From Halorubrum ezzemoulense DSM 17463 (lineage in GTDB: Archaea > Halobacteriota > Halobacteria > Halobacteriales > Haloferacaceae), in NCBI RefSeq assembly GCF_002114285.1, contig NZ_NEDJ01000016.1, positions 1 through 55,161 on the forward strand: a stretch of 55,161 bases of DNA. Reading direction: 5' to 3'. The translations under genes and the position numbers were made by a program. The notes under the pieces were generated by a model that saw only the letters and a program-made list of their open reading frames with translations, made no database searches and had not been told where the DNA came from. Positions within the stretch are counted from its first letter, which is position 1; the number at the start of each line of letters is the position of its first letter. Below, one piece after another: positions 1-55,161 of the stretch.

Positions 1-195
1 GGTCCGTGGCTGCCGGAGGAGGATGGCGGACGGTGGGATGTTAGCGCCGTTGGCGTCGCTGCGGGGGGCGGGGGCGGGCGCGGGCTCGCTATCGTCGAGC
101 ACGTGGCGGCCGCGCACGGCTGGACGCTCGAAGTCGACGAGTCCCCAGAGGGGGGCTTCCGGGCGACGCTGGTCGGTGCGGAACCGACGGGATAA
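1..195 (+). CDS. Histidine kinase C-terminal tail (5' end outside window)
   Basis: The open frame begins before base 1 and stops at TAA 193-195, leaving 64 residues. The readable part contains GRGLAIVEHVAAAHGW followed by a Gly-rich FRATL strand. This matches the G2 box and last strands of the HATPase_c domain that ends haloarchaeal sensor kinases, where the family usually reads G-x-G-L-(A/S)-I-V then AHGW. The kinase would bind ATP and phosphorylate its own histidine, but the sensor and histidine regions are not in the window, so the signal is unknown. The tRNA-Leu gene begins 30 bases downstream. A glycine run just before the box is unusual but does not break the frame. Identification rests on a short segment. 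Confidence 0.7.
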   Translation, partial: GPWLPEEDGGRWDVSAVGVAAGGGGGRGLAIVEHVAAAHGWTLEVDESPEGGFRATLVGAEPTG

Positions 196-225
196 AGAGG
201 AGGCCGATCCAACGCCAGTCCGCGT

Positions 226-309
226 GCGAGGGTAGCCAAGCCCGGAAACGGCGGCGGATTCAAGCTCCGCTCCTGTAGAGGTCCGTGGGTTCAAATCCCT
301 CCCCTCGCA
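226..309 (+). tRNA. tRNA-Leu (anticodon CAA)
   Basis: An 84-base cloverleaf with acceptor GCGAGGG pairing to CCCTCGC and discriminator A. The anticodon stem GCGGA/TCCGC encloses the loop TTCAAGC, giving anticodon CAA, which reads UUG leucine codons. A long variable arm (class II tRNA) fits leucine. The T arm contains GGTTCAAATCC. CCA is not encoded, as is usual in archaea. No intron is visible. Confidence 0.93.
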
Positions 310-811
310 TCGCCGGGGTCCTCCCCCCGTGATGCGGGAAGACGCTCTCGGAGCGCTCTTCCCTCGCAAAATCCACTCGAACGCCGCGAGCGACTGCTCT
401 GTCAAATCGGCTGCCAGAGGGACCTTCGGTCCCTCGCTGGAGTCAGTCGTCCGAAGCGAAGCGAGGACGACTGACGAGGCCGGGGAGGCGCGAGGTGCGG
501 TTGCTGTGTGGGGCGGGACTCAAACGGGCGGTCGCGACGGCGAAGCACGACGAACAAACACCGCAGGGAGCGAGCGGAGTGAGCGACTGAGGACCACAGC
601 GAGTCGCGCGAGTCCTCGCGACCGGGGCTTTGGCGGTGTTCGCCGATGATCCACGGTCACCGACTTCCGAACAAGCGGTCGACCTGACGGCCTCGATCAC
701 CTCGCCACCACACAGTTCTCCACGGTGATCCGACACGTCCCGAAACGACACGAACGTCCAGCGAACCGCGGGGTCCGAAACGGTTTTGCCCCGGCCTGCC
801 GGACGGTCGAT
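310..811. other. Intergenic region with low-complexity GAGCGAG-type repeats
   Basis: No convincing gene. The middle part (about 460-610) contains runs such as GAAGCGAGGACGACTGACGAG and GAGCGAGCGGAGTGAGCGACTGAGG, which translate as repetitive SER/RTT strings. Similar GCTCGCTCCGCTCGC runs recur near 11390 beside the other tRNA. I read these as a haloarchaeal intergenic repeat, not coding sequence. Bases 770-811 immediately precede pyrG and should hold its promoter; no clear TATA box was seen. Confidence 0.5.
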
Positions 812-2467
812 ATGCCAGCAGATCCCGACACGGGGTACGACCCCTCGCTGGGTCGGAAGTTCGTGTTCGTCACGGGCGGAGTGATGTCCGGGCTGGGCAA
901 GGGCATCACCGCCGCCAGCACCGGGCGCCTTCTCGCCAACGCGGGCTTCGACGTCACCGCAGTCAAGGTGGACCCGTACCTCAACGTCGACGCCGGGACG
1001 ATGAACCCGTACGAGCACGGTGAGGTGTACGTCCTCAAGGACGGCGGCGAGGTCGACCTCGACCTCGGCAACTACGAGCGCTTCCTCGGGACCGACATGA
1101 CGTTCGACCACAACGTTACCACGGGGAAGACGTACCAGCACGTCATCGAGCGCGAGCGCGCCGGCGACTACCTCGGCAAGACCGTCCAGATCATCCCGCA
1201 CGTCACCGACGACATCAAGCGTCGCATCCGGGAGGCCGCCGAGGGGAGCGATGTCTGTCTCGTCGAGATCGGCGGGACGGTCGGAGATATCGAGTCGATG
1301 CCGTTCCTCGAAGCCCTCCGCCAGTTCGCCCACGAGGAGGACGACGATGACATCCTCTTCACGCACGTCACCCTCGTCCCGTACTCGAAGAACGGCGAGC
1401 AGAAGACGAAGCCCACCCAGCACTCCGTGAAAGAGCTGCGCTCGATCGGCCTCCAGCCCGACATCCTCGTCGGCCGCTCGGAGGACCGGCTCGACCCGGA
1501 GACGAAAGAGAAGATCGCGCTCTTCTGTGACGTGCCCACGGACGCCGTCTTCTCGAACCCCGATGTCGAGGACATCTACCACGTCCCGCTGATGGTCGAA
1601 GACGAGGGATTAGACGAGTACGTGATGGAGCGGCTCGGCCTCGCCGACGAGGCGCTTCCGAAGGAAGAGCGGTCGACGGAGTGGCGCGAGCTGGTCACCC
1701 GCGACCGCGACGAGGAGATCGACGTGGCGCTCGTGGGCAAGTACGCGCTTGAAGACGCGTACATGTCGATCCACGAGGCGCTGAAACACGCCGGCATCCA
1801 GACCGGCACCGAGGTGAACGTGCTGTGGGTCGATGCCGACGAGACGCAGGCCGAACACGAGAAGCGGCTCGCCGAGGCCGACGCGGTCGTCGTCCCCGGC
1901 GGCTTCGGCTCCCGCGGGACCGACGGGAAGATCGAGGCGATCCGCTACGCCCGCGAGAACGGCGTGCCGTTCCTCGGGCTCTGCTTGGGCTTCCAGATGG
2001 CCGTCGTCGAACACGCGCGCAACATCCTCGGGCTCGACGGCGCCCACTCCGCGGAGATCGACCCCGACACGCCGCACCCCGTCATCGACCTGCTCCCCGA
2101 GCAGTACGAGACGGAGGACATGGGCGGGACGATGCGGCTCGGCGCCCACGAGACCGACATCGAGCCCGACACGCTCGCCGCCCGGGTGTACGACGCCGAC
2201 GCCTGTACCGAGCGCCACCGCCACCGCTACGAGGTGAACCCCGAGTACATCGACGATCTGGAGGCCGACGGACTCGTCTTCTCGGGGCGCGCCGACAACC
2301 GGATGGAGATACTCGAACGCCCGGACCACCCGTTCTTCTTCGGGACGCAGGCGCACCCCGAGTTCCGGTCGCGGCCCGACCGCGCGAGCCCGCCGTTCGT
2401 CTCCCTCGTCGAGGCGGCGCTGGGATCGACGGACACAACCGAGCGGAACGCGGACGTGAGGCTATAG
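812..2467 (+). CDS. pyrG: CTP synthase
   Basis: Makes CTP from UTP, ATP and glutamine, the last step of pyrimidine nucleotide synthesis. The protein has 551 residues, the usual family length. The N-terminal synthetase domain opens with [10 protein letters not shown] (residues 22-31), close to the family GGVVSGLGKG P-loop. The C-terminal class I glutamine amidotransferase carries the nucleophile in GLCLGFQM (Cys391) and the partner His-Pro-Glu at about 515-517. The ATG at 812 was chosen over an in-frame start at 725 because the family consensus begins about 20 residues later. The stop codon TAG abuts the ATG of guaAb with no gap, so the two are probably cotranscribed and translationally coupled. 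Confidence 0.96.
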
Positions 2468-3385
2468 ATGGTCGAGACGGAGGAATTCATCGCGGAGGCG
2501 AAAGCGGAGATACGGGAGGCGATCGGCGACGCGAACGCCGTGATCGCCTTATCCGGCGGGGTCGACTCCTCGGTCGCGGCGACGCTCGCCTACGAGGCGG
2601 TCGGCGACCAGCTCACCCCCGTCTACGTCGACACGGGACTGATGCGGAAGGGGGAGACCGCGGAGATACGGGACACGTTCGACTTCATGGAGTCGCTGCG
2701 CGTCATCGAGGCGCAGGACCGGTTCTTCGACCGGCTCGAAGGCGTCACCGACCCCGAGGAGAAGCGCCACGTCATCGGCGAGGGGTTCATCGACGAGTTC
2801 GAGACGGTCGCGCGCGACGTGGACGCCGACTACCTCGTTCAGGGGACGATCTACCCCGACCGCATCGAGTCGGAGGGGAACATCAAGTCGCACCACAACG
2901 TCGGCGGGCTCCCCGAGGTCGTCGACTTCGAGGGGATCGTCGAGCCCGTCCGCGACCTCTACAAGGACGAGGTGCGCGAGGTCGCCCGGGAGCTCGGCCT
3001 CGAGGAGATCATCTCCGAGCGCATGCCGTTCCCCGGGCCCGGGCTCGCCGTCCGGATCGTCGGCGAGGTGACCCCCGAGAAGGCCGCGGTCGCCCGCGAG
3101 GCGACCCACGTCGTCGAGGAGGAGTTAGCGGAGTACGACCCGTGGCAGGCGTTCGCCGCGGTCCTCGGCAAGGCGACCGGCGTCAAGGGCGACAACCGCG
3201 TCCACGGCTGGGTAGTCGCCGTGCGCTCCGTCGAGAGCCGTGACGGGATGACCGCCCGCGCGCAGGAGCTCGACTGGAGTACGCTCCAGCGGATCCAGAG
3301 CCGGATCACCGGCGAGAACGAGAACGTGGCGCGGGTCGTCTACGACGTGACCCACAAGCCGCCCGCGACGATCGAGTACGAGTGA
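2468..3385 (+). CDS. guaAb: GMP synthase (glutamine-hydrolysing), ATP pyrophosphatase subunit B
   Basis: Converts XMP to GMP using ammonia delivered by a separate glutaminase subunit; in archaea the two subunits are often separate genes, and only the synthetase half is here (305 residues). The PP-loop SGGVDSS lies at residues 29-35, followed by [13 protein letters not shown]. The C-terminal dimerisation region contains [10 protein letters not shown] and ends [12 protein letters not shown], both family hallmarks. It starts immediately after pyrG and its TGA overlaps the next ATG as TGATG, indicating one operon. The glutaminase partner is not in this window. Confidence 0.95.
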
Positions 3386-3771
3386 TGACGGACCAACCAC
3401 TCGCCGTCGTCGCCGGCCCCGACGAGCACGGGCTCGGCGAGGAGCTCGCCGCGTGCGGCGTCGCGATCAACCGTATCGAGGGGCTCGTCACCGCCGACGC
3501 GCTCGCCGAGGCCGGCATCGCCGACGCCGCGTACTTCGTCCTCACCGACGTGGAGGAAGCGACCGGTATCCCGGTCGCGAAGGAAAAGAATCCGGAGGTC
3601 CAGATCGTGACGTACGCGAGCCGGTCGCTGCCGGAGTTCGTCGCGACGGTCGCCGACCTCGCGGTCGGCCCCGAACTGCTGGACGCCGCGACGGTCGCCG
3701 AGGAGCTGACCGGCGACGCGGACGACCCCGCCGAACCGGCCGACGACGCGGACGGCTCCTCCGAGCCGTGA
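3385..3771 (+). CDS. Small Rossmann-like protein downstream of guaAb (haloarchaeal, DUF7126-like)
   Basis: 128 residues, no assigned function. The N-terminal 95 residues alternate strand and helix (LAVVAGPDEHGLGEELAACGV ends, then VQIVTYASRSL) in a way that resembles the nucleotide-binding fold of TrkA-N domains, but a classical GxGxxG motif is missing. The last 25 residues are an Asp/Ala/Pro-rich tail. The ATG at 3385 overlaps the guaAb stop (TGATG); a GTG three bases earlier is possible but less likely. The GTG of the glutaredoxin gene overlaps its own stop. I recall that similar haloarchaeal proteins are annotated as a CTP-synthetase-associated family, but I cannot confirm this. Confidence 0.75.
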   Translation: MTDQPLAVVAGPDEHGLGEELAACGVAINRIEGLVTADALAEAGIADAAYFVLTDVEEATGIPVAKEKNPEVQIVTYASRSLPEFVATVADLAVGPELLDAATVAEELTGDADDPAEPADDADGSSEP

Positions 3772-4058
3772 CCGGGGACGAAGCCTCGGCCGACGACGGC
3801 CCGACGACCGTCCCGGTCACCCTCTACACCCGCGAGAACTGCTCGTTGTGCGTCGTCGCCCGCGAGACGATCGAGTCGGTCGCCGCCGACCTCGACCCCG
3901 TGACGGTCGATATCGACGAGATAGACGTCGATACCGACCCGGAACTGGCCGACGAGTACGGCGAGCGCGTCCCCTGCGTGCTGGTCGACGGCCACCCGGC
4001 GTTCAAGTACGAGGTCGACGAGCGCGACCTGCGGCTGAAGCTCCTCGCGGCGACCTGA
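3768..4058 (+). CDS. Glutaredoxin-like thiol protein
   Basis: 96 residues starting with GTG that overlaps the previous stop (GTGA). A thioredoxin-fold signature follows: VTLYTRENCSLC with the CxxC pair at residues 25 and 28, then the cis-proline region ERVPCVLVDG and a final Lys-rich helix. This matches the small glutaredoxin-like DUF836 group, which reduces disulfides or mixed thiols in the cytoplasm. The electron donor is unknown; haloarchaea use gamma-glutamylcysteine in place of glutathione. It is the last gene of the pyrG cluster, and its overlap suggests coupled translation. The first 12 residues are an acidic lead. Confidence 0.82.
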   Translation: MTGDEASADDGPTTVPVTLYTRENCSLCVVARETIESVAADLDPVTVDIDEIDVDTDPELADEYGERVPCVLVDGHPAFKYEVDERDLRLKLLAAT

Positions 4059-4103
4059 TCCGGGTGAAAACGCGCGACGGACCGCCCGGCTCTACCGCCC
4101 GGT

Positions 4104-5786
4104 CTACTGCTCGACCGTCTTCGCCCCGGGCGCGTTGGCCTTCACGCCCGTCACGGCCTCGACGGCGTTCGACCGGGAGGCGTACCCCTCGCCTGAGTCC
4201 GCGAGGACGTTGCCGTTGCGGTGACGGAGCCGCCAGCGCCACTCGTCGGCGGCGTCCTCGTATATCTCGAACGCCGCCCCGCCGGCCGCCAGCGCGCTCG
4301 CGTCGGGGGCGTACTCGCCGACGCGCTTGACCGCGTCCGTCGCGTTCGACTCGGAGGCGTACCCCTGGCCGGAGTCGGCGATGATGTTCCCGTTGTCGTG
4401 GACGAGCCGCCAGCGCCACTTGCCGCCCCTGTCCTCGTAGGCTTCGAACGTCGCCTTGCTCTCGCCGTCGCCCGCCCGGCCCTCCGCCTCCTCGTCGTCC
4501 GGGAACTCGAGCCCCGCGCCGCCCGCGTTGGACCTGACGCTGTCGAGCCCCTGCTGTGCCTTCGACCGGGAGGCGTACCCCTGGCCGGAGTCGGCGATGA
4601 CGTTCCCGTTCTGGTGGACGAGCCGCCAGCGGTACTCGCTGGCCGCGTCCTCGAACACCTCGAACGCGGCGGGGTCGATCCGGAGGTAGTCCGCGGCTGC
4701 GACGTGGTCGCGCAGCTTCGAGAGCGCGCGCTTCGCGTTCGACTTGGAGGCGTACCCCTCGCCGGAGTCGCCGACGATCTCGCCGTTGTCGTGGCGGAGC
4801 CGAAAGCGCCACTCGTCGGCGGCGTCGGCGTACAGCTCGAACGTCGCGTCGCTCTCCGGGCCCTCCGTCTCGTCCGGGATGGCCACGTCCGGGTCCGTCG
4901 CGTCGGTCGGCTCCGGGCCGTCGTCGTCGGCCACGGCCGCCGCCTCCTCGACCGGCGTCTCGATCCGGAGGAGGCCGGCGCCGAGCGCGTTCCGGCGCAC
5001 GCTGTGGAGGCCCTGCTGGGCTTTCCCGCGGCTGCTGTACCCCTGTCCGGCGGTCGCGATGACGTTGCCGTTGCGGTGGCGAAGCCGCCAGCGCGGCTTC
5101 CCGCTCGCGTCCTCGAACAGCTCGAACCGGGCCTTGCTCTCGCGCAGCGACGCGACGACGGCCTCCGCGGCCGTCAGCTCGTCACGGGTCGCTTCGAGGT
5201 CGGCCTCTGTCTCCGAGAGATCTTCACGGGCCGCCTCCAGCTCGGACTCCGTCGACGCCAGCTCGCCACGGGTCGCCGCCAGCTCCTCACCCGCCTCCTC
5301 GGCCGTCGCGGTCGCCGCGGCGGCCTCGTCGCGCATGCGCTCGTAGTCCTCGTAGACGGGGTCCGAGAGCAGGGGGACGACCGTCCCCGCGACCCCGATC
5401 AGGAGGAGCCCGACCCCGTAGACGGTGATCACGGCCGGGTCGCCCGACGCGGTGAGCCACCCGTCCGGGAAGACGTTCACGAACCACACGACGCCGAGGA
5501 CGCTCACCGCCGTGCCGAGGTAGCCGAGGTACGTCCCGGTCCGCCGGAGCGGGAACCGGATCACGGCCCCGAGCATCACGAACGGCGGGGCCAGCGCGGC
5601 CAGCGCGTACCCGACGCCGCGGGCGACGGTCGCCGACTCGGTGAGGAGAAACACCGCGACGCCGGCGAGGCCGAGCAGCACGCCGAAGCCGAACAGCCAG
5701 TAGCCGTTCACCTCGTCGGTCGTCGTCGGCGTGCCGATTCGCCGCCGGTACAGTCCGCCGCCGTCTTGTTTGTCATCTGTTGCCAT
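4104..5786 (-). CDS. Membrane protein with coiled coil and five DUF1508 (YegP/HVO_2922-type) repeats
   Basis: 560 residues. After a short polar N-terminus there are four hydrophobic segments (about residues 27-142), then a Glu/Ala-rich coiled coil (about 150-215) and five repeats of roughly 57 residues. Each repeat reads FE-x-(F/Y)-x-D ... (R/W)RxRLxHxNGNxIAxxGxGYxS followed by a helix, the DUF1508 signature; two-repeat versions are common, five is long. The function of these domains is unknown. Start at 5786 is supported by a TATA box 25-33 bases upstream, giving a leaderless mRNA. The frame stays open far upstream to 10262, but that part is a high-GC shadow. A related two-repeat gene lies at 20131. 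Confidence 0.88.
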   Translation of the reverse strand: MATDDKQDGGGLYRRRIGTPTTTDEVNGYWLFGFGVLLGLAGVAVFLLTESATVARGVGYALAALAPPFVMLGAVIRFPLRRTGTYLGYLGTAVSVLGVVWFVNVFPDGWLTASGDPAVITVYGVGLLLIGVAGTVVPLLSDPVYEDYERMRDEAAAATATAEEAGEELAATRGELASTESELEAAREDLSETEADLEATRDELTAAEAVVASLRESKARFELFEDASGKPRWRLRHRNGNVIATAGQGYSSRGKAQQGLHSVRRNALGAGLLRIETPVEEAAAVADDDGPEPTDATDPDVAIPDETEGPESDATFELYADAADEWRFRLRHDNGEIVGDSGEGYASKSNAKRALSKLRDHVAAADYLRIDPAAFEVFEDAASEYRWRLVHQNGNVIADSGQGYASRSKAQQGLDSVRSNAGGAGLEFPDDEEAEGRAGDGESKATFEAYEDRGGKWRWRLVHDNGNIIADSGQGYASESNATDAVKRVGEYAPDASALAAGGAAFEIYEDAADEWRWRLRHRNGNVLADSGEGYASRSNAVEAVTGVKANAPGAKTVEQ

Positions 5787-5810
5787 ATGACGGCTGACTC
5801 CGGCCAGCCG

Positions 5811-5819
5811 GTTATATGT
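5811..5819 (-). promoter_or_regulatory. TATA box of the five-repeat DUF1508 gene
   Basis: Reads ACATATAAC on the minus strand, 25-33 bases before the ATG at 5786, as expected for a leaderless archaeal promoter. Confidence 0.65.
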
Positions 5820-5873
5820 AGTGGCGATTGACACGAGCGCGCGCTCGCCTCCCCGACTACCGCGACCCGAGCG

Positions 5874-5879
5874 TTTACG
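5874..5879 (+). promoter_or_regulatory. TATA box of the amidohydrolase gene
   Basis: TTTACG 25-30 bases before the ATG at 5904; matches the haloarchaeal TTTA-type box and supports that start. Confidence 0.55.
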
Positions 5880-5903
5880 ACCCTGACGCTCCCTCGTGGT
5901 GGC

Positions 5904-7088
5904 ATGTACGTACTGCGAGGCGGTCGCGTGGCGGACGCCGAGGGGACCCGCGAGGCCGACGTGGCGGTCGCGGACGGCGATATCGTCGCGGTCGGCGAGC
6001 CGGCGGCGGTCGACGACGCGGTCGCGGAGCGCGACGCGGGGGAGGTCACGGAGGTCGACGCCGACGGGCGGGTCGTCTCGCCCGGACTGATCGACGCGCA
6101 CGTCCACGCGATGATGGACGGGCGACCGGACGTCTCGACGGCGGTCTCCGACAGCGACTACGCGGCGAGCTACCGGGCCGCGAGCAACCTCGAGGCCGCG
6201 GTCGAAGCGGGCGTCACGACCGTCCGCGACCTCGGCAGCCGCGGGACGCTCGCGCTCGACGCCGGCGAGGCGATCGCGGCCGGCGACATCGACGGGCCGC
6301 GCGTGCTCGCCTGCGGCCGCAACGTGATCATGACCGGCGGCCACGGCAACTGGTTCGGTCGGGAGGCCGACGGCCCCGCGGAGGTGCGGAAGGCGGCCCG
6401 CGAGCAGCTGAAGGCGGGCGCGGACGTGCTCAAGTGTATGGCCACCGGCGGTGTGCTCACCGAGGGCGCGGTGACGGGTGCGCCCGAACTGACACCCGAG
6501 GAGCTCGCCGCGTTCACCGACGCCGCGGCGCCCACGGACACGCCGACCGCGGCCCACGCTCACGGCGAGGTCGGGATCAAGAACGCGGTGGAGGCCGGCA
6601 TCTCCAGTATCGAACACGGGACGTTCATGGACCGCGAGGCCGCCGAAATGATGGCCGAGCGCGGCACCTACTGGGTGCCGACCGCGAGCGCCCTCCGCGG
6701 CATCGTCGACAACGGGATCGAGGCCGGGATCCCCGAAGACGCCGTCGCGAAGGCCGAGGACGCCGCCGAGCGCTTCGGCGACGCGTGGGACCACGCGCTC
6801 GACGCGGGCGTCCCGATCGCGATGGGGACCGACGCGGGCACGCCGTTCAACTTCTTCGAGGAGATCCCGCAGGAGATGGGGTACATGGTCGATTACGGGC
6901 TCTCGCCGGAGCGCGCGCTGGAGGCCGCCACCGTCAACGCCGCCGACCTGCTCGGACTCGACGACGTGGGGCTCGTCGCCGAGGGGTATCGGGCCGACCT
7001 CGTCGTCCTCGACGCCGACCCGACCGAGGACGTCGAGGCGTGGCGGGACCCGGACGCGGTGTTCGCCCGCGGCGAGCGCGTCGCCTGA
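5904..7088 (+). CDS. Metal-dependent amidohydrolase (imidazolonepropionase/prolidase-like)
   Basis: 394 residues with the complete amidohydrolase signature: DAHVHAM (His66, His68) at the end of the first strand, a lysine in VLKCMATGG (about 177), AHAHG (about 218-220), SIEHGT (about 241) and GTDAGTP near 311. These residues hold two divalent metals in a TIM barrel and hydrolyse amide or related bonds. The N-terminal 60 residues and the C-terminal ADLVVLDADP form the usual composite beta sandwich. The closest subgroup is the Xaa-Pro dipeptidase-like amidohydrolases, but the substrate cannot be read from sequence. It stands alone, divergent from the DUF1508 gene, with its own promoter. Confidence 0.88.
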   Translation: MYVLRGGRVADAEGTREADVAVADGDIVAVGEPAAVDDAVAERDAGEVTEVDADGRVVSPGLIDAHVHAMMDGRPDVSTAVSDSDYAASYRAASNLEAAVEAGVTTVRDLGSRGTLALDAGEAIAAGDIDGPRVLACGRNVIMTGGHGNWFGREADGPAEVRKAAREQLKAGADVLKCMATGGVLTEGAVTGAPELTPEELAAFTDAAAPTDTPTAAHAHGEVGIKNAVEAGISSIEHGTFMDREAAEMMAERGTYWVPTASALRGIVDNGIEAGIPEDAVAKAEDAAERFGDAWDHALDAGVPIAMGTDAGTPFNFFEEIPQEMGYMVDYGLSPERALEAATVNAADLLGLDDVGLVAEGYRADLVVLDADPTEDVEAWRDPDAVFARGERVA

Positions 7089-9329
<2,241 letters not shown>

Positions 9330-9380
9330 GGCGACGGGAACGGGGGCACCGTCGGCCGCGCTCCGCGGCGACCCGCAACC

Positions 9381-9387
9381 ATTTATC
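9381..9387 (+). promoter_or_regulatory. TATA box of the ABC-2 exporter operon
   Basis: ATTTATC 24-30 bases before the ATG at 9411. Confidence 0.6.
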
Positions 9388-9410
9388 AACTTACGACGGA
9401 ACCGAATGAT

Positions 9411-10418
9411 ATGACCGCGATCGAACTGCGGGGCGTGACCAAGGAGTTCGGCGACGTCACGGCCGTCCGCGACCTCGATCTCACCGTCGAAGACGGCGAG
9501 GTGTACGGGTTCCTCGGCCCGAACGGCGCGGGCAAGTCGACGACGATCGACATGCTCTTGGACCTCGTCCGCCCGACGGCGGGGACGGTCCGCGTCCTCG
9601 GTGCCGACGTGGCGACCGACGGGGTCGATGTCCGGCGTCGGACCGGCGTGCTCCCCGACGGATTCTCTGTGTACGACCGCCTCTCCGGGCGGAAACACGT
9701 CGAGTTCGCCGTGGAGTCGAAAGAGGCCGCGGACGACCCAGACGCGCTGTTGGCGCGCGTCGGGCTCGCCGACGCCGCCGACCGGGCCGCCGGGGAGTAC
9801 TCGAAGGGGATGCGCCAGCGGCTCGCCCTCGCGATGGCGCTCGTCGACGACCCCGACCTGCTGGTCCTCGACGAGCCCTCCTCCGGCCTCGACCCGGCCG
9901 GCGCGAAGGAGATGCGCGAGATCGTCCGCGCGGAGGCCGAGCGCGGTGCGACCGTCTTCTTCTCCTCGCACATCCTCGAACAGGTCGACGCCGCCTGCGA
10001 CCGCGTGGGCATCCTCCGCGACGGCGAACTGGTGGCCGAAGACTCCGTCGAGGGGCTCCGCGAGGCCGTCGGCGGCGAGGAGACGCTCGACGTCGCGGCT
10101 GCCGGCGCCGACGACGAGGCGGTGGCGGCGGTCCGCGCGCTCGACGGCGTCTCGGGCGTCACCCGCGACGGCGACGAACTGGTGGTGAACTGCGACAGCG
10201 ACACGAAGACCGAGGTCATCGCCGCCTTGGAGGACGCCGGCGTCGCGGTCGCCGACTTCCACACCCGCGAGGCGTCGCTAGAGGACCTCTTCCTCGCATA
10301 CACGGAGGGTGGCGCGGCGACGCGCGACGCCGACGCCGCCGCCTCCGCGCCGACCGAGGGCGAACCGACCGACGACGCGACGGACGACGATTCGGCGCCC
10401 GAGGAGGTGGACCGATGA
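9411..10418 (+). CDS. ABC transporter ATP-binding protein (ABC-2 type)
   Basis: 335 residues. Walker A GPNGAGKST at about 36-44, signature YSKGMRQRL at about 127-135, Walker B LLVLDEPSSGLDP at about 150-162, and the switch histidine in FFSSHILEQV. The C-terminal 110 residues form the accessory domain seen in NodI/CcmA-like exporters and end in an acidic tail. It powers the permease encoded by the next gene, whose ATG overlaps its TGA (ATGA), so both are one operon. The cargo is not evident; haloarchaea have many such pairs. The subunit acts on the cytoplasmic face of the membrane. Confidence 0.93.
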   Translation: MTAIELRGVTKEFGDVTAVRDLDLTVEDGEVYGFLGPNGAGKSTTIDMLLDLVRPTAGTVRVLGADVATDGVDVRRRTGVLPDGFSVYDRLSGRKHVEFAVESKEAADDPDALLARVGLADAADRAAGEYSKGMRQRLALAMALVDDPDLLVLDEPSSGLDPAGAKEMREIVRAEAERGATVFFSSHILEQVDAACDRVGILRDGELVAEDSVEGLREAVGGEETLDVAAAGADDEAVAAVRALDGVSGVTRDGDELVVNCDSDTKTEVIAALEDAGVAVADFHTREASLEDLFLAYTEGGAATRDADAAASAPTEGEPTDDATDDDSAPEEVDR

Positions 10419-11230
10419 GCCTCATCGCCATCGCCCGGAAGGACTTCCAAGAGACGGTCCGGTCACGGGGCATGATCGCTTTGGTGGTGCTGTTCTCGCT
10501 GCTCGTCGCGGCGTTCGCGTTCGCCGTGCGCCCCACAGCCGAGAGCGAGCAGTTCGCCACGGAGGTGCTGTTGAGCGTCTTCATTGGTCCGTTCCTCGTC
10601 ACGACGCTCGTCCCGCTCGTCGGCGTCGTCGTCGGCTACAACGCGGTGAGCGGCGAGCGCGAGTCCGGTTCGCTGAAACTGCTCCTGTCGCTGCCGCACT
10701 CGCGGGCGGACGTGGTCTTCGGCAAGGTCGTCGGCCGCGGCGCGGCGCTCGCGCTCGCGGTGTTCGCCGGCTTCCTGCTCCCCGCGCTCGTGTTGATCGC
10801 CGCGCCCGTCGTGTTCAACGGCGGCGCGTTCCTCGGGTACACGGTGTTCGCGGCCGCGCTCGGCGTCGTGTTCGTCTCGATCGCGGTCGGCTTCTCCGCC
10901 GCGTCGTCGACCCAGCGCCGGGCGCTCATCGGCGGCGTCGCGATCTACGTCCTCTTCGTCCTGCTCTGGGGCGCGGTCACCGGGCGGCTCGTCGGGGCGG
11001 CCGGCCCCCTCGTCGACGCGCTCCCGGTGTCGGCGACGCAGCTCCGGGTGTTCCTCCGCGTCTCGAACCCCACGACCGCGGTGGAGGCGCTGTCGAACGC
11101 GTTCCTCGGCGAACAGCTGTTCAGCGGCGAGACGGCGAACCGGCAGCTCTCCGCGGCCGCGATGTTAGTCTTCTGGACGCTCGCGCCGCCGCTCGCCGGC
11201 CTGCTGAAGTTCGACGCCGACGACCTGTAA
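10415..11230 (+). CDS. ABC-2 type permease
   Basis: 271 residues with about six hydrophobic segments. The first helix follows the typical ABC-2 lead IAIARKDFQETVRSRG, and the conserved cytoplasmic loop GERESGSLKLLLSLPHSR links the second and third segments, as in NosY/ABC2_membrane_2 proteins. It overlaps the ATPase gene by four bases (ATGA) and must form the membrane channel for it. Substrate unknown. The region after its stop codon is disturbed by a tRNA fragment and a MITE-like element, so no further operon member is present. Confidence 0.9.
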   Translation: MSLIAIARKDFQETVRSRGMIALVVLFSLLVAAFAFAVRPTAESEQFATEVLLSVFIGPFLVTTLVPLVGVVVGYNAVSGERESGSLKLLLSLPHSRADVVFGKVVGRGAALALAVFAGFLLPALVLIAAPVVFNGGAFLGYTVFAAALGVVFVSIAVGFSAASSTQRRALIGGVAIYVLFVLLWGAVTGRLVGAAGPLVDALPVSATQLRVFLRVSNPTTAVEALSNAFLGEQLFSGETANRQLSAAAMLVFWTLAPPLAGLLKFDADDL

Positions 11231-11351
11231 GCGGGGGCCGCGCCTGCGGCTCGCGGAGTCGCTCGCCGCAGGAAGTTGGATCGGGAGGATTCGAATCCGC
11301 CCTCAGACACGCACGTCGCTGTCGCTCACGGTGTGTTCGCGACAGCGACAG

Positions 11352-11374
11352 TGGGCTCGGGCGGGTTCGAACCG
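11352..11374 (-). repeat. Partial copy of the tRNA-Val 3' end (attachment-site-like)
   Basis: These 23 bases are identical and in the same orientation to the 3' end of the intact tRNA-Val at 11731-11753: half the acceptor stem, the T arm and the discriminator. An isolated tRNA 3' end, in direct repeat with the whole gene and downstream of it, is the pattern left by integrases that insert into tRNA genes. The 356 bases between the copies contain no integrase. Confidence 0.7.
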
Positions 11375-11452
11375 AAATCGGACGTGCTCGCTCGCTCCGC
11401 TCGCTGCGCGCGACCGATAGGGTTCGACAGCCCTCGCACACATTTCTGTGAT

Positions 11453-11708
11453 TCACTCAGCTTTGAACATTGCCGTGTTGACACTCTTGGGCCCGAAATC
11501 GGACGGAAAGACGCTCTACGAGGAGTTTACGGTATCGGTCGAACAGGAGAGTGATTCACAGAGGATGATGAAGGCAGCGTTCACGGCGTTTGAACCTCTA
11601 GTGGAGAGCGGAGCGTCTGCGGCTGAACCCTCTTTTCCATGCTCACACCGTCTCAGCCGCCATTTTGGTCGATTAAGTGTTAGATACTCAATATTCAAAA
11701 CTGAGTGA
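11453..11708. mobile_element. MITE-like element with 20-bp terminal inverted repeats
   Basis: The left end (11453-11472) and the right end (11689-11708) are inverted repeats with 18 of 20 bases matching; both begin TCACTCAG and continue TTTGAA.ATTG. The 256-base interior is A/T-richer than the surroundings and holds no recognisable transposase. No exact target duplication is visible at the edges. This fits a non-autonomous element or the shrunken remains of an insertion sequence lying between the tRNA-Val gene and its fragment. The parent element was not identified. Confidence 0.6.
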
Positions 11709-11730
11709 TTCTCTTCGTTCGTCCCAGAAA

Positions 11731-11804
11731 TGGGCTCGGGCGGGTTCGAACCGCCGATCTCAGCCTTGTAAAGGCCGCGTCATAACCAGCTAGACCACGA
11801 GCCC
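11731..11804 (-). tRNA. tRNA-Val (anticodon TAC)
   Basis: A 74-base cloverleaf: acceptor GGGCTCG/CGAGCCC with discriminator A, D arm GTCTAGCTGGTTATGAC, anticodon stem CGGCC/GGCTG around TTTACAA (anticodon TAC, reading GUA and likely other valine codons), and T arm GGCGGTTCGAACCCGCC. No intron and no encoded CCA. Its 3' end is repeated at 11352-11374. Confidence 0.93.
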
Positions 11805-11865
11805 TCACCCGTTTGAACCCACCGGGAGCGGAAAACGGTTTCTTTCTCCGGCGCGACGATCGACC

Positions 11866-12345
11866 GTGAACCGCCGTCTCGCCGGGGTCGCGGCCGCGCT
11901 CGCGCTCGTCCTCCTCGCCGTCGCCGCCGTCGCCGCGACCAACCCCGCGTTCCTGATCACCGGCTACGACACGACCACGGTCGAGGCCGTCGACGGCGAC
12001 ACCGGGGAGTCGCTCGCGACGGTCGAGGCCCGCGTCGCCGACGGCTTCCTGAAGCAGTACGTCGGACTCTCCGCGACCGATGACCTCGACGCGGGCGAGG
12101 GGATGCTGTTCGTTCACGGCGACGCCGCCGAGCGCGCCTACGTGATGCGCGACATGGCGTTCCCAATCGATATCGTCTTCGTCGATACCGACGGGACCGT
12201 CACGACGATCCACGAGGCCGCGCGGGAGTCAGGCTCGCTCACGCGCTACGAGGGCACCGGGAAGTACGTCCTCGAAGTCCCCCGCGGGTGGAGCGAGCGC
12301 CACGGCGTCGACCCCGGCGACCGACTGGTGATCGACCGCGAGTGA
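11866..12345 (+). CDS. DUF192 family protein, membrane-anchored
   Basis: 159 residues starting with GTG. A single hydrophobic N-terminal segment (about residues 5-24) should anchor or secrete it. The remainder carries the DUF192 core: ADGFLKQYVGLS, GMLFVHG, YVMRDMAFPIDIVFVD and YVLEVPRGWSERHGVDPGD. DUF192 proteins form a small beta barrel of unknown biochemical role, often exported. It lies just upstream of the tRNA-Val in the opposite direction. The promoter is not obvious; GGTTTCTTTC sits at the right distance but is a weak box. Confidence 0.85.
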   Translation: MNRRLAGVAAALALVLLAVAAVAATNPAFLITGYDTTTVEAVDGDTGESLATVEARVADGFLKQYVGLSATDDLDAGEGMLFVHGDAAERAYVMRDMAFPIDIVFVDTDGTVTTIHEAARESGSLTRYEGTGKYVLEVPRGWSERHGVDPGDRLVIDRE

Positions 12346-12411
12346 CGCCGCGGCGCCGCGGTCGCGCCCGGCGACGAAACCGCTTTCAGCCTCGCCGGCG
12401 TCGCCACGACC

Positions 12412-12825
12412 ATGACCGGACTCCCCGCCCGGATCGCGTGGAACCTCCGCCACCGCTGGCGGCGGATGTTCGCGCTCTGCGTCGTCGGCGCCGGCGTCGC
12501 CGCGCCCCTCCTCACCGGCGTCTGGTGGTGGCTCCCGCTCGTGTGGTTCTTCGGCCTCTTCATCGCGCTCCCGATCCTCCACACGCTGGTGAAGCCGGTC
12601 CCGGACGACGGCTCCGACGAGGACGCGCACGCGACCGGCGACCCCGCGCTCGACGCCCTCCGCGAGCGCTACGCGAACGGCGACATCGACGAACGCGAGT
12701 TCGAACGCAAGCTGGACCGCCTCCTCGAAACCGAGGACGCCGAGACGGTCGACGCCCCCAGCGAGGACGTCGCGAACAGGGTCCGCGAGGGCGTCCGGCG
12801 CGAGGTAGAGCGGCTGCGGGAGTGA
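12412..12825 (+). CDS. SHOCT-domain membrane protein
   Basis: 137 residues. Two adjacent hydrophobic segments (about 19-58), an acidic linker, then the short C-terminal SHOCT motif ALRERYANGDIDEREFERKL. SHOCT domains are short oligomerisation helices attached to many envelope and DNA-linked proteins. A second protein of similar design occurs at 54366-54950. Function is unknown. The gene converges on the sugar transporter ATPase gene, whose stop lies 36 bases away, so the two transcripts end against each other. Confidence 0.8.
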   Translation: MTGLPARIAWNLRHRWRRMFALCVVGAGVAAPLLTGVWWWLPLVWFFGLFIALPILHTLVKPVPDDGSDEDAHATGDPALDALRERYANGDIDEREFERKLDRLLETEDAETVDAPSEDVANRVREGVRREVERLRE

Positions 12826-12860
12826 AAACGAGGCCACCCCCCGAAAGCGATTCCGGCGCG

Positions 12861-13979
12861 TTACTCGTCGATCTCGCGGTTGTGGACCGCTTCGCCGGAG
12901 GTCCCGTCGAAGAGGTGGATCGTCTCTTCGGGGATCTCGACGGTGATCTCGTCGCCGGCCGAGACCTGCTGGAGGCCGCCGACGGTGGCGATGAACGTCT
13001 CGCCCTCCGGGGCGTCCGCGAACCGGAGGTACACGGTGTTCTCGTCGCCCATCGGCTCGACGACCTCGACGACCGTCGAGAAGGTGTGGTCGCCGGCCGA
13101 GTCGCCGGCCAGCGAGATGTCCTCCGGACGGACCCCGAGGGTGAGGTCGGTCACGTCGCCCACGTCGTCGAGCGTCGACCCCGAGAGCGGGTAGTCGAAC
13201 ATGTCGCCGACGAGGGTCTCGCCGTCCCGCTCGACGGGGAAGAAGTTCATCGACGGGTCGCCGATGAACCCGGCGACGAACCGGTTCGCCGGCTCGTGGT
13301 AACACTCCAGCGGCGTCGCGACCTGCTGGAGCTCGCCGGCGTTGAGGATCGCGATCCGGTCGCCCATCGTCATCGCCTCGGTCTGGTCGTGCGTGACGTA
13401 CATCGTCGTCACGTCGAGCTCGTCTTGGAGGCGCTGAAGCTCCGTCCGCAGCTCCGACCGGAGCTTGGCGTCGAGGTTGCTGAGCGGCTCGTCCATGAGA
13501 AACACCTCCGGGTCGCGGACGATCGCCCGCCCGAGCGCCACCCGCTGCCGCTGGCCGCCGGAGAGGTCGGCTGGCTTCCGGTCCAGCAGCTCGGCGATGC
13601 CCATCGTCTCCGCGGCGTCGGCGACGCGCGTCTCGATCTCCCCGTCGGAGAGATCCGTCGGCTCCTCTAACCCGAACGCCATGTTCTCCTCCACGGTCAT
13701 GTGGGGGTACAGGGCGTACGACTGGAACACCATCGCGATGTCCCGGTGCTGCGGTTTCACCTCGTTGACCCGCTGGCCCGCGAGGCGGATCTCCCCGCTG
13801 GAGATCGTTTCAAGGCCAGCGACCATCCGGAGCGTCGTCGACTTGCCACAGCCTGAGGGACCGACGACGACGAGGAACTCGCCGTCGCGCATCTCGATGT
13901 CGACGTCGTCGACGGCGACAATCTCGCCGTCGCCGTCGGGGAACACCTTCGTCACGCCGTCGAGTTCGAGCGTTCCCAT
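12861..13979 (-). CDS. Sugar ABC transporter ATP-binding protein (MalK/UgpC family)
   Basis: 372 residues. Walker A GPSGCGKST (about 40-48), Q loop MVFQSYALYPH, signature LSGGQRQRVALGRA, Walker B VFLMDEPLSNLDAKLR and the H loop TMYVTHDQTEA. The C-terminal 130 residues form the TOBE/MalK regulatory domain with LGVRPEDI. It energises the two permeases upstream. A 102-base gap separates it from permease 2, the largest in the operon, but the direction is the same. The family imports sugars or glycerol phosphate; the closest haloarchaeal counterpart would be the glucose-type tsg system, which is inference only. Confidence 0.94.
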   Translation of the reverse strand: MGTLELDGVTKVFPDGDGEIVAVDDVDIEMRDGEFLVVVGPSGCGKSTTLRMVAGLETISSGEIRLAGQRVNEVKPQHRDIAMVFQSYALYPHMTVEENMAFGLEEPTDLSDGEIETRVADAAETMGIAELLDRKPADLSGGQRQRVALGRAIVRDPEVFLMDEPLSNLDAKLRSELRTELQRLQDELDVTTMYVTHDQTEAMTMGDRIAILNAGELQQVATPLECYHEPANRFVAGFIGDPSMNFFPVERDGETLVGDMFDYPLSGSTLDDVGDVTDLTLGVRPEDISLAGDSAGDHTFSTVVEVVEPMGDENTVYLRFADAPEGETFIATVGGLQQVSAGDEITVEIPEETIHLFDGTSGEAVHNREIDE

Positions 13980-14081
13980 CCTATCGCCCCCGCGAGTCGG
14001 CGCGGCGGTTTGAGAGCGATTCCTCCGGTCGGCTGCGTGAGTGCTGTCGAGTCATAGATTGCTGCTGGCGAGCGATGGCGG

Positions 14082-15026
14082 TCACGTCGCCACCCCCTCG
14101 GCGAACTCCTCGCCGAACGCGATGTACACCGCGAGCGTCGGGAGGGCGGCGATGAACGCGCCCGCCATGCGGAGCGCGAAGTCTTGGCCTTCGAGGGACG
14201 TTCCCAGTCCCGCGAGGATCAACACGATCGGCGCGGCCGCGCTGGACTCCGTTTGGACCAACACGAGGGTGAACAGGAGGTCGTTCCAGATCTGCGTGAA
14301 CTGATAGATCAGGACCACCGCGAACATCGGTCCCGAGAGCGGGAGCACGATGCGGCGGTAGATCCGGCGAATCGACGCGCCGTCCAGCCGCGCCGCCTCG
14401 ATCATCTCGTCGCTCATGTTCTTGTAGTACGACCTGAACAGAACAGTACAGATCGGCAGGCCGTACGCCACGTGCGTGATGATCAGTTCGATGACGCTGG
14501 CGTAGTCGTTGTTGATCCCGAGCGCCCACAGGAACCCTAACCACTCTTGGAGCGGGATCATCGACCAGAACTGCGAGAGCGGCACGAGAACGGCCTGATA
14601 GGGAATGAATACCCCGGCGACCAGCAGCGCGAGGACCGGCGCCTTGTACTTCTGCTTCCAATTCGACTGGGTGAGCCCGTAGGCGGTGAAACTCCCGAGG
14701 AGCGCCGAGATGACGGTCGCCGGGATCGCGTACAGCGCGCTGTTGATGAGTCCCCGGCCGAGCGCGTCGAACGCCGCCCGCCACTTCTCGAAAGTGAACG
14801 TACCGCCCGTGGGCGGCGCGAAGGGAAGGGACCCGCTCACGCCGCTGGCCGTCTTGAACGAGGTGACGAGCCCCGACTCGATCGGGATCAGGAAGAAGCT
14901 CAACATCCCGAGCAGCCCGAGGTACAGGAGGACCCGGTACGCGTCGAGGCCCGAGAGTAGTCCAGCGGACGCTCCGGGGCCCGCTTCCGTTACCGTACCA
15001 CCGTCGGTTCGTGCGTCGTTGCTCAT
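14082..15026 (-). CDS. Carbohydrate ABC transporter permease (MalG-like)
   Basis: 314 residues with six predicted membrane helices. The EAA loop that docks on the ATPase reads EAARLDGASIRRIYRRIVLP, as in MalG. The ATG at 15026 overlaps the stop of permease 1 (ATGA); an upstream continuation of the frame to 15530 is a shadow. The first 25 residues are a hydrophilic lead. With permease 1 it forms the membrane pore of the importer. Position after the binding protein and permease 1, and before the ATPase, is the usual order for haloarchaeal sugar importers. Confidence 0.93.
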   Translation of the reverse strand: MSNDARTDGGTVTEAGPGASAGLLSGLDAYRVLLYLGLLGMLSFFLIPIESGLVTSFKTASGVSGSLPFAPPTGGTFTFEKWRAAFDALGRGLINSALYAIPATVISALLGSFTAYGLTQSNWKQKYKAPVLALLVAGVFIPYQAVLVPLSQFWSMIPLQEWLGFLWALGINNDYASVIELIITHVAYGLPICTVLFRSYYKNMSDEMIEAARLDGASIRRIYRRIVLPLSGPMFAVVLIYQFTQIWNDLLFTLVLVQTESSAAAPIVLILAGLGTSLEGQDFALRMAGAFIAALPTLAVYIAFGEEFAEGVAT

Positions 15027-16009
15027 AGGTTCCCTCGGTTGTACTGGTAGTAGAGGTACGGACCGACGATGCCGAGCGTCATCACGAACAGGGTGATGGC
15101 GACCGCGGACGCGTACGCCCAGTTCAGGTTCGCGTACGCCTCGCGGACCATCTTTGTCGCGAGGATGTCGGCCCCGTTCGGTGGTCGGTACCCGCCGACG
15201 AGCGAGTAGAGGAAGTCGAACGCCTTCAGCGCGAACACCATCAGGACGACCGAGGCGCTGATCGTCGACCCCTTCAGCTGGGGGATGATCACGCGCCAGT
15301 ACATCCTGACCGTGGAGGCCCCGTCGACCTTCGCCGCCTCGTAGTGTTCGTTCGGAATCGCCCGCAGGCCCGCGAGGAACACGACCATCGCGTACCCAGC
15401 GAACTGCCACATCAGCGCGAACATGACCGCCCAGAGGACGATGTCCGGGTTCCCGATCCAGTCGACTCGGCCGAGTCCGAGCGACGTGATCACGATGTTG
15501 ATCACCCCGTTGTTGAAGTTGAACATCCACGCCCAGAACTGGGCGGTGACGACGAACGAGAGGCTCATCGGCAGCAGGTAGATCGTCCGGAAGGTGTTCT
15601 CAAACCGGATGTTCCGGTCGATGAGGATCGCCAACCCGAGCCCGAGCGCAAGCGTCACGAGGGTGAACCCGACGAGCAGGATGAAGGTGTTGATCGCGGC
15701 GTCGACGAACCCGCTGTCCGCCAACGCGCGGCTGTACATCTGGAGGTCGAGGTCGCTGTAGTCCGGGGTCCCGAATCCGGTGAAGTCCGTCAGCGATATC
15801 AGGAGGTTCCAGATGATCGCTCCGTAGACGAACAGTCCCACCAACAGGAACGGCGGGAGCCAGAACTGCGACGACTCCACGAAGTCGCTGCCGAAGCGCT
15901 CGTTCAGCGCGGCGACCGGACTGAACCCGGAGCGCTGCCCGTCCTCGGCGACGCCGCCGTCCGTGACCGCGTCGCCACTGTCGTCGCCGGTGTCAGTATT
16001 TCGTGTCAT
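15023..16009 (-). CDS. Sugar ABC transporter permease (MalF-like)
   Basis: 328 residues with six or seven hydrophobic segments after a 50-residue hydrophilic N-terminus. The EAA loop reads YEAAKVDGASTVRMYWRVIIP, characteristic of the MalF/UgpA branch. It follows the substrate-binding gene after 53 bases and overlaps permease 2 by four bases. It forms a heterodimer with permease 2 in the cytoplasmic membrane. No large periplasmic loop of the E. coli MalF kind is present, as is normal in archaea. Confidence 0.93.
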   Translation of the reverse strand: MTRNTDTGDDSGDAVTDGGVAEDGQRSGFSPVAALNERFGSDFVESSQFWLPPFLLVGLFVYGAIIWNLLISLTDFTGFGTPDYSDLDLQMYSRALADSGFVDAAINTFILLVGFTLVTLALGLGLAILIDRNIRFENTFRTIYLLPMSLSFVVTAQFWAWMFNFNNGVINIVITSLGLGRVDWIGNPDIVLWAVMFALMWQFAGYAMVVFLAGLRAIPNEHYEAAKVDGASTVRMYWRVIIPQLKGSTISASVVLMVFALKAFDFLYSLVGGYRPPNGADILATKMVREAYANLNWAYASAVAITLFVMTLGIVGPYLYYQYNRGNL

Positions 16010-16062
16010 ATTGTTCTTCGTGCGCCGAAACCGCCGAAATCCGGTCGCATCGTGGACCGGAG

Positions 16063-17406
16063 TCAGTTAGAGACCGCGTCGACGAATCCTTGCGTGGCGG
16101 CGTCGACGTCGTACGGTCCGGAGAATTCGCTGGAGATCACGTCGTTCAGCGACGTCATGGTCTCCGAGGGGACGCCGAGACCGTGCTGGAGGTTCGGCGG
16201 TCGCTGGTCCGCGCTGGCGAAGTCCTCCTGCGTCTCCTGGAGGTACGGGCCGAACTGGCTCATGTCCACGTCGGTGCGCGTGGGGATCGAGCCCTTATAC
16301 TGGTTGAACGCGACCTGTGCCGCCTCGCTGCCGGCGAAGGCCATGAACTGCTCCGTGGCCTCCGGACTCGGGTTGTCCGAGGGGTAGAGGAACGAGTCGA
16401 AGTGGAGCATGTACATGCCCTCCGAGCCGGGGTACGTCTTGAAGCCCCAGTCCTCGTCGTAATTGAAGTCCTCGGCGTTCCGGTAGGCGCCGGCCGCCCA
16501 GTTCCCCTGGTGGATGAACGCCGCGTTCCCCTCGATGATGTTCTGGTTGGACTCGGTGAGCCCGATCGAGGAGGCGTCCTCGTTGATGTAGTTCCCGAGG
16601 ATCTCCGCGAGCGACTCGAAGGTCGCGCGGACAGCGGCCTCGTCCGGGCTCCCGTCAAGGAAGCTCATGTACGCGTCGTACCCCTCCTGTCCGAGCATCG
16701 TCGAGGCGAACAGCTGGGTCGTGGTCCAGGTGCCGCTCGCGCCGTGGGTCATCGGAATCGCGTCAGTCTCGCTCTGGACCGTCTCCAGCGCGTCGATCAG
16801 CGCCGAGACGCTCGTCAGCGAGTCGGGGTCGACGCCCGCTTCCTCGACGACCGACGTGTTGTAGAACAGGCAGTTCAGCCGGTGCGAACCGAGCGGAACG
16901 GCCCGGTACGCGCCGTTGTACTGGTGGAGGTCGACCGCCTCGTCGACCATCACGTCCTCGAAGCCTTCGGACTCCCAGACGCCGCCGACCTCGCCCAGCA
17001 CGCCCTCGTACCGCTGGAGGTTCGGGCCGGGCCAGTTGGCGAAGGAACTCGGCGGGTCGCCGTTCTGGAGCCGGTTCGCGACGACCGCGTCGAGGTTCTG
17101 ATTCCCGCCGCCGCCGATCGGGTTGAACTCGTGGTCGACGTCCGGATACTCCTCCTCGAAGGCCGCGACGAGTGCTTCGGCCGCGCGGGCGCCGTCGCCG
17201 CCGGTCCACGCGTGGAGCACTTCGAGCGTGTTATCGCTGCCGCCGTCGCCGTCACTTCCGTCGCCGTCGCCGCCGTCGCTACCGTCGCCGCCGTCGCTAC
17301 CGTCGCCGCCGTTGCCGCCGGAACAGCCAGCGAGGCCTGCGAGCGTCGCTGCCCCCGTCGCTCCGACGAAGTGTCGCCGCGACAACCGCTTGTCTTGATT
17401 TGTCAT
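16063..17406 (-). CDS. Sugar ABC transporter substrate-binding lipoprotein (Tat exported)
   Basis: 447 residues. The N-terminus RLSRRHFVGATGAATLAG ends in the lipobox LAGC, indicating export folded through the Tat pathway and lipid anchoring outside the membrane. A Gly/Asp/Ser tether follows (about 31-58), then a type 1 extracellular solute-binding domain (LEVLHAWTGGDG...). The architecture fits monosaccharide- or oligosaccharide-binding proteins of haloarchaeal importers. It is the first gene of the operon and has a strong TATA box upstream. The tandem GDGSDGG repeats in the tether make its length liable to vary. Confidence 0.92.
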   Translation of the reverse strand: MTNQDKRLSRRHFVGATGAATLAGLAGCSGGNGGDGSDGGDGSDGGDGDGSDGDGGSDNTLEVLHAWTGGDGARAAEALVAAFEEEYPDVDHEFNPIGGGGNQNLDAVVANRLQNGDPPSSFANWPGPNLQRYEGVLGEVGGVWESEGFEDVMVDEAVDLHQYNGAYRAVPLGSHRLNCLFYNTSVVEEAGVDPDSLTSVSALIDALETVQSETDAIPMTHGASGTWTTTQLFASTMLGQEGYDAYMSFLDGSPDEAAVRATFESLAEILGNYINEDASSIGLTESNQNIIEGNAAFIHQGNWAAGAYRNAEDFNYDEDWGFKTYPGSEGMYMLHFDSFLYPSDNPSPEATEQFMAFAGSEAAQVAFNQYKGSIPTRTDVDMSQFGPYLQETQEDFASADQRPPNLQHGLGVPSETMTSLNDVISSEFSGPYDVDAATQGFVDAVSN

Positions 17407-17436
17407 GGTACTTCACTATGTACAATGGATCTTTGG

Positions 17437-17445
17437 CATATATAC
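17437..17445 (-). promoter_or_regulatory. TATA box of the sugar importer operon
   Basis: GTATATATG-type box on the minus strand, 31-39 bases before the ATG at 17406. The surrounding 17407-17465 stretch is markedly A/T-rich, consistent with a strong promoter and a leader of a few bases. Confidence 0.7.
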
Positions 17446-17541
17446 TTACTCATTTTTTTAGAACTATTTCTGACGGATTTCTTTACGGACGGTTTCAGTC
17501 CCGAGCGACCCGGGACCGACGGGCATACCACGGTTCGGGCG

Positions 17542-18210
17542 ATGAGCGTACTCATGCGCCCCTCGATCGCCGCCGTCACGTACCCGATCGCCGGCGACGC
17601 TGCCGAGCGACCGCTGCTTGCTGTCTGGCTGCTGTTCGCGCTGTCGGTCGTCGTCCCCGTGCTCCCGGCGGTGCCGGTCGTCGGCTACCTCGTCCGCGTG
17701 TTGGCCGCCAGCGAGCGCGGCGAGTCGATCCCGCCGTTCCTCTCCGAGCCGCGGACGCTCGTTCGTCGGTCGATCGGGGGAGCGGTCGTCTGTTTGGCGT
17801 ACCTCGGCGTTCCGCTCGCTGCCCTCCTCGTGACGCTCTACGGGGTCGTCTCGCTGGAACCCGGCGCGAACGCGCCTGTCGGTCGGATCCTCGCCGGCTC
17901 GACGGCCGTCCTCTTCCTCGGCATCCTCGGCACGTATCTCGCGCCGATCGCGTTGACCGTGTACGGGCGCGAGGGGTCGCTCCGCGGAGCGTTCTCCCCG
18001 GACGCCGTCCGCCCGGTCGCCGGACACGCGGCGTATTTCTTCGGCTGGACGCTCGGCTTCACCGCGCTCGTGGTCACCGTTGGAGTCGGCGGCGCGCTGT
18101 TCACCCTGTCGCGTCTCGGCCCCCTCGCCGGGACCCTCGTCCTCGCGTACGGCCTCCTCGTGGCCGCGTACCTCCTGGGTCGCGCCGTCGAGCGCGCGAG
18201 GCGACGGTAG
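17542..18210 (+). CDS. DUF4013 family membrane protein
   Basis: 222 residues, mostly hydrophobic, with five or six membrane segments. The start region contains AVTYPIAGDA, and YLVRVLAASERGE and PIALTVYGREGSLRGAF follow; these are the DUF4013 landmarks known from many haloarchaeal membrane proteins. Function unknown. The ATG at 17542 was chosen; a second ATG at 17554 is equally possible and closer to the usual family start. It is divergent from the sugar importer, sharing the 135-base promoter region between them, but no functional tie is implied. Confidence 0.82.
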   Translation: MSVLMRPSIAAVTYPIAGDAAERPLLAVWLLFALSVVVPVLPAVPVVGYLVRVLAASERGESIPPFLSEPRTLVRRSIGGAVVCLAYLGVPLAALLVTLYGVVSLEPGANAPVGRILAGSTAVLFLGILGTYLAPIALTVYGREGSLRGAFSPDAVRPVAGHAAYFFGWTLGFTALVVTVGVGGALFTLSRLGPLAGTLVLAYGLLVAAYLLGRAVERARRR

Positions 18211-18281
18211 GCCGCGCTGTCGGCCGCCGAACGCACGCCGCTGGGGGCGCCGCGACCGACCGATTCTTGACCGGGCGGCCC

Positions 18282-18289
18282 GGAGGTGA
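18282..18289 (+). promoter_or_regulatory. Shine-Dalgarno site deciding the rfcC start
   Basis: GGAGGTGA five bases before the ATG at 18295. It favours that ATG over the in-frame GTG at 18286, which overlaps the site itself. Confidence 0.65.
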
Positions 18290-18294
18290 CGGTA

Positions 18295-19344
18295 ATGCAG
18301 GGACCGCTGTGGATAGACACGCACGCGCCAGATCTCGACGAGATCCGGCAAAACGAGGCCCGCGACCGCCTGCGCCGGGCCGTCGACGAGCCGATGAACC
18401 TCGTCGTTCAGGGGCCGCCGGGGGTCGGGAAGACGGCGGCCGCGCGCGCGCTCGCCGACGCGTCGCACGCCGACCCGGACGCCGACCTGATCGAGATCAA
18501 CGTCGCCGACTTCTTCGGCCGGACGAAAAAAGAGATCCGCACCGACCCGCGGTTCGAGGGTTTCCTCGCGGGGCGGAGCAGCAGGGCGAAACGCGACATG
18601 ATAAACCGCGTGCTGAAGGAGTCCGCGTCGTACGCGCCGATGTCCGGCGAGTACAAGACGGTCCTGTTGGACAACGCGGAGGCGATCCGCGAGGACTTCC
18701 AGCAGGCGCTGCGCCGCGTGATGGAGAAGCACCATCGGACCACGCAGTTCGTGATCGCGACCCGCCAGCCCTCGAAGCTCATCGCCCCGATCCGGTCGCG
18801 CTGCTTCCCGGTCCGCGTGCGCTCCCCGACGACCGACGAGACGATCGACGTCCTCGAGACGATCTGCGACTGCGAGGGCGTCGACTACGACGGTGACGGG
18901 CTGGAGTTCGTCGCCAGCGCGGCCGGCGGCGACCTCCGAGAGGCGATCCTCTCGGCGCAGGCGACCGCCGTGGAGGGCGACGAGCTCACCATGTCGACCG
19001 CCTACGAGACGCTCGGCGAGGTCGGCGACGACGACGCGCTCCGCGAGGCGCTCGCCGCCGCCCGCGACGGCGACCTGAAGGGCGCGCGCTCGACGCTCGA
19101 CGACCTCCTCGACGAGGGGTACAGCGGGCAGGAGCTGCTCCGCGAGACGCTCCGTGTCGCCCGCGCCGGTTCCGAGTTCGGCGGCGACGACCTCGCGCGG
19201 CTCCACGCGCTCGCCGGCGAGGTCGACCTCGACATGACAGACGGGCTCGACGACACGACGCACCTCGTCCACCTGCTCGCGGCGTGGGCCGCGGGGCGGA
19301 CCGAGCTCTCGCCCGAACTGCGGGACGCGGAGGTGCCCCCGTGA
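18295..19344 (+). CDS. rfcC: Replication factor C small subunit (second paralogue)
   Basis: 349-residue AAA+ clamp-loader subunit that helps place PCNA on primed DNA. Walker A is QGPPGVGKT (39-47). The Walker B region reads VLLDNAEAI (Asp126, Asn127), where active subunits have LDEAD; the arginine-finger motif IRSRC is intact (166-170). A C-terminal helical collar follows. Haloarchaea are known to have one large and two small RFC subunits, and this matches the less typical small one. A Shine-Dalgarno GGAGGTGA supports the start. Its TGA overlaps the GTG of the downstream decarboxylase gene, so they are translated together. Confidence 0.92.
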   Translation: MQGPLWIDTHAPDLDEIRQNEARDRLRRAVDEPMNLVVQGPPGVGKTAAARALADASHADPDADLIEINVADFFGRTKKEIRTDPRFEGFLAGRSSRAKRDMINRVLKESASYAPMSGEYKTVLLDNAEAIREDFQQALRRVMEKHHRTTQFVIATRQPSKLIAPIRSRCFPVRVRSPTTDETIDVLETICDCEGVDYDGDGLEFVASAAGGDLREAILSAQATAVEGDELTMSTAYETLGEVGDDDALREALAAARDGDLKGARSTLDDLLDEGYSGQELLRETLRVARAGSEFGGDDLARLHALAGEVDLDMTDGLDDTTHLVHLLAAWAAGRTELSPELRDAEVPP

Positions 19345-19982
19345 GCCGCGCGCCGCCGCTCTCGCGGCTCCTCCCGTTCCCGGTGGTCGACGCCGCGTGG
19401 GACTTGGCGCTCGTCCCGGCGCTCGCGGGCGCCGTCGCGCTGCCTGTCCTCTCGCCGGTCGGCGTCGCGCTCGTCGCGCTCGCGGTCGGGATCCTCTGGT
19501 TCCACCGCGACCCGGAACGCGATCCGCCCGACCCGGAGGAAGCGGTCGTCTCCCCCGCCGACGGCACGGTCTCCGTCGTGCGCGAGGAGGGTTCGCGGCT
19601 CCGCGTCGGCGTGTTCATGAACGTCACCGACGTCCACGTCAACCGCGCGCCGATCGCGGGCGAGGGCACGGAGGTCCGCCACCGCCCCGGCGCGAACCGC
19701 CCCGCGTTCGACAAGGAGTCGGACCGCAATGAGCAGGTCGCGATCGACTTCGGCGACTACGAACTGCTCGTCATCGCCGGCTGGTTCGCCCGCCGGATTC
19801 GCCCCGCGGTCGAGGCGGGCGACCGGGTCGAGCGCGGCGACCGCGTCGGACACGTTTCGTTCGGCTCGCGCGCGGACGTCGTGTTGCCCGCGGACGTGAC
19901 GCGCGACGACCTCCTCGTCAGGGAGGGCGACGGCGTGCGCGCGGGCGAGACGATCATCGCGGAGCGGCCGGACGATCCTTAG
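19341..19982 (+). CDS. Archaetidylserine decarboxylase (phosphatidylserine decarboxylase family)
   Basis: 213 residues beginning with GTG that overlaps the rfcC stop. One hydrophobic hairpin (about 20-48) anchors it in the membrane. The family motifs SPADGTVS, FMNVTDVHVNR and the self-cleavage site HVSFGSRADV are present; Ser176 should become the pyruvoyl cofactor after cleavage between Gly and Ser. It turns archaetidylserine into archaetidylethanolamine. In Haloferax the corresponding enzyme (PssD) is needed for archaeosortase-dependent lipid anchoring of surface proteins; a similar role here is inference. The partner synthase is not in the window. Confidence 0.9.
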   Translation: MSRAPPLSRLLPFPVVDAAWDLALVPALAGAVALPVLSPVGVALVALAVGILWFHRDPERDPPDPEEAVVSPADGTVSVVREEGSRLRVGVFMNVTDVHVNRAPIAGEGTEVRHRPGANRPAFDKESDRNEQVAIDFGDYELLVIAGWFARRIRPAVEAGDRVERGDRVGHVSFGSRADVVLPADVTRDDLLVREGDGVRAGETIIAERPDDP

Positions 19983-20130
19983 ATCCCTCGCGCGACGCGG
20001 CCGAACGGTTCCGGACCTCTCGCGCGGCGCTGTTGCGCACGGCGTCGAATCGGGCGTCGCCTCGGACCGCACGACCGACATCCGAGTTCGGGCATACGCT
20101 TTTGTTTCGCGGCAGTGACCGTTATCGCGT

Positions 20131-20799
20131 ATGCCAGATGATACCATCCACGAGTCGAAGCGGTCGCGGACCCGACAGGGGCTGGCCACGTACCTCCGCC
20201 GGATCGCTCGGGCGCTGGGACGCGGCGAGCCGGTGCCGGTCGACGAGGCCGGCACGGTGACCGTCGACGCGGCCGCCACCGGCGACGTCGAGGTCGAACT
20301 CGAACGCGACGACGAGACGGTCCACCTCGAGGTCGAGATGGAGTGGCCCGATGAGGAGGCCGCGGTCGACTCCGACGCGGCCGCGAGCAAGGCCACGTTC
20401 GAGCTGTACGCCGACAGCGCCGACCAGTACCGCTGGCGGCTCCGACACGACAACGGGAACATCATCGCCGACGGCGGCGAGGGGTACGCCGACAAGCGCG
20501 ACGCCCGCTCGGGGATCGAGAGCGTCCAGCGGAACGCCCCGGGTGCGCACGTCGTCGACGTCTCGCGCGACGAGGAGGCGCCAGACGAGGGGGGCAGCGA
20601 CGCCGTCTTCGAGCTGTTCCGCGACAAGGCGGACAAGTACCGCTGGCGGCTCCGGCACGGCAACGGCAATGTCATCGCCGACGGGGGACAGGGGTACGCC
20701 TCCAAACAGAAGGCGAAACAGGGGCTGCGCAGCGTCAAGTCGAACGCGCCGGGCGCGGCCGTCGAGGAGCCCGGAGACCCCGAGGGATCCGAGGAGTAG
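20131..20799 (+). CDS. Two-repeat DUF1508 (HVO_2922-type) protein
   Basis: 222 residues. An amphipathic N-terminal half (about 1-85) contains VTVDAAATGDVEVELERDDE and then WPDEE, which looks like the amphi-Trp domain known from haloarchaea. Two DUF1508 repeats follow (about 88-145 and 150-210), each with YRWRLRH-x-NGNxIADGG-x-GYA. No membrane segment is present, so it is probably cytoplasmic. Function unknown. The same repeat occurs five times in the protein at 4104-5786, the only other copy in the window. It has its own promoter region of 148 bases upstream, without a sharp TATA box. Confidence 0.87.
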   Translation: MPDDTIHESKRSRTRQGLATYLRRIARALGRGEPVPVDEAGTVTVDAAATGDVEVELERDDETVHLEVEMEWPDEEAAVDSDAAASKATFELYADSADQYRWRLRHDNGNIIADGGEGYADKRDARSGIESVQRNAPGAHVVDVSRDEEAPDEGGSDAVFELFRDKADKYRWRLRHGNGNVIADGGQGYASKQKAKQGLRSVKSNAPGAAVEEPGDPEGSEE

Positions 20800-20902
20800 C
20801 ACCGCCCGCCCCGTCTGGGGCTTCGACCCGCCCGGTCCGATCCCGCTCGACCGACCGCGGACCGCACCGCTTATTCGCCGGCCCTCACTACCTCGGGCCG
20901 AC

Positions 20903-22078
20903 ATGGACGCGCTCGACGCCAAGTACCCGTTCTTCGCGAGCGCCCGCGAGGCGGTCGCGTCCGCCGGGGTGTCGCTGCCCGACCTCGTCGCGGCCGACGC
21001 CCCGGCCGTCGAGCGCGCCCGCGAGCGCGTCGAGCGCGCACTCCTCGAAGGAACGGTCGCCTCGGAGAGCGGCGCGTTTCCCGGCGAGTCGGCGTACGAC
21101 GTACAGGCCGAACTCCTCTCGTACCCCATCGCCCGGATCCTCGTGTCGCTGCTCGACTCCGACCCCGCCATCGAGAAGTACGCTGCCGCTGAGGCGGCGA
21201 CTGCTATGGACCGGGTTCGTCGCGACCTCGAGACCGACGACGAGTTGCGGTCGGTGTCGACCGCGACGGTTGCGCTCGACGACCTGCTCGCCGAGTTCGA
21301 CCTCGCGGACGCGGTGCGCCCCGGCCGTAGCGCCCCCGCCGGCGTCAGCGGCGGTTCGAGGGGCGGCGCGGCCGGGGGAACGACCGGGAACGCCGCGGGC
21401 CGTGACCCCGACCACTACCGGATCGACGTCGGATCCTACCTCCGGCTCACCTCGCCCGAGTGGGGGGACTCGTGGCGGCTCGTCAACCGCGCGCTCGCCG
21501 ACGGCGCGGTGCGCGTCACGCGCGACGAGCTACTGGCGGCGCTGGAGGCCGCCGTCGAGGAGCGCGTCGCCGAGGGACTCCCGTTCGAGGACCTCGGGGA
21601 ATCGCTCGCCGAGGCACTGGAGTCCCGTGTGGCCGACCTCCGGGGCCTGCTCTCCGAGCGGACGTACGCCGAACCGCCGGATGTCGTCGACCGCGAACTG
21701 TTCCCGCCGTGTATGACCAACCTGATCGAGAAGGCCGCGGACGACACTAAGCTCTCGTCGGCCGAGTCGTTCGCGCTGATGGCGTTCCTCGTCGGCATCG
21801 GGATGACGCCCGACGAGGTCGTCGCCTTCTGTGCCGACACGAGCCTCGACGCCGAGGGGATCCGCTACCAGACCAAGTTCCTGACCGACGACCGGGGCAC
21901 CCAGTACCCTCCGCCGACCTGCGAGACGCTCGCGAACTACGGGATCTGCCACAACGAGGACGACCACATGCAGGTCGCGATCGGCCCGCTCTCGTACTAC
22001 GAGAAACGCGTGGCGGCCGCCGACGAGGTGACGGACTGGCGGGCCGAGCGACGACCGGACGAGACGACCGGGGCGTGA
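20903..22078 (+). CDS. priL: DNA primase large subunit
   Basis: 391 residues. The C-terminal domain has the four cysteines that bind the 4Fe-4S cluster of archaeal/eukaryotic primase: CMTNL (Cys270), FCADTS (Cys310), PTCETL (Cys340) and YGICH (Cys349). The N-terminus starts YPFFASAREAV, typical of haloarchaeal PriL. With the catalytic PriS subunit, not in this window, it starts RNA/DNA primers. A Gly/Ala-rich linker (about 138-165) separates the two halves. The ATG at 20903 follows TTATTC at the expected TATA distance. The gene is next to the RFC unit, both serving the replication fork. Confidence 0.94.
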   Translation: MDALDAKYPFFASAREAVASAGVSLPDLVAADAPAVERARERVERALLEGTVASESGAFPGESAYDVQAELLSYPIARILVSLLDSDPAIEKYAAAEAATAMDRVRRDLETDDELRSVSTATVALDDLLAEFDLADAVRPGRSAPAGVSGGSRGGAAGGTTGNAAGRDPDHYRIDVGSYLRLTSPEWGDSWRLVNRALADGAVRVTRDELLAALEAAVEERVAEGLPFEDLGESLAEALESRVADLRGLLSERTYAEPPDVVDRELFPPCMTNLIEKAADDTKLSSAESFALMAFLVGIGMTPDEVVAFCADTSLDAEGIRYQTKFLTDDRGTQYPPPTCETLANYGICHNEDDHMQVAIGPLSYYEKRVAAADEVTDWRAERRPDETTGA

Positions 22079-22124
22079 ACGCGACGCCCCGGACGCGGAG
22101 AAAGAGTCGGCGAGGTCGGACCGG

Positions 22125-22340
22125 CTACGGCTCGTCTTTCGCGCGCATCAGGTACGTCCCGATGCCGGCCATCAGCAGGACGAATCCGGCCAGCAGCCCG
22201 ATGAGCGCGATCGCCCCTGCCTCGGGGAGGACCGTCGACCCGCCGAAGGTGACCCCGATCCCGACTAACCCGACGGTGAACACCGCGGCCGCCGCCAGCG
22301 AGACGGTGATCTGCCGACGGAGTTCCGCGTCGATTTCCAT
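22125..22340 (-). CDS. Small two-helix membrane protein
   Basis: 71 residues with two membrane segments (about 12-32 and 40-62) framed by an acidic-basic N-terminus (MEIDAELRRQITVSL) and the tail RAKDEP. I do not recognise a named family. A TATA-like TTTTTTAG lies 21-30 bases before the ATG and the frame has normal haloarchaeal codon use, so it is likely real. It converges on priL and lies downstream of nothing in its own direction. Confidence 0.68.
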   Translation of the reverse strand: MEIDAELRRQITVSLAAAAVFTVGLVGIGVTFGGSTVLPEAGAIALIGLLAGFVLLMAGIGTYLMRAKDEP

Positions 22341-22360
22341 GGCTGCGGCTTCCCGTCGCC

Positions 22361-22370
22361 ACTAAAAAAG
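22361..22370 (-). promoter_or_regulatory. TATA box of the 71-residue membrane protein gene
   Basis: CTTTTTTAGT on the minus strand, 21-30 bases before the start at 22340. Confidence 0.5.
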
Positions 22371-22398
22371 GACTTCGATGGGCGTCCCGCCTGGCGAC

Positions 22399-22590
22399 TC
22401 ACCGCGCGAGATGGGTGATGTCCCGCCGCAGGCTGTACCCCCGCGGCACACCGACGACCTCCAGGCAGTCGGCGCACAGCACCCGCTCGTAGTCGCGGTT
22501 CGTGTCCTTCTCCAACAGAGAGACGTCTTCGAGCGGGAACACCGACTCGCACCGGTCGCACTCCGCCTTGTCGCCGTCGACGATCTTCAT
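22399..22590 (-). CDS. Small CxxC-CxxC zinc-finger protein
   Basis: 63 residues. Two cysteine pairs, CDRC (11-14) and CADC (39-42), can bind one zinc ion in a ribbon. The rest is acidic with a basic C-terminus (GYSLRRDITHLAR). Haloarchaea encode many such proteins under 80 residues with paired CxxC motifs, mostly of unknown role and often suspected regulators. A TATA box (TTTTATGT) 24-33 bases upstream supports the ATG at 22590; the longer frame to 22857 is a shadow of the L12 gene region. Confidence 0.8.
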   Translation of the reverse strand: MKIVDGDKAECDRCESVFPLEDVSLLEKDTNRDYERVLCADCLEVVGVPRGYSLRRDITHLAR

Positions 22591-22613
22591 CGCCTCTCGG
22601 TACCCGGGATCCG

Positions 22614-22622
22614 TACATAAAA
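22614..22622 (-). promoter_or_regulatory. TATA box of the small zinc-finger gene
   Basis: TTTTATGTA on the minus strand, about 24-32 bases before the ATG at 22590. Confidence 0.55.
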
Positions 22623-22714
22623 TCGCGGCCGGCGTTATCACTCCGGATATCGGCGGTCGGAAAAATCGCGTTCGAGCGTCGGTCGATGCGGTCGGGGGTC
22701 GGTGGGCTCCGGCG

Positions 22715-23059
22715 TTAGCCGAAGAGCTCGCCGAGGCCCTCGCCGCCGTCGCCGTCCTCTTCGTCGTCGTCGGCCTCGTCGGCCTCCTCGGCCTCGTCGG
22801 CCTCTTCCTCCTCGTCGTCATCCGCCTCGTCGGCGGCGTCGGCGTCGGCGGCGCCACCGGCGGACGCGCCGGCGGCCGGGGCCGCGGCGGCCGTCTCGAT
22901 GGCCTCCTCGATGTCGACGTCCTCCAGCGCGGCGACGAGCGCCTTGACGCGGGACTCCTCGACGTCGACGCCGGCGGCTTCCAGCACGCCGGTGACGTTG
23001 TCTTCGTTGATCTCTTCGCCAGTCTCGTTCAGGATGAGCGCAGCGTAAACGTATTCCAT
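22715..23059 (-). CDS. rpl12: 50S ribosomal protein P1/L12
   Basis: 114-residue stalk protein that recruits translation factors. The N-terminus [14 protein letters not shown] and the helix [13 protein letters not shown] dimerise and bind L10. An Ala/Gly hinge and a very acidic run lead to the conserved C-terminus GLGELFG, the factor-binding peptide shared with L10 (GLGAMFG). It is the last gene of the L1-L10-L12 operon, 16 bases after L10. Confidence 0.96.
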
Positions 23060-23075
23060 TGGTGTGTACCTCGTG

Positions 23076-24122
23076 TTATCCGAACATCGCGCCGAGACCG
23101 TCGCCGCCGTCGTCGCCGTCGTCCTCGTCGGCGTCGTCGGCGTCGGCCTCCTCGGCGTCTTCCGTGTTGTCGTCCGCCTGTTCCTCCTCGTCGTCGGCGT
23201 CGTCCGTCGCCGGCTCCGCCGCCGGCGCGGCCTCGACGCCCTGGAGCTCCTCGGGGAGCGCCTCGTCGTCGTCGATCTGCGCCGCGAGCGCGCGCAGCTG
23301 GGCGTCGGCCTTCCCGATCAGGTCGGGCACGACGTCCGGGCTCTCGATCTCCGCGAACAGCCCGACGGACTTCGCCTCGCCGGACGCCTTCGCGAGAAGG
23401 GTGCCGGCGGTGGCGGCCGTCGGGTACGCGGCGTTGACCGAGAGGTTTCGCGCGGCGGCCGCGGCGGACCGGATGTCCGCCTCGTACTCGTCGACGTCGA
23501 GTTCGAGTTCTTCCGGCTCGAACAGGACGCCCTCGGAGTAGACGGCGCGCAGGTCGAGACCGACCTCCTTGGGCTCGATGCCGAGCTCGACGAGGACGTT
23601 CGCGAGGTCGTCGTCGACGACCTCGCCCTCCTCCAGCACGGTCGAGTCCTCGGTCACCTTGATCGAGCCGTCCATGATGCGGGCGGACGCGCCGACCGTC
23701 TGGAGCTCGCCGACGAACGGTCCCGGGTCGACGCCGGTGTCGCCCTCGGGGATCACGATGTCGTTGGGGGCCACCTCGCCCGCGTTGATCGGGGCGGGGG
23801 TCTTCGAGGCTTCGAGCTGCTTGAAGAGGCCGAACGGGTTGTCGTTGGTGCCGACGAGCGCCACCTGGCCGCTGACGTACTCCGTCAGCGCCTCGACGCT
23901 GTCGCCGACCTCCTCGAGCGCTCGGGTCGTGAGCGTGTTGCGGCTCATGCGGACGGCGGCCGAGCCGTGGAGCTCCCGGCGCATGGCCTGGAGCTGCCGG
24001 CTCGGGATGCCGGCCACGCCGACGATCCCGACCGACTGGTAGGAGTCGATGAACTCGACGAGCTCGTCGACTTCCTCCCGTTTCCACTCGGGGATCGTCT
24101 CGGTCTTGCGGACCGAGCTCAT
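23076..24122 (-). CDS. rpl10: 50S ribosomal protein L10 (P0)
   Basis: 348 residues. It binds 23S rRNA through its N-terminal domain ([20 protein letters not shown], then [15 protein letters not shown]) and carries L12 dimers on C-terminal helices. The last 80 residues are an Ala/Glu/Asp-rich tail ending GLGAMFG like L12. The ATG overlaps the L1 stop (ATGA), so translation is coupled. Longer than bacterial L10 because of the archaeal insertion and stalk extension, as expected. Confidence 0.96.
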
Positions 24123-24757
24123 ACGGGCACCTCCTTCGCGGGACCCATCGTGGTCTTCACGTAGATCCCGTCGATGTTGAGCGGGCCCTTCTCGAGGTCT
24201 GCTTCGAGTCGCCGGATGATGACGTCGATGTTGTCCGAGATCGCGTCGGCGCCCATGTCCTCGGCGCCCACGCGGGTGTGGAACGTGCGCCGGTCGCGCG
24301 ACCGGAGCTGCACCGTGTTCTTCATCCGATTGACTGTGTCGACGACGTCGTCGTCCGGCTGCAGTGGGGTAGGCATCTTCCCGCGCGGACCGAGGACGGT
24401 ACCGAGGTACCGACCGATGTCCTGCATCAGGTTGGCCTCCGCGACGAAGAAGTCGGTCTCGCCGGCGAGGTCCTTTGCGCGGTCGTCGTCGTCTCCTAAG
24501 TCTTCGAGGTCGTCGCTGTCCAGCACTTCGTCAGCGACCTCCTCTGCGCGGACGGCGGTTTCGCCCTCCGCGAAGACGACGATCTGTGTCTCCTGCCCCG
24601 TTCCAGCCGGCAGCACGACGGACTCGTCGATACGGTTCGACGGATCGTTGAGGTCGAGGTCTCGCAGGTTGATCGCGATGTCCACGGTCTCGCGGAAGTT
24701 CCGCTCGGGCGCATCGTCGAGTGCGAGGGTTACGGCCTCTTGTATTGTGTCTGCCAT
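24119..24757 (-). CDS. rpl1: 50S ribosomal protein L1
   Basis: 212 residues. Typical archaeal L1: [15 protein letters not shown], the region [21 protein letters not shown] in the second domain, and a C-terminal [12 protein letters not shown]. It forms the mobile L1 stalk and, in archaea and bacteria, represses its own operon by binding mRNA. The start at 24757 is supported by GGAGGTG eight to fourteen bases upstream; an ATG at 24835 would place the leader hairpin inside the protein and is rejected. L11, normally nearby in many archaea, is not in this window. Confidence 0.95.
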
Positions 24758-24797
24758 TTTCACCTCCGTAGTACGCAGGTCGCTCCTACGGGTCAGT

Positions 24798-24818
24798 GAA
24801 ACAGGCGAAGCCTGTCTC
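24798..24818 (-). promoter_or_regulatory. Candidate L1-binding mRNA hairpin in the operon leader
   Basis: The leader RNA contains a nine-pair hairpin, GAGACAGGC-TTC-GCCTGTTTC, with one G-U pair, immediately after GAT. The archaeal L1 target in 23S rRNA and L1 mRNA combines a GATGA-like asymmetric loop with a short G/C stem; GATGAGACAGG resembles it. A regulatory role is inference from position and family knowledge. Confidence 0.5.
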
Positions 24819-24840
24819 ATCGGAGAGTGGTTCATCGGAG

Positions 24841-24848
24841 GTTTAAAA
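24841..24848 (-). promoter_or_regulatory. TATA box of the L1-L10-L12 operon
   Basis: TTTTAAAC on the minus strand, about 85-91 bases before the L1 ATG. Transcription should start near 24815-24820, giving a roughly 60-base leader, one of the few leadered mRNAs in the window. Confidence 0.6.
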
Positions 24849-25040
24849 GCGTCGAACCGCCGGTCGCCGTGTGAACCGGAGGCAGGGCCGCTCGCCGGCG
24901 GTCACGCGGTCGCGCCCGCTTCGCCGGGCCGCAGGACTCGGATTCGACGGGCGTCGAACGCCAAAACGTCGGATAGGGGAACCCTTTTGACGGCGCTCTT
25001 CGACCCACGAAGTAATGACGCAGGGTGGTCCGCCGTGACG

Positions 25041-26585
25041 ATGGACGACCGCATCGACGACCTCCGGGAGCGCCGCGAGCGGGCGGCCAAGGGCGGCGGC
25101 GAAGACCGGATCCAGTCGCAACACGACAAGGGGAAGATGACCGCTCGCGAGCGGATCGACTACTTCCTCGACGACGGCACGTTCCACGAGTTCGACCGGT
25201 TCCGCACCCACCGCAACCACACCTTCGGGATGGAGGAGAAGCAGATCCCGGGCGACGGCGTGGTGACCGGCTACGGCGAGGTGAACGGCCGGAAGACATT
25301 CGTCTTCGCGCACGACTTCACCGTCTTCGGCGGGTCCCTCGGCGAGGTGTTCGCCGAGAAGGTGTGTAAGGTGATGGACAAGGCGATGGACGTGGGCGCG
25401 CCGGTCGTCGGCCTCAACGACTCCGCGGGCGCCCGCATTCAGGAGGGGGTCGCCTCGCTCGGCGGCTTCGCCGAGATCTTCCGGCGCAACACGGCGGCCT
25501 CGGGCGTGATCCCCCAGATATCGGCGATCATGGGGCCGTGCGCCGGCGGCGCGGTGTACTCCCCGGCGATCACGGACTTCACCTTCATGGTGAAAGACAC
25601 GTCGCACATGTTCATCACCGGGCCGGACGTCATCGAGACGGTCACCGGCGAGGAGGTGAGCTTCGAGGAGCTGGGCGGCGCAGTGACCCACTCGTCGACA
25701 TCCGGCGTGGCGCACTTCGCCGAGGAGAGCGAGGAGGAGGCGCTGGACAACATCGCGCGGCTGCTGTCGTACCTCCCGGCGAACAACGTGGAGGACCCGC
25801 CGCGCGTCGAGCCGTGGGACGACCCGGAGCGCGCGGACGACGCGCTCGCCGAGATCGTCCCCGACGCCCCCCGGAAGCCGTACGACATGAAAGACGTGAT
25901 CGAGAGCGTCACCGACGAGGGCTCCTTCTTCGAGGTTCAGGAGAACTTCGCGAAGAACATCGTGGTCGGCTTCGCCCGGCTCGACGGCCACTCCGTCGGC
26001 GTCGTCGCGAACAACCCCCGCGTGAACGCCGGCACCCTCGACATCGAGTCGAGCCAGAAGGGCGCGCGGTTCGTCCGCTTCTGCGACGCGTTCAACATCC
26101 CCATCGTCACCTTCGAGGACGTGCCCGGGTTCATGCCCGGCACGGATCAGGAGCACAACGGGATCATCCGCCACGGCGCGAAGCTGCTGTACGCCTTCTC
26201 CGAGGCGACCGTCCCGCTGCTCACCGTCATCACCCGGAAGGCGTACGGCGGCGCCTACTGCGTGATGTCGTCGAAGCACATCGGCGGGGACGTCAACTAC
26301 GCGTGGCCCACCGCGGAGATCGCGGTGATGGGACCGAAAGGCGCGGTCAACGTCCTCTACCGCGAGGAGCTGGCCGAGGCGGACGACCCCGACGCGCGCA
26401 GACAGGAGCCCATCGACGAGTACCGCGAGGAGTTCGCGAACCCCTACACCGCCGCCGACCGCGGCTTCGTCGACGACGTGATCGAACCGACCGAGACGCG
26501 CGCCCGCCTGATCGAGGACCTGAAAATGCTGAAGGGGAAGCGCTCGGACCAGCCCGCGAAGAAGCACGGCAACATCCCGATCTGA
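25041..26585 (+). CDS. pccB: Propionyl-CoA/acyl-CoA carboxylase carboxyltransferase subunit (beta)
   Basis: 514 residues, the standard length. Transfers carboxylate from carboxybiotin to acyl-CoA. N-terminal and C-terminal crotonase-like halves each carry oxyanion glycine pairs: [12 protein letters not shown] and [27 protein letters not shown] and [13 protein letters not shown] are strong family marks. The ATG at 25041 ([12 protein letters not shown]) fits the family start better than the GTG at 25035. Its TGA overlaps the ATG of pccX. The pathway, with PccA, feeds propionyl-CoA to methylmalonyl-CoA or, as established in Haloferax mediterranei, supports acetyl/propionyl-CoA carboxylation. Confidence 0.94.
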
Positions 26586-26923
26586 TGGCGACCGACCACG
26601 AACCGGGCCGCGAGGGGTCGGCGGGCGAGGGTGCGGCCGACGAGGCTCCGACCACGGATCCGGCGCCCGCGCTCGCCGGCCTCTCGATCCCCGACGACGC
26701 CCGCGACGACGAGGCGGCCGCGATCGCCGCCGCGGTCGCTGCGCACCTCCGGGACGGCGAACTCGCCGCGGCGGCCGCCGCGAGCGACGCGGACGACGAC
26801 CGCGACGAGGACCGCTGGGGCTTCGCCGCCCGGATCGACCGGCTCCACCGCCGCCGGGTGCGCGTCCCCGTCGACGCGCCGACGGACCCGTGGACCGCGG
26901 CCGGTCGGAGCGACCGGTTCTGA
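26585..26923 (+). CDS. pccX: Carboxylase small subunit (PccX-like)
   Basis: 112 residues. The first 40 are acidic and low complexity. The rest has [22 protein letters not shown] then [20 protein letters not shown] and [14 protein letters not shown]. This resembles the third, small subunit of haloarchaeal propionyl-CoA carboxylase described in Haloferax mediterranei, and more distantly the epsilon subunit of actinobacterial acyl-CoA carboxylases (short, W...AGR C-terminus). It should stabilise the PccA-PccB complex. The ATG overlaps the pccB stop (TGATG). Identification by motif memory, not alignment. Confidence 0.8.
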
Positions 26924-27194
26924 CCCTCTCGGCGGAGGCGACCGACCCCGACTTCTCGCCCGACCCACTTCGCTTCGCTCTGTGACGGTCGAGTTCAGAC
27001 GGTCGCTCGCGCCGTCGCTGGTCGGACACTCGACACGTCGAATAGCGTCGCCGGACGCGGTGGCGTCCGGCCGCGTACATTCCCCCGACGGCGCGCCGTC
27101 GACCCGTCGCGCCGTCAACCCGGCCCTGACTCAGGGCGCGTTCGTAGATCCGTCCACTGACATATATACCTGTGGTAGTCTCTCTCGCGGTCGG
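26924..27194. other. Gap after pccX with a strong hairpin and an isolated TATA-like site
   Basis: No gene supported. A perfect nine-pair stem with four-base loop spans 27050-27071 and CCCTGACTCAGGG is at about 27122-27134. CATATATACC at 27160-27169 looks like a TATA box but no start codon with a credible frame lies at the right distance on either strand. Confidence 0.5.
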
Positions 27195-27407
27195 TCACTC
27201 CTCTCCGAGCTCGTCGCCGCCGGAGGTCGACGGCCCACCCCGGTCGCCGAACAGCCGGTTGAGGACCATCGGAACGACGACCACGAAGGCGAGGAGGGCG
27301 CCGACTCGGACCAACAGCGACGCGTCGGTCGCTACCGTGAGTCCGAGGTAGACGGCGGCGCCGACGAGGACCGACGGCAGCATGTACGGGTTCCCGGCGT
27401 CGAGCAT
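27195..27407 (-). CDS. Small two-helix membrane protein
   Basis: 70 residues: a short polar start, membrane segments at about 9-27 and 32-50, then RLFGDRGG and an acidic tail. No family recognised. GGTTAAGG lies about 30 bases before the ATG at 27407 and may be its TATA box. It sits between pccX and pccA in the opposite direction, so it splits the carboxylase genes into two units. Acidic tail and codon use look native. Confidence 0.62.
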   Translation of the reverse strand: MLDAGNPYMLPSVLVGAAVYLGLTVATDASLLVRVGALLAFVVVVPMVLNRLFGDRGGPSTSGGDELGEE

Positions 27408-27493
27408 ACCTCACCGTGGCGCCCGCCGCCCCCTTAACCGTCTCGGCACGGACCGACAGAGTTTGGTAGCAGTTCGTGGAAGAACCGACAGGA

Positions 27494-29362
27494 ATGTTCG
27501 ATAAGGTTCTCGTGGCGAACCGCGGCGAGATCGCGGTCCGCGTGATGCGCGCCTGTGAAGAGCTCGGCGTCGACACCGTCGCCGTCTACAGCGACGCCGA
27601 CAAGCACGGCGGCCACGTCCGGTACGCGGACGAGGCGTACAACGTCGGGCCCGCCCGCGCGGCCGACTCGTACCTCGACGGCGAGGCGGTCGTCGACGCG
27701 GCGCGGTCCGCCGGCGCCGACGCGATCCACCCCGGCTACGGCTTCCTCGCGGAGAACGCCGAGTTCGCCGCCCGCGTCGAGGCCGCCGACGGGATCACGT
27801 GGATCGGTCCCGCGAGCGACGCGATGGAGCGGCTCGGCGAGAAGACGCACGCGCGCCGCGTGATGGACGACGCGGACGTGCCGATCGTCCCCGGGACGAC
27901 GGAGCCGGTCACCGACGTGGAGGCCGTCACGGCGTTCGGCGACGAGTACGGCTACCCCGTCGCGATCAAAGCGGAGGGCGGCGGCGGCGGCCGCGGGATG
28001 AAGGTCGTCGAGAGCGCCGACGAGGCCGAGGAGGCGCTCGAATCCGCCAAACGCGAGGGCGAGGCGTACTTCTCGAACGACTCGGTGTACCTCGAACGCT
28101 ACCTCCAGACCCCCCGCCACGTCGAGGTCCAGATCGTCGCCGACGAGGGCGACGACGGCGAGGGCCCCGCCGACACGTCCGACGTGGTCCACCTCGGCGA
28201 GCGCGACTGCTCGCTCCAGCGCCGCCACCAGAAGGTGATCGAGGAGGGGCCCTCCCCCGCGCTCTCCGACGAGCTGCGCGAGAAGATCGGCGAGGCCGCC
28301 CGCCGGGGCGTCGCCGCCGCCGACTACACCAACGCCGGCACCGTCGAGTTCCTCGTCGAGGAGGACCCCGACCGCGACCCGTCGGAGCCGCTCGGGCCCG
28401 ACACCCCATTCTACTTCCTCGAGGTCAACACTCGGATTCAGGTCGAACACACCGTCACCGAGGAGCTGACCGGGATCGACATCGTCAAAGAGCAGCTCCG
28501 GGTCGCCAGCGGCGAGGGGCTCTCCGTCTCGCAGGACGACGTCGAGCTGGAGGGCCACGCGATCGAGTTCCGGATCAACGCCGAGAACGCCGCGGACGAC
28601 TTCCAGCCCGCCAACGAGGGGTCGCTGGACACGTACGACCCGCCGGGCGGGATCGGCGTCCGCGTCGACGACGCGCTCCGGCAGGGCGACGAGCTTGTCA
28701 CGGACTACGACTCGATGATCGCGAAGCTGATCGTACGAGCCGGCGACCGCGAGACCTGTCTTGCCCGCTCGAAGCGCGCGCTCGCGGAGTACGACATCGA
28801 CGGCGTCGTCACCATCGTCCCGTTCCACCGGCTCATGCTCGACGACGAGCGCTTCGTCGACGGGACGCACACGACGAAGTACCTCGACGAGGAGCTCGAC
28901 CGGGAGCTGGTCGCCGAGGCGCAGGAGCGCTGGGGCTCCGAGACGGTCGGCGCCGCGGACGACGACGAGGAGGTGACCGAACGCGAATTCACCGTCGAGG
29001 TGAACGGCAAGCGCTTCGACGTCGAGTTAGAGGAGCGCGGCGCGCCCGCGATCCCGGTCCCGGAGGGCGGTGGGAGCGGCCAGCAACGCCCGCCGCAAGC
29101 GAAATCCGACGACGGCGGCGACGAGGGCGACGTCGACGTCGCGGAGGGCGGCGAGGCGATCGACGCGGAGATGCAGGGAACGATCCTCTCGGTCGACGTC
29201 GCGGAGGGCGACGAGGTCGCCGCCGGCGACGTGGTCTGCGTCCTCGAGGCGATGAAGATGGAGAACGACGTGGTCGCCGAGCGCGGCGGCACCGTCGCGG
29301 GGGTCCACGTCGCGGAGGGCGACAGCGTCGACATGGGCGACGTGCTGATCGTGTTGGAGTAG
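27494..29362 (+). CDS. pccA: Acyl-CoA (propionyl-CoA) carboxylase, biotin carboxylase/BCCP subunit (alpha)
   Basis: 622 residues. The first 450 are biotin carboxylase: [19 protein letters not shown]-grasp loop [25 protein letters not shown] and the active DYDSMIAKL. After an acidic, Gly/Gln-rich linker comes the biotin carrier domain with EAMKMEND; Lys588 receives biotin. The enzyme uses ATP and bicarbonate to carboxylate biotin for PccB. The ATG at 27494 gives the family start; a GTG at 27476 is in frame. It is separated from pccB-pccX by about 570 bases and a small opposite gene, so it has its own promoter. Confidence 0.95.
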
Positions 29363-29498
29363 TCGGACTCCCGTCCCCGCGAGTCGCTTCGCGCGTTGCC
29401 GCGGTGACGAACCCGTCTCTCACGGCACTCGCGGTGGCTCTATCACTGGAAATAATCGGCGGGAATGATTGATACGACCGCGTCGCCGAGAGTCCGTA

Positions 29499-32400
29499 AT
29501 GGAACACCCGAGCGACGAACACCCGGAGCGGATTCACGTGCTGTACGTGAACGGCGACGCCGACTTCGCCGAACTCGCCCGGGCGAAACTCGAACGGATC
29601 GCCCCGCGAGTCACGGTGACGACCGTCGGCGACGCGCGGGCCGCCCTCGATCGGGCGATCGAGGGCTCCGCCGACTGCCTCGTCACCTCGTACTCGCTGC
29701 CGGAGGGGACCGGGATCGACCTCGTCTCGCGAGTCGGGACCGAGCGCCCCGACCTGCCGACGGTCCTCTTCACCGGGAGGGGCAGCGAACGGATCGCCAG
29801 CGAGGCGACCCAGGCCGGCGTGTCGGACTACATCCCGATCCACGGGACCCAGGACAGCTTCGAACTGCTCGCCGGGCGGATCCGGACGCTCGTCGACGCG
29901 GCGCGCAAGCAGGCGGCCGCCGAGCGGTTGTCGGACCGCTTCCAGCGGACGCTCGAACGCGCCACCGACGCGATCTACGCGGTCGACGACGACTGGCGGG
30001 TGGAGTACATGAACGACACGATGGCCGAGCGGGTCGACCGCGACCCGGAGCGCATCGTCGGGAACACGATCTGGGAGGCGTTCCCGTCGATAGTGGGGAC
30101 GGAGCTCGAAGAGCGGTATCGCACGGCGATGGCCACCGGGGAACCGGCGTCGTTCGAGCAGCGGCTCGGCGAGCCGTTCGACTACTGGGTCGAGGTGCGG
30201 GCGTTCCCGGACGAGGACGGGCTCACCGTCTTCTCGCGGGAGATCACTGACGACCGGGAACGCGAACTGGAGCTGGAGCGCAGCGAAGCGGTACTGGAGA
30301 ACGTCCACGACGCGGTGACGGTCGTCGACGAGGACCGGTCCGTCGTCTTCGCGAACGCGGCCGCGGGCCGACTGCTGTCGGACGATCGGTCGGCGGACCT
30401 CACGGGGGAGCGGCTCTCCGACCTCGTCGGCGACCGCGTCGGCGAGTCGGACGCTCGCGCGTTCTCCGAGACCGTCGACCTGACGCTCGACGAGATAGAG
30501 AGCGACGGCGGGACCTCCGGGTTCTACGACGCAGACCTCCAGATGGACGTCGCCGTCGGAGGCGGCCAGCGGACGTTCGACATTCGGCTGACGCCGTTCC
30601 AGCGCCGATCGACCAACCAGGTGCTCGTCGTCGCCCGCGACGTGACCGAACAGAGCGAGGCGAAACGCCAGCTGGAACGGGAGCGAGACGCGCTCCGAGA
30701 GCTCCAGACCGTCATGGGGAAAACCGACATCTCGGCCACGGCTCGCCTCCGGGACCTCCTCCGTGTCGGCTGCCGGACGCTCGGGCTCGAGATCGGCATC
30801 GTCTCGCGGATCCGCGACGACGACTACACGGTCGAAGCGGTTCACGCGCCGGACGCCGACCTCGAGGCCGGCGATCGGTTCGACCTCGAAACGACGTACT
30901 GCGCGGAAGTGGTCGAGACCGACTCCGTCTGCTCGTTCGCCGACGCGGTCAGCGACGGGAAGGAGACGCATCCCGCGTACCGCGACCTCGAACTCGAGTC
31001 GTACATCGGCGTGCCGCTCGTCGTCGACGGCGCCCGCTACGGGACGGTCAACTTCTCGAGCCCGACGACGCGGGTTGCCCCGTTCGGGGCGCTCGAACGG
31101 ACGTTCGTCGAGCTGTTGGCCGAGCTCGTGAGCGCCGAGCTCTCCCGGGCGCGAGACCGCGCCGAACTGGAGCGACAGGAGTTCCTCTTCGACCGCGTCC
31201 AGGACATCGCGGACATCGGCGTCTGGGAGTACTTCCCGTCGCGAGAGGAGCTCACGTGGTCGGACGGGACGCGCCGGATCCACGGCGTCGACGCGGGGTA
31301 CGAGCCGTCGATCGACAACGCGGTCGAGTTCTACCACCCGGACGACCGCGCGACGATCACCGACGCGGTCGAGGCCGCGGTCGAGGACGGGGAGCGGTAC
31401 GACCTCGACCTCCGGATCGAGCGGGCGGACGGCGAGGTGCGCGACGTCCGAGCGTGGGGGGAGTACGTCGAGGACGCGCGGCGGGGCGACGCGGCGCTTC
31501 GCGGCGTGTTCCAAGACGTGACGGAGCGGGAGGCGAAGCGGCGCGAACACCAGGCACTCGCGGAGGAGTACGCGGCGCTGCTGGAGACGTCCGGCGACGC
31601 GATATTCCTGCTTGACGTCGACGCCGCCGGCGACGAGCCGTCGTTCGAGTTCGCCCGACTCAGCCCCGGCTACGAGTCACAGACCGGGCTCACGACCGCG
31701 GACGTCCGGGGTGAGACGCCGCGGGCGGTGTTCGGGGAGGAGCAGGGGGCCGAACTCGCGGCCAACTACGCCCGCTGCGTCGCCGAGGGCGAGCCGATAT
31801 CGTACAGCGAGGAGCTCGAGACCGTCGCCGACGGCCGCTTTTGGGAGACTAGCCTCGCACCGGTGATCGTCGACGGCGAGACGGTCCGGCTCGTGGGTAT
31901 CGCCCGGAACGTGACCGAGCGGGTCGAACGGGAGCGGGAGCTCGAGGCGACGAACCAGCGACTGGAGTCGCTCATCGAGGCGACCCCGCTCACCGTCATG
32001 GAAGTCGACGCCGACGGGAGCGTCGTCCGCTGGAACGAGGAGGCCGAGACCATGTTCGGCTGGTCCCACGAGGAGGTGCGCGGCGAGGAGAACCCGCTCG
32101 TCTCGGCGGAGCGGTGGGACGAGTTCGCCGCGCACCGGCGGCGGGCGCTCCGCGGCGAGCGGGTCCGCGCCGAGGAGGTACGGCTAGAGACGAGGGCCGG
32201 GGCGGAGCTGGATCTCCTCCTGTCTATCGCCCCGATAACGGATCCCGACGCCGAGGTCACGGGCACGCTCGCCGTCGTCGAGGACATCTCCGACCAGAAG
32301 CAGCTGGAGGGCCGGCTCCGGGCGCTCCAGGAGACCGCTCAGCGGCTCAGCAGCGCCGAGTCCGCCGGGGGGATCGGCTCCGTCGCCGTCGGCGCCGCGG

Positions 32401-33404
32401 CCGACGTCCTCGGCCTCGACATCACCGCGGCGTGGGAGCACGACGAGCGGGCGGACGCGCTCGTCCCGATCAGCGAAACGCCGGCGACGACGGACCTGTT
32501 CGGAGCGGCGCCTCGGTTAGACCGCGGCGAGGGGCTCGCGTGGGACGCGTTCGAGTCGGGGGAGACGCGGGTGTACGACGACCTCGACGACGCGGACCGC
32601 CGATACGACCCCGACACGCCGATCCAGAGCGTGGTCATCGTCCCGCTGGGCGAGTACGGCGTCATGATCACCGGGTCGACGTCGCCCCGCGAGTTCTCCG
32701 AGACCGACGTCGACCTGTTCCGGATCCTCGGCGCGACCGTCGAGGCGGCCTTCGCGCGGGCGAGCCGTGAGGCGGAGCTCCAGCGACAGAACGAGCGGCG
32801 CGACGAGTTCGCGAGCGTCGTCGCCCACGACCTCAGGAACCCGATCACCGTCGCGCAGGGGTTCCTCGAAATCGCGGCGGAGACGGGCGACCCGGACCAC
32901 TTCGACCGGGTACAGTCGGCGCACGACCGGACCGAGCGGCTCATCGAGGACCTGCGCGCGCTGGCTCGCGGCGAGGCCGCGGTCGAGGACGCCGAGACTG
33001 TGGACCTCGGGACCGTGACGATGGAGGCGTGGGGGTACGTCGACACGGACGAGGCGGCGCTCGCGGTCGCGGACGCCGTCCCGACGGTCACCGGCGATCC
33101 GGGGCGCCTGACGCAGCTCTTCGAGAACCTCTTTCGGAACGCGGTCGAACACGGCGGGTCGACCGTCTCGGTGACCGTCGGGCGGCTGGACGGTGACGGG
33201 GGCTTCTACGTGGAGGACGACGGGAGCGGGATCCCGCCGGATCGACGCGACGAGGTGCTCCGTCACGGCGTCACGTCCAGCGACGGAGGGACCGGCTTCG
33301 GGCTCTCGATCGTGGCCGACATCGCGGAGGCGCACGGCTGGACGGTCGCCGTGACGGAGGGGAGCGACGGCGGCGCGCGGTTCGAGTTCGACGCGGCCGC
33401 GTAG
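29499..33404 (+). CDS. Multi-PAS/GAF sensor histidine kinase with receiver-like N-terminal domain
   Basis: 1301 residues, no membrane segment, so a cytoplasmic sensor. Order: receiver-like domain (about 10-130), PAS (about 145-260), PAS (about 265-390), GAF (about 400-560), PAS (565-690), PAS (about 690-820), PAS (about 820-940), GAF (about 945-1090), dimerisation helix with VVAHDLRNP (His1110 is the phospho-acceptor), then HATPase with N box FENLFRNAVEH, G1 DDGSGIPP and G2 GGTGFGLSIV. The receiver-like part lacks the acceptor Asp: the strand reads LVTSYSLP with Ser64 where an Asp is expected. The ATG at 29499 was preferred to an in-frame TTG at 29469. A matching response regulator is not adjacent. 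Confidence 0.93.
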   Translation: MEHPSDEHPERIHVLYVNGDADFAELARAKLERIAPRVTVTTVGDARAALDRAIEGSADCLVTSYSLPEGTGIDLVSRVGTERPDLPTVLFTGRGSERIASEATQAGVSDYIPIHGTQDSFELLAGRIRTLVDAARKQAAAERLSDRFQRTLERATDAIYAVDDDWRVEYMNDTMAERVDRDPERIVGNTIWEAFPSIVGTELEERYRTAMATGEPASFEQRLGEPFDYWVEVRAFPDEDGLTVFSREITDDRERELELERSEAVLENVHDAVTVVDEDRSVVFANAAAGRLLSDDRSADLTGERLSDLVGDRVGESDARAFSETVDLTLDEIESDGGTSGFYDADLQMDVAVGGGQRTFDIRLTPFQRRSTNQVLVVARDVTEQSEAKRQLERERDALRELQTVMGKTDISATARLRDLLRVGCRTLGLEIGIVSRIRDDDYTVEAVHAPDADLEAGDRFDLETTYCAEVVETDSVCSFADAVSDGKETHPAYRDLELESYIGVPLVVDGARYGTVNFSSPTTRVAPFGALERTFVELLAELVSAELSRARDRAELERQEFLFDRVQDIADIGVWEYFPSREELTWSDGTRRIHGVDAGYEPSIDNAVEFYHPDDRATITDAVEAAVEDGERYDLDLRIERADGEVRDVRAWGEYVEDARRGDAALRGVFQDVTEREAKRREHQALAEEYAALLETSGDAIFLLDVDAAGDEPSFEFARLSPGYESQTGLTTADVRGETPRAVFGEEQGAELAANYARCVAEGEPISYSEELETVADGRFWETSLAPVIVDGETVRLVGIARNVTERVERERELEATNQRLESLIEATPLTVMEVDADGSVVRWNEEAETMFGWSHEEVRGEENPLVSAERWDEFAAHRRRALRGERVRAEEVRLETRAGAELDLLLSIAPITDPDAEVTGTLAVVEDISDQKQLEGRLRALQETAQRLSSAESAGGIGSVAVGAAADVLGLDITAAWEHDERADALVPISETPATTDLFGAAPRLDRGEGLAWDAFESGETRVYDDLDDADRRYDPDTPIQSVVIVPLGEYGVMITGSTSPREFSETDVDLFRILGATVEAAFARASREAELQRQNERRDEFASVVAHDLRNPITVAQGFLEIAAETGDPDHFDRVQSAHDRTERLIEDLRALARGEAAVEDAETVDLGTVTMEAWGYVDTDEAALAVADAVPTVTGDPGRLTQLFENLFRNAVEHGGSTVSVTVGRLDGDGGFYVEDDGSGIPPDRRDEVLRHGVTSSDGGTGFGLSIVADIAEAHGWTVAVTEGSDGGARFEFDAAA

Positions 33405-33463
33405 GGCCGCACCCGAGTCGGAGCGGGGGACCGCGACGTCGGTCGGGCCGATCTGACCGACGC

Positions 33464-33472
33464 TGTTTAACC
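33464..33472 (+). promoter_or_regulatory. TATA box of the SWIM protein gene
   Basis: TGTTTAACC 23-31 bases before the ATG at 33495; a leaderless promoter. Confidence 0.62.
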
Positions 33473-33494
33473 GAACGCCCGAGAACGAGGGGGT

Positions 33495-33842
33495 ATGGAA
33501 CCGGTCGACGACTGGCGGTCGGCGATCGCCGAGGCCGGCGAGCTGACCGGCCCGATCGCCGCGGCCCTCGTCGAGGCCCACGGCGACCGCGGCCAGCGCG
33601 CGATCGAGGCCGTCGGCGAGGGGCGCGTGAAGCGGTACCGCGATTTCACCGTCGTCGTCGGCCACGAGGACGAGTACGTGGTCGAAGACGGGGAGTGTAC
33701 CTGCGCGGACGCGACGTACAACCTCGACGCCGACGACCCCGACGAGCGCTGCTGGCACGCCATCGCGGTCGACGTCGCGGACGCGCTCGACGCCGTCGAC
33801 CACCACGACATGTGGTACTCCGAGGTCCGCGAGTTTCTCTGA
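33495..33842 (+). CDS. Stand-alone SWIM zinc-finger protein
   Basis: 115 residues. The signature CxCx(n)CxH is met by CTC (Cys68, Cys70) and CWH (Cys86, His88). SWIM fingers bind DNA or proteins and are often fused to transposases, helicases or recombination mediators; here the domain is the whole protein. The N-terminal 45 residues are helical with WRSAIAEAGEL. The C-terminal YSEVREFL closes the fold. A strong TATA box gives a leaderless transcript. Neighbours do not reveal the partner. Confidence 0.83.
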   Translation: MEPVDDWRSAIAEAGELTGPIAAALVEAHGDRGQRAIEAVGEGRVKRYRDFTVVVGHEDEYVVEDGECTCADATYNLDADDPDERCWHAIAVDVADALDAVDHHDMWYSEVREFL

Positions 33843-33968
33843 GGCCGCCGCCCGCGCCGCTAAGCGTCGCTGCCGCCGCCGCTCTGGGTCGTCGGACCCC
33901 ACCAAAACAGCCGCCGCTCGCCCGCGTGAGGCGACGTTTTTCGCGAACTTCGGTCTGAGAGTCGAAAA

Positions 33969-33977
33969 CGTTTACAA
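33969..33977 (+). promoter_or_regulatory. TATA box of the TRAM protein gene
   Basis: CGTTTACAA 24-32 bases before the ATG at 34001. Confidence 0.6.
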
Positions 33978-34000
33978 CAGCGGCCGGTCTCCCCTACGGT

Positions 34001-34480
34001 ATGGCGGACTGTCCACTCGCCGACGACTGCCCCAGCTTCGACGAACGGATCCAGGGGATGGGGTGTCAACACTACGGCAACAAAGGCGGCGCGGAGTGGT
34101 GTAACCACTACGACATGCCGATCTACGAGCTGAAACAGCAGCCGGTCCAGCCCGGCGAGGCGGTCGTCGTCGAGGTCGACGACATCCACGAGAGCGGTGC
34201 TGGCGTCGGCCGCACCGACGACGGGTTCATCGTCCTCGTCGACGGGCTCCTCCCCCCGGCGCGCGCCGAGGTCAAGATCCACCGCGTGAAGTCCAGCCAC
34301 GCGACGGCGCAGGAAGTCGTCGAGCGCCTCCCCGACGACCCGGACGCCGAGGCGTCCGACGACGACGCGGACGCCGAGGGGAATGACGAGGAGGAGAGCG
34401 AGGACGACGAGGGTCGCAGTCGCCGCGACCGCCCGGACCGCGAACGGCTCGGCAGCCGCGAGAACTTCTGGGGCAAGTGA
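34001..34480 (+). CDS. TRAM-domain protein with N-terminal cysteine cluster
   Basis: 159 residues. A TRAM domain (about 50-107, DDIHESGAGVGRTDDGFIVLVDGLLP), a small beta barrel that binds RNA, usually in tRNA-modifying enzymes or as stand-alone archaeal RNA chaperones. Before it lie four cysteines (4, 10, 22, 34) in CPLADDCPS and MGCQHYGNKGGAEWCNHY, probably a metal site. The tail after about 110 is extremely acidic then Arg-rich (RSRRDRPDRERLGSREN). Probable RNA-binding role is from the family; the target is unknown. Confidence 0.87.
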   Translation: MADCPLADDCPSFDERIQGMGCQHYGNKGGAEWCNHYDMPIYELKQQPVQPGEAVVVEVDDIHESGAGVGRTDDGFIVLVDGLLPPARAEVKIHRVKSSHATAQEVVERLPDDPDAEASDDDADAEGNDEEESEDDEGRSRRDRPDRERLGSRENFWGK

Positions 34481-34617
34481 CGGCGTCTCGGGGGAGCCCC
34501 GCCCCACGGACAGTCCGGACGCCGTCGATCCGTCGCGCGATTCTCCGCCGCCCGACTCCCGCGACGCCCGTCGCCTGAAACCGCCGTTTTTTGAGCGACC
34601 GGCCCGTCGATGACCAC

Positions 34618-35103
34618 ATGGTGGCAGACGACGAGCAGCCGGAGCCGGTCGATGTCGACGCCGACTCGATCCTGGAGGGGGCTGGGTTCGACGCCGACGA
34701 GAGCGTGCTCACGCGCCGGCAGGCGGAGGTGTTAGCGCTCCGCGAGCGCGGGCTCCGACAGTCGGACATCGCCGGCCGACTCGGCACCTCTCGCGCGAAC
34801 GTCTCCAGCGTCGAGGCCAGCGCCCGCGACAACGTCGAGCGCGCCCGCGAGACGGTCGCGTTCGCGGAGGCGCTGTCCTCGCCGGTCCGCGTCGAGATCG
34901 AGGCGGGAACCGACCTCTACGACGCGCCGAAGCGGGTGTACGACGCCTGCGACGAGGCGGGCGTCAAGGTGAACCAGACCGCCCCGGAGCTGATGAAGGC
35001 GATCGGCGACCGCGCGGGAGACGCGGTCCACGGCCGCGAGGTCCGCAACCGGCTGTTCGTCACGGTCGCCGCCGACGGGCAGATCCGCGTCCGGCGGCCG
35101 TAG
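34618..35103 (+). CDS. Tfx family DNA-binding transcriptional regulator
   Basis: 161 residues. The helix-turn-helix reads LTRRQAEVLALRERGL then QSDIAGRLGTSRANVSSVE, the Tfx signature first described in a methanogen regulator of the formylmethanofuran dehydrogenase operon. A C-terminal dimerisation and possibly ligand domain follows. The regulated genes are unknown here. The ATG at 34618 was preferred to an in-frame TTG at 34591. It converges with the M14-like gene downstream. Confidence 0.88.
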   Translation: MVADDEQPEPVDVDADSILEGAGFDADESVLTRRQAEVLALRERGLRQSDIAGRLGTSRANVSSVEASARDNVERARETVAFAEALSSPVRVEIEAGTDLYDAPKRVYDACDEAGVKVNQTAPELMKAIGDRAGDAVHGREVRNRLFVTVAADGQIRVRRP

Positions 35104-35131
35104 CCTCGCGCCGCAGTCGGTTTCCGCTCTC

Positions 35132-36148
35132 TCACTCCACGTCGATCCGCTCCGCGACGCCGACGAGCGTCGCGCCCGCGGTGACCGTTGCCTCGCGGGC
35201 GACCGAGTACGCGATCCCGTCGCGGTCGGCGCGCGCGACCTGATGCGTCTCGAACGTCGTCGGGTCGAACACCTCGCCGACGCGGTCGCCCTCGGTCACC
35301 CGGTCCCCGACGGCGAGGTCTGGCTCGGGGACGAACAGCCCGGAGTCGCCGGCGGTCACCCGCCCGAGGTGGTTGCGCGCGACGACGCCGTCCCACGGCT
35401 CGGGCTCGCCGTCGAGCAGCCCCTCGTGTCGCAGCGCGCCGATCATCCCGGCCACGCCGGTCTCGACCGCCGCCGGGACGACCTCCCGGCTGTGGGCGAG
35501 CTCGGGCGTGATCGTCGGGATCCCCTCGCGGGTGGCCGCGACCCGGAGCTTCCCGGCGAACCCGCGCTCGTCCCACTCCGTGTCCGCGTCGTCTCCGGCC
35601 GCCTCCGCGAGCAGCAGGTCGGTGCCGAACGCCTCCGCGAGCCCGCGGCAGGCGTCGTCGCCGCGCATGTACACCGCGTGGGTCGCCATCGACGGCGACC
35701 CGGTGTGGAGGTCGACGATCGCGTCCGCCTCGCCCGCGAACGCCCAGAGCCGGGCGGCCATCCGGTCGTGGAGCGACCCCTCCGGGTCGCCGGGCCAGCA
35801 TCGGTTCATGTTCGGCTGGCGCGAGTCGAGCGACTCCGGCGTCGTGTACGAGACCCGGTCGAAGGTGAGCGGGTCGGCGACGGGGACCGTCACGAGCGTG
35901 CCGGTGAGACCGGCGGCCGTGGGCTCGGCTCCGTCCCCGGTTTCGGCTCCGGACGCGCCCTCGGCGCCGTCGCCGACGAGCCGGTCGTGGAGCCGCCGGA
36001 GCACCGCGGTCCCGTTCACCTCCCGGCCGTGTTGGGCCGCTTGCGTGTACACCACGGGCGCGTCCTCGGGCGCGTCGAGTTCGGGGCCGTCGTCGCCGTC
36101 GACGAGTTCGCCCTCGCCGTACGCGTGGACGGTCGTCCGGATCGGCAC
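35132..36148 (-). CDS. Succinylglutamate desuccinylase/aspartoacylase (M14-like) family protein
   Basis: 338 residues from the first recognised start codon (GTG 36148). The zinc-site motif is VVYTQAAQHGREVNG (His-x-x-Glu-like in this subgroup) and DLHTGS. The central NMNRCWPGDPEGS and a C-terminal biotinyl-lipoyl-like barrel (FVPEPDLAVGDRVTEGDRVG) are typical of the AstE/AspA-related deacylases of haloarchaea. Substrate unknown. The frame continues upstream to a TAA at 36219-36221 (inside the TATA box) and encodes HTSRELTLARLPSG, which looks like the true family N-terminus, but no ATG/GTG/TTG is available there; see findings. Start therefore uncertain. Confidence 0.85.
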   Translation of the reverse strand: MPIRTTVHAYGEGELVDGDDGPELDAPEDAPVVYTQAAQHGREVNGTAVLRRLHDRLVGDGAEGASGAETGDGAEPTAAGLTGTLVTVPVADPLTFDRVSYTTPESLDSRQPNMNRCWPGDPEGSLHDRMAARLWAFAGEADAIVDLHTGSPSMATHAVYMRGDDACRGLAEAFGTDLLLAEAAGDDADTEWDERGFAGKLRVAATREGIPTITPELAHSREVVPAAVETGVAGMIGALRHEGLLDGEPEPWDGVVARNHLGRVTAGDSGLFVPEPDLAVGDRVTEGDRVGEVFDPTTFETHQVARADRDGIAYSVAREATVTAGATLVGVAERIDVE

Positions 36149-36215
36149 GCCCGAGGGGAGCCGCGCGAGCGTCAGTTCTCGGCTGGTGTGTATGGTCCGG
36201 ATCGGGGCGGATCGG

Positions 36216-36224
36216 GGTTATACC
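36216..36224 (-). promoter_or_regulatory. TATA box upstream of the M14-like gene
   Basis: GGTATAACC on the minus strand. Transcription from it should begin near 36193, where the in-frame codon is ATA, and 45 bases before the annotated GTG. Confidence 0.6.
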
Positions 36225-36231
36225 TCGGGGG

Positions 36232-36311
36232 TTCGGTCGCCGTGCGCTTCGGCCGCCGTGCGGTTCGGTCGCCGTGCGCTTCGGCCGCCGTGCGGTTCGG
36301 CCGCCGTGCGG
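36232..36311. repeat. Tandem repeat, five copies of 16 bp
   Basis: Five contiguous units TTCGGYCGCCGTGCGS in the gap between two divergent genes. Units alternate in two positions (T/C and C/G) as types A, B, A, B, B, indicating stepwise duplication. It lies between the M14-like gene promoter and the beta-lactamase-fold gene. Confidence 0.92.
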
Positions 36312-36381
36312 TCGCTCCCGCCCCGACTTCTGCCGCGCCCCGACCGCGGACGCTAAGGCCGTGGCCCGCCGAGAGCGTCCC

Positions 36382-37209
36382 ATGCGGGTCACCCTCCTCG
36401 GGACGGGCGACACGACGGGGACGCCGACCGTCGGCTGCGACTGCGACACCTGCGAACGGGCCCGCGAGCGCGGGGTGTCGCGGTCGCGCTTCTCCGTCCA
36501 CATCGCCAACGAGCGCACCGGCGAGTCGCTGCTCGTCGACTTCAGTCCCGACTTCAGACAGCAGTTCCTCGCGGCCGACGTCCCCCTCCCTGACGCCGGG
36601 CTCGTGACGCACATCCACTTCGACCACCTCGACGGGCTCGGCAACGTCTACCGGCTCGTCGACGGGCTCCCGGTCCACGCGCCGAACGAGACCGACCCCG
36701 CGACGGATCAGAGCGTCGCCGAGACGATCCGCGACAAGTACGACTACCTCGAGGACCGGATTGGCGTCCACGCCCGCGAGCCGTTCGAGCCGTTCGAGAC
36801 CTGCGGGTTCGAGGTCCGGTTCGTCCCGGTCGACCACCCGCCGCTCGTTTGTTACGGCGTCGTGATCGAGGATCCGGTGACCGGCGCGAAACTCTCGCTC
36901 ACGGGCGACACCAGCTACGACGTTCCCGAACGCTCCCGCGAGGCGCTCGCCGGCGCGGACCTCCTCCTCGCCGACGCCATCGTTCCCGCCTCGCTCTGTG
37001 AACACCACCCGATCGGCGGCCGACACGAGGGGCCGGACGGCGTCGCCCGCACGTTCGGCACGAAGCACATGACCCGGGAGGGGGCGCTCGCGCTCGCGGA
37101 CGAGCTCGACCCCGACCGGACGCGGCTCGTCCACCTCGCCCACTACTACCCCGCCGACGAGGCGTTCGAGGAGCCGCTCGCGGTCGACGGCGAGGTGTAC
37201 GAGCTGTAG
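36382..37209 (+). CDS. PhnP-like metallo-beta-lactamase-fold hydrolase
   Basis: 275 residues. The metal motif HIHFDH is at 77-82, followed by later ligands in VDHPP and TGDTSYD and a terminal HLAHYYP. The N-terminus LGTGDTTGTPTVGCDCDTC matches the PhnP branch, where the extra cysteines bind a structural zinc. PhnP is a cyclic phosphodiesterase; whether this protein acts on cyclic ribose phosphates is inference. The gene is preceded by the 16-bp tandem repeats. Confidence 0.9.
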   Translation: MRVTLLGTGDTTGTPTVGCDCDTCERARERGVSRSRFSVHIANERTGESLLVDFSPDFRQQFLAADVPLPDAGLVTHIHFDHLDGLGNVYRLVDGLPVHAPNETDPATDQSVAETIRDKYDYLEDRIGVHAREPFEPFETCGFEVRFVPVDHPPLVCYGVVIEDPVTGAKLSLTGDTSYDVPERSREALAGADLLLADAIVPASLCEHHPIGGRHEGPDGVARTFGTKHMTREGALALADELDPDRTRLVHLAHYYPADEAFEEPLAVDGEVYEL

Positions 37210-37270
37210 CGAGCACGGCGATTCTCCGCGGGCTGTATCCTTTTGTCTCGCTAGCACGTAGCACGCGTAG

Positions 37271-38359
37271 ATGGCCGCGACGGACCGACTCCGAACCGCG
37301 CTCGACCGCTTGGAGCCGCCGCCGCGCGCGGTCGACTGGTCGCTGTTCGCGTTCGTCGTCGCCGAGGCGGCCACCGGGCTGGTCTCCTTCACCGTCGGCG
37401 TCCCGGAAGGGTGGCCGCTGTTCTGGCTCCACCGCGCGCTCGGCGTCGGCATCGTCGCGCTGCTCGGGTGGAAGCTCGCCCGCGTCCGGCGTCGGCTCAC
37501 TGACCCGACCCTGTGGCGGCGGTCGACCGCGCTCTCCGTCCTGACGCTCGTCGCCGCGGTCGGCGCGCTCGCGACCGGCGTCGCGTGGGTGTTCGGCCTC
37601 GACGTGCGTCTCTCCTACTGGACCCTGCTGTCCGTTCACGTCGGGTTCGGGCTCGCGCTCGTCCCGCTCGTGGCCGCGCACGCCGCCACCCGGTTCCGCC
37701 CGCCTCGGCGCGTCGACTTCGAGCGGCGGCGGACCGCGGTCCGCTACTTCGCGCTGCTCGCGGCCGGCGGCACGACCTACCGCCTCCAGCAGGGGATCAA
37801 CGACGCGCTCGACACGGCCGGGGCAGACCGGCGGTTCACCGGCTCGCAGCCCCGCGAGGGCGACGGAAACGGCGCCTTCCCGATCACCTCGTGGGTCGCC
37901 GACGACCCCGACCCGATCGACCGCGACGCGTACCGGCTGGCGGTCGACGGCCTCGTGAGCGACGCCGTCGAACTGACCGCCGACGAGCTGGCGGCGGGCC
38001 ACGAGACGGAGGCGCTGCTCGACTGTACGAGCGGCTGGTACACGGTCCAGGAGTGGGGCGGGATCCGCGTCGGCGACCTGCTCGACGCGGCCGGAGATAT
38101 CGACGACGACGCGGCCTACGTCCGGTTCACGTCCGTCACCGGCTACCGCTGGAGTCTCCCCCTCGACGAGGCCGAGGACGCGCTGCTCGCGACGCACGTG
38201 GGCGGAGAGCGGCTGAGCCACGGCCACGGCGCGCCCGCCCGACTGGTCGCGCCCGACCGCCGGGGTTTCCAGTGGGTGAAATGGGTGACGCGCGTGGAGG
38301 TCCGGTCGGAGTACGACCTCGGGCAGTGGGTGGTGACGCTGGTGAGCGGGTTCGACTAA
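37271..38359 (+). CDS. Membrane-anchored molybdopterin-dependent oxidoreductase (YedY/sulfite-oxidase fold)
   Basis: 362 residues. Four hydrophobic segments (about 22-165) precede a molybdopterin domain (about 185-355). The probable molybdenum-binding cysteine is Cys252 in LLDCTSGWY, and the domain has the fold markers YRLAVDGLV, DELAAG and YRWSLPLDEAED with the closing GFQWVKWV. The membrane part resembles a cytochrome b-like four-helix bundle, with histidines in LFWLHRALG and LLSVHVGFG that could hold haem. No Tat signal is present; the catalytic domain orientation is uncertain. Function is a reductase or oxidase of an unknown substrate. Confidence 0.84.
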   Translation: MAATDRLRTALDRLEPPPRAVDWSLFAFVVAEAATGLVSFTVGVPEGWPLFWLHRALGVGIVALLGWKLARVRRRLTDPTLWRRSTALSVLTLVAAVGALATGVAWVFGLDVRLSYWTLLSVHVGFGLALVPLVAAHAATRFRPPRRVDFERRRTAVRYFALLAAGGTTYRLQQGINDALDTAGADRRFTGSQPREGDGNGAFPITSWVADDPDPIDRDAYRLAVDGLVSDAVELTADELAAGHETEALLDCTSGWYTVQEWGGIRVGDLLDAAGDIDDDAAYVRFTSVTGYRWSLPLDEAEDALLATHVGGERLSHGHGAPARLVAPDRRGFQWVKWVTRVEVRSEYDLGQWVVTLVSGFD

Positions 38360-38378
38360 CTCCGCGGCCGGTCCGGCC

Positions 38379-40880
38379 TCACTCGTACTCGGTCCCGACG
38401 ACCTCGCGGATGCGCTCCGCGGTCACCGGGCCGACGCCGTCGACGTCCAGTAAGTCGTCTTCGGGCGCGGTCATCACGGCCTCGACGGTGCCGAAGTGTT
38501 CCAGCAGCGTCCGCGCCGTCACGGGCCCGATGTCGGCGATCGAGGAGACGACGTACTCCTGCTGTTCCGCGCGGGTCTTCGTCGTCTTCTCGCCGTGGAC
38601 GCTCACCTCGCGGTCGCGCGTCTCCTGCTCCCGCTTGGCGATCGTCGCGAGCAGCTCGGTGGTGTCCTCCTCGCCCTCGGTGCGGAGGACGCTCACGTCG
38701 AAGTCGACTGCGAGCGACGCGAGCGCGCCGCGGATCGCGTTCGGGTCGATATCGCGCTGGCCGTAGAGGTTCGTCCCTTCGACGACCATGACGGGGCGAG
38801 CGTACGCCCGCGAGAGCTCGCCCACCTGCTCGAACATCGACCGGTCGGAATCGAGCATCGAGTCGACGAAGTCGGCCGCCGACTTGCGCTCGACCGCGAC
38901 GCGGTCCGAGAGGACGTAGTCGCCGACCGCGAGCGTCTCCAGCCGGGTGACGAGGCCGTCGCGCGTCGAGAGGTCCTTCGCGATCGAGGAGTCGAGCTCG
39001 CGCTGGTCGACGACAACCTCGACGCCCTCGTCGACGCCGGCGGTGGCGACGACGCCGTCGTCGCCTGCGTCCGTCTCTCCCTCGACCTCCGTCTCTCCGC
39101 CAGCCTCGGCCTCCACGTCGTCCACGTCGTCTTCTCCCTCCCGCGCTTCCGCAGCGAAGTCGGTGAGACCGGCGTCGCCCTCGTCGTCACCGCCGATCTC
39201 GCCTTCATCGTCACCATCGACTTCGCCCTCAGCCTCACCCTGGTCATCGCCCGAGCCGCCTTCGCCAGAGTCGCCCTCGCTCGCGGACCCGCCGGCGAAC
39301 GCGTCGAGGCCGGCCTGTCCCTCGTCGCCGACTGACTCCTCGATGTCGTCGGTGGCCTCCTTCAGCTCGGCGAGCTGGCTGGCCATCTTCTTTTCTCGGC
39401 GCCGTGAGATCCAGAAGAACGCCTCGTCGCGGGTGTCCTCGGCCATCAGGACGACGACCTTTCCCTCGGCCTGCCGGCCCGTCCGCCCCTTGCGCTGGAT
39501 CGAGCGGATCGCAGTGGGGACGGGCTCGTAGAAGCAGACGAGGTCGACCTCGGGCACGTCGAGGCCCTCCTCCGCGACCGAGGTGGAGACGAGCACCTCG
39601 AACTTGCCCGTCTTGAATTCGTCGAGCGTCTCTTGTTGCTGTTTCTGGCTCATCCCGTCGGAGCCGTCCTTGTCGCCCTGTCCGACGAACTTGCGCACGT
39701 CGAAGCTGGCGGAGAGGAACTCCACGAGCGCCTCGGCGGTGTCGCGGGACTCGGTGAACAGGATGGCGCGCTCGCCCTCGTTGATCCCGAGCGTCTCCGC
39801 CAGCAGGATGCGGGCCTTCGAGAACTTCGGGTGGAGCCCGTCGAACGACTCCGCCTTCCGCATCGCTTCTCTCACTTTGGGGTCCGCGACCATGCGCTGG
39901 CTGGCCTTCGACGCGCCCGACGACCGGGCGGCCTCGCGCTGGCGCTCGAAGTAGCGACGCACGGACTCGACGGACTGCGTCTCGACAAGCTCGGTCGCGC
40001 GCCGGAGCTTCATCACCTCGGCGTGGGTGGACATCCCCTTGTACCCCTCCGACTGGTCGTTGTCCATCATCTGTTTCAGCTGCCCCCGCATCTTGTTGAG
40101 GTCCTTCTGCGAGAGGTCGGGGTTCGTCGTGTTCGTCACGCCGAGCTGTTTCAGCTTCTCCAGCCGGTCCGTGATCACCTCGTTGAGCGCGTCCCGGATC
40201 GCGAGCACCTCGTCCGGCAAGGTGACTTGCTCCCACCCGACATCGGTGTCGTGAGTGTACTCGTCGACGTCGGCGTCCTCCTCGGTCATCACCTCGACGT
40301 TGACGAGCCCGAGGTTCTCGCAGACCGTCTCGATCTCCTCGGTGTCGCCGCCCGGCGAGGCCGACATCCCGGTGACGAGGGGGTCGGCTGCGTCGGCGTG
40401 GTACCGCTCCGCGATGTAGACGTACGCGTAGTCGCCGGTCGCGCGGTGGCACTCGTCGAAGGTGAGGTGGGTCACGTCGCGCAGCGAGATCCGGTTACCG
40501 ACGAGGTCGTTCTCGACGACCTGCGGCGTCGCGATCGCGATGCGCGCGTCGTCCCAGAGCGCGGCGCGGTCGTCGGGCTTCACGTCGCCGGTGAACACGA
40601 CGATCTCGTCGTCCGGAATCTCAAGCGCCTCGCGGTAGAAGTCCGCGTGCTGCTGGACGAGGGGCTTCGTGGGGGCCAAGAAGAGCGCCTTCCCGCCCGC
40701 CTCGTGGAGGCGCTCGACGGTGACGAGCAGGCTGACCGTCGTCTTGCCGAGGCCGGTCGGGAGACAGACCAGCGTGTGTTTGTCGGCGGCGGCGTCCGCC
40801 AACTGGAGCTGGTAGCGGCGCCGCTGGAGGAAGTCGTCGACGAGCAGGGGTCTGTCGATCCCGGCGGCCTCGGTCGCCAT
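38379..40880 (-). CDS. hef: Hef-type DEAH-box helicase/XPF-family nuclease
   Basis: 833 residues. Repairs stalled or branched replication forks. The helicase half has PTGLGKT, FDECHRATGDYAYV (DECH motif II), ATPQVVEN, TGMSASPGG and the C-terminal RKGRTGRQAEGKVVVL. A long acidic Asp/Glu/Gly linker (about 525-635) leads to the XPF nuclease core VVVDQRELD and AVERKSAADFVDSM, then two helix-hairpin-helix motifs ending in TVEAVMTAPEDDLLDVDGVG. All key residues are present. It has a TATA box (CTTTAGG) about 24-30 bases upstream. In other haloarchaea Hef is needed when recombination is lost; that is knowledge of the family. Confidence 0.95.
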   Translation of the reverse strand: MATEAAGIDRPLLVDDFLQRRRYQLQLADAAADKHTLVCLPTGLGKTTVSLLVTVERLHEAGGKALFLAPTKPLVQQHADFYREALEIPDDEIVVFTGDVKPDDRAALWDDARIAIATPQVVENDLVGNRISLRDVTHLTFDECHRATGDYAYVYIAERYHADAADPLVTGMSASPGGDTEEIETVCENLGLVNVEVMTEEDADVDEYTHDTDVGWEQVTLPDEVLAIRDALNEVITDRLEKLKQLGVTNTTNPDLSQKDLNKMRGQLKQMMDNDQSEGYKGMSTHAEVMKLRRATELVETQSVESVRRYFERQREAARSSGASKASQRMVADPKVREAMRKAESFDGLHPKFSKARILLAETLGINEGERAILFTESRDTAEALVEFLSASFDVRKFVGQGDKDGSDGMSQKQQQETLDEFKTGKFEVLVSTSVAEEGLDVPEVDLVCFYEPVPTAIRSIQRKGRTGRQAEGKVVVLMAEDTRDEAFFWISRRREKKMASQLAELKEATDDIEESVGDEGQAGLDAFAGGSASEGDSGEGGSGDDQGEAEGEVDGDDEGEIGGDDEGDAGLTDFAAEAREGEDDVDDVEAEAGGETEVEGETDAGDDGVVATAGVDEGVEVVVDQRELDSSIAKDLSTRDGLVTRLETLAVGDYVLSDRVAVERKSAADFVDSMLDSDRSMFEQVGELSRAYARPVMVVEGTNLYGQRDIDPNAIRGALASLAVDFDVSVLRTEGEEDTTELLATIAKREQETRDREVSVHGEKTTKTRAEQQEYVVSSIADIGPVTARTLLEHFGTVEAVMTAPEDDLLDVDGVGPVTAERIREVVGTEYE

Positions 40881-40903
40881 CGGCGGTGCTTCGCCGCCGT
40901 CGG

Positions 40904-40910
40904 CCTAAAG
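40904..40910 (-). promoter_or_regulatory. TATA box of hef
   Basis: CTTTAGG on the minus strand, 24-30 bases before the ATG at 40880. Confidence 0.5.
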
Positions 40911-40932
40911 CCTTCGCGAAGCGGGGTGAAAG

Positions 40933-41037
40933 TTATCCGTCGACGGAACGTTCCTCTCGGAGCTCCTCCGGAACGTCCTCGTCGACCAGCTGCGCCCACT
41001 CCGCGAGCCGGTCGTCGGATCTGTTCTGCGTGCTCAT
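40933..41037 (-). CDS. 34-residue acidic small protein
   Basis: A short open frame starting MSTQNRSDDRLAEWAQLVDE and ending RSVDG. It is rich in Glu/Asp, amphipathic, with one probable helix (RLAEWAQLV). GTTAATAC lies about 24-31 bases before the ATG, in good position for a leaderless promoter, which is the main reason to call it a gene. No family is recognised. It is upstream of hef on the same strand, and the IS6 element inserted 53 bases before its start. Confidence 0.5.
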   Translation of the reverse strand: MSTQNRSDDRLAEWAQLVDEDVPEELREERSVDG

Positions 41038-41060
41038 TACGCGACGGATCTCCGTGGTGC

Positions 41061-41068
41061 GTATTAAC
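41061..41068 (-). promoter_or_regulatory. TATA box of the 34-residue protein gene
   Basis: GTTAATAC on the minus strand, 24-31 bases before the ATG at 41037, and 23 bases from the IS end. Confidence 0.45.
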
Positions 41069-41090
41069 AGTTACCCCGATTCCACAGGCG

Positions 41091-41780
41091 GTGTTCAGAT
41101 AAGGATTGAAAAGTGAGGCAGCGCGTTTTCAAAGTGATTTATGCCCGAAAACGACCGCCTCAGCGGCTGTTTAGACAAGATCAACTTAGACTTTGTGGAG
41201 CGAGAGGCAACACCGAAGCTGTTGATGAAGCTCAGTATTCAGCTTCATTTAGCAGGACTATCGCTTTCGAATATTGTCTCGTTTCTTGAGGTATTTGGTG
41301 TTGAAAGAGTTCGATCCACCGTTCACAACTGGGTTCACAAAGCAGATCTACAGCCGGAATCTGGGCGGAACCCGAATCACGTTGCGGTCGATGAGACTGT
41401 GATTCGGCTTGATGATGAACAATATTGGCTGTACGCTGCCGTCGATCCGGAAACGAACGATCTGCTTCATACACAGCTTGAACCGACGACAAACAACGCT
41501 CTCGCAGATCGGTTTTTCGCTGATCTCCGTGACAAACACGACATTGATGACGCAACAGTTCTCGTAGATGGATCAGCTTCACTTCAGCGAGCCTGTCGCA
41601 AACATGACCTCGATTTCAGATACGAACGACATGGAAATCGGAACAGCGTCGAACGTGTCTTTCGCGAGATAAAACGCCGAACTACCTGTTTCTCAAACTG
41701 TTTCAGCAACGCCGAAGCAGAAACTGCTGACGAGTGGCTGAGATCGTTCGCTTTCGCATGGAATCAGCTTATCTGAACAC
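41091..41780 (+). mobile_element. IS6-family insertion sequence, complete
   Basis: 690 bases bounded by 13-bp perfect inverted repeats, GTGTTCAGATAAG, at 41091-41103 and 41768-41780. It holds one transposase gene covering almost all of it, whose stop codon lies inside the right repeat. The G+C content is clearly lower than that of the flanks. The eight bases outside each end differ, so no intact target duplication is present. A shared GATTCCACA lies three to four bases from each end. Confidence 0.88.
41141..41776 (+). CDS. IS6-family transposase
   Basis: 211 residues, the normal length for archaeal IS6 enzymes. Catalyses replicative insertion. A N-terminal helix-turn-helix (SLSNIVSFLEVFGVERVRST, VHNWVHKA) is followed by an RNase H-like DDE core: Asp84 (VAVDETVI), Asp143 (VLVDGSAS) and Glu171 in RNSVERVFREIKRRT. 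All three acidic residues and the typical N-x-x-E-IKRRT motif are present and the frame is unbroken, so the element may still be active. Codon use is A/T-richer than that of surrounding genes, in line with mobile DNA. Confidence 0.94.
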   Translation: MPENDRLSGCLDKINLDFVEREATPKLLMKLSIQLHLAGLSLSNIVSFLEVFGVERVRSTVHNWVHKADLQPESGRNPNHVAVDETVIRLDDEQYWLYAAVDPETNDLLHTQLEPTTNNALADRFFADLRDKHDIDDATVLVDGSASLQRACRKHDLDFRYERHGNRNSVERVFREIKRRTTCFSNCFSNAEAETADEWLRSFAFAWNQLI

Positions 41781-41873
41781 GAGGATTCCACACGATCTAT
41801 TATATGCTCGGCGGATCGCCGCTCCGCGATCGCCCGCGACCGGAGCCGGTTCCGCTCGAGGCGACACGCACAC

Positions 41874-41881
41874 CTTTTACC
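41874..41881 (+). promoter_or_regulatory. TATA box of the DUF5807-type gene
   Basis: CTTTTACC 22-29 bases before the ATG at 41903. It supports that start instead of an in-frame ATG at 41804. Confidence 0.6.
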
Positions 41882-41902
41882 GCTCACGCGCCTCCGGGCG
41901 GC

Positions 41903-42367
41903 ATGAGCAACCTCGACGAGTTCCTCGCGGGCGAGCGGCTCGACGACGTGGTCTTCTACCTGAGCGACGCGTACCTCGACGACGACTCCCGGCTGCGCGA
42001 GGTCGGCACCGAGACCGCCGGCGGCGTGCGGCTGATCCTCGACGGCGAGACCGGGCGGTCGGCGTTCCAGGCCGGCACGGGCATGGGCGCGATGGAGTTC
42101 GCGAAGACGGCGATGGCCGCGGAGGGCGAGATCGCGCGCTCGCTCGACGACGGCGCGTGTCCGTTCGCGGACGGCCCGGACGCGGACGACGCGAGCGAGG
42201 CTCCCGAAGCCGACCACGACATCCAGTTCATCTTCGCGTTCGCCGCGGCGCAAAACGAGGAGGTCGGCGGCCTCTACGCCGAGGGCGACGTGGTCCACGC
42301 GTACGCTCACTGTACCTGCGGCGAGAGCTACTCGCACAAGTGGGTCGTCGGCGACCGCGACGACTGA
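41903..42367 (+). CDS. Conserved haloarchaeal protein (DUF5807-like)
   Basis: 154 residues, cytoplasmic, acidic. It begins MSNLDEFLAGERLDDVVFYL, which I associate with the haloarchaeal DUF5807 family, though I cannot check this. A CTCGE motif near residue 138 (AHCTCGESYSHKWVVG) and a cysteine at about 88 could form a metal or redox site. A Gly/Met-rich stretch AGTGMGAMEFAKTAM is in the middle. Function unknown. It is the first native gene on the right of the IS. Confidence 0.75.
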   Translation: MSNLDEFLAGERLDDVVFYLSDAYLDDDSRLREVGTETAGGVRLILDGETGRSAFQAGTGMGAMEFAKTAMAAEGEIARSLDDGACPFADGPDADDASEAPEADHDIQFIFAFAAAQNEEVGGLYAEGDVVHAYAHCTCGESYSHKWVVGDRDD

Positions 42368-42403
42368 AAGCCCGCCGAGCGACCGGCTACCCGCTCGGCT
42401 CGA

Positions 42404-44056
42404 CTACTCCTGCTCGGGCGCGTCGTCTTCCGGGACGGCCCCCTCGACGAGCGACTGGTCGCCGTACTGCTCCCGGAGGTCCTTCTTCGAGAACTTCCCG
42501 GTGGCGGTCTTGGGAACCTCGTCGATGAACTCCACCGCGTCCGGGACCCACCACTTGGGGTACTCCTCGCGGAGCCCGGTCTCGATCCGCTCGACGAGCT
42601 CGTCGCGGTCGACGCCCTCGGCCACGACGATGAACGCCACGGGGCGCTCCTGCCAGCGCTCGTGGGGCACGCCGACGACGGCCGCCTCGCTGACGCCGTC
42701 GTAGGCCATGATCGCGTTCTCCAGCTCGACGCTGGAGATCCACTCGCCGCCGGACTTGATCACGTCCTTCGTCCGGTCGACGAGCTGCATGTAGCCGTCC
42801 GCGTCGACGGTGACCACGTCGCCGGTCTTCAGCCAGCCGTCGACGAACTCCTCCTCGTTCGCCTCGGGGCGCTTGAAGTACTCCTGCGTGACCCACGGGC
42901 CGCGGATCCGGAGCTCACCGAACGCCTCGCCGTCCCACGGGATCTCCTCGCCGTCCTCGTCGATGACCTCGAACTCCAGGCCGGGAGCGACGAGCCCCTG
43001 CTTCGAGCGCTTGTTCACCTGCGTCTCGTACTCGGCGTCGCGAAGGTCATCTTTGAGATGCGAGACGGTGCCGATCGGCGACAGCTCCGTCATCCCCCAC
43101 GCGTGGAGCACCTCCACGTCGCGCTCGTCGTACCACTCGACCAGTGCCTTCGGCGCGGCCGCGCCGCCGATGATCACGGTGTCGAGCGTCGAGAGGTCTA
43201 CCTCGTTACCCCCCTCGATGTACTCGCGGAGGCCGAGCCACACCGTCGGCACGCCCGCGGAGATGGTCACGCCCTCCTCTTCGATCAGCGCCGCGAGGTC
43301 CGCGGGGTCCGGCGATGGACCGGGGTAGACGTGCTTCGCGCCCGCGGCGGCGGCGGTGAACGGCATCCCCCACGCGTTGACGTGGAACATGGGAACGACG
43401 GGCATCACCACGTCAGAGTCCTCCATCGGGATCCCCTGCGGGGTCTGGGAGGCCATCGTGTGGCTCCATAGCATCGAGTGGGTGTACTCGACGCCCTTCG
43501 GCTTCCCCGTCGTACCGGAGGTGTAACAGAGGCCGGCGGGCTGGTCGCCGTCGAGGTCCGGCCAGTCGTACTCGGTCGAGTGGTCCGCGATGAACTCCTC
43601 GTAGGCGGGCGCGTTGAGCGCGTCGATGCCCTCCGAGCCCATCGCGACGAAGTCGACGCCGTCGAACTCTTCCGCCCCCTCCGCAGCGCCCGCGATCTTC
43701 TCGGCGAGCGACGGGTCGACGAAGATGATCTCGTCTTGGGCGTCGTCGACGATGTACTGGATGTGCTCGTCGGGCAGCAGCGGGTTGATCGTGTGGAGCT
43801 GCGCGCCCGTGTTCGGGACGCCGAAGTACGTCTCGAAGTGCCGCGTATGGTTCCAACAGAACGTCGCGACGCGGTCGCCGCGCTCGATCCCGTGGTCGTC
43901 TAAGGCGTTCGCGAGCCGGGCCGTCCGGTCGGCGTACTCGGCATACGTGTGCCGCGTCCGCCCCTCGTGCGTCCGCGAGACGATCTCGGTGTCGGGGTAC
44001 AGTCGCTCGGCGCGCCACATGAACGGTCGCAGGGTCTGCGCGTGTCCGCCTGGCAT
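42404..44056 (-). CDS. Long-chain acyl-CoA synthetase (AMP-forming)
   Basis: 550 residues. The AMP-binding motif YTSGTTGKPKG is at about 175-185, A5-type MTELSPIG near 315, the adenylate loop GWLKTGDVV and the C-terminal lysine in TATGKFSKKDLRE. It activates a carboxylic acid, probably fatty or aromatic, to its CoA thioester through an acyl-AMP. The subgroup resembles haloarchaeal AlkK-like acyl-CoA ligases, but the substrate is not determinable. The ATG at 44056 follows GAGGTGAG, a fair ribosome site, and was preferred to a GTG nine bases earlier. Converges with the DUF5807-like gene. Confidence 0.92.
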   Translation of the reverse strand: MPGGHAQTLRPFMWRAERLYPDTEIVSRTHEGRTRHTYAEYADRTARLANALDDHGIERGDRVATFCWNHTRHFETYFGVPNTGAQLHTINPLLPDEHIQYIVDDAQDEIIFVDPSLAEKIAGAAEGAEEFDGVDFVAMGSEGIDALNAPAYEEFIADHSTEYDWPDLDGDQPAGLCYTSGTTGKPKGVEYTHSMLWSHTMASQTPQGIPMEDSDVVMPVVPMFHVNAWGMPFTAAAAGAKHVYPGPSPDPADLAALIEEEGVTISAGVPTVWLGLREYIEGGNEVDLSTLDTVIIGGAAAPKALVEWYDERDVEVLHAWGMTELSPIGTVSHLKDDLRDAEYETQVNKRSKQGLVAPGLEFEVIDEDGEEIPWDGEAFGELRIRGPWVTQEYFKRPEANEEEFVDGWLKTGDVVTVDADGYMQLVDRTKDVIKSGGEWISSVELENAIMAYDGVSEAAVVGVPHERWQERPVAFIVVAEGVDRDELVERIETGLREEYPKWWVPDAVEFIDEVPKTATGKFSKKDLREQYGDQSLVEGAVPEDDAPEQE

Positions 44057-44113
44057 ACCTCTCACCTCACGCGGTCTGGAACTATGAACGTTATCATGAT
44101 TGATCGTGACTCT

Positions 44114-45412
44114 TCACCCCCGAAACAGGCTCGCGTGGACCGGCGCGTGGTTAGAGTCTGGCCGCGGGTCGTCGCCGTCGTCGCCGTCCTCGTCGGAGAC
44201 GGCGCGGCCGTCGACGCCGTCGGCGAGGAAGTCTCGGACCGGCGGGCCGACGTGTTCCGGCTCGACGAGGAACGCGTCGTGGCCGTGGTCGGAGTCGACC
44301 ACGTGGTGGGCGACCGGCACCCCGGCCTCGCGGAACGCGTCGCCCAACGACGCCGACTGCTCGACGGTGAAGTGCCAGTCGGCGGTGAAGCTCATCAGCA
44401 GCGTCTCGCCCTCGAACGCGGCGAGGGCGTCGGCGTCGGTCCCGTGGCCGGCGGCGAGGTCGTACTCGTCCATCGCGCGCGTCAGATAGAGGTAGCTGTT
44501 CGCGTCGAAGCGGTCGCCGAACCCCTCCGCCTGGTAGTCAAGGTACGACTCGACCTCGCGGTACGGGAAGAACCCGGCTGTCGGCTCCGGCGGCAGCCCG
44601 AGGTCCCCGTCCTCGCGCGTCAGGGAGTCGCGGCCGGCCGACCGGCGCCCGAACTTCCGCTCCATCGACGCCTTCGAGAGGTACATGATGTGGCCGATCT
44701 GGCGGGCGATCGCGAGCCCCTCGGTCGGGGCCGGCCGGTCGTCGCCGTAGTAGTCGCCCCCGTTCCAGTCCGCGTCCGCGCGGATCGCCCGGCGCGCCAC
44801 CGCGTCGAGCGCGAGACACTGCGCGTCGAGGCGTCCGGCCGTCGCGATCGCGACCACGCGGTCGACGTCGTCCGGGTACCGCTTCGCCCACTCCAAGGCG
44901 TTCATCCCGCCGACGCTGCCGCCCACGACCGCCCGGAGCCGCCCCACGCCGAGGTGGTCGAGCAGCCGGCGCTGCGCGCGCGCCCAGTCCTCAACTTGGA
45001 CCGGCGGGAACGCGGTCCCCCACCGGTCGTGGTCGGGCTCCTCGCGGAGGTCGAGGTCCGCGGGTCGCTCGCTGGCGGGACCGGTCGTCCCGTAACAGGA
45101 GCCCGGAACGTTCGCGCAGACGACGTAGTACTCGGTCGTGTCGATCGCCTTCCCCGGGCCGACGACGTCGTCCCACCACGCCCGGGCCTGCCCGGCCTGC
45201 CCGGCCCCGGTGGTCTCCGCGTCCCGCTCCGGCTCGGGGGAGCGCGCGACGTTCTGGCTCCCGGTGAGCGCGTGGCAGACGAGCACGACGTTGTCGCCGT
45301 CGAACTCGCCGTGCGTCTCGTAGGCGACCTCGAAGTCGGGGACCGACTGCCCGCACTCGAAGGTGAACTCGCCGAGCGAGGCGACGCCGTGGTCGGTCGG
45401 GACGGCGCTCAT
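44114..45412 (-). CDS. metX: Homoserine O-acetyltransferase
   Basis: 432 residues. Alpha/beta hydrolase that acetylates homoserine with acetyl-CoA in methionine synthesis. Nucleophile in [14 protein letters not shown], acidic member in MSFTADWHF and histidine in [11 protein letters not shown]. The family start [22 protein letters not shown] fits the chosen ATG. A C-terminal acidic extension (about 400-432) exceeds the bacterial length and seems haloarchaeal. The gene overlaps the end of metY by four bases (ATGA), so it is the second gene of a metYX operon. Confidence 0.93.
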
Positions 45413-46740
45413 CGGTCCGCCCCCTCGTCCGCGGCCCGCTCCTCCTCGGTCCGGCCCGCCGCGACGTGCTCGCCCGCGGCCAGTCCCGCGTCGAGGTCGG
45501 CGATCACGTCGTCGGGGTCCTCGATCCCCACCGAGAGCCGGAGCATCTCGGGGTAGACGCCCGCGAGCCGCTGCTCGTCCTCGTCCATCTGCGCGTGGGT
45601 GGTCGAGGCGGGGTGGATGACGAGCGTCTTCGCGTCGCCGATGTTCGCGAGGAAACTCGTCAGGTCGACCGACTCGCAGAAGGTCTTTGCGGCCTCGTAT
45701 CCGCCGTCGACGCCGAAGGTGACCATCCCGCCGAAGCCGTCGAGGTACTCCGCGGCGTTGCCGTGGCTCTCGTGGTCCTCGAAGCCGGGGTACGTCACCC
45801 AGTCGACGCGGTCGTCGCCGCGGAGGAACTCGGCCACCCGCCGCGCGTTCTCGCAGTGGCGATCCATTCGCAAGGGGAGCGTGTTCAGCCCCTGGATCGT
45901 CTGCCACGCGTCGAAGGGCGACTGCTGGCCGCCGGTCGGCCGCACGCCGCGCTGGCGGGCGACGTTCGCGAACGCGGCGTCGCCGAACTGCTCGACGAAG
46001 TCGATCGGGTACGCGGGCGATTCGCCGTCGAGCTCGGCGTAGTCGGCGTCGGGGTGGTCCCACGGGAACTGCCCGCCGTCGATCACGACGCCGCCGACGG
46101 TGGTGCCGTTGCCCGTGATCCACTTCGTCGTCGACTCCCAGACGACGTCGGCGCCGTGCTCGAACGGCCGACAGCAGTACGGCGTCGCGAACGTGTTGTC
46201 GACGACGAGCGGCACCGCGTTCTCGTGGGCGATCTCGGCGAGCCGCTCGAAGTCGGGCGTGACGAGCGAGGGGTTCGCGAGCGTCTCGACGTGGACGAAC
46301 GCGGTGTCGTCGTCGATCGCGTCGGCGTACGCGTCGTAGTCGAGGGTCTCCACGAGCCGCGTCTCGATCCCGCGGCGGTCCGCGACGCTGGTGAGGTACG
46401 CGGCCGTCCCGCCGTACATCTCGGAGCTGGCGACGACGTTGTCGCCCGCGCTCGCGAGGACGGTGGTTATCGCGTCGAACGCGGCCATCCCCGAGCCCGT
46501 CGCGACCGCGTCCGACCCGCCGGCGAGGTCGGCGAGCCGCTCTTCTAAGACGTTCACCGTCGGGTTCGAGAGCCGGGAGTAGACGTGGCCCTCCGCCCGG
46601 AGCGCGTACAGCTCCGCCGCCGTGTCCGCGTCGTCGAAAACGTACGAGGTCGTCTGGTGGATCGGCGTGGCGCGGGCGCCGGTCGCCGCGTCGGGCTCGG
46701 CGCCGGCGTGGAGACTCCGGGTCGAAAACCCACGTGTCAT
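45409..46740 (-). CDS. metY: O-acetylhomoserine sulfhydrylase
   Basis: 443 residues. PLP-dependent enzyme that makes homocysteine from O-acetylhomoserine and sulfide. The PLP lysine is in [11 protein letters not shown] (about 205), and the phosphate loop [10 protein letters not shown] is near 85. The specific branch shows [16 protein letters not shown] and the C-terminal [15 protein letters not shown]. It starts the operon with metX. A TATA box (GTTATAGATG) lies 25-34 bases upstream, giving a short leader. An acidic tail of about 25 residues follows the family C-terminus. Confidence 0.94.
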
Positions 46741-46764
46741 GTTTGTTGCTCATACGACTACATA

Positions 46765-46774
46765 CATCTATAAC
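46765..46774 (-). promoter_or_regulatory. TATA box of the metYX operon
   Basis: GTTATAGATG on the minus strand, 25-34 bases before the ATG at 46740. Confidence 0.62.
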
Positions 46775-46909
46775 TGTCAGTTACGGCAATTGATGCCCCT
46801 TCGGCGCCGCGTCCGCCGGGCGGCGCCGCTGGGCGCCGCCACCGGCGCCGTCGCGTCGTTCCGCGCCCGAAGCGTGCGTTTATGACCGGTCGGGCGCCAA
46901 CCGGTGGTA

Positions 46910-48328
46910 ATGGCAGTCGCCGCCCCAGTCCCCGACCTCGCCGACCGCGCGACCGACTGCGCCGACCGGCTGCGCGAGGCCAACCGGGTGCTGCTCGCGT
47001 CCCACATCGACGCCGACGGGATCACGAGCGCCGCGGTCGCGTCCACCGGGCTCGCCCGTGCGGGGATCGACCACGAGGTCGTCTTCGAGAAGCAGTTGGA
47101 CGCCGACTCGATCGCCGGGATCGCCGCCCGCGAGTTCGACGTGGTGCTGTTCACCGACTTCGGCTCCGGCCAGCTCGACGCCATCGCCGACCACGAGGAC
47201 CGCGGCGACTTCGTCCCCGTCATCGCTGACCACCACCAGCCCGCCGACCGCGACACGCGGTACCACCTCAACCCCCTCTTGGAGGGGATCGACGGCGCGA
47301 GCGAGCTGTCGGGTGCCGGCGCGAGCTACCTCCTCGCCCGCGCGCTGGAGGGGCCCGACGGCGACAACCGCGACCTCGCCGGGCTCGCCGTCGTCGGCGC
47401 GGTCGGCGACATGCAGGACTCGGCGGACGGGCTCGTCGGCGCCAACGAGTCGATCGTCGCTGACGGTGTCGACGCCGGCGTCCTCGACGCGCAGACCGAC
47501 CTCGACCTGTACGGCAGACAGACCCGCCCGCTCCCGAAGCTGCTGGAGTATGCCTCCGACGTGGACATCCCGGGGATCTCGAACGACGAGGCGGGGGCCA
47601 TCTCCTTCCTCACCGACCTCGACCTCGACGTGAAACGCGACGGGGAGTGGCGCCGCTGGGTCGACCTCGACGCGGAAGAGCGCCAGCGGCTCGCCTCCGC
47701 GCTGATGCGCCGCGCGGTCGCCTCCGGCGTCCCCTCCGAGCGGATCGAGGCGCTCGTCGGCACCGCCTACACCCTGACCGACGAGGAGCCAGGCACCGAG
47801 CTTCGCGACGTCAGCGAGTTCTCCACGCTGCTCAACGCGACCGCGCGCTACGAGCGCGGCGACGTCGGGCTCGCGGTGTGTCTCGGCGACCGCGGCGACG
47901 CGCTCGCGGAGGCGCGCCGGCTCCTCCGCACCCACCGACAGAACCTCTCCGAGGGGCTCCAGTGGGTCAAAAACGAGGGCGTCACCCACGAGGAGCACCT
48001 CCAGTGGTTCGACGCGGGGTCGCGCATCCGCGAGACCATCGTCGGCATCGTCGCAGGGATGGCGGTCGGCTCCCCCGCGGTCGACCGATCGAAGCCGGTG
48101 ATCGCCTTCGCCGAGGAGAGCGCCGAGGAGCTGAAGGTGTCCTCGCGCGGCTCGCACGCGCTCGTCCGCAAGGGGCTCGACCTCTCCGCGGTGATGCGCG
48201 AGGCGAGCCGGTCGGTCGGCGGCGACGGCGGGGGGCACGACGTGGCCGCGGGCGCGACGATCCCCATCGACGAGCGCGACGCGTTCCTCGCCGCGGCCGA
48301 CCGGATCGTCGGCGACCAGCTCTCGTGA
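46910..48328 (+). CDS. RecJ-like DHH-family phosphoesterase/exonuclease
   Basis: 472 residues. DHH motifs: HIDADGITSA (32-41), FTDFGSG, ADHHQP (about 108) and VVGAVGDMQD; the C-terminal DHHA1 motif GGDGGGHDVAAGA. These place it with archaeal RecJ-like nucleases that degrade single-stranded DNA or RNA with Mn/Mg; haloarchaea have several paralogues. Whether it is a repair nuclease or a short-oligonucleotide enzyme cannot be decided. The ATG at 46910 was preferred to the GTG at 46904. It diverges from metY. Confidence 0.9.
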   Translation: MAVAAPVPDLADRATDCADRLREANRVLLASHIDADGITSAAVASTGLARAGIDHEVVFEKQLDADSIAGIAAREFDVVLFTDFGSGQLDAIADHEDRGDFVPVIADHHQPADRDTRYHLNPLLEGIDGASELSGAGASYLLARALEGPDGDNRDLAGLAVVGAVGDMQDSADGLVGANESIVADGVDAGVLDAQTDLDLYGRQTRPLPKLLEYASDVDIPGISNDEAGAISFLTDLDLDVKRDGEWRRWVDLDAEERQRLASALMRRAVASGVPSERIEALVGTAYTLTDEEPGTELRDVSEFSTLLNATARYERGDVGLAVCLGDRGDALAEARRLLRTHRQNLSEGLQWVKNEGVTHEEHLQWFDAGSRIRETIVGIVAGMAVGSPAVDRSKPVIAFAEESAEELKVSSRGSHALVRKGLDLSAVMREASRSVGGDGGGHDVAAGATIPIDERDAFLAAADRIVGDQLS

Positions 48329-48387
48329 GCCGCCGCGCTCCCCGCTCGCGGGGACGCGGTCGCCTCGTCAACTCACCGCCGCCCCGG

Positions 48388-48687
48388 TCACCTGACCGTC
48401 GCGTAGGTCAGTAGCGACACCGCGAGCAGTTCCAGCACGCTCATCGCGAGGACCACCCGCCCCACGAGCGGGTCCATCGCGTACAGCGTCCGCATGCTCG
48501 CGAAGAAGAAGGCGACCGAGACGAGGTTCTCGATCAGGAGCACGCCGCTGAACCCGACCAGCCCGAGCAGCAGCGTCGACCCGAACTCGCGGTAGTTGCG
48601 GAGCCAGACCGAACCCAGCACCGCCAGCAGGGCGCTGTTGACGACCGCGATCAGCACGGCGACGCCGGTCGGCGACGCGGGGTTCAT
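48388..48687 (-). CDS. Three-helix membrane protein (DUF7521-like) paired with a winged-helix regulator
   Basis: 99 residues with three membrane segments (about 7-27, 37-63, 73-95). Very hydrophobic, with few charges, RNYREFG in the first loop. The ATG overlaps the stop of the upstream winged-helix gene (ATGA). Pairs of a short winged-helix gene and a three-helix membrane protein recur in haloarchaea, which I recall as DUF7521; a second such protein is at 53803. The pairing suggests membrane sensing linked to transcription, which is inference. Confidence 0.7.
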   Translation of the reverse strand: MNPASPTGVAVLIAVVNSALLAVLGSVWLRNYREFGSTLLLGLVGFSGVLLIENLVSVAFFFASMRTLYAMDPLVGRVVLAMSVLELLAVSLLTYATVR

Positions 48688-48965
48688 TCCGCGTCCACCT
48701 CCCCGGTGATCTCCTCGAACGTCTCCGCGTGGCGCTCGAAGCGGTCGGTCAGGAAGTACAGCTTCCCGTAGTCGTGGTCGCTCGGCTCGACGACGTCGTG
48801 GTCTTTCAGCATATCGAGGTGGTGTGTGATCGTGTTGTAGTCGACGTCCAGCGCCTCCGCGAGCTCGTTCGCGTTCCGCGGACGGTCGCGGAGCCGCCGG
48901 ACGATCCGGACCCTGTTGGCGCCACCGCGGCTCGCGACGAACAGGTACCACAGGGCTTTCTCCAT
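48684..48965 (-). CDS. Winged-helix transcription regulator (ArsR-like)
   Basis: 93 residues. The fold reads RVRIVRRLRDRPRNANELAEAL then DVDYNTITHHLDMLKDHDVV, the recognition helix and wing of an ArsR/MarR-type DNA-binding domain; EPSDHDYGKLYFLTDRFE forms the wing and last helix. No metal-binding cysteines are present, so metal sensing is unlikely. The start at 48965 is supported by a TATA box 26-35 bases upstream; the frame extends further but without motifs. First gene of a two-gene operon. Confidence 0.85.
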   Translation of the reverse strand: MEKALWYLFVASRGGANRVRIVRRLRDRPRNANELAEALDVDYNTITHHLDMLKDHDVVEPSDHDYGKLYFLTDRFERHAETFEEITGEVDAE

Positions 48966-48990
48966 CTGACGTACTGGTGTGTCCGGTATG

Positions 48991-49000
48991 TGATAAAAGT
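48991..49000 (-). promoter_or_regulatory. TATA box of the winged-helix/membrane-protein operon
   Basis: ACTTTTATCA on the minus strand, 26-35 bases before the ATG at 48965. Confidence 0.58.
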
Positions 49001-49050
49001 CGTTTCGCCCCGGGTCGGTCCCGGCGAGCGCACCGAGCGCGGCGGCCACG

Positions 49051-50616
49051 TCAGCCGACCGTCCGCCGGACCCACCCCGACGCGCCGCTCGGGACGGAGC
49101 CCGACTCCTCGCCCGACTGGAGGGCCCCTGTCCCGTCGGTGGCGCGGACGACGACCTCGTGTTCCCCGTCGGGCTCGAAGACGTGGCGCCACTGCCGCCA
49201 GACGTCCGCGTCGGGCAGCCCGTCGGAGAGGGCGGCGTCCGTCCACGAGTCGCCGCCGTCGGTCGACACCTCGACGCGCTCGACCCCGCGGGTCCCGGCG
49301 TAGGCGTGGCCGGCTAGTTCGACTCGCCCGTCGCCGAGTTCGGTGATCCCCTCGTCCCAGAGCTTGGCGACCGTCTTCACCTCGCCGGTCCCTTCCCAAC
49401 CGCGCTCCTCCCAGTAGCCGTCGTCCTCGACGCTGAGGAGCTCGATCTCCGAGAGCCACTTCACGTTCGTCTCGCCCCAGTGGCCCGGGATCAGCACCCG
49501 GACCGGGTGGCCGTGACCGGAGGGGAGTTCTTTCCCGTTCATCCCCCACGCGAGGAACCCCTCGGCGAGCACGTCGACCGGGAACTGGACGTAGTAGCCG
49601 TCCTCGCCGCGCAGCATCGCGCAGTCGCACTCGCCCTGCGGGTCGACGGATTCGATCAGGGGCCGGATCGGCGTTCCGGTCCAGACGGCGTTGTCCAGCT
49701 TCCGCCCGTTCAGGTCCTCGCCGACGCACCGCAGCGTGATCGCGCGGTGTTCGACCGGTCGGTCGACCAGCTCGTCGAAGGTGACCGTCCGGTCGGTCTC
49801 GGTCTCGCCGGTGAACGTCAGCGACCACTCGGCGGCGGTGACCTCCGGGTCGAACTCCGCGATGTCGACGTTGTAGAACTCGCCGATCGGACTCACCATG
49901 TCGTGGAGGTCGTCGCTCTCGAACGCCAGCCCCGCCGCGTCGAGCTCCTGGAGTCGGACTGCGGCGCCCTCGGACCGCGGGGCGTCCGGGAGGGGATCGT
50001 CGCCCGCGGCGGACAGCCGCCGGCCGCCGGCCGCCGCGACGACGAACCCGAGCGCCCCCGCGACGACGCCGAGCGTCCGACGACGCACCGCGTCGACGCC
50101 GGCGGGTAGCCGACTTCCGTCCGCGGCGATTCCCTCCCGGTCGGAAGCGTCGTCCGGCGCAGAGTTCGACGGGGACGGAGACGCGGGGCCGTCGGCGCTC
50201 GGCGGGAGCCAGCCGGCCCCGACGACCGCCGCCGCGGGGAGCGCCGCGCCCAGCGCCCCGATCGAGACGCCGGTCAGCGCCGCCGCGAGGAGCCACGCCC
50301 CGCCGCCCGCCGCGGCCGCCGCGGTCGCCCGTCGCTCTGTGCGCGCGGCGACCCGGAGGCCCGCGAACGCGACCGCGCCGAACAGCCCCGCGACGGCCGC
50401 GACCGCCATCCCGATGTGGATCAGGTGGCCGGCGTCGCCGAACGTCGCGATCGCGAACGTCACGACCGGCCCCGGAGTCAGGTTGACGATCGCCTGGTCG
50501 ACCGGCCGCACGACGAACGAGGGCGTCCATCCCGTCGCGAGGTACGACCCCGCGACCGCGGCGGCGCCGGCAGCCGCCGCCAGCAACGCGTCTCGGCGTT
50601 TGGGACCGTTGATCAT
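49051..50616 (-). CDS. Membrane-anchored sulfite-oxidase-like molybdopterin protein
   Basis: 521 residues. About four to five hydrophobic segments in the first 210, the last after VRRRTLGVVAGALGF, a Tat-like twin-arginine stretch inside the chain. The molybdopterin domain (about 215-420) has YNVDIAEFDPEV, the molybdenum cysteine in ITLRCVGEDLNG and WTGTPIRPLIE. A C-terminal immunoglobulin-like dimerisation domain (HAYAGTRGVERVEVSTDGGDS, then WRHVFEPDGEH) matches the sulfite oxidase family. The catalytic part is probably outside the membrane. Translated three bases after the spondin gene, so they are one operon. Confidence 0.9.
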   Translation of the reverse strand: MINGPKRRDALLAAAAGAAAVAGSYLATGWTPSFVVRPVDQAIVNLTPGPVVTFAIATFGDAGHLIHIGMAVAAVAGLFGAVAFAGLRVAARTERRATAAAAAGGGAWLLAAALTGVSIGALGAALPAAAVVGAGWLPPSADGPASPSPSNSAPDDASDREGIAADGSRLPAGVDAVRRRTLGVVAGALGFVVAAAGGRRLSAAGDDPLPDAPRSEGAAVRLQELDAAGLAFESDDLHDMVSPIGEFYNVDIAEFDPEVTAAEWSLTFTGETETDRTVTFDELVDRPVEHRAITLRCVGEDLNGRKLDNAVWTGTPIRPLIESVDPQGECDCAMLRGEDGYYVQFPVDVLAEGFLAWGMNGKELPSGHGHPVRVLIPGHWGETNVKWLSEIELLSVEDDGYWEERGWEGTGEVKTVAKLWDEGITELGDGRVELAGHAYAGTRGVERVEVSTDGGDSWTDAALSDGLPDADVWRQWRHVFEPDGEHEVVVRATDGTGALQSGEESGSVPSGASGWVRRTVG

Positions 50617-50619
50617 ACT

Positions 50620-51549
50620 TTACGTCGGGGTTACGGTCACTTGAACTACGTCCCCGACCGCCGGGTACTCGTGGCCGTCGTCGACCCCGCGCAGTCGACG
50701 CACGACGCCGCCCTCGTCCGCCCCTTGGTCCGGCGCCTCCTGCGCCGGGGCTTGGTCCGGGCCCCTTCCGGGCGGCTCCGCGTTCGGCTCCGTCCCCGCG
50801 TCGAACAGCGCCGCGGCGTCGGTGACGTCGCCGTCGACCGGGTCGCCGTCCTCCGGCCAGAGCACGATCCCCGCCTCCTCCGTCGAGACGAACACGTCGT
50901 TCGAGGGGACGAACATCGAAGCGAACGAGAGCCGGTGGCCGGGCGAGACGTCGACCTCGAACTCGAACGCGCCGCCGGGCGCGATCGGCGGTGCCCCCGG
51001 AACCTCGCCAGTCGGGTCGTTCGGGTCCGCGACGGTGTCGGCCGGCGCGTACACCCCCGAGTGGGCAACGACCGACGACGCCTCCAGTTCGTCGACGAGC
51101 CCGTCTGCCCCCTCGAAGCCGGTCGGCGGACCCGCCTCCGCGAGCGCTTCGAGGCCGATCGAGGCCGACTCGCCGAGTTCGTAGACCGGGTTCTCTCCCT
51201 CGTGGACGGCGTACGCGCCCGGCGTGATCCAGACGGCGCCGTCCGTCGGCGTCTCGGCGGGATAGAAGTCCGGGGACGCGACGTTCTCGACCCGCACTCG
51301 CACGGTGGCGGACTCCGCCATCCCGTCGTCACCCGTCTCGTCGTCGTCCGTTCCGCCGTCGCCGTCCATCGCCTCATCGTCGTCCGCCCCGCCGTCACCG
51401 TTCATCGCACTGTCGCCGTCCATCCCGCTGCCGTCATCCATGCCGCCTTGGTCACCCGTCCCGCCGTCGCTGAGGCAACCGGCGAGTGCCAGCGTCGCGA
51501 GTCCGCCGCTCGCCGTCAGGAATCGTCGCCGCGCGTCTCGGTGCGTCAT
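50620..51549 (-). CDS. Spondin-domain Tat lipoprotein
   Basis: 309 residues. Signal RRRFLTASGGLATLALAGC, with twin arginine and a lipobox cysteine, so it is exported folded and lipid-anchored. A Gly/Asp/Met tether with repeated GDGG units follows (about 24-78), then a Spondin_N-like domain (VRVRVENVASPDFY, GFEFEVDVSPGHRLSFASMF start-like, and VFVSTEEAGIVLW). The tail has Pro/Gln-rich and acidic segments. Spondin domains are known from animal matrix proteins and some prokaryotic secreted proteins; the role here is unknown. The stop is three bases before the sulfite-oxidase-like gene. Confidence 0.86.
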   Translation of the reverse strand: MTHRDARRRFLTASGGLATLALAGCLSDGGTGDQGGMDDGSGMDGDSAMNGDGGADDDEAMDGDGGTDDDETGDDGMAESATVRVRVENVASPDFYPAETPTDGAVWITPGAYAVHEGENPVYELGESASIGLEALAEAGPPTGFEGADGLVDELEASSVVAHSGVYAPADTVADPNDPTGEVPGAPPIAPGGAFEFEVDVSPGHRLSFASMFVPSNDVFVSTEEAGIVLWPEDGDPVDGDVTDAAALFDAGTEPNAEPPGRGPDQAPAQEAPDQGADEGGVVRRLRGVDDGHEYPAVGDVVQVTVTPT

Positions 51550-51573
51550 GGCTTCGGCGAGGGCGATGACGGG

Positions 51574-51580
51574 GATATAG
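51574..51580 (-). promoter_or_regulatory. TATA box of the spondin/sulfite-oxidase operon
   Basis: CTATATC on the minus strand, 25-31 bases before the ATG at 51549. Confidence 0.62.
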
Positions 51581-51741
51581 ATTTTTCAAGTACGGAACAA
51601 ACTCGGTGCGGAGTCGGGGCGAACTCCGTTCAAACTTCGTTCGGGATCCGGACGCAGTCGGCGGGTTCCGCCACCCGTCGCTACCGGCGCGGCAGGCGAC
51701 GCTTGGTGTCGATGAGCGCGGCGGAGAAAGCAGTCGCCGCC

Positions 51742-52305
51742 TCAGGCCTCGCCGAGGTCGCGGAACATCGCGCGGTAGTCGTCGGTCGACAGCGACTCGC
51801 CGAGGTCGTCGATGTCGGTGTCTAAGTCCTCCAACCGGTCGACCAGGTCGGCGTAGGCCTCGTTCTCCTCGCGCTGTGCGGCCGGTTTCTGTGAGCTGAG
51901 AACCGCGCGTTTGCTGGCGAGCGCGGCGGCCTCTTGGACGAGGTCGTCGTACTCGCTGCGCGTCAGGAGTGTGTCGATGGCTGCGAGCAGCTTCGAGCGG
52001 CTCACCGGCTTGGTGAGGTAGAGGTCGAACCCCATGTCGATGATGTCGAAGTCGGGTTCGACCGCGGTGACCATCGCCACGCGACAGTCGTACCCCTCCT
52101 CGCGGATGTGTTCCAAGACGTCGTCGCCGCTCCCGTCGGGGAGGCGGCGGTCGAGGAGCACCACGTCGACGCCGCCGTCGACGCGATCGATCGCCTCGGC
52201 GGCAGTCTCCGCCACGTCGACGGCGTACTGCTCCTCTAAGAAGCCGGCGTACAGCGCCGCGATGTCTGGCTCGTCCTCCACGACGAGCACCGACGGATCG
52301 CTCAC
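51742..52305 (-). CDS. HalX-domain response regulator
   Basis: 187 residues. A receiver domain (about 1-118) with the acidic pair VVEDEPD, the acceptor Asp in VVLLDRRLPDG and the lysine in LTKPVS, so all phosphorylation residues are present. The C-terminal HalX domain (about 120-187, SKLLAAIDTLLTRSEYDD then EENEAYADLVDRLEDLD) is a helical haloarchaeal effector without a DNA-binding fold. It should take phosphate from a sensor kinase. The gene is divergent from the RAD55/KaiC-like gene, sharing a 144-base promoter region. Confidence 0.92.
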   Translation of the reverse strand: MSDPSVLVVEDEPDIAALYAGFLEEQYAVDVAETAAEAIDRVDGGVDVVLLDRRLPDGSGDDVLEHIREEGYDCRVAMVTAVEPDFDIIDMGFDLYLTKPVSRSKLLAAIDTLLTRSEYDDLVQEAAALASKRAVLSSQKPAAQREENEAYADLVDRLEDLDTDIDDLGESLSTDDYRAMFRDLGEA

Positions 52306-52416
52306 CGCCGATCACCGCCCAGGGCGACCGGACACGCTTCACCGGGCATACACGAATGGGCGGCGTGTCGAGAGATAAAACTGTCGCCGTTCGCTCGCCC
52401 GATGTGCTCAACCGTC

Positions 52417-52427
52417 TTTTATATACC
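52417..52427 (+). promoter_or_regulatory. TATA box of the KaiC/RAD55-like gene
   Basis: TTTTATATACC 23-33 bases before the ATG at 52450; a strong haloarchaeal box. Confidence 0.7.
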
Positions 52428-52449
52428 CTGGCCGTCAAAGAGGAGACGA

Positions 52450-53181
52450 ATGTCAGAACTCGTCTCCACCGGGGTCGAGGGGCTCGACTCCATTCTCACC
52501 GGCGGCATCACCGAGCGGTCGACGGTCCTCGTCTCCGGCAACCCGGGCACAGGCAAGAGCATTTTCGGCATCCAGTACCTCCATCACGGCGTCTCCGAAC
52601 ACGACGAACGCGGCGTCTACGTCTCCTTCGAGGAGGACGAGGCCGACATCCGCGGCGCGGCCGAGTCCGTCGGCTTCGAGAGGTTCGACGAGATGGTCGA
52701 GGACGGCGACATCGTCATCCTCGACAAACGCGAGATGCTCCGCGAGACCGACTTCTCGACGGCGGTCGACCGCCTGCTCGACACCGTCGAAGACGGCGAC
52801 TTCGACCGCCTCGTCTTGGACTCGCTGTCGATGTTCCAGTTGTTCTTCGACGCCGAACAGGAGAAGCGCACCTACCTGCTGAAGTTCTCGGACATCCTCA
52901 AGGCGAACGGGCTTACCTCGCTGCTCATCAACGAGCAGGGCGCCGTCTTCCCCGACACGGAGGTTGGCTTAGAGAACTTCCTCACGGACGGGAACATCTA
53001 CTTTATCCAGACGCCGACGGACTCGGGCGTCAACCGCTACGTCTGGGTGGCGAAGATGCGGAAACAGGACATTGACACCGACATCTTCCCGATGGAGATC
53101 GGACAGGGTGGGATCACGGTCCACGAGCGCGCCGGCGGGTTCTCGATGATGGGCGGCTCCGACGACCAGCCCTCGTTCTAA
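52450..53181 (+). CDS. KaiC/RAD55-like RecA-fold ATPase
   Basis: 243 residues. RecA-fold core with Walker A SGNPGTGKS (about 32-40) and Walker B-like LVLDSLSMF near 118-126, FLTDGNIYF and YVWVAKMRKQD. Single-domain KaiC/RAD55 proteins are common in haloarchaea and are thought to work in signalling with response regulators. The start follows a strong TATA box and GAGGAG. The divergent HalX regulator fits a signalling pair. A C-terminal Met/Gly-rich tail (SMMGGSDDQPSF) is added. No recombination motif specific to RadA is present, so repair is unlikely. Confidence 0.9.
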   Translation: MSELVSTGVEGLDSILTGGITERSTVLVSGNPGTGKSIFGIQYLHHGVSEHDERGVYVSFEEDEADIRGAAESVGFERFDEMVEDGDIVILDKREMLRETDFSTAVDRLLDTVEDGDFDRLVLDSLSMFQLFFDAEQEKRTYLLKFSDILKANGLTSLLINEQGAVFPDTEVGLENFLTDGNIYFIQTPTDSGVNRYVWVAKMRKQDIDTDIFPMEIGQGGITVHERAGGFSMMGGSDDQPSF

Positions 53182-53278
53182 CCCTCGCAGCGCGGCTGCG
53201 TCGATCGCGACCCGGTGACGCTCTTTCGATCGCGGCACGATCGACGGTCTTCCGATCGCCGCCGCCGCCCAACGCTGA

Positions 53279-53617
53279 TCACTTTCGCGACGAGAGGTCG
53301 CGCCAGACGTCGTCGAGGCGGTTCTTCACCGCCGACCGTTCCTCCACCTCGACCGTGAGCCCGTCGCGGAAGTCGACCTCGACCCCGTCGACCCTCCGAC
53401 GGTACACCTTCACGCGCCGGTGTTCGTCCGAGAGCGGGCGGTCGTGTAACTCCAGTAGATCGGCCTCCTCCAACTCGTTGATCCGTCGGTAACACGTCGC
53501 GATCGGGACGTCCAGCTGGTCGCTGAGATCCTGCGCCGACTTCGCGTCGCCCGTCGCCGTCAGGATGTCCGTGTTGTATTTGTTACCGAGTACGGTGATC
53601 AGATTGTCCCCCACCAT
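53279..53617 (-). CDS. Winged-helix transcription regulator
   Basis: 112 residues. DNA-binding helices KYNTDILTATGDAKSAQDL, then LSDQLDVPIATCYRRINELEEADLL, and a wing with LHDRPLSDEHRRVKVYRRRV. It resembles the small haloarchaeal ArsR/PadR-like regulators. The start codon CAT at 53617 gives MVGDNLITVLG. It is divergent from the three-helix membrane protein at 53803 across a 185-base shared region, with an A/T-rich block (TTATAAGAGATAAAAATC) just before it. Confidence 0.86.
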   Translation of the reverse strand: MVGDNLITVLGNKYNTDILTATGDAKSAQDLSDQLDVPIATCYRRINELEEADLLELHDRPLSDEHRRVKVYRRRVDGVEVDFRDGLTVEVEERSAVKNRLDDVWRDLSSRK

Positions 53618-53773
53618 TCACGTTATCGGGATTGATTTTTATCTCTTATAACGGTACCGGTGAGTGCCCCGGGCGGCAACCCTCGCGATCCGGCGTGCGG
53701 TACGGGACCACGGGCGGTTCGGCGACTCGAATCGGTTTGCCGTGTTATCGCTGCTGATACCCGCTCCCGTGGG

Positions 53774-53780
53774 TTTATAA
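53774..53780 (+). promoter_or_regulatory. TATA box of the three-helix membrane protein gene
   Basis: TTTATAA 23-29 bases before the ATG at 53803. Confidence 0.62.
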
Positions 53781-53802
53781 TCCGCATTCGAGCAGGTGAG
53801 GT

Positions 53803-54141
53803 ATGGAGCTCATTGAGGGGTTGTACCTGATGACGACCACCGTGCTGGCCGGCGCGAGCGCGACGCTGGTTGCGTTCGCCGTCGCGGCGTATCGGTCGTC
53901 CGGCCGCACGGCGATGGCGTACCTGGCGGTCGGCTTCGGACTCGTCGTCGTCGCGGCGGTCGCGACGCCCGCGGCCGCCTTCCGGACCGAATTCGCCGAC
54001 CCCGAGGCCCTCCTCCTCGTCAACACCGGGCTGCTGGCGGCGTCGATGGCGCTCGTCGCCGGGAGCCTTGCGGTGTACGAACCGGGGACGCGGGAGTTCG
54101 TGATCCCCGAGTCGGAGCTGTCGCGTCTGCGCGATCGGTGA
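53803..54141 (+). CDS. Three-helix membrane protein (DUF7521-like)
   Basis: 112 residues with three membrane segments (about 6-30, 38-60, 68-92) and a short charged tail (GTREFVIPESELSRLRDR). Size, segment count and placement next to a winged-helix gene match the protein at 48388-48687, though sequence identity is low by eye. The likely job is membrane sensing or partnership with the divergent regulator; no function is known. The ATG follows GAGGT and a TATA box. Confidence 0.75.
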   Translation: MELIEGLYLMTTTVLAGASATLVAFAVAAYRSSGRTAMAYLAVGFGLVVVAAVATPAAAFRTEFADPEALLLVNTGLLAASMALVAGSLAVYEPGTREFVIPESELSRLRDR

Positions 54142-54365
54142 CAGTCGGATCCGAGCCCTAACCTCCCGCGTCCCCGCTGAATCGATCCTAAGCGAACACC
54201 GCGAAACCGGAGGCGTACCCCGCTCCCCGACGCCCTTTTGCGTTCTCGGTCCGTAACGACATCGATGACAGATCGCTGTCGAAACGGCGGCGCGACCCCG
54301 GGCCCGCGACCGGCTCCGCGGCGGCGCCGACCCGGTGAATCGCCCCGAGGCTCGGGGCGTCGACG

Positions 54366-54950
54366 ATGACGGCCGCCGACGCCCGCGGGGGTCGCTCGCC
54401 GGTCGCGCGCCTCTCGGATCTCGCCGCGCGCGCCGGCGTCGGCGCCGGGGTCACGGTGCTCGTGAGCGTCCTGCCCGTCGTCGGGCTGGTCGCGCCTGCG
54501 GTCGGCGCCGGCGTGGCGAGTTGGACCGACGACGCGGAGCGCCCCCGCGGCCCGAAGATCGGGGCCGCCACGGGCGCGCTGGTCGCGCTGCTGTCGCTGC
54601 CGCTGACGTTCTTTGCGGTGTGGGTCGCCGCCGCGGTGTCGCCCGCGGCGACCGTCGGCGTCCTCGCGCTCACGCTGTTCGGCGCGGCGTACGTCGTCGG
54701 CAGCGGCGCGCTCGGCGGCTACCTGGCGGACCGGATCGCCGCCGAGCGCGATACCTCGCGGGCGGACGCCGACCGCGAGGCGCCCGCGACGCCGATCGAG
54801 CGCCTCAAACACCGCTACGTTGAGGGCGAGATCTCCGACGCGGAGTTCGAGCGCCGCCTCGACCGACTGGTCTCCGCCGACCGCGACCGCACCGACTCGG
54901 CGTCTCGGCGCGAGCCGCCCGAGACGACTGCTCCCGAACACGAGCGCTGA
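54366..54950 (+). CDS. SHOCT-domain membrane protein
   Basis: 194 residues. Three hydrophobic segments (about 25-55, 65-92, 95-118) followed by a hydrophilic tail with the SHOCT motif ERLKHRYVEGEISDAEFERRLDRL (about 140-163). The tail repeats the design of the 12412 protein, with Arg/Glu-rich ending. Function unknown. The preceding 220 bases contain no clear gene; an A/T-poor CTTTTGCG is the only box-like element. Confidence 0.8.
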   Translation: MTAADARGGRSPVARLSDLAARAGVGAGVTVLVSVLPVVGLVAPAVGAGVASWTDDAERPRGPKIGAATGALVALLSLPLTFFAVWVAAAVSPAATVGVLALTLFGAAYVVGSGALGGYLADRIAAERDTSRADADREAPATPIERLKHRYVEGEISDAEFERRLDRLVSADRDRTDSASRREPPETTAPEHER

Positions 54951-55070
54951 AACGGCCTCGGTGGGATCGCTCTTTCGAACGGCGTCGTTGACACTCGGTA
55001 TTCTCTCCTCGCTCTTCAGTAGACTGGCGGAACCAGGAGCATTAGTGCCTCTGGCCCGGCAAAAACGGGT

Positions 55071-55161
55071 ATGTATGAAGACCGTCCTGCCTTCGGCCAG
55101 AGGCTATCAGAACTTGCGGAACTTGGGGTAATAGAATTTCGGGCCGAGCCGCTCGACGCCA
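55071..55161 (+). CDS. Start of an unidentified protein (3' end outside window)
   Basis: Thirty codons from ATG 55071 run to the window edge without a stop. The readable N-terminus is MYEDRPAFGQRLSELAEL followed by GVIEF, acidic, helical. Codon use includes GTA and ATA, unusual beside the neighbours, which may point to recent acquisition. Not recognised. No clear promoter upstream. Confidence 0.4.
   Translation, partial: MYEDRPAFGQRLSELAELGVIEFRAEPLDA

Follow-up and report, generated by a model that had tools for sequence, protein, structure and literature searches.

DUF1508 domains are widespread, Escherichia coli YegP included, and to our knowledge have no known function. HVO_2922 of Haloferax volcanii, a dimer, consists of a single soluble DUF1508 domain of 60 amino acid residues and has no membrane anchor. 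YegP and its UPF0339 relatives (PDB 2k8e and 2k49) are soluble bacterial proteins with only two DUF1508 domains, about 51 residues apart in profile matches. A DUF1508-like fold is also present in the membrane-connecting extension of Cis12 (PDB 7b5h and 7aeb), which is part of a phage-tail-like machine; in the contractile injection system of Anabaena, the extra region of Cis12 connects to the thylakoid membrane (PMC8894136). Haloarchaeal DUF7139 proteins (PF23600), including a DUF7139-DUF7140 protein and the product of a volactin-adjacent gene, share the membrane domain of the protein analyzed here but have other cytoplasmic C-termini, without DUF1508.

Domain composition and predicted fold

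In Halorubrum ezzemoulense DSM 17463, DUF7139 and DUF1508 are combined in one gene, located at 4104–5786 on the minus strand of the window, which is the whole stretch of 55,161 nucleotides that was analyzed. The open reading frame starts with ATG at 5786, stops at 4104–4106, and encodes a protein of 560 amino acid residues composed of DUF7139, a coiled coil, and five DUF1508 repeats (R1–R5). The GC contents at the first, second, and third codon positions were 0.72, 0.50, and 0.95, respectively, indicating a frame typical of haloarchaeal coding sequence. Full-length relatives with 39–91% identity were found in more than 25 haloarchaea, the closest loci being those of Halorubrum with 83–91% identity. 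The existence of these relatives and the dN/dS of 0.39 for the whole gene among Halorubrum-like genes argue that the protein is not the product of a chance open reading frame.

By Pfam profile search, DUF1508 (PF07411) was detected in five stretches with a total of 268.5 bits against a gathering cut-off of 22, and DUF7139 was detected at residues 12–137 with 82.2 bits against a cut-off of 30. The HVO_2922 model of NCBIfam (NF041908) also matched the protein five times. These matches confirm the five repeats and the membrane domain that had been proposed in the original prediction. The WRLxHxNGN core, which had been assigned to all five repeats, is retained in four of them, and R2 reads FRLRHDNGE. 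A second gene had been said to carry two repeats behind a different N-terminal module; Pfam and NCBIfam bear this out, because the gene at 20131–20799 on the plus strand encodes another protein, in which two DUF1508 domains (20413–20559 and 20623–20769) follow an amphi-Trp domain.

The DUF7139 anchor (5376–5753, minus strand) was predicted to form four transmembrane helices. The Kyte-Doolittle plot showed four hydrophobic peaks (1.7–2.4) centered on residues 40, 67, 96, and 128, all before residue 140, and no further peak C-terminal to the anchor in the whole 560-residue protein. The AlphaFold model likewise placed four helices there, in agreement with the four-helix anchor predicted earlier. 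Since the loop joining helices 2 and 3 (FPLRRT) is basic and the number of helices is even, both termini are predicted to lie inside according to the positive-inside rule. The repeats are thus predicted to be cytoplasmic; the surface location considered in the original prediction is disfavored, and a surface adhesin was rejected on the same topology.

A long helix with a heptad pattern, residues 144–215 (5142–5357, minus strand), follows the anchor and has a net charge of −16. A coiled coil linking the anchor to the repeats, as originally proposed, is therefore predicted in this gene but is not a constant part of the architecture: the stretch from the anchor to R1 ranged from 32 to 123 residues across orthologues, and the coiled coil was nearly absent in Salinarchaeum and in family f7. 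Its dN/dS was 0.50 and that of the anchor was 0.32 among Halorubrum-like genes. The putative coiled coil is a variable spacer.

The full-length AlphaFold model, in which four helices, a single 72-residue helix (144–215), and five beta-beta-beta-alpha units were recognized, was of middling quality (pLDDT, 67; pTM, 0.31), and the relative placement of its domains is unreliable. In the fold search, it matched YegP (2k8e) with a Z-score of 15.0 and an rmsd of 3.1 over 116 residues and SO3888 (2k49) with a Z-score of 14.5 and an rmsd of 2.2 over 109 residues, both within residues 367–527. HVO_2922 (6q2z), which matched every repeat by profile and showed 52–60% identity in the fold-search rows, was superposed on R1 with a Z-score of 8.1 and an rmsd of 1.4 over 60 residues. 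An isolated model of R2-R3 (pLDDT, 85; pTM, 0.45) matched HVO_2922 domain by domain with a Z-score of 9.5; its two domains taken together did not fit YegP, and the mutual placement of R2 and R3 in it is undefined. In these models, the repeats show the beta-beta-beta-alpha fold of 6q2z, 3bid, and 2k8e. The full model also matched the baseplate protein Cis12 (7b5h chain AD) with a Z-score of 8.1 and an rmsd of 2.6 over 100 residues, although the sequence link is weak (E 0.02). The DUF1508-like fold was located at residues 620–1161 of 7b5h chain AD and 571–636 of 7aeb.

Number, spacing, and constraint of the repeats

On the minus strand of the window, R1 (residues 221–270), R2 (316–365), R3 (375–424), R4 (447–496), and R5 (506–555) are encoded at 4977–5126, 4692–4841, 4515–4664, 4299–4448, and 4122–4271, respectively. 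Among the 54 genes measured, the start-to-start spacings of R2-R3 and R4-R5 were 58–60 residues in every case, and those of R1-R2 and R3-R4 varied from 75 to 137 and from 51 to 82 residues, respectively. A 1+2+2 grouping of the repeats based on spacing was weakened by the models, in which the YegP-like unit starts at R3 and R2-R3 do not resemble YegP as a pair. An R3-R4 spacing of about 51 residues, as in YegP, is seen in many orthologues outside Halorubrum, and for this reason we think that R3:R4 is the likeliest DUF1508 pair within one chain.

Between families, the best match of a repeat was its own counterpart in 73, 47, 50, 66, and 72% of cases for R1, R2, R3, R4, and R5, respectively, whereas 20% is expected by chance. 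This positional orthology, together with the equal copy number between families, led us to reject a recent tandem expansion. The original prediction had regarded the array as old and not a recent slip; the array is indeed ancestral, but recent internal recombination does occur, as seen in R1/R5 chimeras of two Halorubrum.

The repeats also differ in charge and constraint according to position. R1 has a net charge of +6 in this protein, and its charge ranged from 0 to +8 (mean, +4.8) and was never acidic in the genes compared; R4 was acidic in all of them, with charges from −10 to −1 (mean, −5.3). Among Halorubrum-like genes, the dN/dS values of R1, R2, R3, R4, and R5 were 0.09, 0.32, 0.31, 0.47, and 0.22, respectively, and that of the R3-R4 linker was approximately 1. 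The value for R1 was the lowest of all parts of the gene, indicating that the strongest purifying selection acts on R1.

Distribution in haloarchaea and a 13-repeat sister family

The original prediction had treated the architecture as unusual. Reading of the fetched loci showed that it is common in haloarchaea: an intact gene with DUF7139 and five DUF1508 repeats was found in about 45 of the 145 genomes sampled, in at least five families, and DUF7139 itself was present in 143 of the 145 genomes of the class. Every intact orthologue examined, from families f1, f2, f3, f7, and f10, had exactly five repeats. Public plasmid records contain it as well; that of Haloarcula marina covered 97% of the query and was annotated as a "DUF1508 domain-containing protein". 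Databases already contain both domains, and members of the family are labeled there "DUF1508 domain-containing" or "HVO_2922 family" proteins. A literature search found no published description of the five-repeat family or of the 13-repeat family described below and no paper on DUF7139, and DUF1508 was mentioned only in passing, in two places. The protein is one of an apparently undescribed class in which a membrane anchor bears a counted array of DUF1508 domains.

The gene also occurs in altered forms. In four genomes (L034, L085, L120/L134, and L133; three in the genome count), two open reading frames share the array, with the break between R3 and R4, and R4-R5 form a separate two-domain gene after a stop codon or as a new open reading frame; the split copies are those of Halorubrum sp. 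JWXQ-INN 858 (L034) and of three genomes of another, single genus. That these natural splits lie exactly between R3 and R4 argues against an obligatory covalent R3:R4 pair. A frameshift between the anchor and R1 was found in two genomes, three repeats in one genome (family f6), and a single repeat in another. An R1/R5 chimera is the sole repeat in H. californiense (L035; 4971–5849) and in a second Halorubrum (L080; 2174–2935); draft genomes may have suffered collapse during assembly, but the genome of L080 is in two contigs. In G011, all that is left is a free-standing R3/R5 chimera of about 61 residues, similar in size to HVO_2922, and truncated or broken copies were found in G072, G055, and G036. 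These split, collapsed, and decayed copies indicate that the gene is accessory and can be lost. L151 was also among the arrays collapsed to a single DUF1508 by recombination (R1 × R5 or R3 × R5). At another locus (L082; G005:C1:111500–114500), DUF7139 is followed by one degenerate DUF1508-like repeat, and the neighboring glycosyltransferase-like gene encodes a C-terminus with two weak DUF1508-like repeats.

No neighbor of the five-repeat gene was conserved between families, so the gene neighborhood indicated no partner. A role as a defense protein was dismissed, as PADLOC gave nothing beyond weak coiled-coil matches. A phage origin was also rejected: matches to viral contigs reached residues 202–560 only and none reached the anchor. 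The single annotated phage record covered 9% of the query, and a family search gave no known function for phage families carrying DUF1508.

A sister family has the same layout of an anchor followed by a fixed-number array but carries 13 repeats (L142–L149, L157, and L183–L213; for example, L142:1375–4164, minus strand). An open reading frame of about 930–1050 amino acid residues that joins DUF7139 to a C-terminal series of DUF1508-like repeats was found in 36 of the 145 genomes and 20 of the 58 genera, and all 35 intact DUF7139 copies examined had exactly 13 repeats. In L183–L187, a side branch whose hydrophobic N-terminus differs, 13 repeats were detected in four members and 12 in one. Unlike those of the five-repeat family, these repeats are spaced by about 58 residues, are divergent and on average acidic, and are joined to the anchor by a short link. 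In several families and genera, the 13-repeat gene adjoins two genes that resemble those of archaeal pantoate kinase and phosphopantothenate synthetase, both enzymes of coenzyme A synthesis. Such neighbors, named by eye, were noted at L174, L177, L180, L173, and L181.

Proposed role at the membrane

The reading that we favor, with a probability of roughly one half, is that the protein is a membrane-tethered cytoplasmic scaffold that oligomerizes through its coiled coil and through pairing between DUF1508 domains, R1 being its main contact site. The four-helix DUF7139 domain would insert into the membrane with both ends in the cytoplasm, and the coiled coil, whose length depends on the lineage, would join two or more chains and set their reach. 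The DUF1508 domains may pair, some within a chain, as in two-domain YegP, and others across chains, in the manner of the HVO_2922 dimer. Because DUF1508 domains pair in solved two-domain proteins, five of them on each coiled-coil-held chain should give a defined oligomer, and an oligomeric scaffold, as originally suggested, is plausible. The fixed number and position-specific sequences point to an ordered platform, which would lie on the inner face of the membrane, and argue against a string of equal binding sites. R1 is the best candidate for an essential contact, since it is membrane-proximal, basic, and nearly invariant; its polyanionic or acidic partner might be nucleic acid, an acidic protein, the R4 of a neighboring chain, or lipid head groups. 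Acidic R4 is in turn a candidate partner of R1 or may provide a second specific site.

The charge of R1 also bears on another reading, in which the DUF1508 domains, R1 foremost, bind DNA or RNA and thereby hold the chromosome or transcripts at the membrane. R1 is the basic exception in an otherwise acidic protein, one haloarchaeon has a DUF1508 inserted in an N6/N4 DNA methylase (L219:711–2282, minus strand), and HVO_2922 figures in a list of recombination/repair genes whose expression is raised by perchlorate, which is an expression result and a label rather than a binding test (PMC12175516). The other four repeats are, however, near neutral or acidic, and no binding data were found. In favor of this reading, the repeats also resemble the integrase arm domain Arm-DNA-bind_4 (PF14657), but the match of 17.5 bits is below the cut-off of 22.3. 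No DNA-binding arm domain was among the fold matches listed, although such an absence is no proof; assignment to that family was rejected, and we regard a nucleic-acid tether as unlikely.

Pairing could instead serve recruitment, with unpaired anchored DUF1508 domains capturing DUF1508-tagged soluble or membrane proteins such as those with amphi-Trp, glycosyltransferase, or PgsB-like domains. Pairing is suggested by DUF1508 structures with one and with two domains, and the DUF7139-linked arrays are odd-numbered (1, 3, 5, and 13), which would leave one domain free, but odd counts in four classes could arise by chance (1 in 16). Possible clients include a PgaC/IcaA-like family 2 glycosyltransferase whose C-terminus carries four DUF1508 domains (L150:2–2221, plus strand) and a fusion of a PgsB-like (poly-gamma-glutamate synthase) protein with two DUF1508 domains, in which the PgsB match is below the cut-off of that model (L220:121–1725, minus strand). 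Tagged proteins and anchored arrays do not always occur together, as G013 has the two-repeat gene without an anchored array, and such a docking hub seems quite unlikely to us. Least likely is a sensor or regulator, with DUF1508 as the binding site of a small ligand and the four-helix domain as the relay of a membrane signal: the order of membrane domain, coiled coil, and soluble domains resembles sensor layouts, and DUF1508 on polymer synthases may recall PilZ-type control, but Pfam and NCBIfam revealed no catalytic or known output domain and the coiled-coil length varies freely.

The place of other DUF7139 genes accords with the scaffold reading. Volactin is an actin homologue. In the source genome, another DUF7139 gene lies directly upstream of the volactin gene on the same strand (L074, G000:C73:25300–27600; Pfam Volactin, 262 bits). 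At least 37 genomes from six families, this one included, share the gene order and strand; in several Halorubrum, the two genes are apart. This adjacency suggests that DUF7139 proteins may attach cytoplasmic assemblies to the membrane. The volactin-adjacent DUF7139 protein is a candidate for the partner that volactin filaments have in the membrane. A second volactin-like domain was also noted in long open frames of about 770–1340 amino acid residues in many genomes (for example, G118:C2:40973 and G137:C1:710374). A broader proposal, which we consider very unlikely as a whole, is a haloarchaeal class of membrane scaffolds built from a DUF7139 anchor and an odd-numbered array of DUF1508 pairing domains (1, 3, 5, or 13). 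The domain left unpaired would link chains or recruit enzymes tagged with DUF1508, and DUF7139 proteins in general would attach cytoplasmic assemblies, volactin included, to the membrane.

The fixed number of specialized DUF1508 copies, among which R1 is by far the most constrained, provides a handle on the domain, its charge, and the membrane face concerned. Should DUF7139 attach cytoplasmic assemblies to the membrane in general, as its position beside volactin hints, this would help to account for the contact between archaeal actin filaments and the membrane.
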